From assembly GCA_027618255.1 (NCBI GenBank), contig JAQCFG010000009.1:1-46102 (forward strand): DNA of 46,102 nucleotides, written 5' to 3'. This stretch comes from Cyanobacteriota bacterium (lineage in GTDB: Bacteria; Cyanobacteriota; Vampirovibrionia; LMEP-6097). The position numbers and the translations under genes were made by a program. The notes below the pieces were generated by a model. It was not told the origin of the DNA. It saw only the letters and a list, made by a program, of their open reading frames with translations, and made no database searches. Shown piece by piece: positions 1 through 46,102 of this stretch. Every line of letters begins with the position of its first letter. Position 1 is the first letter of the stretch.

Positions 1-325
1 TGAGGTCTGAACCGTTAAGGTCAATTGTTGTATTTGCATCCATAGACATCGCGTCTTTGAAATCTTCAAAGTCTAGTGAGTCAGCAGCAACAGTTGCAAC
101 GACACCAGTTAAAGCCGCTCCATTACCCAAGAATGTACCATTGACAGTTCCTGTAGAAAGTACGTTACCATTGATTTCTAAAGCATGAGTCGGAGTGTTA
201 GTACCAATACCCAAATTAGTACCAACTGGAATAGACTGAACACCTGTACCCAAATCAATTGCAGCAAAAACTTGACTACTTGCCAAAATCAAAATTATTA
301 AAACTGTTATTAATCTAGAAAACAT
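1..325 (-). CDS. Exported repetitive surface/fibre-like protein, N-terminal part (runs off the window)
   Basis: This frame is open from the ATG at 325 to the left window edge, so only about 108 N-terminal residues are visible. It begins with a clear signal peptide: MFSR, a hydrophobic run rich in I, L and V, then a likely cleavage after SSQVFA. The mature part carries short motifs (LGIGTNTPTHALEING, GNGAALTG) of the kind seen in phage-tail-fibre-like and large bacterial surface proteins, and similar phrases occur in the next upstream gene. The frame stays open further upstream to an ATG at 424, which overlaps the stop of the preceding gene (TAATG). That longer start would put 33 residues before the signal peptide, so 325 is preferred. 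Exact function is unknown. Confidence 0.6.
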   Translation of the reverse strand, partial: MFSRLITVLIILILASSQVFAAIDLGTGVQSIPVGTNLGIGTNTPTHALEINGNVLSTGTVNGTFLGNGAALTGVVATVAADSLDFEDFKDAMSMDANTTIDLNGSDL

Positions 326-423
326 CCTGTCTATTAATGTTTGCCCAATAATGCCAATTAAGTTCACTAGGCTAAATAGTCTAAAGAGAGTCTTTACCAC
401 TAAACCATTTAGTATATTTGACA

Positions 424-2208
424 TTATTTATTAGACCTACTTATCTCAATCCACTCAGTATCACCTGTGTCATACATTAGTACTAGAGTATCTTTATCAC
501 CCAAAGTCACACTTGCTCCATCAGTTAATGCCAAACCTGCACCTTCATCAAGCCTTACAGTATTAGTATCGTCAGTTCCCTTGATAATAATAATTTGACC
601 ATCAGTTCCAGTTGCAACTTGAGGTACAGAAGTTAAATTAACAGCTCCACCATTACCAACAACTTTGACAATAGAATTAGCTACAGCAATTGTAGTACCC
701 ACACTCAAGCTCTGTACTGCACCTGGTATCAAGGCAAGTGAACCATTTATCTCTAACCTGACACTTGGGCTAGTAGTGCCTAGACCTACTGAACCAGTAG
801 AACTATCTACATATATATCATCTGTGTTAACAATAAATGAACCATCAGCGCTACCGTCAATTACAAGACTCGTTACTCCTGTCACATTGTCTGAGTCATC
901 AATAATCACCGCCGATTGCTGCACTGCCTTGGATCCACCATTACCACGTACAACAGAATTATCAGCAATAGTACTAGATGAACTAACATCACCACCACCA
1001 GAGGCAACTGCCCAACTAGCATTACCATTAGCGTCTGAAGTTAATATCTTTCCACTACCAGCAGCACTTGGGATTAAAATACTTCCATTAAACTTGGCTG
1101 TTGAACCATTGATAAATAAAGAAGTGCCGTTAAAGCTAGAACCGATTATAGTGGCTGTATTAATAGCAGGGCTAGTAAGAGTTTTGTTGATTAGAGTTTG
1201 AGTATCTGTTGTACCAACAACTACTCCACTTGGATCGGCCTTTGTAGCCCAATCATCCAAATCAGCATCGTAAGCTTGCACGTCAGCACCAATGACCAAA
1301 CCTAAATTAGTTCTTGCGGTTGATGCATTATCAATATCACTTAAATTATTTCCATTATCCATGGAGCCGCTGCCACCACCAGAAGCTGCTGCCCAAGTTG
1401 CTACCCCACTAGCGTCACTAGTTAAAACATAGCCAGCATTTGCACCAGTAGGAATCAATAGAGAACCATTGATTTTCAAACTATCATTGACTTTAACCAA
1501 GCTGGTACCATTCAGCTCAACAGAATCAAGCAAAGCATTGGTAATTTCATAACCAGCCATATTTAAGTTCTGAGTTGCAGTATGATTACCGAGATTGTCA
1601 CCATTAACATTGGTTGATGAATCAATCCATGAAACAAGACCGTTACCATCAGTACTCAAAACATAACCAGCAACAGCACCACTTGCAATAGTAAGAGTAC
1701 CTGTAATAGCTGTGTTACTAAGTGTTTTACCAGTCAGTGTCTGTGCTCCAGTAGTTTGAATCACAGTTGAAGGAAGTGGAGTCGTCTGCACAAGCGTTGT
1801 ATTTGTTGAAGTTCCTGCGCTCGTATTACTAATAATCTTTCTTATTCCACCAGCAGTAAAATAAAGATCATTACCCATAACCTCAAGAGCACCATCAACA
1901 AGCTCAGCACTAAGAGAACCTGGCTTGATTCGTAATGCCGGTTGATCACCAGCTCCAGCCTTGATATCCAAGTAGGCCTGTGGTGACTCAATACCAATAC
2001 CCAAACTTCCATTACGGCTAAAAGTAAATTCATTAACAGCGGTACTATCAACAGAAATCCCTAGACTACCAGCCGAAGTATATTTAACTGTCGCTTTATT
2101 TGAAGCATCAAGCCCCAAAAAGAATTGTTGATAAATATCAGTATCATTTAAAACCAAAGTATCTACTGACGTGTCACCACTCAATTCATTAGTATTAATA
2201 CGCTGCAC
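424..2208 (-). CDS. Repetitive fibre-like surface protein (594 aa), possibly the C-terminal part of a split gene
   Basis: This is a low-complexity protein rich in S, T, G, A and N. It has at least three imperfect repeats built around 'AGYVLTSDASGVATWAAASGGG'-like blocks (near residues 180-195, 258-275 and 385-402), plus 'TLINKTLTSPAI'-like beta-helix phrases. These resemble tail-fibre-type adhesins that form trimeric beta structures. The C-terminal ~90 residues ('IIIIKGTDDTNTVRLDEGAG') look like a globular cap. It has no signal peptide of its own and would start at a GTG (2208) inside the end of the preceding gene. An A8 run upstream separates the two frames: loss of one A would fuse this protein to the exported 229-aa protein. 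I infer that it is normally part of a secreted ~800-aa fusion or is made by slippage. The ligand is unknown. Confidence 0.7.
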   Translation of the reverse strand: MQRINTNELSGDTSVDTLVLNDTDIYQQFFLGLDASNKATVKYTSAGSLGISVDSTAVNEFTFSRNGSLGIGIESPQAYLDIKAGAGDQPALRIKPGSLSAELVDGALEVMGNDLYFTAGGIRKIISNTSAGTSTNTTLVQTTPLPSTVIQTTGAQTLTGKTLSNTAITGTLTIASGAVAGYVLSTDGNGLVSWIDSSTNVNGDNLGNHTATQNLNMAGYEITNALLDSVELNGTSLVKVNDSLKINGSLLIPTGANAGYVLTSDASGVATWAAASGGGSGSMDNGNNLSDIDNASTARTNLGLVIGADVQAYDADLDDWATKADPSGVVVGTTDTQTLINKTLTSPAINTATIIGSSFNGTSLFINGSTAKFNGSILIPSAAGSGKILTSDANGNASWAVASGGGDVSSSSTIADNSVVRGNGGSKAVQQSAVIIDDSDNVTGVTSLVIDGSADGSFIVNTDDIYVDSSTGSVGLGTTSPSVRLEINGSLALIPGAVQSLSVGTTIAVANSIVKVVGNGGAVNLTSVPQVATGTDGQIIIIKGTDDTNTVRLDEGAGLALTDGASVTLGDKDTLVLMYDTGDTEWIEISRSNK

Positions 2209-2884
2209 CGGTAGTGCCGTCTGCTCCGTTTTTTTTCATTAACGGAATAGCAACTGTATATTTGCCATCTAATTCTTTATATACAGATGTTTCTGAAGTC
2301 TTACTTGGTCTTGCCAAGAAAGATACATTCTGTAGAATATATTTCAACTGACAATCATCAAAAACATCTTCAGCACAATCAGCTGCTGTAAGTTCACTAG
2401 GATTGACTTGATCAGGCACATTGATTGCAGTTAATCCTAGTGAATAAACATTGACAAGTATTCCAGAAGCATCATAGACATCAAGATAGATATCTTCTTG
2501 TGCTTCTATCTCACCAATTTGAATAGTGAATCTAGAATTGGCCGCTTGTCTATCACTAAGTAAAAGTGGTGAGACAGTATTAATAATCTGTTTTTGACCA
2601 CTTACTAATCTATAAGCATCGATTTTATAATTCTGTGGATAAGTTTTTTTTGTAGCAAGAGGCAATGCATTCATCCTCAAGCGCAAACTTGCATCTTCAC
2701 TCAGCAAATCAAATTCAAGATCATTAGAATTAACCGTTAAAGCTAAACCAGTATCAGAACCCTGGTCTAAATTAACAATTTGATATTTCAATTGAGCTCT
2801 TGCGTGAGCTGCACTTAAAACCAAAACTTGGCCCATAATCAAGAAAACTGCTAATGATTTTGAAATTAATGATTTAATCTTCAT
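2195..2884 (-). CDS. Exported protein, N-terminal module of a fibre-like surface protein
   Basis: The 229-aa product starts with a signal peptide (MKIKSLISKSLAVFLIMGQ, cleavage probably after AHARA). The rest is a predicted beta-rich region with no motif I can name. The C-terminus (LMKKNGADGTTGAAY) follows an A8 run at about 2229-2236. In the +1 frame after this run the reading continues without a stop into the 594-aa fibre-like protein. The two ORFs overlap by 14 bp. The start is supported by the signal peptide position. It is divergent from the adenosine deaminase gene, with a hairpin-rich gap between. Function unknown; probably the membrane-targeting and anchoring head of the surface fibre. 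Confidence 0.65.
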   Translation of the reverse strand: MKIKSLISKSLAVFLIMGQVLVLSAAHARAQLKYQIVNLDQGSDTGLALTVNSNDLEFDLLSEDASLRLRMNALPLATKKTYPQNYKIDAYRLVSGQKQIINTVSPLLLSDRQAANSRFTIQIGEIEAQEDIYLDVYDASGILVNVYSLGLTAINVPDQVNPSELTAADCAEDVFDDCQLKYILQNVSFLARPSKTSETSVYKELDGKYTVAIPLMKKNGADGTTGAAY

Positions 2885-2989
2885 TCTATATTCAAGTAAT
2901 TTTTTTACCCAGTTAGGTAGATCGACTTAATTCCTTAAATCTAAAGAGCCCCATCGTATATTAGTAATCATTAATCTTTTCACCACCCT

Positions 2990-3052
2990 ATATAGTCTAT
3001 ATTGACTATATTTATTAAGCCGAAGTTATTAAACGGTGTTTAATAATAACTT
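2990..3052. promoter_or_regulatory. Two hairpins in the divergent gap before add
   Basis: ATATAGTC (2990-2997) pairs with GACTATAT (3004-3011). AAGTTATTaAAC (3023-3034) pairs with GTTTaATAATAACTT (3038-3052). The 244-bp gap between the exported-protein gene (minus) and add (plus) must hold both promoters. The hairpins could be operators or terminator-like structures; neither has a clean U-tract. Confidence 0.35.
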
Positions 3053-3128
3053 ATTTCCTCTAAACTTGATATTTGGACCTATTTCAGGGGATGATGAGTA
3101 CTAAGTAACGATAAAGAGAAATCTACTA

Positions 3129-4292
3129 ATGAAGACACTCAACGAAACAACTCTACGTGATTTACCCAAGGCAGACCTCCATGTCCACCTTGATGGATCT
3201 TTGCGCTTATCGAGCTTAATTGAACTTGCCAAAGAGCAGAAGATAGAACTTCCATCTTATAGCGAAGCTGGTCTTCGAGAATTAGTCTTCAAAAATCAAT
3301 ACAAAGATCTTCCTGATTACTTACAAGGTTTTCAATTTACCTGCGGAGTGATGCAAGACCTGCAAGCTCTTGAAAGAGTTGCCTATGAATTTGCTTGGGA
3401 TGCCTATCATGATGGAGTCGTCTATATTGAACCTCGTTACTCTCCTGATTTACTCAAATCGAATAAAACCAAAAGTCATGAAGTCATAAGCTCAATAGAC
3501 AAAGGACTCAAGAGAGCTAGTCTTGAAATCAATGCTCTCATTGATAAAGAGAACCTTGATTTAGCTCAAGAACAAAAACCACTTCATCCTGCTTTTGTAT
3601 ATTCACACATCATTTGTGCGATGCGCATGTGGGATCCACAACAATCGCTAGAAACTATTCAATCAGCGATGCTCACCAAAGAAAAACACAACTTACCAAT
3701 CATGGCGATTGATCTTGCTGGTCCAGAAGACGGTTTCCCGGCAATTGATCACGCTGATGCCTACACCTATGCACACAAAAATTTCTTATACAAAACAGTC
3801 CATGCCGGTGAGGCTTACGGTCCAAGTAGTATCTTTCAAGCAATCACGAATCTCTATGCCGATCGAATCGGACATGGTTTCCATCTTTTTAATAAAGAAA
3901 TGATCAACACCAAAGATCCAAGCAAAGCAAACAACTATGTCGATAATTTAGTTCAATATATTGCAGAAAAAAGAATCACACTTGAAGTTTGCCTCACCAG
4001 TAACCTGCAAACTCTTCCTGAGCTCAACAATGACCCAGCGAATCATAGTCTTGCCAAGATGCTAGAACATGGTATTAGTGTTGCAATTTGCACAGACAAT
4101 ACTTTAGTTTCAAACACAACCATTAGCAAAGAATTATCACTTGCCGCTAAGACTTTTAATCTATCAAATAAAACCATCAAAAAACTAATCATGTATGGAA
4201 TCAAACGAAGCTTTTATCCTGGTAGCTATCTTGAAAAAAAGAAGTATATAGATCAGTGTAGTAAGTATTATGATTTCATTGCGGAGCAATGA
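3129..4292 (+). CDS. add: Adenosine deaminase family protein
   Basis: Metal-dependent hydrolase that deaminates adenosine (or a related 6-aminopurine) to inosine in purine salvage; cytoplasmic. Visible catalytic signatures in order: KADLHVHLDGSL near the N-terminus (zinc ligands His18 and His20), HAGE at 225-228 (zinc-binding His and catalytic Glu), DRIGHG (His249), and a CTDN at 321-324 whose Asp would be the last zinc ligand. At 387 aa it is longer than the usual ~340 aa, because of extra sequence around 105-160 and a ~25-residue C-terminal tail. It could act on adenine or a modified adenosine instead. It lies upstream of the cysteine desulfurase gene with a 61-bp gap that contains a separate promoter. 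Confidence 0.85.
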   Translation: MKTLNETTLRDLPKADLHVHLDGSLRLSSLIELAKEQKIELPSYSEAGLRELVFKNQYKDLPDYLQGFQFTCGVMQDLQALERVAYEFAWDAYHDGVVYIEPRYSPDLLKSNKTKSHEVISSIDKGLKRASLEINALIDKENLDLAQEQKPLHPAFVYSHIICAMRMWDPQQSLETIQSAMLTKEKHNLPIMAIDLAGPEDGFPAIDHADAYTYAHKNFLYKTVHAGEAYGPSSIFQAITNLYADRIGHGFHLFNKEMINTKDPSKANNYVDNLVQYIAEKRITLEVCLTSNLQTLPELNNDPANHSLAKMLEHGISVAICTDNTLVSNTTISKELSLAAKTFNLSNKTIKKLIMYGIKRSFYPGSYLEKKKYIDQCSKYYDFIAEQ

Positions 4293-4335
4293 AATTGCCT
4301 ACGCTTGCGATACAAGCCTATGATATTTCTAGAAA

Positions 4336-4344
4336 TGCTAAAAT
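4336..4344 (+). promoter_or_regulatory. Extended -10 (TGCTAAAAT) of the cysteine desulfurase gene
   Basis: TG-C-TAAAAT ends 9 nt before the ATG at 4354, so the transcript would begin at or next to the start codon (leaderless). Confidence 0.5.
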
Positions 4345-4353
4345 CACTGCTAG

Positions 4354-5484
4354 ATGTCAATCTACTTAGACAACGCAGCTACCACCCCACTCGCTCCAGA
4401 ACTTATAGAGCTACTTAACGAGCTGAATACAAATCTCTATGCAAACCCCAGTAGCCTTCATAGTGCCGGTCGGACAGCAAAGAAACAACTCAATCAAGCA
4501 CGCAAAACAATTGCTGCAATCCTCAAAGCCGAGCCAGAAGAAATCATCTTCACCAGCGGAGCCACTGAAGCCAATAACTATGTTTTTCAAATTTGTGATT
4601 ATGACCTCATCATCACCAGTCCAGCAGAGCATGCAAGTGTCTTAGAACCCGCAAAGTCCTCTGGCAAAAACATCATTTGGTTAACCCTCAACAAAGAGGG
4701 CTATATTAATTTAGAAGAACTAAAATCCAAACTTGAAGAGAATTCACAGAGGAAAATCATGCTCTCATTAATGCATGGCAACAATGAGATTGGTACAATC
4801 CATGACATTGAAACAATTGCAACACTCAAGGCTCAATACCCCAATGTGATTTTTCATAGTGATTGCGTGCAAAGTTTTGCCAAATACGATATTGATTTAA
4901 GCAAAACTCCAATCGATCTAATCTCAGCTTCAGCTCACAAAATCCATGGACCAAAAGGAGTTGGCTTACTATATATAAGGAAGCAAATTCAAACTGACCA
5001 AGCACTGATTATTGGTGGCGGTCAAGAATTCTCACTGCGCTCAGGCACCGAAAACCTCAATGGCATTATTGCTTTTGCTAAAGCAGCTCAGTTAAGTCAA
5101 GAGCAAGACTCCAAGCTAGAAGAACTACACAACTATTTATTCAAACAGCTCAAACAAATTGATGGACTGATCATCAATGGACCACAAGAAGTTCAAAGAC
5201 GACTAATTGGCAATATGAACATCAGCCTCAGCAAATTAAAACTAAATTCAGAAGAACTCGTTTTACAGATGGACCTAAAAGGAATTGCTATTTCTTCAGG
5301 CTCTGCATGTTCATCCAATAAAGCTAGCGCTTCAATAGAAAGCTCTTATGTGCTGCGAGCCTGCCAGATTACTGATGACCTTGCCACCAAAGCTATTAGA
5401 ATATCCGTCTCAAGGTTTAATAATAAAGCTGAACTAGACCAGTTATGCGACATAATACGTAAATTATCTTCGCAATTCTCTTGA
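4354..5484 (+). CDS. Cysteine desulfurase (NifS/IscS family)
   Basis: PLP enzyme that takes sulfur from cysteine as a persulfide for Fe-S cluster assembly or tRNA thiolation. Evidence: N-terminal YLDNAATTPL, SGATEANN near residue 68, SAHKIHGPKG with the Schiff-base lysine at position 196, and SSGSACSS with the persulfide-carrying cysteine at position 319. Length (376 aa) matches the NifS/IscS group I family. No IscU/NifU or tRNA-thiolase partner lies next to it, so the acceptor cannot be read from context. The start is fixed by the conserved N-terminal motif and by an extended -10 box 9 nt upstream. The next gene (sigma factor) starts 70 bp downstream. Confidence 0.93.
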   Translation: MSIYLDNAATTPLAPELIELLNELNTNLYANPSSLHSAGRTAKKQLNQARKTIAAILKAEPEEIIFTSGATEANNYVFQICDYDLIITSPAEHASVLEPAKSSGKNIIWLTLNKEGYINLEELKSKLEENSQRKIMLSLMHGNNEIGTIHDIETIATLKAQYPNVIFHSDCVQSFAKYDIDLSKTPIDLISASAHKIHGPKGVGLLYIRKQIQTDQALIIGGGQEFSLRSGTENLNGIIAFAKAAQLSQEQDSKLEELHNYLFKQLKQIDGLIINGPQEVQRRLIGNMNISLSKLKLNSEELVLQMDLKGIAISSGSACSSNKASASIESSYVLRACQITDDLATKAIRISVSRFNNKAELDQLCDIIRKLSSQFS

Positions 5485-5554
5485 CTTGTTACTTGACTAA
5501 AGAATCTGGGATAATCATTGGATAGGGACTTGCCTAAAGTCTTGATTTGCATAC

Positions 5555-6568
5555 ATGTCAGAAAATCACATACAACTTGATGACGAACTTGAACCAAGTT
5601 CAGAAGAACTTCTTGAAACAGAGGTCTTTGAAGAGAGCCTGAAAGAAAATGACGAGCTTGAAGAAGAGAAAAAAGACAAAGCAAAAACAACACTTAAAGA
5701 AAAAAAAGAAAGAGGCTCTAATGATGACAGTGTCTTCATGTATCTTAAAGAGATTGGTAAGATACCAACTCTCACAGCCGAGCAAGAAATTCTAATCACT
5801 CGCGAAATTCACAAAGGCGGGACAGGTGGTGAAAAAGCAAAACGACAACTTGTTCAAGCCAACCTCCGACTAGTAGTTAGTATCGCAAAACGATATTCGT
5901 CAACCAATATCCAATTATTAGATCTCATTCAAGAAGGCAATCTTGGTTTAATGAAAGCCGCTGACAAATTTGATCACGCCAAAGGCTACAAATTCAGTAC
6001 CTTTGCAACCTGGTGGATTAGACAAGCTATCAGCAGATCAATTGCTGACAAATCACGCACAATCAGAATCCCTGTGCACATGGTAGAAAACTCTAGTAAG
6101 CTCCGCAAAGTTATCACCAAACTTAGTAATGCTTTAGGTAGGCTCCCCACTGACGAAGAAATTGCCGGCACCTTAGATATCACAATAGAAAAACTTCACG
6201 AAATTCAGAACTTGCACATGAAAACTATTTCAATGTCCAGCAAAGTTGGTAGCAATGAAGATGGCTCTTCCCTCGCCGACTTTATTCAAAGCGACGATTC
6301 TTACGCCTCGCCAGACCAGTATGCAACTGCTCAATTACTTAAAGCCGAACTCAAAAATGTCATCAATGATCTTTCCGATGACGAACAAAGTGTTCTCATC
6401 CTCCGTTATGGTTTACTTGAAGATGAGCACCAAAAGATATACAACTTTGAAGAACTAGCAGAAATGCTAAATATGAGCAAAGACAAGGTCAAAAAGCTTG
6501 AAGCAAAGGCGCTGCGCAAACTCAAGGCGCATGTACTCAAGACCGGCAAGCTCCAAGAATTCATTTGA
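5555..6568 (+). CDS. rpoD: RNA polymerase sigma-70 family factor, primary-like
   Basis: The 337-aa protein has a short, very acidic N-terminal region (about 1-60), then region 1.2 ([14 protein letters not shown]), and a near-canonical region 2 ([43 protein letters not shown]) for -10 binding and promoter melting. Region 3 and a region 4 follow. Region 4.2 is odd: the usual TRERIRQIE recognition helix reads [10 protein letters not shown] before the conserved AKALRKLK, so its -35 reading may be altered. It is much shorter than proteobacterial RpoD and lacks the large non-conserved insert, as in cyanobacterial and other primary factors. It may be the group 1 factor or a group 2 paralogue. A family A repeat begins at its stop codon. 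Confidence 0.85.
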
Positions 6569-6694
6569 TAACATAGCCCCAAAGTCCCATCTGCTGCGTT
6601 ACGCTCATCCTTCAAAATCCTCATTGGCGGCTCAGCCAACTGCGGTTTTTCAGAACTCGCAAGCCTTGCATATGAACCTTTGGAACTATGTTAT
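6568..6694 (-). repeat. Family A palindromic element, copy A1 (intergenic)
   Basis: The outer stem is ATAACATAG..CCAAAG (6568-6584) pairing with CTTTGG..CTATGTTAT (6678-6694). Inside, on the minus strand, are the conserved GAGCGTAACGCAG, a TTGGCTGAGCCGCCAA hairpin and GCAAGGCTTGCG blocks. It fills the gap between the sigma factor stop and the promoter of the next gene. On the minus strand the conserved frame (LAEPPMRILKDERNAADG) is open, but no gene uses it. Confidence 0.85.
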
Positions 6695-6697
6695 ACG

Positions 6698-6706
6698 TGA
6701 TAAAAT
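6698..6706 (+). promoter_or_regulatory. Extended -10 (TGATAAAAT) of the 6713 gene
   Basis: TG-A-TAAAAT is followed by 6 nt and then the ATG at 6713, implying a leaderless mRNA. It lies 3 bp beyond the family A element. Confidence 0.6.
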
Positions 6707-6712
6707 AAACAC

Positions 6713-7237
6713 ATGAAGTACATCTTAGTTCTAATTCTTTTATTGTCACTCAACCCAGCCCAAGCTGGCGTTATTAAAGCAAGCGGATCACGTCAATGTG
6801 CTCTGACCAAAAATATTAATGTAGATGAACTTGTTGATAGTGCAGCAATCATTTTCCGTGGTAGCTTAGATTCCATTAGCCAATCAGAATCCAATGGCTT
6901 GCCAGTTCGAGAACTTCATTTTAAAGTATCAGACCCAATTAGAGGAGTTGATAGCAAATTACTCACTCTTAATGAATGGGCTTCTGTCAAGAGTCCCTTT
7001 GTTGAGGATGTCATCAAAAATAAGCCTTACGTATTTTTCTTTCATGAACCGAGCAAACTTGGTCTAACTTCATTAATTGGAATGGAACAAGGATTAGTCA
7101 ATATCGACAGAGAAAATCGCCTTAAATATTCTAAACGACTAGGATTAAAGAAAGTCAAAAACTATTTCTTTATGCAAAGAACGACTGAGCTTGAGTTAAA
7201 CGACTATAAATCACTTAGAGATTTTTGCTCTAAATAG
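6713..7237 (+). CDS. Small exported protein of unknown function
   Basis: The 174-aa product has a classical signal peptide (MKYILVLILLLSLNPAQA, cleavage before G). The mature domain of ~155 residues has a single Cys near the N-terminus (RQCALTKN) and another at the extreme C-terminus (DFCSK), which might form a disulfide. This is notable given the oxidative-folding genes at 30.5-32 kb. The sequence 'AAIIFRGSLDSISQ...VSDPIRGVDSKLLTLNEW' resembles secreted beta-barrel (OB-like/TIMP-like) domains that bind metal or ligand through an N-terminal Cys, but this is only an impression. It has its own extended -10 and no shared operon. A family B repeat follows directly. Confidence 0.65.
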   Translation: MKYILVLILLLSLNPAQAGVIKASGSRQCALTKNINVDELVDSAAIIFRGSLDSISQSESNGLPVRELHFKVSDPIRGVDSKLLTLNEWASVKSPFVEDVIKNKPYVFFFHEPSKLGLTSLIGMEQGLVNIDRENRLKYSKRLGLKKVKNYFFMQRTTELELNDYKSLRDFCSK

Positions 7238-7240
7238 TAG

Positions 7241-7325
7241 TAGACCTGTTTCGAAACAGGTCGCTCAAAAAAAGGTAGCAACCATGCGCAACGCATGTGT
7301 TGCCCCTCTAGAGAATAGGCTCCTG
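7241..7325 (+). repeat. Family B structured repeat, copy B1 (3' end degenerate)
   Basis: It starts TAGAC with a perfect self-palindromic stem CTGTTTCGAAACAG, then the conserved GTCGCTC-A-tract-GGTAGCAACC, then a second stem ATGCG/CGCAT nested within GCAAC/GTTGC. The 3' arm is not recognisable as GTCTA, so this copy is eroded or truncated. It separates the exported-protein gene from the transketolase promoter. Confidence 0.75.
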
Positions 7326-7334
7326 GTTAATTTT

Positions 7335-7343
7335 TGCTACAAT
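7335..7343 (+). promoter_or_regulatory. Extended -10 (TGCTACAAT) of the first transketolase operon
   Basis: TG-C-TACAAT ends 10 nt before the ATG at 7354. No Shine-Dalgarno sequence lies between. Confidence 0.5.
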
Positions 7344-7353
7344 ATGATTATAT

Positions 7354-8175
7354 ATGACGGATTTCAAACAAGTTGAACAAAAAGCCAATGAGATAAGGAT
7401 CAATTCTCTCAAAATGGTACATGCAGCAAACTCAGGACACCCAGGTGGCTCTCTTTCAATTGCTGATATTCTTGCAAGCCTTTATTTTGGTGGACATCTC
7501 AAACACAATCCCAAGAATCCAGAAGATCCCAACAGAGACATCTTGGTTCAAAGCAAGGGTCATGCCTCACCGGCTCTTTATTCTTGTCTTGGCTTAGCTG
7601 GTTTCTTCCCTATTGAAGAGACCATGAGCTTCCGTCAACTAGGTTCACGCTTTCAAGGTCATATCGATAGAATGAGAGTTCCAGGAGTTGAAATTTCAAC
7701 TGGTTCACTTGGTCACGGACTTTCCAACTCTGTTGGTATTGCATTAGCTGCCAAACTAGACAAGCATCCACGTAGAGTCTTTGCAATTCTTAGTGATGGT
7801 GAGCTGCAAGAAGGATCTAACTGGGAAGCAGCAATGTCAGCGGCGCATTTCAAACTCAGTAATTTAACAGCAATAGTAGATCGCAATCGTATTCAACTAG
7901 ACGGCTGGACAGAAACAACAATGGGCTTAGACCCACTTCCTGACAAGTTCAAAGCCTTTAACTGGGAAGTCATTGAAATCAATGGTCACAACTTAGAACA
8001 AATAGATCAAGCACTAACTAAAGCAGCAGCGCTTGGTACTGGTGAGAAACCAATCATGATTATTGCAAGCACGATCAAAGGCAAGGGCGTTAGCTTCATG
8101 GAAGATCAAGTCGCTTGGCATGGTGTAGCACCTCAAGATGCTGATCTAGCAAATGCGCTAAAGGAGCTAGTTTAA
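7354..8175 (+). CDS. Transketolase, N-terminal (TPP-binding) subunit
   Basis: First half of a two-subunit transketolase (pentose phosphate pathway, cytoplasm). Visible: KMVHAANSGHPGGSLS at the N-terminus, QSKGHASPALY, the GSLGHGLS loop, and a TPP/Mg motif SDGELQEGSNWEAAM...IVDRNR. The usual GDG is SDG here. Its 273 aa match the split enzymes common in archaea and some bacteria. The C-terminal subunit starts 3 bp after its stop, so both are co-transcribed and presumably form one active site at the subunit interface. A second, sequence-distinct pair lies at 42.4-44.2 kb, so this pair is the likely housekeeping enzyme, with BioY and dUTPase genes following. Confidence 0.92.
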   Translation: MTDFKQVEQKANEIRINSLKMVHAANSGHPGGSLSIADILASLYFGGHLKHNPKNPEDPNRDILVQSKGHASPALYSCLGLAGFFPIEETMSFRQLGSRFQGHIDRMRVPGVEISTGSLGHGLSNSVGIALAAKLDKHPRRVFAILSDGELQEGSNWEAAMSAAHFKLSNLTAIVDRNRIQLDGWTETTMGLDPLPDKFKAFNWEVIEINGHNLEQIDQALTKAAALGTGEKPIMIIASTIKGKGVSFMEDQVAWHGVAPQDADLANALKELV

Positions 8176-8178
8176 ATT

Positions 8179-9159
8179 ATGGGTCAACAATTAACAATGT
8201 CAGAAACTGGATGGAAATTAGGCGATATGGCAGCCACGCGCGAAGCCTACGGCAAAGCGCTCAAAGAACTTGGCGATAAAAATCCCAATGTAGTTGTGCT
8301 TGACGCTGACTTATCCGGCAGTACTCAAACCAAACATTTTGCTAAAGCGCATCCTGATAGATTTTTTAATATGGGAATCGCTGAGATGAACATGATCGGC
8401 ACTGCAGCTGGGCTAGCTCGCATGGGCAAGATTCCTTTTGCTTCAAGCTTTGCAATGTTTGCAGCTGGCAGGGCTTGGGAGTTTGTGCGCAACTCAGTCG
8501 CTCATAACCATCTCAACGTCAAAGTTTGCGCGACACACGCTGGACTTACAGTTGGCGAAGATGGTGCTAGTCACCAAATTATTGAAGACGTTGCTATCAT
8601 GCGTGTCATCCCAACAATGACAGTTATTGTACCTGCCGATGCAATCGAGGCTTATCAAGCAATTTATGCAATTGCAGAGTATGATGGTCCTGTTTATGCA
8701 AGACTCGGTAGAGCCAAAGTACCAGTGGTTTTTGATGAGAATTATCGTTTCCAAATCGGCAAAGCCGCGACCTTACTAGAAGGCAGTGATGTCAGCTTGA
8801 TTGCTTGTGGTGTGATGGTTTATCGCGCGCTTGAAGCAGCCAAAGAACTTGCCAAACAAGGTATCAAAGCAGAAGTAATTAATATGGCAACTATCAAACC
8901 ACTAGACAATGCTGCAATCATCAAAACTGCAACGAAGACTGGTAGAGTGATTACGCTTGAAGAGCACAATGTAATTGGTGGGCTCGGAGATGCTGTTGCA
9001 GCAGTAATCTCTGAAGAAGTAGATACTAAAGTCAAGTTCAAACGCATGGGCATTGAAGACAAATTTGGACAATCAGGAGATGGAATGGCTCTACTAGATC
9101 ATTACGGCTTAGCTGTCAGTGACATAGTTGTAGAAGCTACACGTCAATGCAAAGCATAA
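8179..9159 (+). CDS. Transketolase, C-terminal subunit
   Basis: It carries the pyrimidine-binding and C-terminal transketolase domains: ATREAYGKAL, DADLSGSTQTKHF, the GIAEMNMIGTAAGLA segment with the conserved Glu, FAMFAAGRAWEF, GLTVGEDGASHQ, and a regulatory/C-terminal domain ending in GIEDKFGQSG. The 326-aa length fits the family. The start has AAGGAG 12 nt upstream, inside the end of the preceding gene. A start at the internal Met (MSETGW or MAATREAYG) is possible because the conserved domain begins there. It overlaps the BioY gene by 13 bp, which suggests a polycistronic message. Confidence 0.92.
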   Translation: MGQQLTMSETGWKLGDMAATREAYGKALKELGDKNPNVVVLDADLSGSTQTKHFAKAHPDRFFNMGIAEMNMIGTAAGLARMGKIPFASSFAMFAAGRAWEFVRNSVAHNHLNVKVCATHAGLTVGEDGASHQIIEDVAIMRVIPTMTVIVPADAIEAYQAIYAIAEYDGPVYARLGRAKVPVVFDENYRFQIGKAATLLEGSDVSLIACGVMVYRALEAAKELAKQGIKAEVINMATIKPLDNAAIIKTATKTGRVITLEEHNVIGGLGDAVAAVISEEVDTKVKFKRMGIEDKFGQSGDGMALLDHYGLAVSDIVVEATRQCKA

Positions 9160-9662
9160 GCAAAATCATATTTTGTTACGCCTTACTCTGCCTCAGCAAC
9201 TTCGTTGAGCTGCCGTTTTGGGCTTTCTCTGGTGATAGCTTAGTAGTTTATGATTATCGCCTTCTTTATATAACTTGTTTTATTCTTAGTCTTGCTTTCA
9301 AAAACAACTATGCCTTTATCGCTTCTTGCCTCTATATCATTTCAGGTTTAGCCGGCTTACCAATATTTGCTTTTGGTGGCGGCATAGAATATATTTTTGA
9401 ACCAAGCTTTGGTTATATTCTAGGACTTTTAGTTATTAGTTTATTAGCTTTTTATAGCAAAATACACATCCCAGAAATTGGCGTGCGCACATTCAGAGAC
9501 AAAAGCATACTGCCCTTGATGTCTATTGTCTTTGCACATGCGCTGGGCTTGATTTACCTATTAGGCACTCAGAGATTGGATTTAGACCACTTTGCCAGCA
9601 TGACTTTATATCAGATATTTTATGACTTGTTTATAGCTCATCTTGTTATAATTATTCTATGA
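9147..9662 (+). CDS. bioY: BioY-family biotin transporter substrate-binding component
   Basis: A small (171 aa) integral membrane protein with about six hydrophobic segments. The family hallmark is visible in the middle: 'ISGLAGLPIFAFGGG', followed by 'FEPSFGYILGLL', matching the GLPVFAGGG...GPTGGYLLGF pattern of BioY, the ECF-type S-component for biotin. It overlaps the upstream transketolase by 13 bp and the downstream dUTPase gene by 4 bp (ATGA), so it is translationally coupled. No EcfA/T energizing genes are nearby; BioY may work alone or with a shared module elsewhere. The region before the hallmark is divergent. Confidence 0.75.
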   Translation: MQSISKIIFCYALLCLSNFVELPFWAFSGDSLVVYDYRLLYITCFILSLAFKNNYAFIASCLYIISGLAGLPIFAFGGGIEYIFEPSFGYILGLLVISLLAFYSKIHIPEIGVRTFRDKSILPLMSIVFAHALGLIYLLGTQRLDLDHFASMTLYQIFYDLFIAHLVIIIL

Positions 9663-10150
9663 ACCAAACCATAGCAAGACCTACAACTAACAAAATCGGA
9701 CTCAAGATCCTCAAGCTAGATCCAGCAGTAGAAACACCATTCTACGGCTCAAGTGAATCAGCGGGTTTTGATCTGCGTGCTTTTATTCCTCAGCAGCAGG
9801 AAGTCACTATCAAAGCCAACGGCGGTCGTGCCAAAATAGAAACCGGGCTCAAGTTCGTTACTCCAATTGGTTTTGAAGTGCAAATTAGACCAAGATCTGG
9901 ACTCGCGTTCAAGCATGGTATCTCTTTAACTAACACGCCGGGTACTATTGATTCGGATTATCGCGGTGAGATTCAAATCCTTATGATCAACCATGGTAAC
10001 GAAGACTTTGTCGTTAAACACGGCGAGCGTATTGCTCAAGCAGTTATTGCACCTGTGTGGCAAGCGGAGTTTGAAGAAATCTCTGAATTACCAAGTGAAG
10101 AGAATAATGATAGAGGTACTGGTGGATTTGGTAGTACTGGGGTTAAGTAA
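9659..10150 (+). CDS. dut: Deoxyuridine 5'-triphosphate nucleotidohydrolase (dUTPase)
   Basis: Hydrolyses dUTP to dUMP and PPi, keeping uracil out of DNA and feeding dTMP synthesis. All five trimeric dUTPase motifs can be seen: ESAGFDLRA (1), RPRSGLAFKHG (2), NTPGTIDSDYRGEI (3), GERIAQAVIAP (4) and the C-terminal RGTGGFGSTG (5) that closes the active site. The 163-aa length is normal with a short N-terminal extension. It overlaps bioY by 4 bp at the end of the transketolase operon and converges on trxA with a 6-bp gap. Confidence 0.96.
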   Translation: MNQTIARPTTNKIGLKILKLDPAVETPFYGSSESAGFDLRAFIPQQQEVTIKANGGRAKIETGLKFVTPIGFEVQIRPRSGLAFKHGISLTNTPGTIDSDYRGEIQILMINHGNEDFVVKHGERIAQAVIAPVWQAEFEEISELPSEENNDRGTGGFGSTGVK

Positions 10151-10156
10151 TCTAAA

Positions 10157-10474
10157 TTAATTCAACTTCGCAATAACGTCATCAATCTTAGACTTATCCA
10201 CTGAACCAACAAGTTGTTCAACGGGCTTACCGCCCTTAAAAAAGATCAAGTTAGGAATAGAGTTGATTCTAAATTTAACAGCTGATTCCGGGTTATCGTC
10301 AGTGTTTAATTTAACTACTTTGACTTTACCAGCATACTCTTCGGCAATTTTGTCGACAGTAGGAGCAAGTGCTCTGCAAGGCCCGCACCATGGTGCCCAA
10401 AAATCTACCATTACTGGGATATCTGATTGCAATACTTCTGCTTCAAAATTACTATCTGTTACTTCTGCTGTCAT
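10157..10474 (-). CDS. trxA: Thioredoxin
   Basis: A cytoplasmic 105-aa thioredoxin with the canonical active site FWAPWCGPCRALAP near residues 25-38, the KLNTDDNP strand and the cis-Pro loop INSIPNLIFF. There is no signal peptide, unlike the two thioredoxin-like lipoproteins at 30.5 and 31.3 kb. It provides reducing equivalents to enzymes such as ribonucleotide reductase and methionine sulfoxide reductase. The start is supported by an extended -10 (TGTTATAAT) exactly 7 nt upstream, so the message is probably leaderless. Confidence 0.97.
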   Translation of the reverse strand: MTAEVTDSNFEAEVLQSDIPVMVDFWAPWCGPCRALAPTVDKIAEEYAGKVKVVKLNTDDNPESAVKFRINSIPNLIFFKGGKPVEQLVGSVDKSKIDDVIAKLN

Positions 10475-10481
10475 ACTGTTA

Positions 10482-10490
10482 ATTATAACA
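10482..10490 (-). promoter_or_regulatory. Extended -10 (TGTTATAAT) of trxA
   Basis: On the minus strand TG-T-TATAAT is followed by 7 nt and then the trxA ATG. A textbook -10 at leaderless spacing. Confidence 0.65.
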
Positions 10491-10500
10491 TTGCTATAGG

Positions 10501-10600
10501 TGGCGGGCGTGTAAACGCCGATGGTGGTTATGCCACTACATAGACTTGCTGACTAAGCAGGGCAGAAAGCCCGTAAGCAGTTCGCTCTACGCGAACTTGA
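10501..10600. other. Cluster of hairpins between trxA and the YaaR-like gene
   Basis: Several stems follow each other: GGCGTgtaaACGCC (10506-10519), GTGG/CCAC (10524-10536), GGGCagaaaGCCC (10560-10572) and AGTTCGCtctacGCGAACT (10579-10597). The stretch looks more GC-rich than its surroundings. It sits downstream of the YaaR-like gene stop and upstream of the trxA promoter. It could be a structured RNA, a solo end of a transposon or a compound terminator; there is no U-tract and no transposase nearby. Confidence 0.5.
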
Positions 10601-10607
10601 CGGACGA

Positions 10608-11111
10608 CTATACATAGATGTCAATAATCAATCCCTGCAACTCCCCCAGTGAATCAACAAGCGCAAGCTCAGCTTGCTCAGTAGCAAATAACTCCTCTGC
10701 CAAAGCATCAAGCTTGGAATCAACAATCTCTATACGCTGAAAATGATCGTCCTTACTTTGAGAATCGTAAGCATGATCGCGAATATCTGTAAGAAAATCT
10801 TTCAAGTCTTTAACGTAAGACTTGACGCTTGAATCAAGAGGATGATGCAAAACAACAACACCTTTGGCGCGAAGACCTGCCAAACGATCTTGCATTGCTT
10901 CAAGCTCAGGTTTGGATTTAAGTTTGGGCTCGGTAACTGCCTTTAATCTCTCTAAGAAATTAGGTTTTTTGACTGTCTTCGTGATAGTTTCTGCCAATTT
11001 AGCTGAATCGGCCACCTTAGAGTCTAGGTCAGTAGCAGCATCCTTGGCACTGGGCCTTTGGAAAGCATCAAGGGAATTATTGCCAATTCCGGATATCGCA
11101 TTAAGTGACAT
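10608..11111 (-). CDS. YaaR-like (DUF327) protein
   Basis: The 167-aa protein lacks a signal peptide. Its first ~55 residues are polar and probably disordered. The C-terminal ~95 residues match the YaaR/DUF327 pattern: an amphipathic helix with LAGLRAKG, VKSYVKDLKDFLTDIRDHAYDS, then a helix 'RIEIVDSKLDALAEELF' and the family-ending 'LGELQGLIIDIYV'. The biochemical role of YaaR proteins is not established; several are encoded near flagellar or signalling genes in Firmicutes and relatives. A GGGGAAA Shine-Dalgarno-like stretch lies upstream of the ATG, unlike the leaderless neighbours. It is divergent from the L25 gene across a family B repeat. Confidence 0.65.
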   Translation of the reverse strand: MSLNAISGIGNNSLDAFQRPSAKDAATDLDSKVADSAKLAETITKTVKKPNFLERLKAVTEPKLKSKPELEAMQDRLAGLRAKGVVVLHHPLDSSVKSYVKDLKDFLTDIRDHAYDSQSKDDHFQRIEIVDSKLDALAEELFATEQAELALVDSLGELQGLIIDIYV

Positions 11112-11174
11112 ATAAACAATTTCCCCAAAAAAACAAGGCTTTGGACTAATCTATATGTACGATTTCTTAAGGAA

Positions 11175-11285
11175 AGAACCTGTTTCGAAAGAAAGTTTCG
11201 ATCTACAGGTCGCTCAAAAAAAGCTAGCAACCGCGCGGAATGCGCGTTTGCCTTTGGAGATAATTCCGACTTTAAAACAAGTCTA
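11175..11285 (+). repeat. Family B structured repeat, copy B2
   Basis: The 5' hairpin is ACCTGTTTCGAAA...TTTCGATCTACAGGT, followed by GTCGCTC-A-tract-GCTAGCAACC and a second stem CGCGCggaatGCGCG that differs in sequence from other copies but keeps pairing. It then has GGAGATAATTCCGACTTT and ends AAGTCTA. It occupies most of the gap between the YaaR-like gene and the L25 promoter. The rest of that gap shows only the L25 -10 box. Confidence 0.85.
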
Positions 11286-11371
11286 ATAGGCCAGTAGGAG
11301 TGGGTTTTTCAGTGAATCCTTAACCTAAATACTAAAAAACCATGTATATCAGTTAAATAACAGCCTAGATT

Positions 11372-11380
11372 TGCTAAGAT
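11372..11380 (+). promoter_or_regulatory. Extended -10 (TGCTAAGAT) of the L25 gene
   Basis: TG-C-TAAGAT ends 9 nt before the ATG at 11390. A possible -35-like TTAAAT lies 16 bp upstream of TAAGAT. Confidence 0.5.
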
Positions 11381-11389
11381 TTTGTGCTT

Positions 11390-12010
11390 ATGGCAATCGA
11401 ATTACAAATCAAACCCAGAGAAAACAAGAAAGCTAAGGCTCTTCGCAGAGAGGGGCAAATCCCAGCAACAATTTATGGACCAGAAATTGAGCCAATAAAT
11501 CTACAACTTGGGGCCAAAGATTTTTCGCAACTACCTTATGCTGATTACACACACCTTATTGATCTTAAAGATGGTGGAGCAGGACATGAAGTACTAATTA
11601 AAGACATCCAAAGAAATTTCGTTAGTCGTGATGTTCAAAGTATTCAGTTTTACAAAGTTAAACGTGGACACAAAGTTACAACTAGAATTGCATTTAAGTT
11701 TGTTGGTGTTTCACCAGCTGTCAAACTTGGTGCTGACTTCATTATCGGTCACAAAGAAGCTCACGTTCGTTGTCTTCCAAAAAATATTCCTTATTCAATT
11801 GATATTGATATTTCTGTTCTTAAACAAGATGGAGATCACATTACCTTTAATGACCTCAACCTTGATCCAGCAGTTTTAGAACTTCTTGATCCTGGTAAAG
11901 AGATTGTTTGCAAAGCTCAAGCCAAACGTACAGATCACACTATCGAAGCTGCTCCTGCTGAGGTTGCTGCTCCTGCTGAAGTTGCTGAAGCCAAAAAAGC
12001 TGACGCTTAA
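11390..12010 (+). CDS. rplY: Ribosomal protein L25, CTC (long) form
   Basis: 5S-rRNA-binding protein of the large ribosomal subunit, in the general-stress/CTC version with an extra C-terminal beta domain. The N-terminal L25 signature is visible: a basic stretch, then KAKALRREGQIPATIYGPE, with THLIDLKDGG and VLIKDIQRNFVSRDVQSIQFYKV. The TL5/CTC beta domain follows (PAVKLGADFI...LRCLP-like HVRCLPKNIPYSIDIDIS). The tail is Ala/Pro/Glu-rich (EVAAPAEVAEAKKADA). Start at 11390 rather than 11384 is chosen because it gives the conserved MAIELQ start and sits 9 nt after the -10. In other bacteria this gene is often next to pth; here helicase-nuclease follows. Confidence 0.93.
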   Translation: MAIELQIKPRENKKAKALRREGQIPATIYGPEIEPINLQLGAKDFSQLPYADYTHLIDLKDGGAGHEVLIKDIQRNFVSRDVQSIQFYKVKRGHKVTTRIAFKFVGVSPAVKLGADFIIGHKEAHVRCLPKNIPYSIDIDISVLKQDGDHITFNDLNLDPAVLELLDPGKEIVCKAQAKRTDHTIEAAPAEVAAPAEVAEAKKADA

Positions 12011-12051
12011 TTCCATTTCAACAACAAGTCCCAAAATACTTACGTTAATTT

Positions 12052-15000
12052 ATGACAACAAGTCTTCATATCGATATAGACCTAGAACAACAATTTCTGG
12101 ATTTATATCAGCAGCTCAATCCTGCCCAAAAAGAAGCTGTTGATAGTACCGAAGGTCCGGTCATGGTTATTGCCGGTCCTGGCACTGGCAAAACTCAAAT
12201 TCTTGCGATGCGCATTGCCAACATATTGCGCAATCCAGATTTGCAAATTAGTCCACAGAATATTCTGGCGCTGACATTTACAGAAAGCGCCGTTACTGCC
12301 ATGCGCAACCGCTTGATTAGTATCATTGGCACTGATGCTTATTACGTACGCATTCACACCTTTCATTCATTTTGTAATGAAGTGATCAAGGAAAATCCAG
12401 AAAAGTTTTTTACCATTAATCCAATCTCAGATCTTGAGCGCATCCAAATCTTCAATAAAATCATTGATAAGTTGGATCCAAATAGTCCTGTCAAGCCATT
12501 TGGTGATCCCTACTTATATCGAGGAGACTTGAGCAATCTCGTACAAATACTCAAGCGTGAATCGATTGATGTTATTGCACTCAAAGATGCTATTCAAAGA
12601 CTCGAAAGCTTTCTTGGTAGAAACTCTGAACTCATTGAAGACTTTATTGCAAGAAACGCGCGCACTATTAAAGAAGAGGATTGTAATCTATTGCTAGAGC
12701 AGCTTTATGTGGCAAATCAAAACTCCGAATTCACAAAATTGATTCAGGAATACTACCAGAACGCAGATAGGATTACAACTTTTAAAAATAATCTCAAGGA
12801 TTTTTATGAAAAGAATCTCAAACTCATCCCAAAACAAAAAGAGCTTTGTAACGTCTATAAAGAATATCAACAAGAGCTTCAAAGCCAAAAACTCTATGAC
12901 TTTGAAGATATGATACTTCGGGTTATTAATCAATTTGAAAATGATCCAGATTTACTTGCGCGTTATCAAGAGCAGTTTCTTTATATTCTGGCTGATGAAT
13001 ACCAAGATACCAATGGTGCCCAGAACCGCATCCTACAACTATTCACACAAGCAACAACCGAGTATCAAAAGGATCCAAACATCTTCGTTGTAGGAGACGA
13101 TGATCAATCTATCTATCGGTTTCAAGGGGCATCTGTTGAAAATATCATTCATTTCTACAAGTCTTTTGAAACTACAATCAAACTTATAGTCCTTAGTCAA
13201 AACTATCGTAGTCAGCAAGCTATTTTAGATATTGCAGACTCAGCCATTGACCAAAATCAAGCCAGAATCTCGAAGCTAATACCAAGCATCAATAAGAAAC
13301 TTCAATCAGCTGGTCATGCAGCTAGTTATCCGCAAGCCAAAATCCAGCTCACCAAGACCCTTAATCAAGAAGACGAGCTACATCATATCGCTGGCAAAAT
13401 CGAAGAGCTAACTCAAGCTGGCACTCCTGCCCGAGAGATCGCCATTCTCTTTAGAGAAAATAAAGAAGCGATTGCCATCATGGATATACTTGCAAGACTT
13501 GGAATTCGTTCCAAAATTGACTCTGGCGATAATATACTTGAAGACAGAAATATTCAACAGCTTATTGATTTGCTGACTGTGATTAATAAACCAGAAAGTA
13601 ATTCCGCTTTGCTTTTCAATATACTTAATTATCAATTCATCACTAATTCTCAAAACTTCAAGGAAGCTGGGATCACAACTAGAGATATTTTCAATGCTAA
13701 TCGCATTATGCCAAGAAGCCCTGAACCAAAGGCATTCATTGATGTTTTACTGGACAGTCACCTATTTAAGAATTGGGCTGATAAAATCATCACCTACAAA
13801 CAGCTCTCCGCTAACCTCAAACTTGATATTCTAATCGAAAATATCATCAAGGACTTTGGCTACTTAGACTATGTGCTCAAGCAACCAAACTACACTACCA
13901 ATATCAGTAACTTAGATGCGCTCTTCCAAGAAATTCGCAACTGTACTGAGATGAGCAAAAGATACAGAGCGGAAATCAACAAAGAAGCAAAACTCCAAGA
14001 TCTAATTGAACACCTCAATCTCATTTACAGTAACGGACTTAAGATACAGTCTAGGACTAGCAAGCTAGAGGGTGACTTTGTCAGATTGATGACTGCTCAC
14101 CGTTCCAAGGGACTAGAATTCGAACATGTCTTTGTAGTTAATTGCCGCGACAAACTCTGGGGTAATAAAACAGCCAGAGCCAAAATCAAACTACCTCCAA
14201 ACTTAATTCAAGAAACCGAATCGCTCTTGATTGACAATCAAAATGAAGATGAGCGTCGATTGTTTTATGTAGCAATGACTCGCGCCAAGAAACAACTCTA
14301 TATTTCACACCATCTCAAAAACAGCAGTAATAATGACACAGTGCCTTCGATGTTTGTTTCTGACTTAAACAAAAACCAACTAGTCGAAGTTCACAACCTT
14401 GAAGCACAGTCCCAAAGCCAAACAGCTCTCGGCGAGATTCCTCTGCAGTTTCAAGAAGCAGATGATTTTGCTATCGTTGAAGCTCAAGAATATATCACTG
14501 GCTTACTAGAGAATTACAAATTATCCGTAACTCATCTGAATAATTACCTAACTTGCCCGCGTAAGTTCTTTTATCAAAATCTTTTGCGAGTGCCATCAGC
14601 CAAAAATAAACATGCCAGCTTTGGTACCGCTGTTCACGCAGCCCTCTTTGATTATTTTGTAGCTTTTCGTCAGAATGATACAAACAATGCCAACTTGGAA
14701 TATCTGCTCAAACAGTTTACCGAACATTTAGAAAACGAATACCTAGCAGAACAAGAATACAAAGACACAGTTGGTGTTGGTATCGAAGCGCTCACTCAAT
14801 ACTTCAATCATTATCAAGCAGGTTTCATTAAAGACATAGAGCTTGAATATGATTTTAGTCACAAAGGTATTAATCTAGATGGTATTGAACTCACAGGAAA
14901 GCTCGACAAAATAGAAATTATAGATGACATAGTTGGAGTCAAAAAAGTCAAAGTAATCGATTACAAAACTGGTAATCCAGATGGCAAATATCAAGCCCTC

Positions 15001-15294
15001 AAGCCAGGCGGCGACTATCATAGACAAATTGTTTTCTATCAATTACTTTGTGAGCTGGGCTATAAAGACAAACTCAGTCCATTCAAAATGATCAGTGGTG
15101 AGATTGACTTTATTCAAGCGAGCAAAACCAAAGGTTTTGTCAAGAGCACGATTGAAGTAACTAATGAAGATCTTGACGTGATTAAAGCTGAAATCAAAAC
15201 CATGTATCAATCAATACAAAACCAAGAATTTGATAAAACCGAAGACTTGGATACTTGCAGCAAATGTAGCTTTAAAAATATTTGCGGACGTTAG
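12052..15294 (+). CDS. UvrD/PcrA-type DNA helicase fused to a PD-(D/E)XK, Fe-S nuclease domain
   Basis: A 1080-aa SF1A helicase. In order: Q-motif LNPAQKEAV and Walker A AGPGTGKTQ (about 41-49), ALTFTESAVTAMRNRL (Ia), ADEYQDTNGAQ (Walker B), VVGDDDQSIYRFQGA (III), LSQNYRS (IV), TAHRSKGLEFEHVFVVN (V) and RRLFYVAMTRAKKQLY (VI). The last ~260 residues form a RecB-like nuclease: a Cys in 'YLTCPRKFFYQ', catalytic 'VIDYKTG' and a terminal 'CSKCSFKNIC' giving four cysteines, the pattern of AddB/Cas4-type Fe-S nucleases. It likely acts in double-strand break processing or repair as an AddA-like single-polypeptide helicase-nuclease. No addB partner is adjacent. ftsQ overlaps its general region only by transcription. 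Confidence 0.9.
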   Translation: MTTSLHIDIDLEQQFLDLYQQLNPAQKEAVDSTEGPVMVIAGPGTGKTQILAMRIANILRNPDLQISPQNILALTFTESAVTAMRNRLISIIGTDAYYVRIHTFHSFCNEVIKENPEKFFTINPISDLERIQIFNKIIDKLDPNSPVKPFGDPYLYRGDLSNLVQILKRESIDVIALKDAIQRLESFLGRNSELIEDFIARNARTIKEEDCNLLLEQLYVANQNSEFTKLIQEYYQNADRITTFKNNLKDFYEKNLKLIPKQKELCNVYKEYQQELQSQKLYDFEDMILRVINQFENDPDLLARYQEQFLYILADEYQDTNGAQNRILQLFTQATTEYQKDPNIFVVGDDDQSIYRFQGASVENIIHFYKSFETTIKLIVLSQNYRSQQAILDIADSAIDQNQARISKLIPSINKKLQSAGHAASYPQAKIQLTKTLNQEDELHHIAGKIEELTQAGTPAREIAILFRENKEAIAIMDILARLGIRSKIDSGDNILEDRNIQQLIDLLTVINKPESNSALLFNILNYQFITNSQNFKEAGITTRDIFNANRIMPRSPEPKAFIDVLLDSHLFKNWADKIITYKQLSANLKLDILIENIIKDFGYLDYVLKQPNYTTNISNLDALFQEIRNCTEMSKRYRAEINKEAKLQDLIEHLNLIYSNGLKIQSRTSKLEGDFVRLMTAHRSKGLEFEHVFVVNCRDKLWGNKTARAKIKLPPNLIQETESLLIDNQNEDERRLFYVAMTRAKKQLYISHHLKNSSNNDTVPSMFVSDLNKNQLVEVHNLEAQSQSQTALGEIPLQFQEADDFAIVEAQEYITGLLENYKLSVTHLNNYLTCPRKFFYQNLLRVPSAKNKHASFGTAVHAALFDYFVAFRQNDTNNANLEYLLKQFTEHLENEYLAEQEYKDTVGVGIEALTQYFNHYQAGFIKDIELEYDFSHKGINLDGIELTGKLDKIEIIDDIVGVKKVKVIDYKTGNPDGKYQALKPGGDYHRQIVFYQLLCELGYKDKLSPFKMISGEIDFIQASKTKGFVKSTIEVTNEDLDVIKAEIKTMYQSIQNQEFDKTEDLDTCSKCSFKNICGR

Positions 15295-15296
15295 AG

Positions 15297-15302
15297 TATA
15301 AT
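15297..15302 (+). promoter_or_regulatory. -10 box (TATAAT) of ftsQ
   Basis: A perfect TATAAT lies 6 nt upstream of the ATG at 15309 and overlaps the end of the helicase gene region. Leaderless arrangement. Confidence 0.6.
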
Positions 15303-15308
15303 AAATTC

Positions 15309-16106
15309 ATGAGCCGTAACCTCATCAAAAAAATCCTCATAACAATAATCCTAATTGCTTTAAGTTACGGGATATTTTATCTGCTTTGCCAAAAGCCTAA
15401 TCTCTCGATTGAGATTCATGGTCTTAATCTAATTAATGAAACAGAGATCAAAGGGAAGCTCACTAACTTTGATTTAGCAAATAAAGCCTTGATACAAATC
15501 AATCCAAAACTAATCAGCAAACAGCTTAGTCAATCACCGCTCATCAAATCAGTCAAAACCAAAATCAGTCTCCTGCCTCAACGCAAGTTATCTATCTACA
15601 TTGAAGAAACCAAACCTTGGGCAATTTACAGAGACTCTATCTTGGGTGAGCAAGCTCAAGTCTTAATCGAATCCAAAATCTCTGCTATCAAATATCAATC
15701 AGACGCTATCAATCGTCTCTATGGAGAATCTCATCAAAACAAATCACCTGTCATTGAACTAATGAGCACACGAGCTCTCAGTGATGCAGAACTCTTAATG
15801 TTAAAGAACTCTAGTGACACGATTAATAACAATATTGCGTTAATCGCAGCTAACACAATCAATGGCGCCGACATGTATCCACTGCGCTTAATTAGAGTAA
15901 ACAAAATCAATAATGTATTTTTCTACAGTGACAAGCTCAAGTTTGTTACAGGTGTTTTAAACGATGAGCTATTTAACAGAGTCAAACGCCTTGATACAGT
16001 AATTCCCAAGATGATAGCACTAAACCAAAAACAAGAACTTGCTTATGTCGATTTGTCTTTGAGTACTGATGAGATCATTTTGGGCAAGCCCAACCAGAGC
16101 GATTAA
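15309..16106 (+). CDS. ftsQ: FtsQ/DivIB-like cell division protein
   Basis: The 265-aa bitopic membrane protein has a short basic cytoplasmic start (MSRNLIKK), one transmembrane helix (ILITIILIALSYGIFYLLC) and a POTRA domain: 'IEIHGLNLINETEIKGKL...LIQINPKLISKQLSQSPLIKSVKTKI...RKLSIYIEETKPWAIY'. This is the FtsQ order (POTRA, then a beta domain). FtsQ links FtsB/FtsL to the divisome at the septum. The start at 15309 is preferred over an upstream in-frame one because of the perfect -10 box and the Lys-rich start. The usual neighbours (mur genes, ftsA, ftsZ) are absent here, so it is a dispersed division gene. Convergent with dapF. Confidence 0.75.
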   Translation: MSRNLIKKILITIILIALSYGIFYLLCQKPNLSIEIHGLNLINETEIKGKLTNFDLANKALIQINPKLISKQLSQSPLIKSVKTKISLLPQRKLSIYIEETKPWAIYRDSILGEQAQVLIESKISAIKYQSDAINRLYGESHQNKSPVIELMSTRALSDAELLMLKNSSDTINNNIALIAANTINGADMYPLRLIRVNKINNVFFYSDKLKFVTGVLNDELFNRVKRLDTVIPKMIALNQKQELAYVDLSLSTDEIILGKPNQSD

Positions 16107-16170
16107 CTACTAGACCTCATTACAAAAAGACCCCAAACCATAGGTTTTGGTAGAGTTCCTTCGAAGCCAT

Positions 16171-17166
16171 TTATGGTTTCAAAAGAACTATATTGTGATA
16201 ACCAATAAAACTAAGTTCAGCAGCACCAGTCATAAAGATAGTCTCAGCCACAGAATCCCAGCGAATAACCAAAGTGCCGCCAGGCAGCTCCACTTCTATA
16301 TCAGTATCTTTTTGGACATGTCCTCTCAAAACAGCAGAGACTACAGTCGCGCAAGCACCAGTACCGCAAGCCTCGGTAAAACCACAACCTCGTTCCCAAA
16401 CTACTAGCTTGATCTTGGTTGGACTAATAATTTGAGCAAACTCTACATTAGTTTTTTGCGGGAAGTTCTTATGAGTCTCGATCTCTGGACCATGAGCTTT
16501 AACAGCTTCAATATCCTCAACAAAAGTGATTGCATGGGGATTGCCCATAGAAATAAAGTCATAGTCAAATCTTACCTGCAAAGACCCATCTGCTGCGTTA
16601 CGCTCATCCTGACCAGTCATCATCGACGGCTCAGTCAACTCAGCCTGATCAGAATTTCGCAAGCCTTGCATATGAGCCTTTTCAGGCAAGATTCCCAAGT
16701 CATCCAATAAAAGCGAAAGCCCTTCCTCTATAGACCTTGCAGCTCCCATATCAACTCTGACCATCTCATTATCAAGTAACTCAAGTCCAATATCACCAGC
16801 CAAAGTCTCTAACTTAAAACTAGTCTCTTCGCCACTAAGCCCATGTTCATAAATATATTTTGCAGCGCAACGCACACCATTGCCGCACATCTCAGCGATA
16901 GTCCCATCAGAGTTATAGAATCTCCAAGAGCGAATAGCATGTTCAGATTCTTTAACTTGATCAATAATTATCAAACCATCAGCACCAATACCACGATTGC
17001 GATCACAGATCTTACGCGTCAAAGCAGTCTCGTAATCGACATTAGAGTCAGTAGGCAAGTGACTAGCGTTAACAATGACAAAATCATTGCCCAATCCATG
17101 CATTTTTTCAAATGGCATTAAGTAGCTAGTACCTTGTTTATATTTTTCTTCTGCGAGGCCTTCCAT
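16171..17166 (-). CDS. dapF: Diaminopimelate epimerase with an in-frame family A element
   Basis: Interconverts LL- and meso-diaminopimelate for lysine and peptidoglycan synthesis. Catalytic cysteines are seen in MCGNGVRCAAKY (about residue 94) and ACGTGACATVV (about 267); KMHGLGNDFVIV and ISMGNPHAITFV are also present. At 331 aa it exceeds the usual ~275-280. About 40 residues (159-199) are encoded by a family A element, including LTEPSMMTGQDERNAADGSL, placed just before the strand leading into FISMGNPHA, where most homologues have only a short loop. The frame is kept. Another ~16 N-terminal residues come from the start at 17166, chosen because an extended -10 is 9 nt upstream; MPFEKMHGLGN at 17118 is the family-like alternative. 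It follows the MnmC-type gene with a 15-bp gap. Confidence 0.92.
   Translation of the reverse strand: MEGLAEEKYKQGTSYLMPFEKMHGLGNDFVIVNASHLPTDSNVDYETALTRKICDRNRGIGADGLIIIDQVKESEHAIRSWRFYNSDGTIAEMCGNGVRCAAKYIYEHGLSGEETSFKLETLAGDIGLELLDNEMVRVDMGAARSIEEGLSLLLDDLGILPEKAHMQGLRNSDQAELTEPSMMTGQDERNAADGSLQVRFDYDFISMGNPHAITFVEDIEAVKAHGPEIETHKNFPQKTNVEFAQIISPTKIKLVVWERGCGFTEACGTGACATVVSAVLRGHVQKDTDIEVELPGGTLVIRWDSVAETIFMTGAAELSFIGYHNIVLLKP
16571..16690 (-). repeat. Family A palindromic element, copy A2, inside dapF
   Basis: Exactly 120 bp. The outer stem CTTaCCTGcAAAG (16571-16583) pairs with CTTTtCAGGcAAG (16678-16690). The inner variable stem CTGATCAG pairs with CTGGTCAG. Conserved loops TTGACTGAGCCGTCGATGATG and GATGAGCGTAACGCAG are on the minus strand, so the element is co-oriented with dapF and read in the same frame as in otsB. 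Confidence 0.9.
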
Positions 17167-17175
17167 TTGCATCAA

Positions 17176-17184
17176 ATTGTATCA
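17176..17184 (-). promoter_or_regulatory. Extended -10 (TGATACAAT) of dapF
   Basis: TG-A-TACAAT on the minus strand ends 9 nt before the ATG at 17166, overlapping the stop of the upstream methyltransferase gene (17182). Confidence 0.5.
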
Positions 17185-17853
17185 CGCTTGCTTCTGAGCT
17201 AAAACCCCACCATCACGCCTGCCGCACTTCGGTCCTTCAAAAAGCTTACAACCAGCATTGGCAAAAGCATCCTTGGCAACACGACTAGAACTATATGTAG
17301 AAATCAAGGCTCCTGGTTTAGCCTTCGTGACAAGCTTGGCTACAAGATCTTGCTCCCAAAGCCAAGGACAAACCTTGGGACTAAACGGATCAAAGAAAAT
17401 CGCATCATAGTAATTCTTCTCAAGTTTTTCAATACTAACTCGTGCGTCATCCAATAAAAGCTCAAGACTATAATTTCGGGTTTCAACTTTCAAGCTATCA
17501 GCGAGCTTGGCAAAATCCTTCATCACAACTTGCATCTCTGCTGGGAAATCTATCTTTGCAATCTCTTGGATAATTTCAATATCATTTTCAAGTCCAGTAA
17601 TTTCGATTTTGATTTCTGGATTCACTTTGAGAGCTTCAATAATTGCAACAGCCGAGTTGTAACCAAGACCAAAACAAAAATCTAAGATCTTCAACTCATT
17701 AGAAACAAGAGCCAGTTCTTTAATACGGCAAGCCTGCACATGTTTCTCAAGAGCTTCTGTGTAAGCGCCATAGCGAGAATGATATGATTCTTGAAACTCT
17801 TGATTAAAAAAGCTAATAGAGCCATCTGCTGTTTTTTCTTGATTGAGCTTCAT
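17182..17853 (-). CDS. MnmC-type tRNA methyltransferase domain protein (MnmD-like)
   Basis: A 223-aa SAM-dependent methyltransferase of the MnmC N-terminal-domain (DUF752) type, which completes the mnm5 modification of U34 in tRNA. Family phrases: 'ADGSISFFNQEFQESYHSRYGAYTEA', 'LDFCFGLGYNSA' (SAM-binding loop), 'YDAIFFDPFSPKVCPWLW' (catalytic region) and 'LISTYSSSRVAKDAFANAGCKL'. It lacks the FAD oxidase half of E. coli MnmC, as in stand-alone MnmD proteins. Start at 17853 (MKLNQEKTADGS) is chosen because an extended -10 (TGCTACAAT) lies exactly 7 nt upstream; the longer start at 17892 adds residues unlike the family. Divergent from otsB. Confidence 0.85.
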   Translation of the reverse strand: MKLNQEKTADGSISFFNQEFQESYHSRYGAYTEALEKHVQACRIKELALVSNELKILDFCFGLGYNSAVAIIEALKVNPEIKIEITGLENDIEIIQEIAKIDFPAEMQVVMKDFAKLADSLKVETRNYSLELLLDDARVSIEKLEKNYYDAIFFDPFSPKVCPWLWEQDLVAKLVTKAKPGALISTYSSSRVAKDAFANAGCKLFEGPKCGRRDGGVLAQKQA

Positions 17854-17860
17854 CTTCACA

Positions 17861-17869
17861 ATTGTAGCA
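17861..17869 (-). promoter_or_regulatory. Extended -10 (TGCTACAAT) of the MnmC-type gene
   Basis: TG-C-TACAAT on the minus strand, 7 nt before the ATG at 17853. This decides the start codon. Confidence 0.6.
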
Positions 17870-17906
17870 AGTGCAGTCATTGCCAGTTCCACATCTAGCT
17901 TGCCAA

Positions 17907-17915
17907 TGTTATGCT
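17907..17915 (+). promoter_or_regulatory. Extended -10 (TGTTATGCT) of otsB
   Basis: TG-T-TATGCT is followed by 7 nt and then the ATG at 17923. It supports the second of two in-frame ATGs as the start. Confidence 0.5.
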
Positions 17916-17922
17916 TAGATCA

Positions 17923-18789
17923 ATGCAAGAACTCACTCAGCAACTCTTCCAAGACCTACTCAGCAAACAAAACAAAATAGCCTTTTGTTTTGATTACGAC
18001 GGTACCCTCGTTGAGCTTGCCAAAGAAAACATAGTTCACGCAGCGCTATTCCCGCAGTCAACAGCGCAGCTACTTAATGAACTTGCCAAGAAAGCTCCAG
18101 TGGCAATTATTACCGGTAGAGAACTCAAGAACCTTAAAGCCCTACTCAATAATCAATTAGATCCTGCCATTCATCTCTATGGTACTCATGGTGTTGAAAT
18201 GGGAAAAGATAGTGAGGATGATCAATACTTAGAGCATCTCAATACAATCAGGACGATCTTTAGTGAAGATCCAGATATTGAATTTGAACAAAAAAGAATC
18301 TCAATTACTATTCATTATTTAAATCATCCTCAGCCGCAAGACTTACTAAATAAATTACGAGAGCTTGCAAAAAGCTACAGCTCGATTTTTCGTATTCAGG
18401 AAGGTAGAGACTTTTTTGAATTCCTGCCGATCAATATTAACAAGGGAATGGCAATCCTCGATGTCGCCAAGAAACACCCAGGCTATTTTCTGCTTTATTT
18501 TGGTGATGACTTAACTGATATTTATGCCTTTAAAGAAGTCAATAAGCTTGGTGGCTTATCTTGCCAGGTATCTAAGCGTATTACGAACTGGTGCGAAAAG
18601 CTTTCAGATACAAGGCTTGCGAATCCCTTGGTGACTGAGTTGACTGAGCCGTCGATGATGGCGCCAAAGGATGAGCGTAACGCAGTAGATGAGGCTTTGC
18701 GTACTGGTTCGAAAAATGGTCAAGCTGGGTATCTTATTAATAAGGTCATTGATTTACACCAGCTAATAGCTTGCTATCTGGATCAATAG
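17923..18789 (+). CDS. otsB: Trehalose-6-phosphate phosphatase with an in-frame family A element
   Basis: HAD-superfamily phosphatase that releases trehalose from trehalose 6-phosphate. Visible: FDYDGTLVEL (nucleophile Asp), VAIITGREL, LYGTHGVEM, 'FFEFLPININKGMAI' (catalytic Lys) and 'YFGDDLTDIYAFK' (Mg ligands). About residues 221-262 come from a family A element (LTEPSMMAPKDERNAVDEAL), placed near the C-terminus between 'GLSCQVSKR' and the final 'AGYLINKVIDLHQLI'. The frame stays open and the HAD motifs are untouched, so the protein is probably active. No otsA (synthase) gene is in the window. The upstream ATG at 17911 is an alternative start. pilB follows after 24 bp. Confidence 0.9.
   Translation: MQELTQQLFQDLLSKQNKIAFCFDYDGTLVELAKENIVHAALFPQSTAQLLNELAKKAPVAIITGRELKNLKALLNNQLDPAIHLYGTHGVEMGKDSEDDQYLEHLNTIRTIFSEDPDIEFEQKRISITIHYLNHPQPQDLLNKLRELAKSYSSIFRIQEGRDFFEFLPININKGMAILDVAKKHPGYFLLYFGDDLTDIYAFKEVNKLGGLSCQVSKRITNWCEKLSDTRLANPLVTELTEPSMMAPKDERNAVDEALRTGSKNGQAGYLINKVIDLHQLIACYLDQ
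18585..18710 (+). repeat. Family A palindromic element, copy A3, inside otsB
   Basis: 126 bp (42 codons). The outer arms GAACTGGTGCGAAAAGC (18585-18601) and GCTTTGCGTACTGGTTC (18694-18710) pair with G-U wobbles and a few mismatches. The inner variable stem CCCTTGGTG pairs with CGCCAAAGG. Conserved loops CAAGGCTTGCGAA, TTGACTGAGCCGTCGATGATG and GATGAGCGTAACGCAG are present in the same orientation and frame as the gene. Confidence 0.88.
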
Positions 18790-18813
18790 ACTGGCCGCAA
18801 CTAGGAAATCACC

Positions 18814-20421
18814 ATGAGTACGACAACTAAAGAACTTAAAGAGCTTTCAGCTTATCAATTACTACAACGCAATAAGGCTTCACTCAAAGAAGCATTACAA
18901 CTTTTAATCAATGCCAAGCGCGAACTTAATCCTGAATTTCTAGATCAAAATTTAATCAACTCAATGAAAGCTGGCTGGCCCAAAGACCAAGCACTGCCTT
19001 TGCTTTTTTCACAAAACCAATTGTATGTAGCCTGCTCAGAAGTCGCAGAAGCTGAGCTAGCAAGCAAGCTCAAAACCTTAGCTGGAAGTTCCGAGCTCAA
19101 ATTAATTAAAATAAACCAACGTAGTTGGGACTTCGTGCAAAATCAAGACAAAGCTGGTGGAGCAAACAATGGTGGTAAAGCAACTGGACAACTAGGCGCT
19201 CACTTAACACAATCTCTTGCGGCAATTCCAGAAGTCAAAATCAGTGCTACCGATGAAAATTCAATTGGGAACGAAGTTCGCAGAATATTACTAGATGCAG
19301 CCTCCAGTGGTGCCTCTGATATTCACTGGGAGCCTTACGAGAACGTACTGATAGTCAGGTTTAGAATCGATGGTGTCTTGAATGATATTTGCAAATATAA
19401 ATGTGATCCGCAGAATGATTACCGCAAAATTATTTTAGCTCGTATCAAAATTATTGCCGACCTCAATATTGCTGAAGCGAGAATACCCCAAGATGGTAGA
19501 GTAACAGAAATCATCAACGGATCAAAACTAGACTTGCGTGTTTCAACGCTACCAACTCTTCACGGTGAAAAATGCGTTGTACGTTTATTACCTCACGATA
19601 ATTCATTTCTTGAACTTAGTGATCTTGGTATGCCGCAATCAATTATTCCTGATTTTGAATCATGGCTAACTATGTCACAGGGCATGGTTTTAATTACTGG
19701 ACCAACTGGTTCAGGGAAAACCAGTACTCTCTACACTAGCTTGGCAAAATTAATTGACACTACCAAAAACGTAGTAACCGTCGAAGACCCAGTAGAGTTT
19801 CAGCTAGCAAGAGTAAATCAAGTACAAGTAAACGTCAAAGCCGGTCTTACATTTGCAGCTGGTCTTCGTAGTATCCTCAGACAGGATCCGGATATCGTGA
19901 TGATTGGTGAGATTCGTGATAAAGAAACCGCTGAAATTGCAATCAAAGCCGCTCTTACTGGTCACTTAGTTTTAAGTACACTGCATACCAATGATGCACC
20001 GAGTACCATTACTCGTTTGATTGACATGGGAATACCTCCTTACCTTGTATCAAGTGCCCTGGTTGGTGTTATGGCCCAAAGACTCCTGCGCCGAGTCTGC
20101 TCTCACTGCAATTATGAATATCAATCAACAGAAGAAGAGAATACTCAATTAGGTATTAGCGAATCGGTTAATTTGGCTAAGGCTAAGGGTTGTCAAAATT
20201 GTAATAATACAGGATACTCAGGTAGAGAGGGTATCTTTGAAATGATGCCGCTAACCGAAGAAATGAAACAAGTTATTTCTAAAGGAGTCGACGTTGAAGT
20301 ACTCAATCGCTCCATGACAGAAATGGGTATGCCTACTCTTTATAGCGCTGCAGTGATAAAAGTCCTCGAAAAGAAAACTACAGTAGAGGAATTAATGAGG
20401 GTAGTACCTCCAACAAGATAA
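18814..20421 (+). CDS. pilB: Type IV pilus / type II secretion assembly ATPase (PilB/GspE family)
   Basis: Cytoplasmic hexameric ATPase that powers pilus extension or type II secretion. The N-terminal ~130 residues are an MshEN-like domain. Then come 'SGASDIHWEPYENVLIVRFR', Walker A 'ITGPTGSGKTSTLY' (about 295), the Asp box around 'TVEDPVEF', Walker B 'DPDIVMIGEIRD', the His box 'GHLVLSTLHTNDAPSTI', and a zinc-binding tetracysteine CSHC...CQNC before 'GREGIFEMMPL'. The 535-aa length is typical. A Shine-Dalgarno AGGAAA precedes the ATG, unlike leaderless neighbours. The next gene, 18 bp downstream, encodes a PilP-like membrane protein, supporting a pilus/secretion role. pilC, pilT and pilin genes are not in the window. 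Confidence 0.92.
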   Translation: MSTTTKELKELSAYQLLQRNKASLKEALQLLINAKRELNPEFLDQNLINSMKAGWPKDQALPLLFSQNQLYVACSEVAEAELASKLKTLAGSSELKLIKINQRSWDFVQNQDKAGGANNGGKATGQLGAHLTQSLAAIPEVKISATDENSIGNEVRRILLDAASSGASDIHWEPYENVLIVRFRIDGVLNDICKYKCDPQNDYRKIILARIKIIADLNIAEARIPQDGRVTEIINGSKLDLRVSTLPTLHGEKCVVRLLPHDNSFLELSDLGMPQSIIPDFESWLTMSQGMVLITGPTGSGKTSTLYTSLAKLIDTTKNVVTVEDPVEFQLARVNQVQVNVKAGLTFAAGLRSILRQDPDIVMIGEIRDKETAEIAIKAALTGHLVLSTLHTNDAPSTITRLIDMGIPPYLVSSALVGVMAQRLLRRVCSHCNYEYQSTEEENTQLGISESVNLAKAKGCQNCNNTGYSGREGIFEMMPLTEEMKQVISKGVDVEVLNRSMTEMGMPTLYSAAVIKVLEKKTTVEELMRVVPPTR

Positions 20422-20439
20422 GCGGGTCAGTTTAACTGA

Positions 20440-21861
20440 ATGGTAGACGATAAAAATTCCGACGATAAACCGTCATTTTTTGACTTCTCAGACGATGAGG
20501 CTAGATCTTGGCCGCCTGCTGACTCGCATCCAACTGAGGACGACAGCGAAACCGAAGATATTGAAGAAACTACAATTGAAGCAGAACTTCCGAGCATCCA
20601 AACAGCTAGTTCTGAACCTGAAGAATTCAATGTTGAAGATTTATTCTCTGATGACTTAGAAGAAGTTGCAGAAGCTGAACCAGAAGCTGAACCTAGCCCA
20701 ATCACAGCAACAGAAGCCAGTACCGAAGATGATGATGAAGATCTCTTCCCTGATTTTGAACCAATCAAAAAAATAGAAACTGAAACCGATTTTGATCTCA
20801 CAGCTAATAAACATGATCAAGAAGAAGATCTTGACGATGAAATTGAACTAATTACAGATCCTTTAGTGGATAGTCTTACAGAAGATCTTGACGAGTTTGG
20901 TTTTGATGAAGAGCCAGAAACTACAATCCAAATTAATAGTAAAGAACTCCATCAAGAAAGTGTTGATGCTTTGTACAACGACTACTCAGCAAAAGCAGAA
21001 GCCGAACCAATTATAATAGAAGAAACAAAAACTCTTCCGTTCCGTACTTTTACGACCTATGATTACAGCGAAAGTGGCATAAGTCAAACTGATTTAAATG
21101 ACGAAGAAGAAGACAAACCAGGCCTTAACAAAAATGTACTTATACTACTTGCCGTCTTTGTCATAATTGGTGGTTGGTACGGATTTAAGACTATTTTCTC
21201 AAGAGACCTCAATGCCAACAAAGGTCGTGAACGTCAGAGCAAACCTAAAAAACAAAAATCATTAATGCTAGCTGAAAAAATAAAAATCCCAGTGTGGGAC
21301 TTAAGTAGCCAAGAATTTTCAAGTGTGGCAAACGAAAATACCCTTGTCCAAGATATTTTCTATCAAGCTGGGCGAGCCAACCCTTTCTTATTACCAGATT
21401 CTGTTATTGCAGAAATGATGAGAGCTGCTGAGCTTGAATTAATCAATAAACAAAAGCCAAACACTTATCGAAGAACAGCATATCGTGCAACTCTAGTTGG
21501 TGTACTAACTTCAACTAAAAACACTATCGCTTTAGTTAATTACCAAGAAGCTGTCTTTGATGTACTTGAAGATACATCCAAAGACAAAATCATCAAACTT
21601 GCAACTAAAGCAATAGAAAAATCCAATGAAAACATTCAAGAGATGGTTGTTGGTTCTTATATCGGACCTTGGCAAATCAAAGAGATAGAAGCACCTGAGG
21701 ATGCATACGTTGAACCAAGAATCACCGTAGAAAATAATTTCCAAACAAAAATCATGAGCATGGGTAGAGCAATTGAGCTGGGTATCTTCGATGAAGATGG
21801 TAATCTAGACAACCTTGAAACATCTGGTGATGAAGTTTCTTTGGGTGAGTTTCCATTCTAG
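20440..21861 (+). CDS. Membrane-anchored protein with PilP-like C-terminal domain
   Basis: A 473-aa bitopic protein. The first ~225 residues are extremely acidic (D/E/S/T-rich, low complexity) and probably disordered in the cytoplasm. One transmembrane helix follows (about 228-250: LILLAVFVIIGGWYGF). The periplasmic part contains 'GRANPFLLPDSVI' and 'YRATLVGVLTSTKNTIALVNYQEAVFDV...VVGSYIGPWQIKEIE', which fits the PilP/GspC pattern (small beta domain with a leading NPF segment). Directly downstream of pilB, so it likely couples the inner-membrane pilus machine to the outer-membrane secretin. The long acidic N-terminus is unusual: PilP is normally a short lipoprotein. Convergent with adk, 2 bp apart. 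Confidence 0.6.
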   Translation: MVDDKNSDDKPSFFDFSDDEARSWPPADSHPTEDDSETEDIEETTIEAELPSIQTASSEPEEFNVEDLFSDDLEEVAEAEPEAEPSPITATEASTEDDDEDLFPDFEPIKKIETETDFDLTANKHDQEEDLDDEIELITDPLVDSLTEDLDEFGFDEEPETTIQINSKELHQESVDALYNDYSAKAEAEPIIIEETKTLPFRTFTTYDYSESGISQTDLNDEEEDKPGLNKNVLILLAVFVIIGGWYGFKTIFSRDLNANKGRERQSKPKKQKSLMLAEKIKIPVWDLSSQEFSSVANENTLVQDIFYQAGRANPFLLPDSVIAEMMRAAELELINKQKPNTYRRTAYRATLVGVLTSTKNTIALVNYQEAVFDVLEDTSKDKIIKLATKAIEKSNENIQEMVVGSYIGPWQIKEIEAPEDAYVEPRITVENNFQTKIMSMGRAIELGIFDEDGNLDNLETSGDEVSLGEFPF

Positions 21862-21863
21862 AA

Positions 21864-22508
21864 CTAAACTTTGAGTTTAATTGACTCTTCTAAATCAGCT
21901 AACACTTCTTCTGGTTTACGGCTTGCATCAATCTTAATTACTTGCGAACCATAAAACTGATTTAGTGGTCCACCTGTTTCTGCTTCATAGCCGCCCAATC
22001 GCTTGACAATAGCGTCAGGCATATCGTCTTTGCGTTGATATAAAGCTGAACCACAAAGATCGCATTTACCTTCTTCTTTAGGAGCATTAAATTTGGTATG
22101 AAAAACACCTTTGCATTTTTTCTTGTGATCATCAGCACACATGCGTCTACCAGCAAGTCTCTCTGTCAAAGCCGCTGAATCAACCTGAAGATCAAAAATA
22201 TAATCTAAGTTAGTATAAGTCGCCAAGAATTGTGCTTGACCTAAGGTACGCGGATAACCATCAAGAATAAAGGAATCCAAGTTACTAAGTTTGGCTTTAA
22301 CAATCTTGTTGACGATGTCATCAGAAACCAAAGCTCCAGATTCAACAATCGCTTTGACTTGATTACCAAGCTCAGAGCCAGATTTAATTTCACTACGAAT
22401 TAAATCACCTGTACTAAGATGTTCAATTCCAAATTTCTCAGCAAGCTTGGCTGATTGAGTGCCCTTACCTGAGCCCGCCGGTCCTAAAAATAGTATCTTT
22501 TTTGACAT
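21864..22508 (-). CDS. adk: Adenylate kinase
   Basis: AMP + ATP to 2 ADP; cytoplasmic. P-loop GPAGSGKGTQ (about 8-17), AMP-binding 'STGDLIRSEI' and 'FILDGYPRTLGQAQ', and the LID with four potential zinc ligands (RRMCADDHKKKC ... CDLCG) as in Gram-positive and many other zinc-type long adenylate kinases. Length 214 aa is standard. The start is supported by an extended -10 (TGTTATAAT) 9 nt upstream. The gene is monocistronic here, between the PilP-like gene (convergent) and queA. Confidence 0.97.
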   Translation of the reverse strand: MSKKILFLGPAGSGKGTQSAKLAEKFGIEHLSTGDLIRSEIKSGSELGNQVKAIVESGALVSDDIVNKIVKAKLSNLDSFILDGYPRTLGQAQFLATYTNLDYIFDLQVDSAALTERLAGRRMCADDHKKKCKGVFHTKFNAPKEEGKCDLCGSALYQRKDDMPDAIVKRLGGYEAETGGPLNQFYGSQVIKIDASRKPEEVLADLEESIKLKV

Positions 22509-22517
22509 GAACTGCTA

Positions 22518-22526
22518 ATTATAACA
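22518..22526 (-). promoter_or_regulatory. Extended -10 (TGTTATAAT) of adk
   Basis: TG-T-TATAAT on the minus strand, 9 nt before the adk ATG. A further hairpin (ACTCGG 22564-22569 with CCGAGT 22580-22585) lies upstream and downstream of queA; it has no U-tract. Confidence 0.6.
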
Positions 22527-22633
22527 AACTTGGAAGAGAAGATTTATTCCGAATGTAGTGAAAACTCGGTTGCTTGCAGCCGAGTAAGTCAAATTCATGG
22601 CAAAACTTTATATTTAGTTAAGTGTATTGACAA

Positions 22634-23641
22634 CTAAAGCAATAGGCAGACATCCCCATAACTATAGAACCTATATTTCTCTTGAATAGCTATCTGGTAA
22701 AGCTCTTGCACCTTCTCTAGTCCAATCAAAGCACTAATCAAAACAATCAAACTAGACTTCGGCAAATGGAAATTAGTAATCAATCCATCAATGATTTTAA
22801 ATTCAAAACCAGGACTAATAAATATATCAGTGGCGCCAGTAAGTTCACCAGTTCGTGCGACTGACTCTAAGACCCGAGTGGAAGTACTACCAACTGCAAT
22901 AATTCTTCTACCTTGTTTTTTAGCTTGAAGAATTTTGCTCCAAGTATTTTGACTAATAGAGTAATGCTCCAAATGCATTTTGTGCTCACTGACATTATCA
23001 ACTTTGATGGGAGCAAAAGTCCCAAGACCAACATGCAAAGTTAGTTCAGCTATTTCAATACCAGCAGCAACTAAACCTTGATCAATCTCATGGGTGAAAT
23101 GCAATCCAGCAGTAGGCGCAGCGACACTACCAGCCTCACGTGCATAAACAGTTTGATAACGCTGCTTGTCAAATTCTTCAGCATCACGTTTCATATAAGG
23201 AGGAATCGGCATCATGCCACAAGCATCAATTGCTAGATTGAACTTCTCTTCTGTTCCAAAATCCACCAATACATCATCGCCTTGACGCTCAATAAAAATC
23301 TCTTGATTATTGTCTAAAAAATATCGACGACCTGCTTTAATACGTTTGGCATTTCCAGCCAAGGCCTTATAGCTTGACTTGGTGATAGGATCCAAAAGCA
23401 AAATCTCTAGCTTAGAACCAGTATCAGTATCCACCACAAAACGAGCAGCAAGCACTCGACTGTTGTTTCTCACGATCAAATCACCTGGCTTCAAAATAGA
23501 CAGAATATCAATAAACTTTTTATGCTCCAGTGAATCTGTATTACAAGAATAATGCAATAAACGAGACTGATCCCGACGCTCCAATGGGTAGCTTGCTATT
23601 AGCTGCTCAGGTAAATCAAAATTAAAGTCTTCAAGCTTCAT
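22634..23641 (-). CDS. queA: S-adenosylmethionine:tRNA ribosyltransferase-isomerase
   Basis: Transfers and isomerises the ribosyl moiety of SAM onto preQ1-tRNA, giving epoxyqueuosine at the wobble position. Recognised from 'MKLEDFNFDLPEQLIASYPLERRDQSRLL' at the N-terminus (written here only in part as family phrase), 'GSVAAPTAGLHFT', 'ELTLHVGLGTFAPI', 'RIIAVGSTSTRVLES' and the end 'FYSYGDVCLL'. About 335 aa, usual for the family. The start is taken as MKLEDF at 23641. An in-frame ATG 18 nt upstream (MSGYDP) and a far upstream one are less likely. The start codon lies inside one arm of a 36-bp perfect inverted repeat shared with the divergent glycosyltransferase gene. Confidence 0.95.
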   Translation of the reverse strand: MKLEDFNFDLPEQLIASYPLERRDQSRLLHYSCNTDSLEHKKFIDILSILKPGDLIVRNNSRVLAARFVVDTDTGSKLEILLLDPITKSSYKALAGNAKRIKAGRRYFLDNNQEIFIERQGDDVLVDFGTEEKFNLAIDACGMMPIPPYMKRDAEEFDKQRYQTVYAREAGSVAAPTAGLHFTHEIDQGLVAAGIEIAELTLHVGLGTFAPIKVDNVSEHKMHLEHYSISQNTWSKILQAKKQGRRIIAVGSTSTRVLESVARTGELTGATDIFISPGFEFKIIDGLITNFHLPKSSLIVLISALIGLEKVQELYQIAIQEKYRFYSYGDVCLLL

Positions 23642-23744
23642 AGGGTCGTATCCGGACATCGGACATTTACTCGATAATATACTATACTTAAGCCAAAGAT
23701 CGACATAAAAATGTCCGATGTCCGGATACGACCCTATGAAGCTT
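23633..23744. repeat. Perfect 36-bp inverted repeat spanning the starts of queA and the glycosyltransferase gene
   Basis: Arm 23633-23668 is the exact reverse complement of arm 23709-23744, with a 40-bp AT-rich spacer. Each arm ends just after the ATGAAGCTT of one gene, so both genes begin MKL and both transcripts carry the same leader. Each leader also contains ATGTCCGATGTCC... encoding the same 11-codon frame MSDVRIRPYEA, stopping at TGA (queA side) or TAG (other side). Confidence 0.97.
23674..23679 (-). promoter_or_regulatory. -10-like box (TATTAT) in the spacer, reading toward queA
   Basis: TATTAT on the minus strand lies 7 nt before the ATG of the 11-codon upstream frame. The spacer also carries TATACT-like sequences on the plus strand. 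A bidirectional promoter is likely. Confidence 0.4.
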
Positions 23745-24842
23745 AGTATTATCATTTGCACCTTCAATCGATCAACCGAACTGGAAGACCAGTTCGAAGA
23801 TTTGATGCAACAAATTCGCTGGCTGCGATCTTCAGAATCAAAAGATATTGAACTTATCATCGTTGATAATAATTCAATCGATAACACTAGTGAAGTTGTT
23901 TATAAACTAGTAGAAAATACCGAACTCTCAATTAAATATTTTACTCATGATAGTTTTGGATTAAGTCACTGCCGCAATCTTGCAATTGAAAAAGCGACTG
24001 GTGATCTACTAGCGTTTATTCATGATGACATCACTCTTGATGAGGACTGGGTCAAAGAAGCCTACAAAATTGCCTTACAATGTCAAGACCAAGAAATTGG
24101 TGTCTATGGCGGACGCACAGTGCCAACCTGGCAATCAAGCCTACCAAAGTGGGTTAACATCGAAGGACGTAATGCAATTCGCCAAGAAGTTTTTAGAGGA
24201 CATAGCCATGGCGACGAAGAAGCTCTTTATCCTTTCACTAGTGATTTTGGTTATGCTGAATATCCAACCAGTACCAATTTCCTAATTCGTCGTGAGGTTT
24301 TTGAGAACTGCGGCAACTTCAGAACTGATCTAGGTCCAAGTGCAGCTGGTGGGATGACGCTCTATGACGATGTTGAATTCTTTGAATATCTGAGCTGTCT
24401 CAAAATCCCAATGCTCTACATGCCACAACTAATGGTTTTCCATAGCGTCAAAGAAAGCAGACTCACGCTCAAAGCCACTCGCCGTTGGTATTTTAAATAT
24501 GGTCGCGCTCAATACTGGACAGCTCATACCGACCGAATGAAACGCGATCCTAATCCATTACTTGCTATCGAAGATAAATATCGCAAGCTCGTTCCTAAGT
24601 CGATGACCAAAAAAGTCAACGGCATTCCACTATATCTTTATCTCAAAATCGCAACAATGTCAGTAGTTTGGTTCTTGCATTTATTTACCTTCAACAGTAA
24701 ACGTAGAAATTATTTAAGCTATCGAATTTCTGAAACCCTTGGCGAAATTGACGCTGCTGCCCTCGTTGACGAAATGCATTCTATTCGCAAATTTAGTTTT
24801 AGAGACAAGCTGGTACAAAAAGGTTTGTTGAAACCAAACTAG
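23736..24842 (+). CDS. Family 2 (GT-A) glycosyltransferase
   Basis: A 368-aa GT2 enzyme. N-terminal 'KLSIIICTFNRSTELEDQ' is the nucleotide-sugar-binding strand, followed by 'IELIIVDNNSIDNTSE', 'GLSHCRNLAIEKATGDLLAFIHDDITLDEDWV' (DxD-like metal site HDD) and an acceptor region with 'TSTNFLIRREVFENCGNFRTDLG'. No transmembrane segment is strong except a hydrophobic stretch near 'IATMSVVWFLHLFTF'. It probably adds a sugar to a surface polysaccharide or lipid; donor and acceptor cannot be told from sequence. Start 23736 gives the conserved KLSIIICTFN start. ATG 23718 (MSGYDP) is in frame too. Confidence 0.85.
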   Translation: MKLSIIICTFNRSTELEDQFEDLMQQIRWLRSSESKDIELIIVDNNSIDNTSEVVYKLVENTELSIKYFTHDSFGLSHCRNLAIEKATGDLLAFIHDDITLDEDWVKEAYKIALQCQDQEIGVYGGRTVPTWQSSLPKWVNIEGRNAIRQEVFRGHSHGDEEALYPFTSDFGYAEYPTSTNFLIRREVFENCGNFRTDLGPSAAGGMTLYDDVEFFEYLSCLKIPMLYMPQLMVFHSVKESRLTLKATRRWYFKYGRAQYWTAHTDRMKRDPNPLLAIEDKYRKLVPKSMTKKVNGIPLYLYLKIATMSVVWFLHLFTFNSKRRNYLSYRISETLGEIDAAALVDEMHSIRKFSFRDKLVQKGLLKPN

Positions 24843-24866
24843 TCTGTAAGGGAATTTAGCTGAGCC

Positions 24867-24943
24867 CTCAGCACTGAGACCAGAGCTGCTTTGAACTAAT
24901 TACAGCAGCCCCGAAGGGCGTCCCGAAGTTGGTTAACACCAAC
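24867..24943. other. Tandem hairpins between the glycosyltransferase and the 24985 gene
   Basis: CTCAGcaCTGAG (24867-24878), GCTGCT/AGCAGC (24885-24909), GCCCcgaaGGGC (24908-24919) and GTTGGttaacaCCAAC (24928-24943) follow each other in the gap between convergent genes. They might be a bidirectional terminator or a structured RNA. No U-tract. Confidence 0.45.
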
Positions 24944-24984
24944 GAGGGCGAGTATAACGACGTTCTTGAACTTCAAGGCATGAT

Positions 24985-26082
24985 CTAAGACATGCGCTGG
25001 CCTGGGTCTGCGCCTTCAAGCGTCATAAAGCGCGGCGAAGTCACCTGTTGTGACAATGCCTGATTCACAAAACCTTGAGTCGGAGTCATAAAATACTTTG
25101 CATCACTAGCTTCAAAACCTGGTCTATACCCGCGAACCAAAGTAACTAGTGGATAAGAAACCTCAAACTCAGGTTGCCATGGTTGTGGATTAAATGTTTC
25201 CATTGCTTCATCAACGGTGTAGTTATAATATTCTCCAACCTTGTCGGATGCTGTAACTAATTTGTTCAACCAAGCTCTCTCACCAGGCTTGCCAACATAT
25301 TCATTTGGCAATTTCTCAAAATCAGGTTGATTACTAGCATTCTCAAATGAGTTTTTAGCTTCACTAGCTGAAGTGATTGCTTTTTGCAAGTTCTTATTAA
25401 AAAAGTTACGAATATCTTTGGGTAATTCTTGATGATGGTCTTTATAGTAAGTAACCAAAGCAGCTATATCTATTTTGGCTCCATCACCAGGAAAGAAAGC
25501 CAGGATCGCTTCTAGTTCAGACTTCTCGCTAGCAGTCATTTGATCTGTTTCTGTTTTCTTATCATCTTCTTCTAATTTGTTTTTGATTAGATTTTGCGCG
25601 ACTGGACCAAGATCTTGTGACCTTGCAATAATAGATGCTTTTTTGAAATTAGATTTAGCATCACCAGCTTGTTGGTTCTGTTGTTGTCTTTGACTAGCAC
25701 TAACATATTTATCAAATACTTCTGGAAATCTATTCATCAAAACACTAAAAGCAAACTTGAAAGTCACTGGACTAAGGGAGTTGAGTGCTTGCTCAAGTTT
25801 TTGAGCAGCAAGCTCATTATTTTTCTTGATGTCTTTTGCTTTATCAAGATGTTTAGTATCATTAGCTTCAACAAGCTTCTCTGGATTCTTAGTAAAACTA
25901 TCAGCATCACGTGCATCACCAACTTCATGTCTAATTTGAGTTGCTAGTTGATCAAGATTGAGATTTTTTAAATGCTTAAACACTGAATTAACAGCTCTCT
26001 TAGCACCTGTAAATGCAAAGTCTTTTGCTGGCGGCTGCGGTGCTGCGTTTTGTTGTAAATTTCCTTGTGTTTCACCTAACAT
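24985..26082 (-). CDS. Unrecognised signal-less protein, Gln/Asn/Ala-rich (365 aa)
   Basis: I do not recognise a family. There is no signal peptide or membrane segment. Residues 1-30 are polar and Gln/Pro-rich. Most of 30-230 is predicted helical and charged ('DKAKDIKKNNELAAQKLEQALNSL', 'EKSELEAILAFFPGDGAKIDIAALVTYYKDH'). The last ~100 residues are mixed, with aromatic and Pro/Gly content ('TVDEAMETFNPQPWQPEFEVSYPLVTLVRGY'). A strong AAAGGGGA Shine-Dalgarno precedes the ATG, and it lies 16 bp behind the 185-aa gene, so the two form an operon and may interact. The Gln/Ser-rich N-terminus without a signal is reminiscent of secreted effectors or appendage proteins, but nothing proves this. Confidence 0.6.
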   Translation of the reverse strand: MLGETQGNLQQNAAPQPPAKDFAFTGAKRAVNSVFKHLKNLNLDQLATQIRHEVGDARDADSFTKNPEKLVEANDTKHLDKAKDIKKNNELAAQKLEQALNSLSPVTFKFAFSVLMNRFPEVFDKYVSASQRQQQNQQAGDAKSNFKKASIIARSQDLGPVAQNLIKNKLEEDDKKTETDQMTASEKSELEAILAFFPGDGAKIDIAALVTYYKDHHQELPKDIRNFFNKNLQKAITSASEAKNSFENASNQPDFEKLPNEYVGKPGERAWLNKLVTASDKVGEYYNYTVDEAMETFNPQPWQPEFEVSYPLVTLVRGYRPGFEASDAKYFMTPTQGFVNQALSQQVTSPRFMTLEGADPGQRMS

Positions 26083-26098
26083 ATCTGTTCTTTCCCCT

Positions 26099-26656
26099 TT
26101 AACTTATAGCGTTGACCATATTGACGTATGGATCTGCAGGAGTACTATTAAAGTCATTAGCAAGGGTCACCAAGCTATCTCTCAACTCTGCACTCATTCC
26201 TTTTGATGATGATATCGAAGCTCCAAATTGTCTTTGCGCAGTCATCTCACCTTCTTTGGAGATTGCAATTTCATTTAGATGTTGCGCTTTTTTTATTGCA
26301 TACTCCGTCATCATTTCCTTATACTTCTTGCCCATCTGTTTGATGATTTCTTGAGCTTGAGCTTTCATTGCAAACTTGGCTCCCTCATCTTTTATTTGAG
26401 AAGTATTTTGTGAAGAACTAAAAAGAACTCCAAAGATTTTGGCTGTTAAAGTTGGAGCGACGCCATTTTGCACAACTGATGCTAAGTCACGAATAAATAA
26501 TTCATGAACTGGGTTTGCAGCATACTGCCCTGACGATGCCTCACCTGCACCTTGCGAAGCTTTATCAGCAAAGACAGATACATTTAAAAATCCATCTGCT
26601 AATGCTCCGGCCTGCAAAAATTGTGAATAAGCTGCGTTTGTAGCGGGGCTAGACAT
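26099..26656 (-). CDS. Unrecognised signal-less protein (185 aa), operon partner of the 365-aa protein
   Basis: No known motif. The first ~50 residues are Ala/Ser/Gly-rich (SSPATNAAYSQFLQAGALAD...ASQGAGEASSGQ). A hydrophobic-faced helix (VHELFIRDLASVVQNGVAPTL) and a long charged helix (MKAQAQEIIKQMGKKYKEMM) follow, then a Ser-rich stretch and a short C-terminus. No Cys. The ATG has a good AGGAG Shine-Dalgarno 7 nt upstream, so this operon uses conventional initiation. Cotranscribed with the 365-aa gene. Role unknown. Confidence 0.6.
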   Translation of the reverse strand: MSSPATNAAYSQFLQAGALADGFLNVSVFADKASQGAGEASSGQYAANPVHELFIRDLASVVQNGVAPTLTAKIFGVLFSSSQNTSQIKDEGAKFAMKAQAQEIIKQMGKKYKEMMTEYAIKKAQHLNEIAISKEGEMTAQRQFGASISSSKGMSAELRDSLVTLANDFNSTPADPYVNMVNAIS

Positions 26657-26721
26657 AAATATCTCCTATGTAGTAAAGAAACTACATTGAAGTTAAGAGG
26701 CGGTTAAATCGACAATAATTT

Positions 26722-26754
26722 GTGATCCTGAGCCTCAAAGGGCGTCAGGATCAC
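26722..26754. other. Hairpin TGTGATCCTGA / TCAGGATCACA
   Basis: An 11-bp perfect stem around a 13-nt loop, upstream of the 26656 gene and directly before repeat B3. May be an operator or transcription-ending structure for the minus-strand gene at 26898. No U-tract follows. Confidence 0.5.
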
Positions 26755-26756
26755 AT

Positions 26757-26869
26757 TAGATATCTTGCGAAACGAAGTTTCGCAGTAGATGTCGCCCAAA
26801 AAAAGGTCGCAACGACGCCAGTAGGCGGAAGTTGCGTTGATGATAATTCCGACTTTCGCAAAAGGTCTA
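26757..26869 (+). repeat. Family B structured repeat, copy B3
   Basis: TAGA-ATCTTGCGAAACgaaGTTTCGCAGTAGAT forms stem I. Conserved GTCGCC-A-tract-GGTCGCAACG, stem II (GCAAC..CGCC/GGCG..GTTGC) and GATAATTCCGACTTTCGCA follow, ending GGTCTA. The 3' TTTCGCA is the complement of the 5' TGCGAAA. Nearly identical to B4, which flanks the other end of the 26898 gene. Confidence 0.9.
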
Positions 26870-26870
26870 T

Positions 26871-26894
26871 TAGACTTGTTTCGAAACAGGTCTA
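26871..26894. repeat. Mini family B element (palindrome)
   Basis: TAGACTTG-TTTCGAAA-CAGGTCTA is a near-perfect 24-bp palindrome with the TAGAC/GTCTA ends of family B but no interior. It looks like a 5' arm joined directly to a 3' arm. It lies 3 bp after the stop of the 26898 gene. Confidence 0.75.
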
Positions 26895-26897
26895 TTG

Positions 26898-27656
26898 CTA
26901 AAGAGAAAGATCTGTATTGGTAGTAAGTACTATTTGTAATTCTTGTCCTTTGTAAACAGAGGCATCATCACCATGAGAGAATAGCGCCATAACACTGCCA
27001 CCAAGCAAGGTTCCAACCACTGGTAATCCAAGTGTCGCAACAGAAACCACCTTACCAGTACTAGTACCTAGTAATGATTGAGTCGGTTTCATGGCCTTAT
27101 CACTAAAACCAGTTTGCGGATCTAATAAACCATCCTCATTGACTATTCCAGTTTGAAAAACCAAATCAGCATCCAAAGGCACGTAATCTCCTTGTGGAGA
27201 CAGTAAGGTGTCGAGCTTGATTCCTAGCTTGCCTGATCGACTTAGTAGTCTTGGCTTTTTGATGAAATTGATCTTGCCTCTAATCCAACTATCTTTAGGG
27301 ACGATGAGCTTACGAAAATCACCAGAGATATAAAAATCATTCATCACTCTTGCTTGAAAATCATCTCCAACATCAGAGATATCAGCAGCGAGAGGCGTCT
27401 CAACCCGTATTCTGAGCCTAGTTTCAACAGGAATTTGCGCTGTAGAACTGTGTAATTTAAACGGCGAAGCAGCAAAATCCTCAACTCCGTCAGGCTTAAC
27501 TGGCTCATTAGTGGATTTAAAATTATCAATTGCCTGTTTACTAGGCTCGCGAATTTCGGTTTTGACATCAGCTAAACCTTCACTTGCAGACAATATCGAA
27601 ACCGGATTTATCAGGCTTATCACCAGCAACAGGACAAGACGTATCATAATTTGCAT
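26898..27656 (-). CDS. Exported protein of unknown function with a glycine-rich hydrophobic C-terminal segment
   Basis: The 252-aa product has a signal peptide (MQIMIRLVLLLVISLINPV, cleavage after about ILSASEG). The middle region reads 'TRLRIRVETPLAADISDVGDDFQARVMNDFY...LIVPKDSWIRGKINFIKKP', a beta-rich pattern like that found in many exported proteins where VPKGs-type turns alternate with strands (also seen in TrbI/VirB10-like domains). A hydrophobic Gly/Val/Leu stretch (VVSVATLGLPVVGTLLGGSVMALF) near the C-terminus could insert in a membrane. The gene is bracketed by two near-identical family B repeats (B3, B4). Function unknown. Confidence 0.65.
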   Translation of the reverse strand: MQIMIRLVLLLVISLINPVSILSASEGLADVKTEIREPSKQAIDNFKSTNEPVKPDGVEDFAASPFKLHSSTAQIPVETRLRIRVETPLAADISDVGDDFQARVMNDFYISGDFRKLIVPKDSWIRGKINFIKKPRLLSRSGKLGIKLDTLLSPQGDYVPLDADLVFQTGIVNEDGLLDPQTGFSDKAMKPTQSLLGTSTGKVVSVATLGLPVVGTLLGGSVMALFSHGDDASVYKGQELQIVLTTNTDLSL

Positions 27657-27695
27657 AAACTAAGTATAGCCTAGACTTGTTCTGAAAAAAGATGC

Positions 27696-27809
27696 TAAGA
27701 TATCTTGCGAAACGAAGTTTCGCAGTAGATGTCGCCTCAAAAAAGGTCGCAACGACACCAGTAGGCGGAAGTTGCGTTAATGATAATTCCGACTTTCGCA
27801 AAAGGTCTA
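27696..27809 (+). repeat. Family B structured repeat, copy B4, inside a terminator-like inverted repeat
   Basis: Almost identical to B3 (TGCGAAACgaaGTTTCGC stem, GTCGCCTC-A-tract-GGTCGCAACG, GATAATTCCGACTTTCGCA, GGTCTA). Flanking it, GAAAAAAGATGCT (about 27684-27696) pairs with AGCATCTTTTTT (about 27818-27829), so the repeat sits in the loop of a terminator-like hairpin with a T-run. It lies upstream of the minus-strand exported-protein gene. Confidence 0.9.
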
Positions 27810-27827
27810 TAGACAAGAGCATCTTTT

Positions 27828-27857
27828 TTGAGTACTTAGTTGAAAATAGGGTAAAAT
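27828..27857 (+). promoter_or_regulatory. Promoter (TTGAGT-18-TAAAAT) of the 29-aa membrane peptide
   Basis: TTGAGT at 27828-27833, an 18-bp spacer, and TAAAAT at 27852-27857, ending 6 nt before the ATG at 27864. The transcript would be leaderless. Confidence 0.6.
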
Positions 27858-27863
27858 CTATTT

Positions 27864-27953
27864 ATGGCAATTGCAATTTTAGGTACATTTACAGTAGTCG
27901 TATCCGTAGTGAGCGTCCTTATGTATATGATTTATAACGAGAAACACGAATAG
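27864..27953 (+). CDS. Predicted 29-aa single-span membrane peptide
   Basis: ATG to TAG gives 29 residues: MAIAILGTF, a hydrophobic stretch (TVVVSVVSVLMYMIY) and a charged end NEKHE. It has one clear transmembrane helix with a short charged tail. It has a consensus-like promoter at leaderless distance, which is the main support that it is real. Its TAG stop is the first three bases of the next family B repeat (TAGAC), so a repeat insertion may have set the C-terminus. Such microproteins often stabilise larger membrane complexes (cf. KdpF, CydX), but the partner is unknown. No homology recognised. Confidence 0.5.
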   Translation: MAIAILGTFTVVVSVVSVLMYMIYNEKHE

Positions 27954-28062
27954 ACATCCTGCAAAACCCCGTTTTGCTAGTGATGTCGCTTTAAAAAAGG
28001 TAGTAACCGCAACGAATGTTATGTTTGCTTTAAGGATAATTCCGACTTTTGCAGTAAGTCTA
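27951..28062 (+). repeat. Family B structured repeat, copy B5
   Basis: TAGACATC-CTGCAAAACcccGTTTTGC-TAGTGATGTC stem I, then GC-T-A-tract-GGTAGTAACC, stem II with GCAACgaatGTT, then GGATAATTCCGACTTTTGCA and AAGTCTA. Stem sequence differs from B3/B4 while pairing and conserved loops are kept. Nearly the reverse complement of copy B6 at 36.4 kb. Confidence 0.9.
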
Positions 28063-28200
28063 ATAAGTTAAGATTCTCTTATGGACCCGACTAGAAAACT
28101 TCGTTTTTCAGCGTGTCCTTATCAAATACCACATTAAATCATCTATATATGAATGTGAGCACAAGCTCGTGGGTAAAACAATATTAAGGAGTTTTCCTTA

Positions 28201-28236
28201 ATGTCACAGCGAAGAAGCCTGATTGACCAAGATTAA
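28201..28236 (+). CDS. Possible 11-residue leader peptide followed by a hairpin
   Basis: ATG at 28201 follows AAGGAG 8 nt upstream (28188-28193) and encodes MSQRRSLIDQD, stopping at TAA 28234-28236. AAGATTAA overlaps the stop and pairs with TTAATCTT just downstream, forming a small hairpin with a T-rich 3' side. The arrangement (strong SD, very short ORF, hairpin at stop) resembles a leader/attenuator for the 28308 gene. Alternatively it may be chance. The region 28063-28200 shows nothing further that I can support. Confidence 0.3.
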   Translation: MSQRRSLIDQD

Positions 28237-28307
28237 GTATTTTTAATCTTTCTCTTGTCAACTAATGGTTTCCCAAGCTTTGTATTTCTATATGGAGGAA
28301 TATCATA

Positions 28308-28487
28308 ATGTCAGCAATTAATAATAAAGGACCAATAGGTGGATTAGGTGGACCAGAGAAAAGCTCTGCAGTATCAGCCAAAGCAAATGCAGGTCTGGAT
28401 CAACTTAGAGCTATTGGCGCTGGTCATCAACCAAGTATAAGTCAACACGTTGCAAATGAAGCTAAATCGTTTGCACAATTAACTTAG
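28308..28487 (+). CDS. Small hypothetical protein (59 aa)
   Basis: ATG with a strong GGAGG Shine-Dalgarno ~9 nt upstream. It encodes 59 residues: a Gly/Pro/Asn-rich start (SAINNKGPIGGLGGPEKS) and a helical Ala/Gln-rich rest (VSAKANAGLDQLRAIGAG ... ISQHVANEAKSFAQLT). No signal peptide, Cys or membrane segment. The strong ribosome site and absence of overlap with another gene support it as a true gene. It resembles its neighbours (185-aa, 365-aa proteins) in being Ala/Ser/Gln-rich and signal-less. Function unknown. Confidence 0.5.
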   Translation: MSAINNKGPIGGLGGPEKSSAVSAKANAGLDQLRAIGAGHQPSISQHVANEAKSFAQLT

Positions 28488-28554
28488 AGTATTTATAATA
28501 CGACTAATACGGGTATGATATTTATGTCCCCTAGAGAGTGAGTGAAAACATACA

Positions 28555-28860
28555 ATGGCTTTAAACGAAAAAGAGAAAACAAGATTCCTCGCCATTTTAA
28601 AAGCGATGAAAGAGCAAAAGGGCTATGTTGTAAAACAAAGCGAATTGCAAGCTGACATCAAGCATTACAAAAAAAGTCAAGCCGAAATTGAAGACCTCAA
28701 AAAAGAATATAGTGACTGTCCTGCCGTCCTCAAAGAAGCAGACGCGCAAAAGAAAAAACTCCAAAATATTATTAATGACCTAAACCAATACATGCAAATC
28801 CTCCACCCAGAAGGTCTGCTTGATATGGGTTCTTCTGGCTTTGCTGTTGGTAAGGGTTAA
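28555..28860 (+). CDS. Small coiled-coil protein (101 aa)
   Basis: A 101-aa highly charged protein, almost wholly alpha-helical, with heptad-like spacing over residues 5-85 (KTRFLAILKAMKEQKGYVV, KKSQAEIEDLKKEYSDC, LKEADAQKKKLQNIINDL). It ends with a short Gly-rich tail (GLLDMGSSGFAVGKG). One Cys. No signal peptide. An intrinsic terminator follows 12 bp after the stop, so it ends its transcription unit. Possibly a chaperone-like or scaffold protein; not recognised. Confidence 0.6.
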   Translation: MALNEKEKTRFLAILKAMKEQKGYVVKQSELQADIKHYKKSQAEIEDLKKEYSDCPAVLKEADAQKKKLQNIINDLNQYMQILHPEGLLDMGSSGFAVGKG

Positions 28861-28871
28861 TAAGAACTATT

Positions 28872-28895
28872 ACTAGAATCACCTAGTCTTTTTTT
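28872..28895 (+). terminator. Intrinsic terminator after the coiled-coil gene
   Basis: ACTAG-aatcac-CTAGT followed by CTTTTTTT. A short stem with a good U-tract. Its right arm is also the left outer arm of family A copy A4, so the terminator and the element's stem are mutually exclusive folds. Confidence 0.6.
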
Positions 28896-29012
28896 AAAAT
28901 GTTCAAGAGCAAGGCCTGCGAAGTTATAAAAAGGCTGAGTTGACTGAGCCGTCAATGATGACTTTTTATAACAAGCGTAACGCAGCTATTGGGCATTTGA
29001 AAACAAGACTAG
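28883..29012 (+). repeat. Family A palindromic element, copy A4 (between convergent genes)
   Basis: Outer stem CTAGTCTT-TTTT-AAATG (left) pairs with CATTT-GAAAA-CAAGACTAG (right, ending 29012). Inner variable stem GTTATAAAAAG (28923-28933) pairs perfectly with CTTTTTATAAC (28962-28972). Conserved GTTCAAGAGCAAGGCCTGCG, TTGACTGAGCCGTCAATGATG and AAGCGTAACGCAGCTATTGGGC blocks. The right end overlaps the trigger factor stop codon. The plus-strand element frame is open though unused. Confidence 0.92.
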
Positions 29013-30334
29013 TGGTTGCAATCAGCTGTATGTACGTGCCCTTCCACTTCATTATATTGAATATCCGCAGCTTCGATTAATAAATCAATAGCTTTTTGAG
29101 TTAACAAATCCAAGTTCAATCTGTTTACCAAGCCTTCCATGTCAATTTGTGAGCGGTCCATATTCGGTGGAAAGTTTAATTTAGAGATTTCTTTTCTGAT
29201 TTCGTCTTCAGTAATTTCCATTTTTTGTTCACGAATAATAGTAGTAATTAAAATACTTTTTTCAAGTTTGCCACGTGCTCTGTCCATTTCAGCTTCACGA
29301 TCCATCGAACTCATATAGTCTTTGACCTTGTCTTCATCCCACTTGTTTTGATATTGAAGTGTTGCAATATCATTTTCAAGCTCGCGCGAAACCATCGCTT
29401 CAGAGATCTTGACTGTTGATTGAGCATGTAGCTCAGTGATTATCGCTTCACTAGTAATTCCCTTACGAGTTTGTTCACTCATCTTGGTTACTTCTTCTCT
29501 GATTTTAGTACTTAGTTCATCCATTGTTTCAATGCCAAAGTTTTTAGCAAAATCATCGTTAAGTTCTGGCGTAGTAGCTTTGGATACTTTTTGAATTTTG
29601 ACTTTAAATTTTGCATCTCTACTTGCAAGTTCTGGATCATGGTATTGATCAGGAAATTTAACGTCTATTGTTTTTTCATCACCAGCTTTCATACCAACTG
29701 TTTGTTCTAAGAAATTATCAATAAACCTACCGGCTTCAACAATTGTTTGAAAACCTTCTGATTTCATTCCAGCTTTTGGTTCAAACTCACCAGCGTCATT
29801 TTTGAAAGAACCGTCAAAATCAAGAATAATTTCATCGCTCAATACAATAGCCTTATCTGACTCATTATAAGTCGATTGCTGGTTAGTTAATCTCTTAAGC
29901 GTATCAGCATACTGAGCTTCAATATCGAATTTAGGCACGTCCACTGTTAATTTAAATTTGGCATAATCGGCCATTTTAACTTCAGGGAAAAGCTCAATCT
30001 TTGCTTCTACTTTAATTGAAGCCTCTGGGCTATCAAATTCAACTTTGCTCACTTGAGCTATGTTCACCACATTCAAGTCTTGTTCTTTAAATACTTGATC
30101 AAATAAATTGGATAAGAATTTATTATTCACAGTTTCAGCTCTGACACGATCAGCACCAAAATGATCTTCAACTACTTTCGTTGGTGCTTTACCCTTGCGG
30201 AAACCCTTGATAGTTAAGTCCTTGGCTAAAGCCTTAAGTGTTCTACTATAAGCATCTTTGGCAATACCGGCTTCCGTTTCAAAATTGATAGTCGCCATAT
30301 TGTTTTCGTCTTTCTCTGTTACTGTTACTTGCAT
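29009..30334 (-). CDS. tig: Trigger factor
   Basis: Ribosome-bound chaperone with peptidyl-prolyl isomerase. N-terminal ribosome-binding domain with the signature 'KGFRKGKAPTKVVEDHFG' (GFRxGKxP). Then an FKBP-like PPIase domain around residues 150-245 ('DEIILDFDGSF...FIDNFLEQTVGMKAGDEKTIDVKFPDQY'), and a long helical C-terminal domain. It ends in a His-rich tail (HVHTADCNH). Start at 30334 (MQVTVTEKD) is preferred because TATAAT lies 7 nt upstream; the ATG at 30343 overlaps the -10 itself. 441 aa, normal length. Often next to clpP, which is not in the window. A 63-bp palindrome lies in the promoter gap. Confidence 0.95.
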   Translation of the reverse strand: MQVTVTEKDENNMATINFETEAGIAKDAYSRTLKALAKDLTIKGFRKGKAPTKVVEDHFGADRVRAETVNNKFLSNLFDQVFKEQDLNVVNIAQVSKVEFDSPEASIKVEAKIELFPEVKMADYAKFKLTVDVPKFDIEAQYADTLKRLTNQQSTYNESDKAIVLSDEIILDFDGSFKNDAGEFEPKAGMKSEGFQTIVEAGRFIDNFLEQTVGMKAGDEKTIDVKFPDQYHDPELASRDAKFKVKIQKVSKATTPELNDDFAKNFGIETMDELSTKIREEVTKMSEQTRKGITSEAIITELHAQSTVKISEAMVSRELENDIATLQYQNKWDEDKVKDYMSSMDREAEMDRARGKLEKSILITTIIREQKMEITEDEIRKEISKLNFPPNMDRSQIDMEGLVNRLNLDLLTQKAIDLLIEAADIQYNEVEGHVHTADCNH

Positions 30335-30341
30335 CCTGCTC

Positions 30342-30347
30342 ATTATA
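30342..30347 (-). promoter_or_regulatory. -10 box (TATAAT) of tig
   Basis: Perfect TATAAT on the minus strand, 7 nt before the ATG at 30334. The longer reading would start inside this box. Confidence 0.6.
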
Positions 30348-30350
30348 CCC

Positions 30351-30413
30351 CTATCAACATCGGGTCGTAACGGTGTAAGGTTTCGTTACACCGTTACGAC
30401 CCGGCGTTGATAG
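30351..30413. repeat. 63-bp near-perfect palindrome in the tig upstream gap
   Basis: CTATCAAC/GTTGATAG flanks CGGGTCGTAACGGTGTAA/TTACACCGTTACGACCCG, with a 2-nt mismatch on each side and a 7-nt loop. It lies immediately upstream of the tig -10 and 60-120 bp upstream of the thioredoxin-like lipoprotein start, so it may be an operator or part of a mobile element. Its base composition is more GC-rich than its surroundings. Confidence 0.85.
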
Positions 30414-30454
30414 CGCAACAACATTGTATTGACTGATTATGACTCGATAATCAA

Positions 30455-30463
30455 TGATAGAAT
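30455..30463 (+). promoter_or_regulatory. Extended -10 (TGATAGAAT) of the 30471 gene
   Basis: TG-A-TAGAAT is followed by 7 nt and then the ATG at 30471. Leaderless. Confidence 0.55.
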
Positions 30464-30470
30464 TCTATAA

Positions 30471-30866
30471 ATGCGATATTTTGTCTTACTATGTTTATTT
30501 GCGGTGCTCTTTGGTTGTAATAACAGTGTAAAGAGCTCAGAGACAGCCAAAACAGACGTAACTGCCAGAATAACTAGTGAAAAAAAGCCTTCTGTAATTA
30601 TGTTTTATGCCAACTGGTGTGGCTATTGCAAGAAGATGTTTCCCACATTTAGAAGCCTCCAGGAAAAATATAAACAAGAAATTAATTTTTTCTATATCGA
30701 CATTGACACCAAACGTGGCGCAGAACTAGCTAGACAATATAGAACCAAACAAGGTGGAGTACCGGATACTCTGTTTTATAACAGTCAAGGTGAGCTCTTA
30801 GAAGAAAAGCTTGGTGCAATAGCACCTGAAATCTTGACCAAAAAAGTTGAGTCTTTGCTTAATTAA
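30471..30866 (+). CDS. Thioredoxin-like lipoprotein (WCGYC)
   Basis: The 131-aa protein starts with a lipoprotein signal and lipobox (LFAVLFGC), so it is probably anchored in a membrane facing the periplasm. The thioredoxin fold has 'VIMFYANWCGYCKKMFPTF' (CxxC = CGYC) and 'TKQGGVPDTLFYNSQGELLEEKLGAI' (cis-Pro). It resembles TlpA/DsbE-like or thioredoxin-like oxidoreductases. With the VKOR on the opposite strand (4 bp overlap of stops) and the second lipoprotein nearby, it likely takes part in disulfide formation or reduction outside the cytoplasm. Oxidation or reduction direction cannot be told from the sequence. Confidence 0.85.
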   Translation: MRYFVLLCLFAVLFGCNNSVKSSETAKTDVTARITSEKKPSVIMFYANWCGYCKKMFPTFRSLQEKYKQEINFFYIDIDTKRGAELARQYRTKQGGVPDTLFYNSQGELLEEKLGAIAPEILTKKVESLLN

Positions 30867-31279
30867 GCTCTTTTACGAATCGTTCCAAAATAATTTACAG
30901 CAAAAAGCGCTGTAAGTATATGAGAGGCTAAGCAAAACTTGCACATCATATGTAGTTGAAAATAAAGTATATAAAGGAACACAGAAGCTGCTAAGAGCCC
31001 TGTGACAACAGCTAGATCAATCACGATATGCTGGAGAATTCCTCTTTGAAACAATACAAAAGCAATAGTCAAAGCTATAAAGAAAGCTAAACCGTAAACA
31101 GGAACCGGGATACCGAAGAGCATCGCATACTGTGACATCATCACAGAATCGCAACCATCAGTACAATTGAGATTATTCAATAAATTACCGCCAAAATAGA
31201 AATTAATATACTTATAACTCAAATAAGAGCTGTTTACAATCAATAAGAGCAATAAACTATAAGCAGTAAAATAAGGCAT
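30863..31279 (-). CDS. Vitamin K epoxide reductase (VKOR) family protein
   Basis: A 138-aa membrane protein with about four transmembrane helices. Two cysteine pairs: Cys-Gly-Cys-type loop 'NCTDGCDSVMMSQYAMLFGIPVPVYGLAFF' and the active-site 'MMCKFCLASHILTALFAV' near the C-terminus (CxxC = CKFC). This is the bacterial VKOR layout, which passes electrons from thioredoxin-like partners to quinone, working like DsbB. It is divergent from one thioredoxin-like lipoprotein and convergent with the other, so the three are a plausible disulfide relay. Start at 31279 has AAGGACGGAG upstream; a symmetric TATTATATAATA lies in the shared promoter gap. Confidence 0.9.
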   Translation of the reverse strand: MPYFTAYSLLLLLIVNSSYLSYKYINFYFGGNLLNNLNCTDGCDSVMMSQYAMLFGIPVPVYGLAFFIALTIAFVLFQRGILQHIVIDLAVVTGLLAASVFLYILYFQLHMMCKFCLASHILTALFAVNYFGTIRKRA

Positions 31280-31305
31280 TCTGAAAGATCTCCGTCCTTC
31301 TATTA

Positions 31306-31311
31306 TATAAT
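31306..31311 (+). promoter_or_regulatory. -10 box (TATAAT) of the 31318 gene, within a symmetric TATTATATAATA
   Basis: TATAAT ends 6 nt before the ATG at 31318. The palindromic TATTATATAATA gives a TATAAT on both strands and could also serve the divergent VKOR gene. Confidence 0.6.
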
Positions 31312-31317
31312 AAAAGC

Positions 31318-31941
31318 ATGAACAAAATTAGATTAGTTTTTGTAGTCATAGTCTTTGTATTTTTACAAGCCTGCAACCGCTCCCAGCTCAAAGCGGAAAA
31401 TCCACCGCAGGAAGCCGAAGCTGTAAAAACTGAACTAGCTGCTGAGCCGATAGAAATCAAAGTTGGTGACAACCTAACAGAAGCCTTTGCCAAAATCAAA
31501 GTGAAAAACAGCAACTTGCAAGTTGTTGATTTAAGTTCAGTAATTAATAACAAAAGTTCAGTGATAATCATGGTTAAACCAGGCTGTGTATTCTGTGAAT
31601 CACTACTAGCAATTATGAATAGTCAAAAAATCAAAACCAAACCACAAATTATTATTGCTCTTGATGGCGCACATGCCAACGCTGAAGAATTCAAAACCAA
31701 ATTCCAAAAAAATAAGAATATCAAAGCAGACTGGATTTATGACTACACTAATCAATTTCATGATGAATTATCAATATCATCTTTTCCAAGACTACTTTAT
31801 TTAGACAAAAAACAAAATGTCATTGAAAACCAAATCGGTCTTAAATTACCAGAAGACAAAGCTAGCCTTGAAGGCTTAGAATTCCCAGTAATTCTTCAAA
31901 AGCTCTCAATAGGCACTGTTGACTGGATCGAAAAACTCTAA
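31318..31941 (+). CDS. Thioredoxin-fold lipoprotein (CVFC)
   Basis: The 207-aa product begins with a lipoprotein signal (VFVFLQAC, lipobox LQAC). After a polar linker rich in E/A comes a thioredoxin-like fold: 'VIIMVKPGCVFCESLLAIM' (CxxC = CVFC) and 'SSFPRLLYLDKKQNVIENQ' (Pro loop). The CxxC sequence is unlike DsbA (CPHC) or TlpA (WCxxC). It is divergent from the VKOR gene and just upstream of pgk (6-bp gap), so it may be co-transcribed with pgk and murJ. It may be the substrate-facing oxidase or an isomerase working with VKOR. Confidence 0.8.
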   Translation: MNKIRLVFVVIVFVFLQACNRSQLKAENPPQEAEAVKTELAAEPIEIKVGDNLTEAFAKIKVKNSNLQVVDLSSVINNKSSVIIMVKPGCVFCESLLAIMNSQKIKTKPQIIIALDGAHANAEEFKTKFQKNKNIKADWIYDYTNQFHDELSISSFPRLLYLDKKQNVIENQIGLKLPEDKASLEGLEFPVILQKLSIGTVDWIEKL

Positions 31942-31947
31942 CACATA

Positions 31948-33246
31948 ATGGTACAAACAATAAAAGACCTAGGTAAAAATGAGCTGAGCTCCAAAAGAGT
32001 ATTAGTCAGAGTGGACTTTAATGTCCCACTGCGTGATGGAGTGATTACAGATGACAGCCGGATTGTAGCTGCGCTGCCGACTATCAAATACCTAATTGCA
32101 AACAACGCTAAAGTAATCCTGGTTTCGCATCTCGGCAGACCCAATGGTCTAGTAGTTGAAAAACTCAGACTTGATCCTATTGCAAAAAAGCTTTCAGAAT
32201 TACTAGCTAGACCAGTAATCAAATTTGATACAGCGACTGGTACAGACCTTGTTGCTAAAACCAAAGCAATGAAAGATTCTGAGATTGCATTATTAGAGAA
32301 CATTCGTTTTTATCCAGGAGAAGAGGCCAACGATGTAGATTTTGCCAAAGAGCTTTCCGAGCTTGCTGATCTTTATGTCAATGATGCTTTTGGGGCGGCT
32401 CATAGAGCTCATGCTAGTACCCAAGCAGTTTCCAGCTACCTAAGTCCTGCAGTTGCTGGGCTCTTAATGTACAAAGAAGTTGAAATGCTCGGTTCTAAGT
32501 TAAACCATCCGGAAAGACCGTTCACGGCTATCATTGGTGGTGCCAAAGTTAGTTCGAAGATCTCAGTTCTCAAGAAACTTGTACCCAAAGTAGATACCAT
32601 TATTATTGGTGGTGGCATGGCATTCACTTTCCTCAAAGCACAAGGCGGTCAAATTGGACAAAGTATTTGTGAAGATGATCATCTTGATACAGCAAGAGAG
32701 ATACTAAGCCTGGCTGATCAGTTCAATACTGCAATCATCCTACCAACAGACAACAAAACTACCAGTGCTGAAAATATTTTTGAAAAATATCAAACTAGTG
32801 ACAAAATCGAAACTCAAATTTGTGCTTCAAATCAAATCCCTCAAGACAGGCAAGGTATGGACATTGGACCAGAGTCTGTAAAACAGTTTGTCAAAATTGT
32901 AACTCAATCCAAAACGATCTTATGGAATGGTCCTATGGGTGTTTTTGAATATGATGTTCTAGAAAACGGAACCAAAGCAGTGGCCTTGGCTTTAGTTGAA
33001 CTCACAAGCAAGGGCGGTACGACTATCGTTGGTGGCGGCGACTCAGTTGCTGCACTTGAGAAATTTGGTATTAGCAAAAACCAACTTACCCACATCAGTA
33101 CTGGTGGTGGTGCCTCACTTGAATTTCTTGAAGGCAAAACCCTTCCAGGGCTTGCTTGCTTAGATGGATACAGTAGCAGCATGACCGAAGAATCCGAAAA
33201 GCCTCATGCAAGTTTTGCTGAAGAGCTGAAGAAAGCGAGTGTCTAA
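31948..33246 (+). CDS. pgk: Phosphoglycerate kinase
   Basis: Glycolytic/gluconeogenic 1,3-bisphosphoglycerate + ADP to 3-phosphoglycerate + ATP. Recognised by 'RVLVRVDFNVPLRDG', 'VSHLGRPNG', 'IALLENIRFYPGEEAND', 'DAFGAAHRAHAST', 'AIIGGAKVSSKI', 'IIIGGGMAFTFLKAQG' and 'WNGPMGVFEYD'. The C-terminal GGG(D)S loop 'TIVGGGDSVAALEKFG' binds nucleotide. It is 432 aa rather than ~395-400: the canonical end 'LEGKTLPGLACLD' is followed by ~27 extra polar residues (GYSSSMTEESEKPHASFAEELKKASV). Gapdh and other glycolysis genes are absent from the window. murJ starts 9 bp downstream. Confidence 0.96.
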   Translation: MVQTIKDLGKNELSSKRVLVRVDFNVPLRDGVITDDSRIVAALPTIKYLIANNAKVILVSHLGRPNGLVVEKLRLDPIAKKLSELLARPVIKFDTATGTDLVAKTKAMKDSEIALLENIRFYPGEEANDVDFAKELSELADLYVNDAFGAAHRAHASTQAVSSYLSPAVAGLLMYKEVEMLGSKLNHPERPFTAIIGGAKVSSKISVLKKLVPKVDTIIIGGGMAFTFLKAQGGQIGQSICEDDHLDTAREILSLADQFNTAIILPTDNKTTSAENIFEKYQTSDKIETQICASNQIPQDRQGMDIGPESVKQFVKIVTQSKTILWNGPMGVFEYDVLENGTKAVALALVELTSKGGTTIVGGGDSVAALEKFGISKNQLTHISTGGGASLEFLEGKTLPGLACLDGYSSSMTEESEKPHASFAEELKKASV

Positions 33247-33254
33247 AACAGCTA

Positions 33255-34550
33255 ATGTTTAAAATCGCGACACTAGTTGCAATTCTCACAGTCTTTAGTA
33301 AATTGCTAGGACTAGCGAGAGACTTAGTAATCGCAAACTACTTTGGCACTTCAATGATGGCTGATGCATTCAACCTCGCATATTTATTTACTGGCAACTT
33401 CTTTATTATTTTTGGAACTATCGGTGGTCCTTTTTATAGTTCTGTCGTTGCAACATTGCCGAAGCTCAAACAAAACAAAGCAACTTGGGACTTCATCAAA
33501 AGCATCATAGTCAAAACCACTCTAGCACTTACAGCAATTGCTTTTGTACTCTTTTTATACAAAGACTTTTTGCTCAAGTTTTTTATAGATGAAGACAAAA
33601 TTGAGTACATGCAAATCACTCAGCTCAATATTGATATTTTATTACCCTTGATAATTCTTTGTGGTCCAATCGGAATCGTCTTTGCCATACTCAACTGCTA
33701 CAAGCGTTACGTTGAACCCTCACTAGCTCCAGCCGTTGTCAATATTGCATTAATTGCAACTGTACTGTTGATGGGAGATATCGCAAACGGAATTGCTCTT
33801 GCAATCGGTACTAGTCTCGGTGGCATACTTTCATTGGGTTTCCAAATTCCCGGACTAATCAAAGTACGCTCCAACTTATTAGAACATAAAGATCAAGAAG
33901 CAGAACCCAAGAATGACCACTACAGTACAATACTAATTCCTGCTCTGTTTAGCACAGGACTCGCTCAAGCAATGGTTTTTGTCGATAGTTTCTTTTGCAA
34001 GGGACTTGAGGAAGGTAGCTGGACAGCCTTAATTTTGGCTAATCGTCTGATTCAATTACCGCTTGGAGTTTTACTCACTGCATTTCTAGTTCCACTTTTC
34101 CCACGCATCACAGAACTAGTGAAGGAAATTAAATTAGATGAAGTCAAACGCCTACTCAAAAAAGCAATTGGCATACTCACCTTGCTCTGTATTCCCGCAA
34201 CTCTAGTTGGAATGTTTTGGTCAGAAAAAATCATTCGTCTACTTTTTGAAAGAGGCGAGTTTGATGCTCATTCAACAGCAATGGTCAGTTCATTATTTTT
34301 CTACCTCTGCATTTCAATTATCCCTTACGTAATTAAAGATAGTTTTGCTCGAATTTGTTATTGCTTTGGTGATTCCAGATCACCTTTTTTGGTAATGTTA
34401 ATTAGTATCGCTCTTAAAATTCCTCTAAATATAGTCATGGTCAATTGGCTCGGGCTCAACGGTATTGCTATATCAACTACAATAATCAGCCTAATTAATG
34501 TGTTAATACTTTTTCCAATTGTAAAATCAAAATTTAAAGCAAATACCTAA
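33255..34550 (+). CDS. murJ: Lipid II flippase MurJ
   Basis: MOP-family membrane protein that flips lipid II across the inner membrane for peptidoglycan synthesis. It has 12-ish hydrophobic segments over 431 aa, with the MurJ phrases 'LGLARDLVIANYFGTSMMADAFNLAYL', 'NCYKRYVEPSLAPAVVNI', 'LPLGVLLTAFLVPLFPRITELV' and 'ARICYCFGDSRSPF'. Conserved Arg and polar residues of the central cavity are visible in the first helices. It is shorter than E. coli MurJ (511 aa), so one or two C-terminal helices may be missing, as in many bacterial versions. It follows pgk with a 9-bp gap and precedes ftsEX, fitting a cell-wall/division block. Confidence 0.9.
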   Translation: MFKIATLVAILTVFSKLLGLARDLVIANYFGTSMMADAFNLAYLFTGNFFIIFGTIGGPFYSSVVATLPKLKQNKATWDFIKSIIVKTTLALTAIAFVLFLYKDFLLKFFIDEDKIEYMQITQLNIDILLPLIILCGPIGIVFAILNCYKRYVEPSLAPAVVNIALIATVLLMGDIANGIALAIGTSLGGILSLGFQIPGLIKVRSNLLEHKDQEAEPKNDHYSTILIPALFSTGLAQAMVFVDSFFCKGLEEGSWTALILANRLIQLPLGVLLTAFLVPLFPRITELVKEIKLDEVKRLLKKAIGILTLLCIPATLVGMFWSEKIIRLLFERGEFDAHSTAMVSSLFFYLCISIIPYVIKDSFARICYCFGDSRSPFLVMLISIALKIPLNIVMVNWLGLNGIAISTTIISLINVLILFPIVKSKFKANT

Positions 34551-34552
34551 GC

Positions 34553-34558
34553 TATAAT
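34553..34558 (+). promoter_or_regulatory. -10 box (TATAAT) upstream of the family A element and ftsE
   Basis: A perfect TATAAT just after murJ. A transcript starting a few bases later would carry the whole A5 element as a structured 5' leader of ~135 nt before ftsE. This differs from the leaderless genes elsewhere. Confidence 0.45.
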
Positions 34559-34575
34559 GTAGCCTGTCTAATAGA

Positions 34576-34700
34576 CTACTTGTTCTGAAATGTTCAAGAG
34601 CAAGGCTTGATTATTTTTGTAAACCGCAGTTGACTGAGCCGTCAATGAGGATTTACAAAAATGAGCGTAACGCAGCTATTGGGCATTTCAGGACAAGTAG
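34576..34700 (+). repeat. Family A palindromic element, copy A5, as ftsE leader
   Basis: Outer stem CTACTTGTTCTGAAATG (34576-34592) pairs with CATTTCAGGACAAGTAG (34684-34700), one G-U. Inner variable stem TTTTTGTAAA pairs with TTTACAAAAA. Conserved GTTCAAGAGCAAGGCTTG, TTGACTGAGCCGTCAATGA and GAGCGTAACGCAGCTATTGGGC blocks. It ends 1 bp before the ATG of ftsE, in the same orientation, and its open frame runs in frame into ftsE. Confidence 0.92.
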
Positions 34701-34701
34701 A

Positions 34702-35400
34702 ATGATCAAATTAAAGAATGTTAGCAAACAATACGGCACAATCAAGGCTCTTGATGGAATCAACCTGGATATAAAATCTGGCGAGATGGCTCTTTTAGTT
34801 GGTTCAAGCGGTGCCGGCAAATCCACACTCATGAAGCTACTTTATCGTGAAGAAAGGCCGACAACCGGCAATATAATAATTGGCAATATTGATGTTAGTT
34901 CTTTATCCGATGCCAAAATTCCTTATTTGAGAAGAAGAATGGGAATCGTATTTCAAGATTTTAAATTATTGCCAAACAAATCAGCTTTTGAAAATGTTGC
35001 CTACGCGCTTAGAGGTCTTGGCGCAGAGGAATACGAAATCCAAAAACGTGTTTCTGGTGCACTTAAATTAGTTGGTTTATTAGAGAGAGCTTTTAATTTA
35101 CCTAGCGAACTTTCCGGTGGTGAACAGCAACGTGTGGGTATCGCAAGAGCCATCGTCCAAGGACCTCCACTCGTTATTGCCGATGAGCCAACGGGCAACT
35201 TAGATCCGTCAACCAGTCTCGAGATTTTCAATTTGCTTTCAAGAATCGCAGAGCGCGGCACCACAGTACTCGTGAGTACTCATAACCAACATATAGTAGA
35301 GAGTTTTGGTAAAAGAATTATTACCCTCGACAAAGGTCAGGTCGTTAGTGACATTGGACCGACAACCAATAATCACAATTTTGCACAACTAAGAAGATGA
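34702..35400 (+). CDS. ftsE: Cell division ABC transporter ATP-binding protein FtsE
   Basis: A 232-aa ATPase that with FtsX controls septal peptidoglycan hydrolases at the divisome. Walker A 'LVGSSGAGKSTLMK', Q-loop 'GIVFQDFKLLPNKSA', ABC signature 'LSGGEQQRVGIARAI', Walker B 'LVIADEPTGNLDPS', H-loop 'LVSTHNQHIV'. The start at 34702 (MIKLKNVSKQYG) matches the family. A longer start (TTG, 24 residues upstream) would be encoded entirely by the family A element. It overlaps ftsX by 4 bp (ATGA). No Shine-Dalgarno is visible because the element abuts the ATG, so translation may depend on the element's fold. Confidence 0.95.
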   Translation: MIKLKNVSKQYGTIKALDGINLDIKSGEMALLVGSSGAGKSTLMKLLYREERPTTGNIIIGNIDVSSLSDAKIPYLRRRMGIVFQDFKLLPNKSAFENVAYALRGLGAEEYEIQKRVSGALKLVGLLERAFNLPSELSGGEQQRVGIARAIVQGPPLVIADEPTGNLDPSTSLEIFNLLSRIAERGTTVLVSTHNQHIVESFGKRIITLDKGQVVSDIGPTTNNHNFAQLRR

Positions 35401-36272
35401 AAGAACTAAGAATAGTCTGGAGAACGCTTCAAGAAGCGATAAATAGCATCAGAACGGGTGGAGTCTCCAACCTAGTCGTAGTAAGTATCTTGGCTGTTGC
35501 CCTTGCCCTATTTGGTGGGGTACTGCAACTGAATTCTTCAATTAAACAAATATCTCAAAACTTGGATACCCAACTTGAATTCTCTATCTACCTATTAGAT
35601 TCAGCTGGACCTCAAGAAATTGCAACTGAAATCAGCAAAAATCCCAATGTAGATAAAGTAGAAATCATCACAAAAGATGTTGCCTGGGAACGCTTCCGCA
35701 CCAAGTTTCAGTTTAGTGACGTAGCAGGTAACCCGCTACCCAACACTATTCACGTCAACATTCGTCACCCAGAAGACCTACAAAAAGTAATTGCCGAAGT
35801 CAAAAAACTTCCAGGCATTGAGCAAATTAGTTACGCCCCTGAATTATTTAATGGATTAGAACGAGTACGCCATATTCTATTTTCATTTGGTGTCTTAATC
35901 ACCTTGATACTTGCTGTTGGTACCATCACTATTGTTTCTAATACTATCCAACTAGTAATCAAAAGCAGATCACTTGAAATAGAGATTCTACGTCTTGTTG
36001 GTGTTGATGACTGGTTTATTCGTGGTCCATTTATTTTTCATGGTATCTTTTACGGGCTAGCAGCTTCCTTGCTGGCAATTGCGCCGCTCTTTGTTTTACA
36101 AAAAGTAGTATGGAACTCATTTCAAAGCTCATTTAAGACAATTATGCCAGTGACCTTCAATTTTGATTCTGGTGCTGACCTTGGTGTAATTTATATAATC
36201 CTTTCACTGACTGGTGTTTTGGTTTGTGGTCTGTCATCGTACTTTACGACAGAGAGATTTATTCGAACATAG
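35397..36272 (+). CDS. ftsX: Cell division protein FtsX
   Basis: A 291-aa integral membrane partner of FtsE. It has a short cytoplasmic N-terminus, a first transmembrane helix (about 23-42), a periplasmic domain of ~120 residues ('FSIYLLDSAGPQEIATEI...VEIITKDVAWERFR...ISYAPELFNGLERV') and three C-terminal helices including 'ILRLVGVDDWFIRGPFIFHGIFYGLAASLLA'. This is the FtsX pattern (FtsX/MacB-like permease core). In many bacteria the periplasmic loop activates a murein hydrolase (EnvC or RipC type); no such gene is next to it. Start by ATGA overlap with ftsE. Confidence 0.95.
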   Translation: MKELRIVWRTLQEAINSIRTGGVSNLVVVSILAVALALFGGVLQLNSSIKQISQNLDTQLEFSIYLLDSAGPQEIATEISKNPNVDKVEIITKDVAWERFRTKFQFSDVAGNPLPNTIHVNIRHPEDLQKVIAEVKKLPGIEQISYAPELFNGLERVRHILFSFGVLITLILAVGTITIVSNTIQLVIKSRSLEIEILRLVGVDDWFIRGPFIFHGIFYGLAASLLAIAPLFVLQKVVWNSFQSSFKTIMPVTFNFDSGADLGVIYIILSLTGVLVCGLSSYFTTERFIRT

Positions 36273-36434
36273 CCGAAAACCAAGGAGCTCGTGAGCGAAG
36301 TGTTGAGATTTTGCTGATTCGCGAGGGTTGCTCCTTGGATGAGGCGAGAGAGAGCCCAAATTTAAGGCAAAACCCGTTATTAAGACCTAAAAGAATCGTC
36401 ATTGTCAGAAGCCGAAGGCGACGAAGCAACCTAA
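36273..36434. other. Gap after ftsX: inverted repeat CCAAGGAGC/GCTCCTTGG
   Basis: CCAAGGAGC (36280-36288) and GCTCCTTGG (36330-36338) enclose an imperfect inner repeat (CTCGTGAGCGAA with TTCGCGAG). GC-richer than the coding DNA nearby. It may be the ftsX terminator or another degenerate repeat family. Together with copy B6 it fills the 375-bp gap before rfbF, and I see no gene. Confidence 0.35.
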
Positions 36435-36546
36435 TAGACTTACTGCAAAAGTCGGAATTGTCCTTAAAGCAAACGCAACATTCGTTGCGGTTGCGACCTT
36501 TTTTAAAGCGACATCACTAGCAAAACGGGGTTTTGCAGGATGTCTA
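36435..36546 (-). repeat. Family B structured repeat, copy B6 (reverse orientation)
   Basis: On the minus strand it reads TAGACATC-CTGCAAAACcccGTTTTGC-TAGTGATGTC, then GC-T-A-tract-GGTCGCAACC, GCAACgaatGTTGC, GGACAATTCCGACTTTTGCA and AAGTCTA. It differs from B5 at only a few positions, some restoring stem II pairing. Located between ftsX and rfbF. Confidence 0.9.
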
Positions 36547-36647
36547 ATGCCAAGACTCTCAATTAGACTAGAGAATCTAGCCCAAATAACCTAATTTAAT
36601 ACCAAAGATTGAGCCAAAGACAATCTAGTTGCGGGTCTACTCTATGT

Positions 36648-37505
36648 ATGAAAGCAGTAATTCTAGCTGGTGGGCTTGGTACTCGCATTACAGAAGAAAC
36701 AATTTTGAGGCCCAAGCCAATGGTTGAAATTGGTGGCAAGCCAATTCTTTGGCATGTAATGCAAATCTATTCTAATTATGGAATCAATGAATTTATAATC
36801 TGTGCTGGTTATAAGGGCTATATGATCAAAGAATACTTTGCAAATTATTTTATGCACAGATCAGATGTTACTTTTGATCTTAAAAACAACGACTTAATCA
36901 TCCACAATCATCAATGTGAACCATGGAAAGTCACAGTAGTTGATACCGGTGAAGAAACTATGACCGGCAGCAGACTTAAAAAAGTTACTCGGTATTTAGG
37001 AAATGAAGATTTTTGTCTCACTTATGGTGATGGTGTGTCAGACGTGGACATTGTTGAATCAATCAAGTTTCATAAAGCTCATGGCAAATTAGCAACTCTT
37101 ACAGCCGTCGCTCCTGCAGGACGTTTTGGCGCTTTAGAGTTTGGAGAAAATAACAAAGTAGCGAGCTTTCAAGAAAAGCCCAAAGGTGACGGTAGCTACA
37201 TCAACGCTGGATTTTTCATAGTCAATCCCAAAGTGATTGACTATATCGGAGAAGGCGAGAATTGCATCTGGGAAAGAGAACCTCTTGAAAAACTAGCTCA
37301 AGAATCTCAACTACAAGCATTCAAGCATGAAGGCTTCTGGCAACCAATGGATACACTAAGAGATAAAATCAAACTTGAAGAGCTTTGCAAGGATGGAAAC
37401 GCTCCTTGGCTTAGAAACTCACTGAGAGCAAAGACCAAAGCTATGTTTATCTGTAAAGATCCCCTCAATCAAATCAAAAACAAAAACTCACAAGATGTAT
37501 TTTAA
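36648..37505 (+). CDS. rfbF: Glucose-1-phosphate cytidylyltransferase
   Basis: First step of the CDP-3,6-dideoxyhexose route: Glc-1-P + CTP to CDP-glucose. N-terminal '[36 protein letters not shown]' (shown in part) is the nucleotide-binding signature; '[12 protein letters not shown]' and 'GAGx[32 protein letters not shown]' support the RfbF subfamily, and '[32 protein letters not shown]' is typical of its end. 285 aa, about 28 longer than usual, with a basic C-terminal tail that overlaps the next gene by 11 bp. First gene of the rfbF-rfbG-rfbH cluster. Start 36648 gives the conserved MKAVILAGG. Confidence 0.95.
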
Positions 37506-38601
37506 TTTCTTCAAAGACAAAAAGATTTTAATCACTGGTCACACTGGCTTTAAAGGCTCTTGGCTAAGCCTCTGGTTAACAGAGCTTGGCGCAAATATAA
37601 CCGGATATGCACTTGAACCTGAGACTCATCCTAATTTATTCACGGCGCTATCGCTTGAAAAGAAAATAAAACACTATATCGGTGATATTAGGGACTATGC
37701 AAAGCTCAACGAAGTTATACAAAAAGAACAGCCAGAGATTGTTTTCCATATGGCATCTCAACCACTAGTAAGAAGATCTTATAAAAATCCGCGAGAGACT
37801 TATGAAGTTAATGTCATGGGTACAGTCAACCTCCTTGAAGCAGTTCGTCATTGTGACTCGGTGCGCACTGTGATCAATATCACTACTGATAAGGTATATG
37901 AAAACCAAGACTACGGTCTAGCTTTTAGAGAAGATGATCCACTTGGTGGCTATGATCCATATAGCTCTAGTAAAGCAGCTACAGAGCTAGTTACAGCGTC
38001 GTATCGCAATTCGTTTTTTAAAGAGCAAGGAATTGGATTAGCTAGCGCTAGAGCAGGGAATGTCATTGGAGGTGGCGACTGGTCTGAAGATAGATTAATC
38101 CCAGATTGTATCAAAGCACTTGAAAGCAAGAAAACTATAGTGATTAGAAATCCATATGCAACAAGACCTTGGCAGCATGTTCTTGAACCTCTTTCTGGAT
38201 ATATGCAACTAGCTATCAAACTCAATCAAGATCCAAGAACCTACGCGCAAGCATGGAACTTCGGACCAAGACATGACTCTGTCATCAATGTCGAAGAGCT
38301 TGTCAAAAAACTAATAGGGGATTGGGGTCAGGGTGAATATCAAGTAGACAAGGGCGAGCATGTCCATGAAGCAAAATACCTTGAATTAGATATTCAAAAA
38401 GCTGTGCGCAAATTAAATTACAGTCCAATACTATCTATAGAAGAGAACTTGAGAATGACGGTAGATTGGTACAAAGAGTTTTATCAAAATCCTGAAGCTA
38501 TTCAAGCCTTTAGTCTCGAGCAAATCAAGATCTATCATAAGAGGCGCTTTGCAAGCTTTGAAGATGCCTTAAGAAGGACTTCACACAGTCAAGTTCACTA
38601 G
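37495..38601 (+). CDS. rfbG: CDP-glucose 4,6-dehydratase
   Basis: A 368-aa short-chain dehydrogenase-type enzyme converting CDP-glucose to CDP-4-keto-6-deoxyglucose. '[25 protein letters not shown]' is the NAD-binding GxxGxxG loop in the form typical of RfbG. The catalytic region contains '[10 protein letters not shown]' and '[17 protein letters not shown]' (YxxxK-like SSSKAA), followed by '[18 protein letters not shown]' and '[20 protein letters not shown]'. It overlaps rfbF by 11 bp. The next gene (rfbH) is 188 bp downstream, across an inverted repeat. Confidence 0.95.
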
Positions 38602-38638
38602 AACAAGAGTATTATTTAAGAATGCCCTTCAGGAGTAA

Positions 38639-38729
38639 TATAGTAAACCAATAAAGTTTTGCCACAGCAGCTGCGCCGAATCGGAGAGGAGCTTTGTAAA
38701 TGCGAGGAAATTTTTATTGGTTTACTATA
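38639..38729. repeat. 17-bp inverted repeat with an ~57-nt structured loop (rfbG-rfbH gap)
   Basis: TATAGTAAACCAATAAA (38639-38655) and TTTATTGGTTTACTATA (38713-38729) are perfect reverse complements. The loop is GC-richer and contains CAGCAGCTGCG. The layout (perfect arms, structured interior) is like the other elements, but the loop does not match families A or B. Confidence 0.85.
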
Positions 38730-38789
38730 CGCTATTGCAAGGCAATCAAAATAAGAAGCTTAGTTTCTAACTGGGAATAATGAATCTAG

Positions 38790-40160
38790 ATGTCATTGCT
38801 TGACTCATTTTTACGCGCGATTATTAAAGCTCTCACGAGCTTATATTTTTATTTGGTTTATAAACCACAATCTCGTAACAAAAACTACACTCCGGTATCA
38901 GGCAAAGTATTAGGTAATCAAGAACTCTCTAATATGATCGATGCCTCACTTGATATGTGGCTGACAACTGGTCGCTTCAATGACGCTTTTGAAAAAAAAT
39001 TAGCAAACTATCTTGGACTGCGTTATGCACTGACTACCAACTCTGGCTCTTCTGCTAATTTACTTGCAATAAGCGCGCTCACTTCCCCCAAACTCGGTGA
39101 CAGAGCACTGCAGCCAGGTGATGAAGTAATTACAGTAGCTGCTGGTTTTCCTACCACTGTCAATCCAATTATTCAAAACAATCTAGTGCCTGTCTTTATT
39201 GATGTAGAACTTGGCACTAACAATATTGATCATAGTCAAATAGAAGCAGCACTTAGTCCCAAAACCAAAGCAATTTTTGTGGCACATACTTTAGGTAATG
39301 TTTATGAGCTAGAAAAAATCCAAGCACTCTGCAAGAAACACAATCTTTGGTTAGTGGAAGACAACTGTGACGCACTTGGCTCCAAGTATCTAGGGCAATA
39401 CACAGGTAGCTTTGGTGATATCTCAACACTTAGCTTCTATCCTGCTCATCATATAACGATGGGAGAAGGCGGCGCAGTGCTCACAAACGATCCGCTCTTA
39501 AATAAAATCATCATGTCTTATAGAGATTGGGGACGTGATTGCTGGTGCCCGCCTGGCAAAGACAATACTTGCAATAATCGTTTTGGTTTTCAAATGGGCG
39601 CACTACCAAAAGGCTATGATCATAAATATATCTATTCTCATATTGGTTACAATCTGAAGATCACTGACTGGCAAGCAGCTTGCGGGCTAGCTCAGCTCGA
39701 CAAGCTAGACGAGTTTGTACAAGCAAGAATTGATAACTTTGACTATCTTCACAATGGTCTCAAGGATCTCGAAGAATACTTGATACTTCCTTACGCTGTA
39801 GAGAACGCAAACCCAAGTTGGTTTGGTTTTCCAATTACCGTAAAAGACTCAGCGCCTTTTAATAAAATAGAGCTTACTAAATACCTTGAAGAAAAACGCA
39901 TCGGCACTAGGCAAGTTTTTGCAGGCAACATTTTAAGACAACCAGCCTACCGCACGACTAATTTCAAACTAAGAATTAGAGACTCTCAATTACTTGAAAG
40001 CAAAGATCTTCAAGAAGAGCATTATGCACTTTTGCCAAACTCTGACGTTGTAATGAAACAATGTTTTTGGATTGGTACTTGGCCAGGGCTTAACAAAAAA
40101 GATCTAGATCATATGATCAAGAGTATTCATGATTTTACTGCCGAAAATACTTCGAAGTGA
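38790..40160 (+). CDS. rfbH: CDP-6-deoxy-L-threo-D-glycero-4-hexulose-3-dehydrase (E1)
   Basis: A 456-aa PMP/[2Fe-2S] enzyme that removes the C3 hydroxyl in 3,6-dideoxyhexose synthesis. It belongs to the DegT fold but has His in place of the Schiff-base Lys: 'LSFYPAHHITMGEGGAVLTND' (His at about 220/221), the hallmark of E1. The Fe-S cysteines appear in 'RDWGRDCWCPPGKDNTC'. N-terminal residues 1-30 (LLDSFLRAIIKALTSLYFYLVYK) are hydrophobic. No E3 reductase gene is visible, so the reducing partner is elsewhere. AATAAT lies 8 nt before the ATG, as in other leaderless genes here. Confidence 0.93.
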   Translation: MSLLDSFLRAIIKALTSLYFYLVYKPQSRNKNYTPVSGKVLGNQELSNMIDASLDMWLTTGRFNDAFEKKLANYLGLRYALTTNSGSSANLLAISALTSPKLGDRALQPGDEVITVAAGFPTTVNPIIQNNLVPVFIDVELGTNNIDHSQIEAALSPKTKAIFVAHTLGNVYELEKIQALCKKHNLWLVEDNCDALGSKYLGQYTGSFGDISTLSFYPAHHITMGEGGAVLTNDPLLNKIIMSYRDWGRDCWCPPGKDNTCNNRFGFQMGALPKGYDHKYIYSHIGYNLKITDWQAACGLAQLDKLDEFVQARIDNFDYLHNGLKDLEEYLILPYAVENANPSWFGFPITVKDSAPFNKIELTKYLEEKRIGTRQVFAGNILRQPAYRTTNFKLRIRDSQLLESKDLQEEHYALLPNSDVVMKQCFWIGTWPGLNKKDLDHMIKSIHDFTAENTSK

Positions 40161-40190
40161 TTCTTTATTGACATTAGATTATACGCGAGT

Positions 40191-40433
40191 CTTAAGAAGC
40201 TTATGCACAAAACAATTTATCCGAGAAAATGCCTGGAGGCGTTTTATAGCTTGAAAGTAAATTCTGCGTTGCGTGGCAGAATTTACTTTCAAAAAATGTG
40301 ACCAAGTCTTGTGTGAAACGTCGCCGAAGCCATTTTTCGGGAAATTCGTTTTGTGATAAGCTTCAAGCTAAAAATCTGAAGCAGCCGTCTTAGATTTTCA
40401 AAACGAATTTTGTCAAAATCTTTGACTAGTCTA
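40191..40433. repeat. Large multi-stem inverted-repeat structure between rfbH and the 40513 gene
   Basis: Outer arms: AAGAAGCTTATgCACAAAAC near 40195-40214 with GTTTTGTGATAAGCTTC near 40348-40364, continuing CCGAgAAAATG/CATTTTTCGG. Inside is a perfect 16-bp hairpin TTGAAAGTAAATTCTG (40251-40266) with CAGAATTTACTTTCAA (40277-40292). Further 3' lies AAAATCT/AGATTTT. It fills most of the 352-bp gap, and I see no gene there. The nested cloverleaf-like form resembles families A and B, but the sequence does not match. Confidence 0.8.
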
Positions 40434-40512
40434 AAGTAAAATTACACTCCCCACTGCACTCGAATCCTACGAAACTTCTAATCAAGGCTGGCAGAGATAA
40501 GGATTATCTTAA

Positions 40513-42363
40513 ATGATTCAATCGAATAGACCAGTAAGATTCGGGAATAATGTAATTATGGATCAAAGTATCCATATAACTACTATGGAAAAAACCAAAC
40601 TCGGGCTTAGCCAAGATCTGATTCTTACAGCAGGTCCTCATATTGATTATAGAGAAGTCAATTATGCTGCTGACGCAGCGCTTAATGGCTGGAATCATCA
40701 CCATAGTGATTACCTGCGTGATTTTGAAAATCTCTTTAAAAAATATATTGGGGTTGATCATGGTTTTGCAACTTCAAGCTGCACTGGAGCTTTGCATCTT
40801 GCTTTACTTGCTAAAGGAATTGGACCCGGTGATGAAGTACTAGTCCCTGAAACTAGCTGGATTGCAACAGCTGCAGCAGTTGTTTATACCGGAGCGACTC
40901 CAGTCTTTTGTGATATTGAGGCAGATAGCTGGGTGATGGATTCAAGTAAATTAGAAAAACATATCACAGCTAGAACTAAAGCAATAATTCCAGTACATCT
41001 TTATGGTCAACCTGTGGTGATGGAACCGATTTGGGACTTAGCTGCAAAACACAATCTTTTTATTTTGGAAGACGGGGCGCCATCAATTGGCACTATCTAC
41101 AAAGGCAAAAAAACCGGCAATCTCGGTCATGCAGCGGCTTTTAGCTTCCAAGGAGCTAAAGCAGTGGTGACTGGTGAAGGTGGTTTCTTGGTCACTAACG
41201 ATGAGGAACTTAAAAAACAAGCCTGGTTTATTAATGATCATGGTAGAGATCCAAACAAAGCACTATACAATCTTGCAATTGGTTACAAATACAAGATGTC
41301 TAATGTGCAAGCAGCAATTGGACTTGCACAAATGCAAAAGGTTGAAGAAATCGTTGCTCAAAAACGTCAGATTTTTGCTTGGTATCAAGAAAGACTTGGT
41401 GATATTGATGAGCTTAGTCTCAACATAGAAAGACCAGAGACTAGAAATATCTACTGGATGAGTTCGATCGTTTTAGGTCAGCAAATTAAATTCTCGCGTG
41501 ATGAATTTATGCTCAAGCTTAAAGAACGCATGATCGATAGCCGGCCAATGTTCTATCCAATGAGCTCTTTCCCGATGTTCAACAAAGCTGAAAACCCTGT
41601 TGCCTACTCAGTTCCAATGCGCGGTATCAATTTACCAAGCGGGCACGCTAGGACGGAAGAAGAAATAGATTATGTCTGTGCTCATATACGTGACCTACTG
41701 GGGTCAGGAATTGGTAAATGCGCTAATATCCAGCCTCATGGCTACCTAGCGTTTAAAAAACAAACTGAAACCAAAATAGCCAACTGGAAAAAAGATCCTG
41801 GTTTAGAAATCGAAATTCCTCAGGGTTATCTAAGTCCAGTTACAACTGAATCACTAAATAATCAAGCAGATATTAAACTACTAGCTAAGTGGCGCGAAGC
41901 TGCCCAGGATGCCTTCCCAGCTCAGTTCAAAGTAACTGAAGATGGTACCAAGCGCTGGCTTGAGAACGGCGTTCTCAAGACCACCGACAGGGTGCTGTTT
42001 TGGGTGCATAACAAACAAGGTCAAAGAATTGGTCATGTCGGGCTATTTAGATTTGACTTAAGTCAAAAATTTTGCGAATTAGATAATATAGTTAGAGGTG
42101 AAAGCGGCTCACCAGGTATTATGCAAGAAGCCTGCCAAGCATTAATCGATCTTTGTAAAGAAGAACTTGAGCTTAAAGATATTTATCTAAGAGTTTTTTC
42201 AAATAACCCTAAAGCTCTTAAGCTCTATGAAAATCTAGGGATGAGAGAGATTCAAAGATCAGCCTTGCGCAAGATCGAAGAAGATGGTGCTATTAAATGG
42301 ATCGAAGTGATTAAATCTCCTTATGAAACTATCGAAAGGTATTTTATAACTTACAAGCTATAA
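40513..42363 (+). CDS. Fusion of DegT/DnrJ/EryC1 sugar aminotransferase and GNAT acetyltransferase
   Basis: A 616-aa two-domain protein. Residues ~1-400: PLP-dependent sugar aminotransferase with 'FATSSCTGALHLALLAKGIGPGDEVLVPETSWIATAAA', 'GQPVVMEPIWDLA...FILEDGAPSIGTIY' and the Schiff-base Lys at 216 in 'AAFSFQGAKAVVTGEGG' (so a true aminotransferase, unlike RfbH). Residues ~440-600: GNAT fold with 'GHVGLFRFDL', 'ELDNIVRGESGSPGIMQEACQ' and 'LRVFSNNPKALKLYENLGMRE' (acetyl-CoA loop). Together they could convert a 4-keto nucleotide sugar to an N-acylated 4-amino sugar in one polypeptide, as PseC plus PseH do separately. The real start may be the Met at residue 25. Confidence 0.85.
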   Translation: MIQSNRPVRFGNNVIMDQSIHITTMEKTKLGLSQDLILTAGPHIDYREVNYAADAALNGWNHHHSDYLRDFENLFKKYIGVDHGFATSSCTGALHLALLAKGIGPGDEVLVPETSWIATAAAVVYTGATPVFCDIEADSWVMDSSKLEKHITARTKAIIPVHLYGQPVVMEPIWDLAAKHNLFILEDGAPSIGTIYKGKKTGNLGHAAAFSFQGAKAVVTGEGGFLVTNDEELKKQAWFINDHGRDPNKALYNLAIGYKYKMSNVQAAIGLAQMQKVEEIVAQKRQIFAWYQERLGDIDELSLNIERPETRNIYWMSSIVLGQQIKFSRDEFMLKLKERMIDSRPMFYPMSSFPMFNKAENPVAYSVPMRGINLPSGHARTEEEIDYVCAHIRDLLGSGIGKCANIQPHGYLAFKKQTETKIANWKKDPGLEIEIPQGYLSPVTTESLNNQADIKLLAKWREAAQDAFPAQFKVTEDGTKRWLENGVLKTTDRVLFWVHNKQGQRIGHVGLFRFDLSQKFCELDNIVRGESGSPGIMQEACQALIDLCKEELELKDIYLRVFSNNPKALKLYENLGMREIQRSALRKIEEDGAIKWIEVIKSPYETIERYFITYKL

Positions 42364-42407
42364 GTTAAGGAGATTGTTACCCTCCTTCAAAGGCTTGCAA
42401 TAACGTC

Positions 42408-43193
42408 ATGGAAGACATAAAAACAATCAAAGAAATTCGCAAATCAATTGTCAAAATGGTCCACAACGCTGGCGTCTCGCATATCGGTGCAGCCTTCTCA
42501 ATGATTGAGATTCTCTATACTCTCTATTTCAAAACAATGAACATAGATCCGAGTAATCCTCAAGATCCAAATAGAGATATTTTTGTACTGAGTAAGGGGC
42601 ATGGTAGTGCTGGTCTCTACGCCACACTCGCGCACCGAGGCTATTTCCCAATTGATGACTTGATGACTTATTGTATTAATGATGGCAAATTGCCTGGACA
42701 CTTAGATAGAGAAAGCTGTCCGGGGGTAGAAGTCTCGGCAGGTTCGCTTGGGCATGGTTTTCCTGTTGCTCTCGGTCTTGCCTTAGCTCGCAAGAATAGC
42801 AAGCAGCGTGTGTTCTGTATCATCGGTGACGGTGAATGCAACGAAGGTAGCGTGTGGGAATCAGCAATGCTCGCACCAAGTCTTGGTTTAAACAACTTTA
42901 CACTAATAATTGATTTTAATAAAATACAATCCTTTGGTAGAACCAATGATATTATTGACCAAACTAATCTAGCAGAGCGCTGGGCAAGTTTTGGCTGGGA
43001 CACAGTAGAAATTGATGGACATAATTTAAAAGAGATTGAGGCTGCACTGATAAAACCAAGTTCAAGGCCAAAAGCGATAATTGCTCATACCGTAAAAGGC
43101 AAAGGAGTAAGTTTTATGGAAGATCAATTGCTTTGGCATTATAAGTCGCCAGATGACACGCAGCTAGAACAAGCGCTGGAGGAACTGAAATGA
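42408..43193 (+). CDS. Second transketolase N-terminal subunit, in the sugar cluster
   Basis: A 261-aa TPP-binding subunit: 'KMVHNAGVSHIGAAFS', 'FVLSKGHGSAGLYATL', 'GHLDRESCPGVEVSAGSLGHGF' and a canonical TPP/Mg motif 'GDGECNEGSVWESAMLAPSLGLNNFTLIIDFN'. It keeps GDG where the 7354 paralogue has SDG. It differs enough from the 7.3-kb pair to have its own role. Context: directly after the aminotransferase-acetyltransferase fusion and before the C-terminal subunit, separated by a 103-bp gap filled with a palindromic repeat. Inferred role: two-carbon transfer to a nucleotide-linked keto sugar, or supply of a heptose/pentose precursor. Confidence 0.9.
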   Translation: MEDIKTIKEIRKSIVKMVHNAGVSHIGAAFSMIEILYTLYFKTMNIDPSNPQDPNRDIFVLSKGHGSAGLYATLAHRGYFPIDDLMTYCINDGKLPGHLDRESCPGVEVSAGSLGHGFPVALGLALARKNSKQRVFCIIGDGECNEGSVWESAMLAPSLGLNNFTLIIDFNKIQSFGRTNDIIDQTNLAERWASFGWDTVEIDGHNLKEIEAALIKPSSRPKAIIAHTVKGKGVSFMEDQLLWHYKSPDDTQLEQALEELK

Positions 43194-43198
43194 GATTT

Positions 43199-43284
43199 GT
43201 CATTGCGAGCAAAGCGAAGCAATCCAGACCAAATAGAAACCGAACTTCCTTCTGGATTGCTTCGCCCTTCGGGCTTGCAATGAC
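43199..43284. repeat. Palindromic GTCATTGCGAG...CTTGCAATGAC repeat
   Basis: Arms GTCATTGCGAGCAAAGCGAAGCAATCCAGA (in two pieces: GTCATTGCGAGCAAAGCGAA then GCAATCCAGA) and TCTGGATTGCTTCGCCC...GGGCTTGCAATGAC pair over 30 bp. This GC-rich interspersed palindrome type occurs in many unrelated bacteria. Its right end supplies GGAGG for the GTG start of the next gene. Confidence 0.9.
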
Positions 43285-43296
43285 GGAGGAACTTTC

Positions 43297-44196
43297 GTGA
43301 GAGCTACTTTCATTAATACTTTAATCGAACTTGCTCGCAAAGATGAGAAGATCTTCTTGATTACAGCAGACATGGGCTTTAATGTCATAGAACCTTTTGC
43401 CAAAGAGTTTCCAGACAGATTTATCAACACTGGAATCACAGAACAAGCAACCGTGAGCCTTGCTGCAGGGCTTGCTCTGTCTGGCTATAAGGTCTATGCC
43501 TATAGCATTACACCGTTTATCACCATGCGCTGCTACGAGCAAGTCAGGCTTGATGTTGCCTACATGAACACCAATGTCAAAATCATCGGCATTGGTGCTG
43601 GTTTTGAATATGGAGCAGCTGGTGCAACTCATCATGCAATTGAAGACATTGCATTAATGCGCTCACTACCCAATATGAAAGTAATTTGCCCAGGAGATAA
43701 TATAGAAGCTAAAGCAATTCTAGAACAAAGCGCCCAAGACCCTAGCCCAATGTATATAAGGATAGGAAGAAATAAAGAGCCTTTTTATCACAAAGAAAAT
43801 ACCAAAATCACCATTGGCAAAGCGGTTGTTTTAAACGAAGGAAAAGATCTAGCAATAATCACGACTAGCAATGCTCTAAGTATCGGCAAAAAACATCTTG
43901 AAGATATGCAAGCTCAAGGACAAAATCCATATCTAATCAGCATGCACACAGTTAAACCAATCGACAAAGAATTAATTCTCAAACTAATTCACGAAGGAGT
44001 GAAGATTTATAGTATTGAAGAAGGCAATATCATTGGTGGCCTGGGTTCTGCGATTGCTGAAATTATTGCTGACTCAGGCAAAGCATGTAAACTAAACCGA
44101 ATAGGAATCCCAGATGAATTCACTCACCATGTCGGCAGCCAGGATTATCATCGAAATAGATACAAACTAGATCAGATTGAGCATAACAAGTTTTAA
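43297..44196 (+). CDS. Second transketolase C-terminal subunit
   Basis: A 299-aa partner of the 42408 subunit: 'DEKIFLITADMGFNVIEPF', 'FINTGITEQATVSLAAGLALSG' (conserved Glu), 'KIIGIGAGFEYGAAGATHHAIEDI', and a C-terminal domain ending '...GIPDEFTHHVGSQDYH'. It starts at GTG with a GGAGGAAC Shine-Dalgarno formed at the end of a palindromic repeat, which may be an acquired ribosome site. Most of its core resembles both transketolase and DXS-like C-terminal domains, and with the N-terminal subunit it forms a complete TPP enzyme. Convergent with the OGT-like gene (4-bp overlap). Confidence 0.9.
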   Translation: MRATFINTLIELARKDEKIFLITADMGFNVIEPFAKEFPDRFINTGITEQATVSLAAGLALSGYKVYAYSITPFITMRCYEQVRLDVAYMNTNVKIIGIGAGFEYGAAGATHHAIEDIALMRSLPNMKVICPGDNIEAKAILEQSAQDPSPMYIRIGRNKEPFYHKENTKITIGKAVVLNEGKDLAIITTSNALSIGKKHLEDMQAQGQNPYLISMHTVKPIDKELILKLIHEGVKIYSIEEGNIIGGLGSAIAEIIADSGKACKLNRIGIPDEFTHHVGSQDYHRNRYKLDQIEHNKF

Positions 44197-45962
44197 AGAT
44201 TAAGCTTCGAATAAACTTCTTTTAAATTAAATTCAAAATCTCTAACAAAAGACTCTATATTAAGTGGTGATTTCTTAAGGGCTGCAGGTAAACTAGTTCG
44301 ATAAGCAGCAATCCTCTCGGTATTTTCAGCGAGTTCAACTGCCTTCTGAATAAACTGCTCTCTATTCTCAGCGATCAGTTCTTCATGTCCAATATTTTTC
44401 AAAATAGAAGCTCCCATTCTAGCAACCCAACGATCTCCTTCAATAGTTAAAACAGGAACTCCTGACATCAAAGCTTCAAGCGCTGAAGTTCCACCACCAA
44501 AAGGAAAAGTATCAAGCATACAATCCACTTTGTGAAAGTTTGACAGGTAATCAGCTCTTTCTAAGCTAGATTCTATAATAACCCTAGATCTCTTTATGCC
44601 AGCTTCTTCAAAAACCTTATAAAAATACTCTTTATTTGCATCCAAAGTTAAAGTCCTTGAATCCAGTTGTATCTTTGAATTTGGCACTGCTTTCATCACC
44701 TCAGCCCAAGTCTCTATAACCTCTTTAGATATTTTACGCACTGAATTCATTCCAGCAAAGCTAATATAGCCATTACTCAGGCATGGTGCTTGACTCTGAT
44801 CATCTGACACTGCATACAAATCTGCATGTGTAAATGACTTAAGGCGAATAATATTTTCGCTAAAATATTTCTCTTCTTCCTTCGGAATCAAGTAGTCATC
44901 TGCAATAATATGTTCGATCTCAGGAATAGCCAAAGTTCCAAAATAGCCATGGTGAGTGATTTGTATAGGAGCAGGTTTTAATTTAAAAACCCCGAGTCTT
45001 TCTCCTGATGTATGCCCGCTCATATCAAACAATATATCTATCTCTTCAGCAAAAATCTGATCAGCAAGCTGCTCATCCCCTAGCTCTTTTACAAAACTAA
45101 AACTATCTGCCAGCTCTTTCAATAGCTCAGTTTGCTCCTGCACCTTCTCTCCATTATAATAAAGATATATTTCAAAATCTTCCTTGTTAATTGACTTAAA
45201 CACACTAATCAAATAACTAGAAACCGGATGGTTACGAAAATCAGCCGAGACAAATCCCAGTCTTATTTTTGGTTTTATTTTCCTTTGTGAATGCTCATAG
45301 CTTGAATTTTTACCACTTAAAAACTTGGCATTATATTCTTCAGCCAGCTCCCTAAAATCAACCAAGCCTTTATTTGGATTATAATGCGATAAGAAAATCA
45401 AAACCGCGAGCAAATCCTTATGGGGAGTCATGTCATAAGCATGCTCACAATATTGATAAGCCATATCATAAACACCAAGCCGCTGGTAAGCTTGACTAAA
45501 AGCCTTATAAGTATCTAAGTCTGGTCCATTTATTTTCTCTGCTTCTACTAAATACTTGATGGCTAAAGACTCTTGTGTGTCACTCAATAAAATATTAGCG
45601 ATTCTCGTATATGCTTTCCAATAATCTATATCAAGATGAATAACTTGCTTATAAAGAGTCATCGCTTCTGCATAGCTTTTAATACTTTCAAAACAATAAG
45701 CCAAGCAATAACAAGCATGTGCATTAGCAGAGTCGCATGCAACAACTTTTTGTAAAACAGGGATAGCTTTCTGCCATTGTTTCAATTTTGCTAAAGTCTG
45801 ACCTAATAAATAGAGAGCTTGTTGATTAGAAGGTTCTTCTGCAACAATTTGCTCCAAGCTAGTAACAGCTTCAAGTAATTTATTCTGACTGAGTAAAGAG
45901 CATGCCTGTTGCAAAAGCTCATGTTGGGCTGATGACATAATAACAATATTCCCAACAGTCAT
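44193..45962 (-). CDS. TPR protein with SPINDLY/O-GlcNAc-transferase (GT41) domain
   Basis: A 589-aa protein. Residues ~10-195 hold about five TPR repeats ('QALYLLGQTLAKLKQWQKAIPVLQ', 'AHACYCLAYCFESIKSYAEAMTLYKQ'). After a linker comes the GT41 catalytic region: 'RLGFVSADFRNHPVSSYLISVF', 'DILFDMSGHTSGERLGVFKLKPAPIQITHHGYFGT', 'GYISFAGMNSVRKISKEVIETW', 'DCMLDTFPFGGGTSALEALMSGVPVLT' and 'GEL'-like end. Bacterial SPINDLY-type enzymes transfer GlcNAc or another sugar to Ser/Thr of proteins, e.g. flagellins. A protein or S-layer acceptor using sugars made by the adjacent cluster is an inference. Upstream Mets (MTVGNIVIMSSAQHE) make the start uncertain; MSSAQHE at 45938 is an alternative. Confidence 0.85.
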   Translation of the reverse strand: MTVGNIVIMSSAQHELLQQACSLLSQNKLLEAVTSLEQIVAEEPSNQQALYLLGQTLAKLKQWQKAIPVLQKVVACDSANAHACYCLAYCFESIKSYAEAMTLYKQVIHLDIDYWKAYTRIANILLSDTQESLAIKYLVEAEKINGPDLDTYKAFSQAYQRLGVYDMAYQYCEHAYDMTPHKDLLAVLIFLSHYNPNKGLVDFRELAEEYNAKFLSGKNSSYEHSQRKIKPKIRLGFVSADFRNHPVSSYLISVFKSINKEDFEIYLYYNGEKVQEQTELLKELADSFSFVKELGDEQLADQIFAEEIDILFDMSGHTSGERLGVFKLKPAPIQITHHGYFGTLAIPEIEHIIADDYLIPKEEEKYFSENIIRLKSFTHADLYAVSDDQSQAPCLSNGYISFAGMNSVRKISKEVIETWAEVMKAVPNSKIQLDSRTLTLDANKEYFYKVFEEAGIKRSRVIIESSLERADYLSNFHKVDCMLDTFPFGGGTSALEALMSGVPVLTIEGDRWVARMGASILKNIGHEELIAENREQFIQKAVELAENTERIAAYRTSLPAALKKSPLNIESFVRDFEFNLKEVYSKLNL

Positions 45963-45989
45963 GGCCTTGCACCACCAAAGATAAAGTCG

Positions 45990-46102
45990 TAGACCTGTTT
46001 CGAAACGAAGTTTCGAAGTACAGGTCGCCTGAAAAAAGGTAGCAACCGCAACGAATGTTGCGTGTTGCTTTTAGGATAATATTGACTTTCGAAACAAGTC
46101 TA
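45990..46102 (+). repeat. Family B structured repeat, copy B7 (ends at the window edge)
   Basis: TAGACCTG-TTTCGAAACgaaGTTTCGAAG-TACAGGTC stem I, then GCCT-A-tract-GGTAGCAACC, stem II GCAACgaatGTTGC, then AGGATAAT and GACTTTCGAAACAAGTCTA. The last 16 nt are the complement of the first 16 at 15 of 16 positions. Upstream of the OGT-like gene. Confidence 0.92.

Follow-up and report, generated by a model that had tools for sequence, protein, structure and literature searches.

A small, non-autonomous mobile palindromic element has very probably multiplied in one family of Candidatus Melainabacteria, adding in-frame segments to genes. The copy under study lies inside dapF, the gene for diaminopimelate epimerase, in a stretch of 46,102 nucleotides that was analyzed as a whole (the window), and repeat comparison showed that this element is homologous to four other places in the window. 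The features concerned are as follows.

16171 to 17175, minus strand: dapF, diaminopimelate epimerase with the in-frame insert; ORF of 334 aa, Pfam PF01678 (DAP_epimerase), E = 1.6e-61
16565 to 16699, minus strand: palindromic element in dapF (model match); covariance model, 127.7 bits
17911 to 18789, plus strand: trehalose-phosphatase family gene (otsB-like) with the second in-frame copy; Pfam PF02358; the orthologue in the same-genus genome G001 lacks exactly 129 bp
18580 to 18713, plus strand: palindromic element in otsB, in sense and in the same reading frame as in dapF; covariance model, 120.1 bits; translation TELTEPSMMAPKDERNAVDEALRTGS
34570 to 34703, plus strand: 5'-terminal copy in an ABC-ATPase ORF (judged by reading to be FtsE); covariance model, 109.3 bits, and ORF context
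28879 to 29013, plus strand: non-genic copy, its right end in contact with the stop codon of a gene on the minus strand (29009-30343); covariance model, 124.2 bits, and stop adjacency
6566 to 6699, minus strand: non-genic copy in contact with the stop codon of a plus-strand gene that ends at 6568; covariance model, 110.9 bits

An in-frame insert in dapF

A sequence-only reading of the window had described a palindromic repeat of exactly 120 bp inside dapF and co-oriented with it. The repeat and its orientation were borne out by covariance model matches at the other window copies and at no fewer than 45 places in the genome. The length was slightly too short, because the hairpin predicted by RNA folding spans about 16567-16694 (-62.2 kcal/mol, z = -7.9 against dinucleotide shuffles); the model match covers 16565-16699, and the net gain over the G001 gene is 123 bp. 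This gain equals 41 codons, in agreement with the roughly 40 residues said to be encoded inside DapF, and adds a peptide of about ILPEKAHMQGLRNSDQAELTEPSMMTGQDERNAADGSLQVRF. According to the ORF listing and Pfam, the dapF reading frame contains no stop codon and no frameshift, and translation may well start instead at the first Met of MPFEKMHG. The catalytic cysteine motifs MCGNG and ACGTGA, one on each side of the insert, are both intact, as had been noticed from the sequence.

The closest named relative is a Candidatus Melainabacteria genome of the same genus (G001, JABHOV010000121.1), whose DapF lacks residues 158-201 and is 95% and 88% identical in protein over the two flanks. The insert is also absent from G002 to G007, and DapF is continuous at the site in further family members. 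The comparison with sister species that the earlier reading had proposed thus revealed close relatives without the insert, which was gained recently. An ancestral loop or an unrelated insertion was ruled out by these empty sites and by the homology of the insert to dozens of copies elsewhere. Across the class, DapF varies in length at this site, suggesting that the site is a permissive loop.

Only one dapF was detected in the assembly (95.7% complete). Its dN/dS against G001 is 0.116, and the dN to the outgroup G002 is 0.146 for the insert-bearing gene, close to 0.130 for the insert-free gene. The single copy is still under purifying selection, and a dead dapF was ruled out by the intact frame, the sole copy and the dN/dS value. 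These data support the proposal that an essential enzyme tolerates an insert of about 40 residues; judging from the gene, the additional residues would be produced and the enzyme would have retained its activity.

The earlier reading had also proposed structure prediction as a check of whether the insert is a surface loop, placing it between a helix and the strand FDYDFISMGNPHA. The AlphaFold model, based on an alignment of five sequences only, has the DapF fold (mean pLDDT 74.8, best PDB match 9mro_A). The strand after the insert was recovered in the model, whereas the insert is preceded by a strand and a short turn rather than by any substantial helix. The pLDDT is below 50 over model residues 145-177 in this prediction, made with the same five-sequence alignment for dapF as the sole host modelled, and the insert therein has the low confidence that a disordered loop would show.

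The element family

The element is about 125-135 bp long, with the ends AGAACCT...AGGTTCT as terminal inverted repeats, and forms one long hairpin. By covariance model, at least 45 copies are present in the genome under study (G000), at least 55 in G001, at least 50 in G002, at least 41 in G004, at least 17 in G005 and at least 25 in G006, with one weak match in G003 and none in G007 and G008. A covariance model search of 51 other genomes of the class gave no match, and among the genomes searched the element is multicopy in six genomes of one bacterial family of Candidatus Melainabacteria. Copies differ mutually by 10-25%. The copies of the family all form one hairpin; compensatory double changes occur in 22 of its 32 pairs, and in 28 of 45 pairs when only gene-internal copies are considered. 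When the two strands were folded, the sense strand gave the better fold in 41 of 42 copies and equalled the antisense strand in the other; such strand-specific folding suits selection on RNA or on ssDNA of the sense strand, the two being unseparated here. The same hairpin structure is retained in the non-genic copies. A chance origin of the dapF repeat is excluded by the copy number, the covariation and the empty sites.

A longer variant (about 177-185 nt) with extra apical sequence was found in frame in two genes (L066:1496-1677, L172:1515-1699, L002:933-1109). The window also carries a second palindromic family of the GCGAAAC..GTTTCGC type (27951-28069, 36428-36546, 26758-26870, 27698-27810 and 45993-46057), with 44 matches in this genome. 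Several of its copies are 96-97% identical, and this family is therefore apparently younger or more active than the element in dapF.

Copies outside genes and mobilization

Most non-genic copies lie directly against a stop codon that belongs to a gene on the other strand. The stop codon of the right-hand opposite-strand neighbour lies within 4 nt of the element end in 56 of 72 copies, compared with 4 of 44 for the mirrored geometry at the left end (Fisher p = 1e-13). One stop-adjacent copy in G001 is located at the stop codon of dapF, and the C-terminus of that DapF matches those of its relatives. In orthologues of different species or genera, the same stop codon can be followed by an element (L064/L091, L060/L230, L192/L196, L184/L214 and window 28879/L160), which reflects either the conservation of old copies or repeated targeting of the spot.

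The element would be moved by a trans-acting transposase. It is conceivable, though doubtful, that it is a REP/REPIN-like repeat moved as ssDNA by a RAYT (Y1/HUH) transposase. Within the family, G000, G001, G002, G004 and G005 are rich in RAYT-like genes as well as in the element, and G003 and G007 have almost none or none of either, a co-occurrence drawn from only eight genomes. The strand-specific selection on structure and the contact with stop codons on one side only also fit such a mover, since REPs supply stop codons (PMC3733652). However, the element does not flank RAYT genes as classical REPs do: none of the RAYT genes examined has a significant match next to it, the distance between a copy and a RAYT is about 1 kb in one case, and a different palindrome is found beside some RAYT genes. 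Moreover, G006 contains at least 25 copies yet only IS200-size Y1 genes and no full-length RAYT.

A perfect 36-bp inverted repeat with a 40-nt loop and the core AGGGTCGTATCCGGACAT is located at window 23633-23744. RAYT genes at L114, L124 and L125 are accompanied by a core that resembles this one without being identical, and the 36-bp repeat may therefore be the RAYTs' own.

Copies inside genes

The gene context of 143 copies was examined. The element lies in sense inside 26 distinct genes and in antisense inside 4 (binomial p = 6e-5), as counted by hand from tables with orthologous pairs taken once and with a weak 125-aa ORF and gene-end copies omitted. Sense hosts include dapF, otsB, mutS, gatB, cysS, dapA, uppS and recR. 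Hosts confirmed by Pfam are MutS, GatB, CysS (cysteinyl-tRNA synthetase), DapA, UppS (undecaprenyl diphosphate synthase) and RecR, together with RibE (riboflavin synthase), acetyl-CoA synthetase, transketolase, a DAHP/KDO8P-synthase family protein and a GidA-family protein. The antisense hosts are TrmD, RadA-like, AcrB-family and PurL-like proteins, RadA and PurL being identified partly by reading. Two species have the antisense copy in TrmD at one and the same site, where it is in frame (L168:1507-1640, L217:1529-1662). In the window, the open frame of the ABC-ATPase passes through the copy at 34570-34703, and its true start codon may lie downstream of this copy.

In all 17 internal host genes that were compared with their nearest relative, the relative's gene is uninterrupted or shorter and the net gain (81-180 bp) is divisible by three, which has a probability of 8e-9 if frames were free; a hyuA-like copy (L050, 134 bp) at a gene start was excluded from this set. 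Against more distant relatives, three gains are indivisible by three (otsB 143, PNP 109 and ribE 124). These probably reflect alignment slack, because the gain does divide by three against the same-genus or nearest relative. Read in sense, the element has exactly one stop-free frame out of three, and all sense copies read the AELTEPSMM...ERNAADG frame or its subfamily equivalents. The consensus of the inserted peptide is about QNLSEKLPDARLA...AELTEPSMMTxxxERNAADGTLRVGS, about 40 hydrophilic residues. In G000 and G001, none of the 22 sense-genic copies has a stop in the coding frame, compared with 21 of the 42 other copies; this comparison is partly circular because an open frame through the element defined a copy as genic. 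Around the remaining copies, none of 57 neighbouring same-strand ORF pairs inspected by eye resembled two halves of one protein.

Most insertions occur in only one of two close species. The mtnA gene carries a short in-frame remnant in G000 and a full element in G001, whereas the insertions in acs (acetyl-CoA synthetase) and trmFO are common to both genomes, indicating that insertions differ in age. The core of the acs insertion is 100% identical between the two species, with flanks of 95% and 84% (L049:1529-1662, L083:1460-1593), which reflects either a strong double constraint or a recent exchange.

We propose that, when the element enters in sense and in the open frame, the gene would gain about 40 hydrophilic residues, which would be translated. 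Gene-breaking insertions would be removed by selection, while codon-multiple additions to loops would survive, examples being dapF and no fewer than 25 further genes, and would later decay by in-frame deletion. A bolder reading, which we regard as unlikely, combines two targeted modes of insertion, one setting the 3' end at opposite-strand stop codons and the other placing the element inside genes in sense in its sole open frame. The hairpin would then mark an RNA or ssDNA intermediate of an undescribed mobilization that spares its hosts by target choice, beyond selection after random insertion.

It is quite improbable that the gene-internal copies have been domesticated and are useful to their hosts, by altered activity, regulation through an mRNA hairpin or protein interaction. 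The joint preservation of hairpin and reading frame would be expected of useful copies, as would the acs insertion in two species with its fully identical core between flanks of 95% and 84%. On the other hand, unrelated genes serve as hosts and take the insertion at different sites, most insertions are limited to one of two close species, and the mtnA copy is decaying.

An insert that remains untranslated, its hairpin being cut from the mRNA as a small intron or skipped by the ribosome in the manner of mitochondrial byp elements, is still harder to sustain and very improbable. In its favour, the coding sequence contains a very stable, covarying, strand-specific hairpin, and the sense bias would fit an RNA-level process. 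Nevertheless, gains divisible by three in 17 of 17 genes would be unneeded if the insert were removed, and so would the stop-free frames of all sense-genic copies, half of the others having stops. In addition, no Rfam intron, ribozyme or other curated RNA family reaches threshold for the element, and non-genic copies keep the same structure. An assembly artefact, with repeat reads mis-joined into dapF of a fragmented MAG (104 contigs), is hardly credible. The junctions in dapF leave the frame exactly intact, and the pattern is repeated across 17 genes and across genomes assembled independently of one another, some of them named public records; since the copies differ by 10-25%, an erroneous joining of identical repeats is also unlikely.

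Comparison with known palindromic elements

No description of such elements in Melainabacteria was found in the open literature, the coverage of which was incomplete. REPs are 20-40 bp long and carry a GTAG or CGTC tag. They are palindromic, located mostly downstream of genes and sometimes inside them, and often supply or touch a stop codon (PMC3733652). The Melainabacteria element is likewise palindromic, touches stop codons and sometimes lies in genes, but it is about 130 bp long with the ends AGAACCT...AGGTTCT, and lacks the short palindrome of 20-40 nt with a GTAG tag at its foot. MITEs with open frames, such as ERIC, Yersinia YPAL and the Neisseria 107-bp Correia element, are 100-200 bp long, with terminal inverted repeats, a stable stem-loop and occasional in-frame fusions (PMC2229807). 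The element shares the terminal inverted repeats, the stable stem-loop and the in-frame fusions; it differs in that no target-site duplication was visible at 13 junctions aligned to a sister empty site, no parent transposon was found, and an unusually large share of its copies lies inside conserved genes.

The best-known protein-coding palindromes are those of Rickettsia and Wolbachia, where they have been discussed as a peculiarity. The insert-bearing host protein of Rickettsia gmk is reportedly translated and active. RPE and WPE are palindromes of 100-150 bp that fold into a single long stem-loop; their copies are dispersed, some of them intergenic and others in frame within conserved protein genes, and RPE inserts are solvent-exposed (PMC2229807, PMC3767692, PMC4224334, PMC10969869). 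The Melainabacteria element is also a long stem-loop palindrome that is both intergenic and in frame in unrelated conserved genes. R. japonica orthologues have been reported with the insert at the same locus (PMC3767692), whereas empty and filled sites are found here between species of one genus. The element was not classed as an RPE because its host phylum differs and because it was set beside RPE/WPE by description; by analogy, it appears to work like RPE/WPE while representing its own family in another phylum. An independent family in Melainabacteria, with many hosts and clear pairs of empty and filled sites, suggests that selfish hairpins repeatedly turn into extra protein segments. These pairs offer ready enzymes with and without the insert for tests of tolerance, and the gene-internal copies are constrained simultaneously as structure and as protein.
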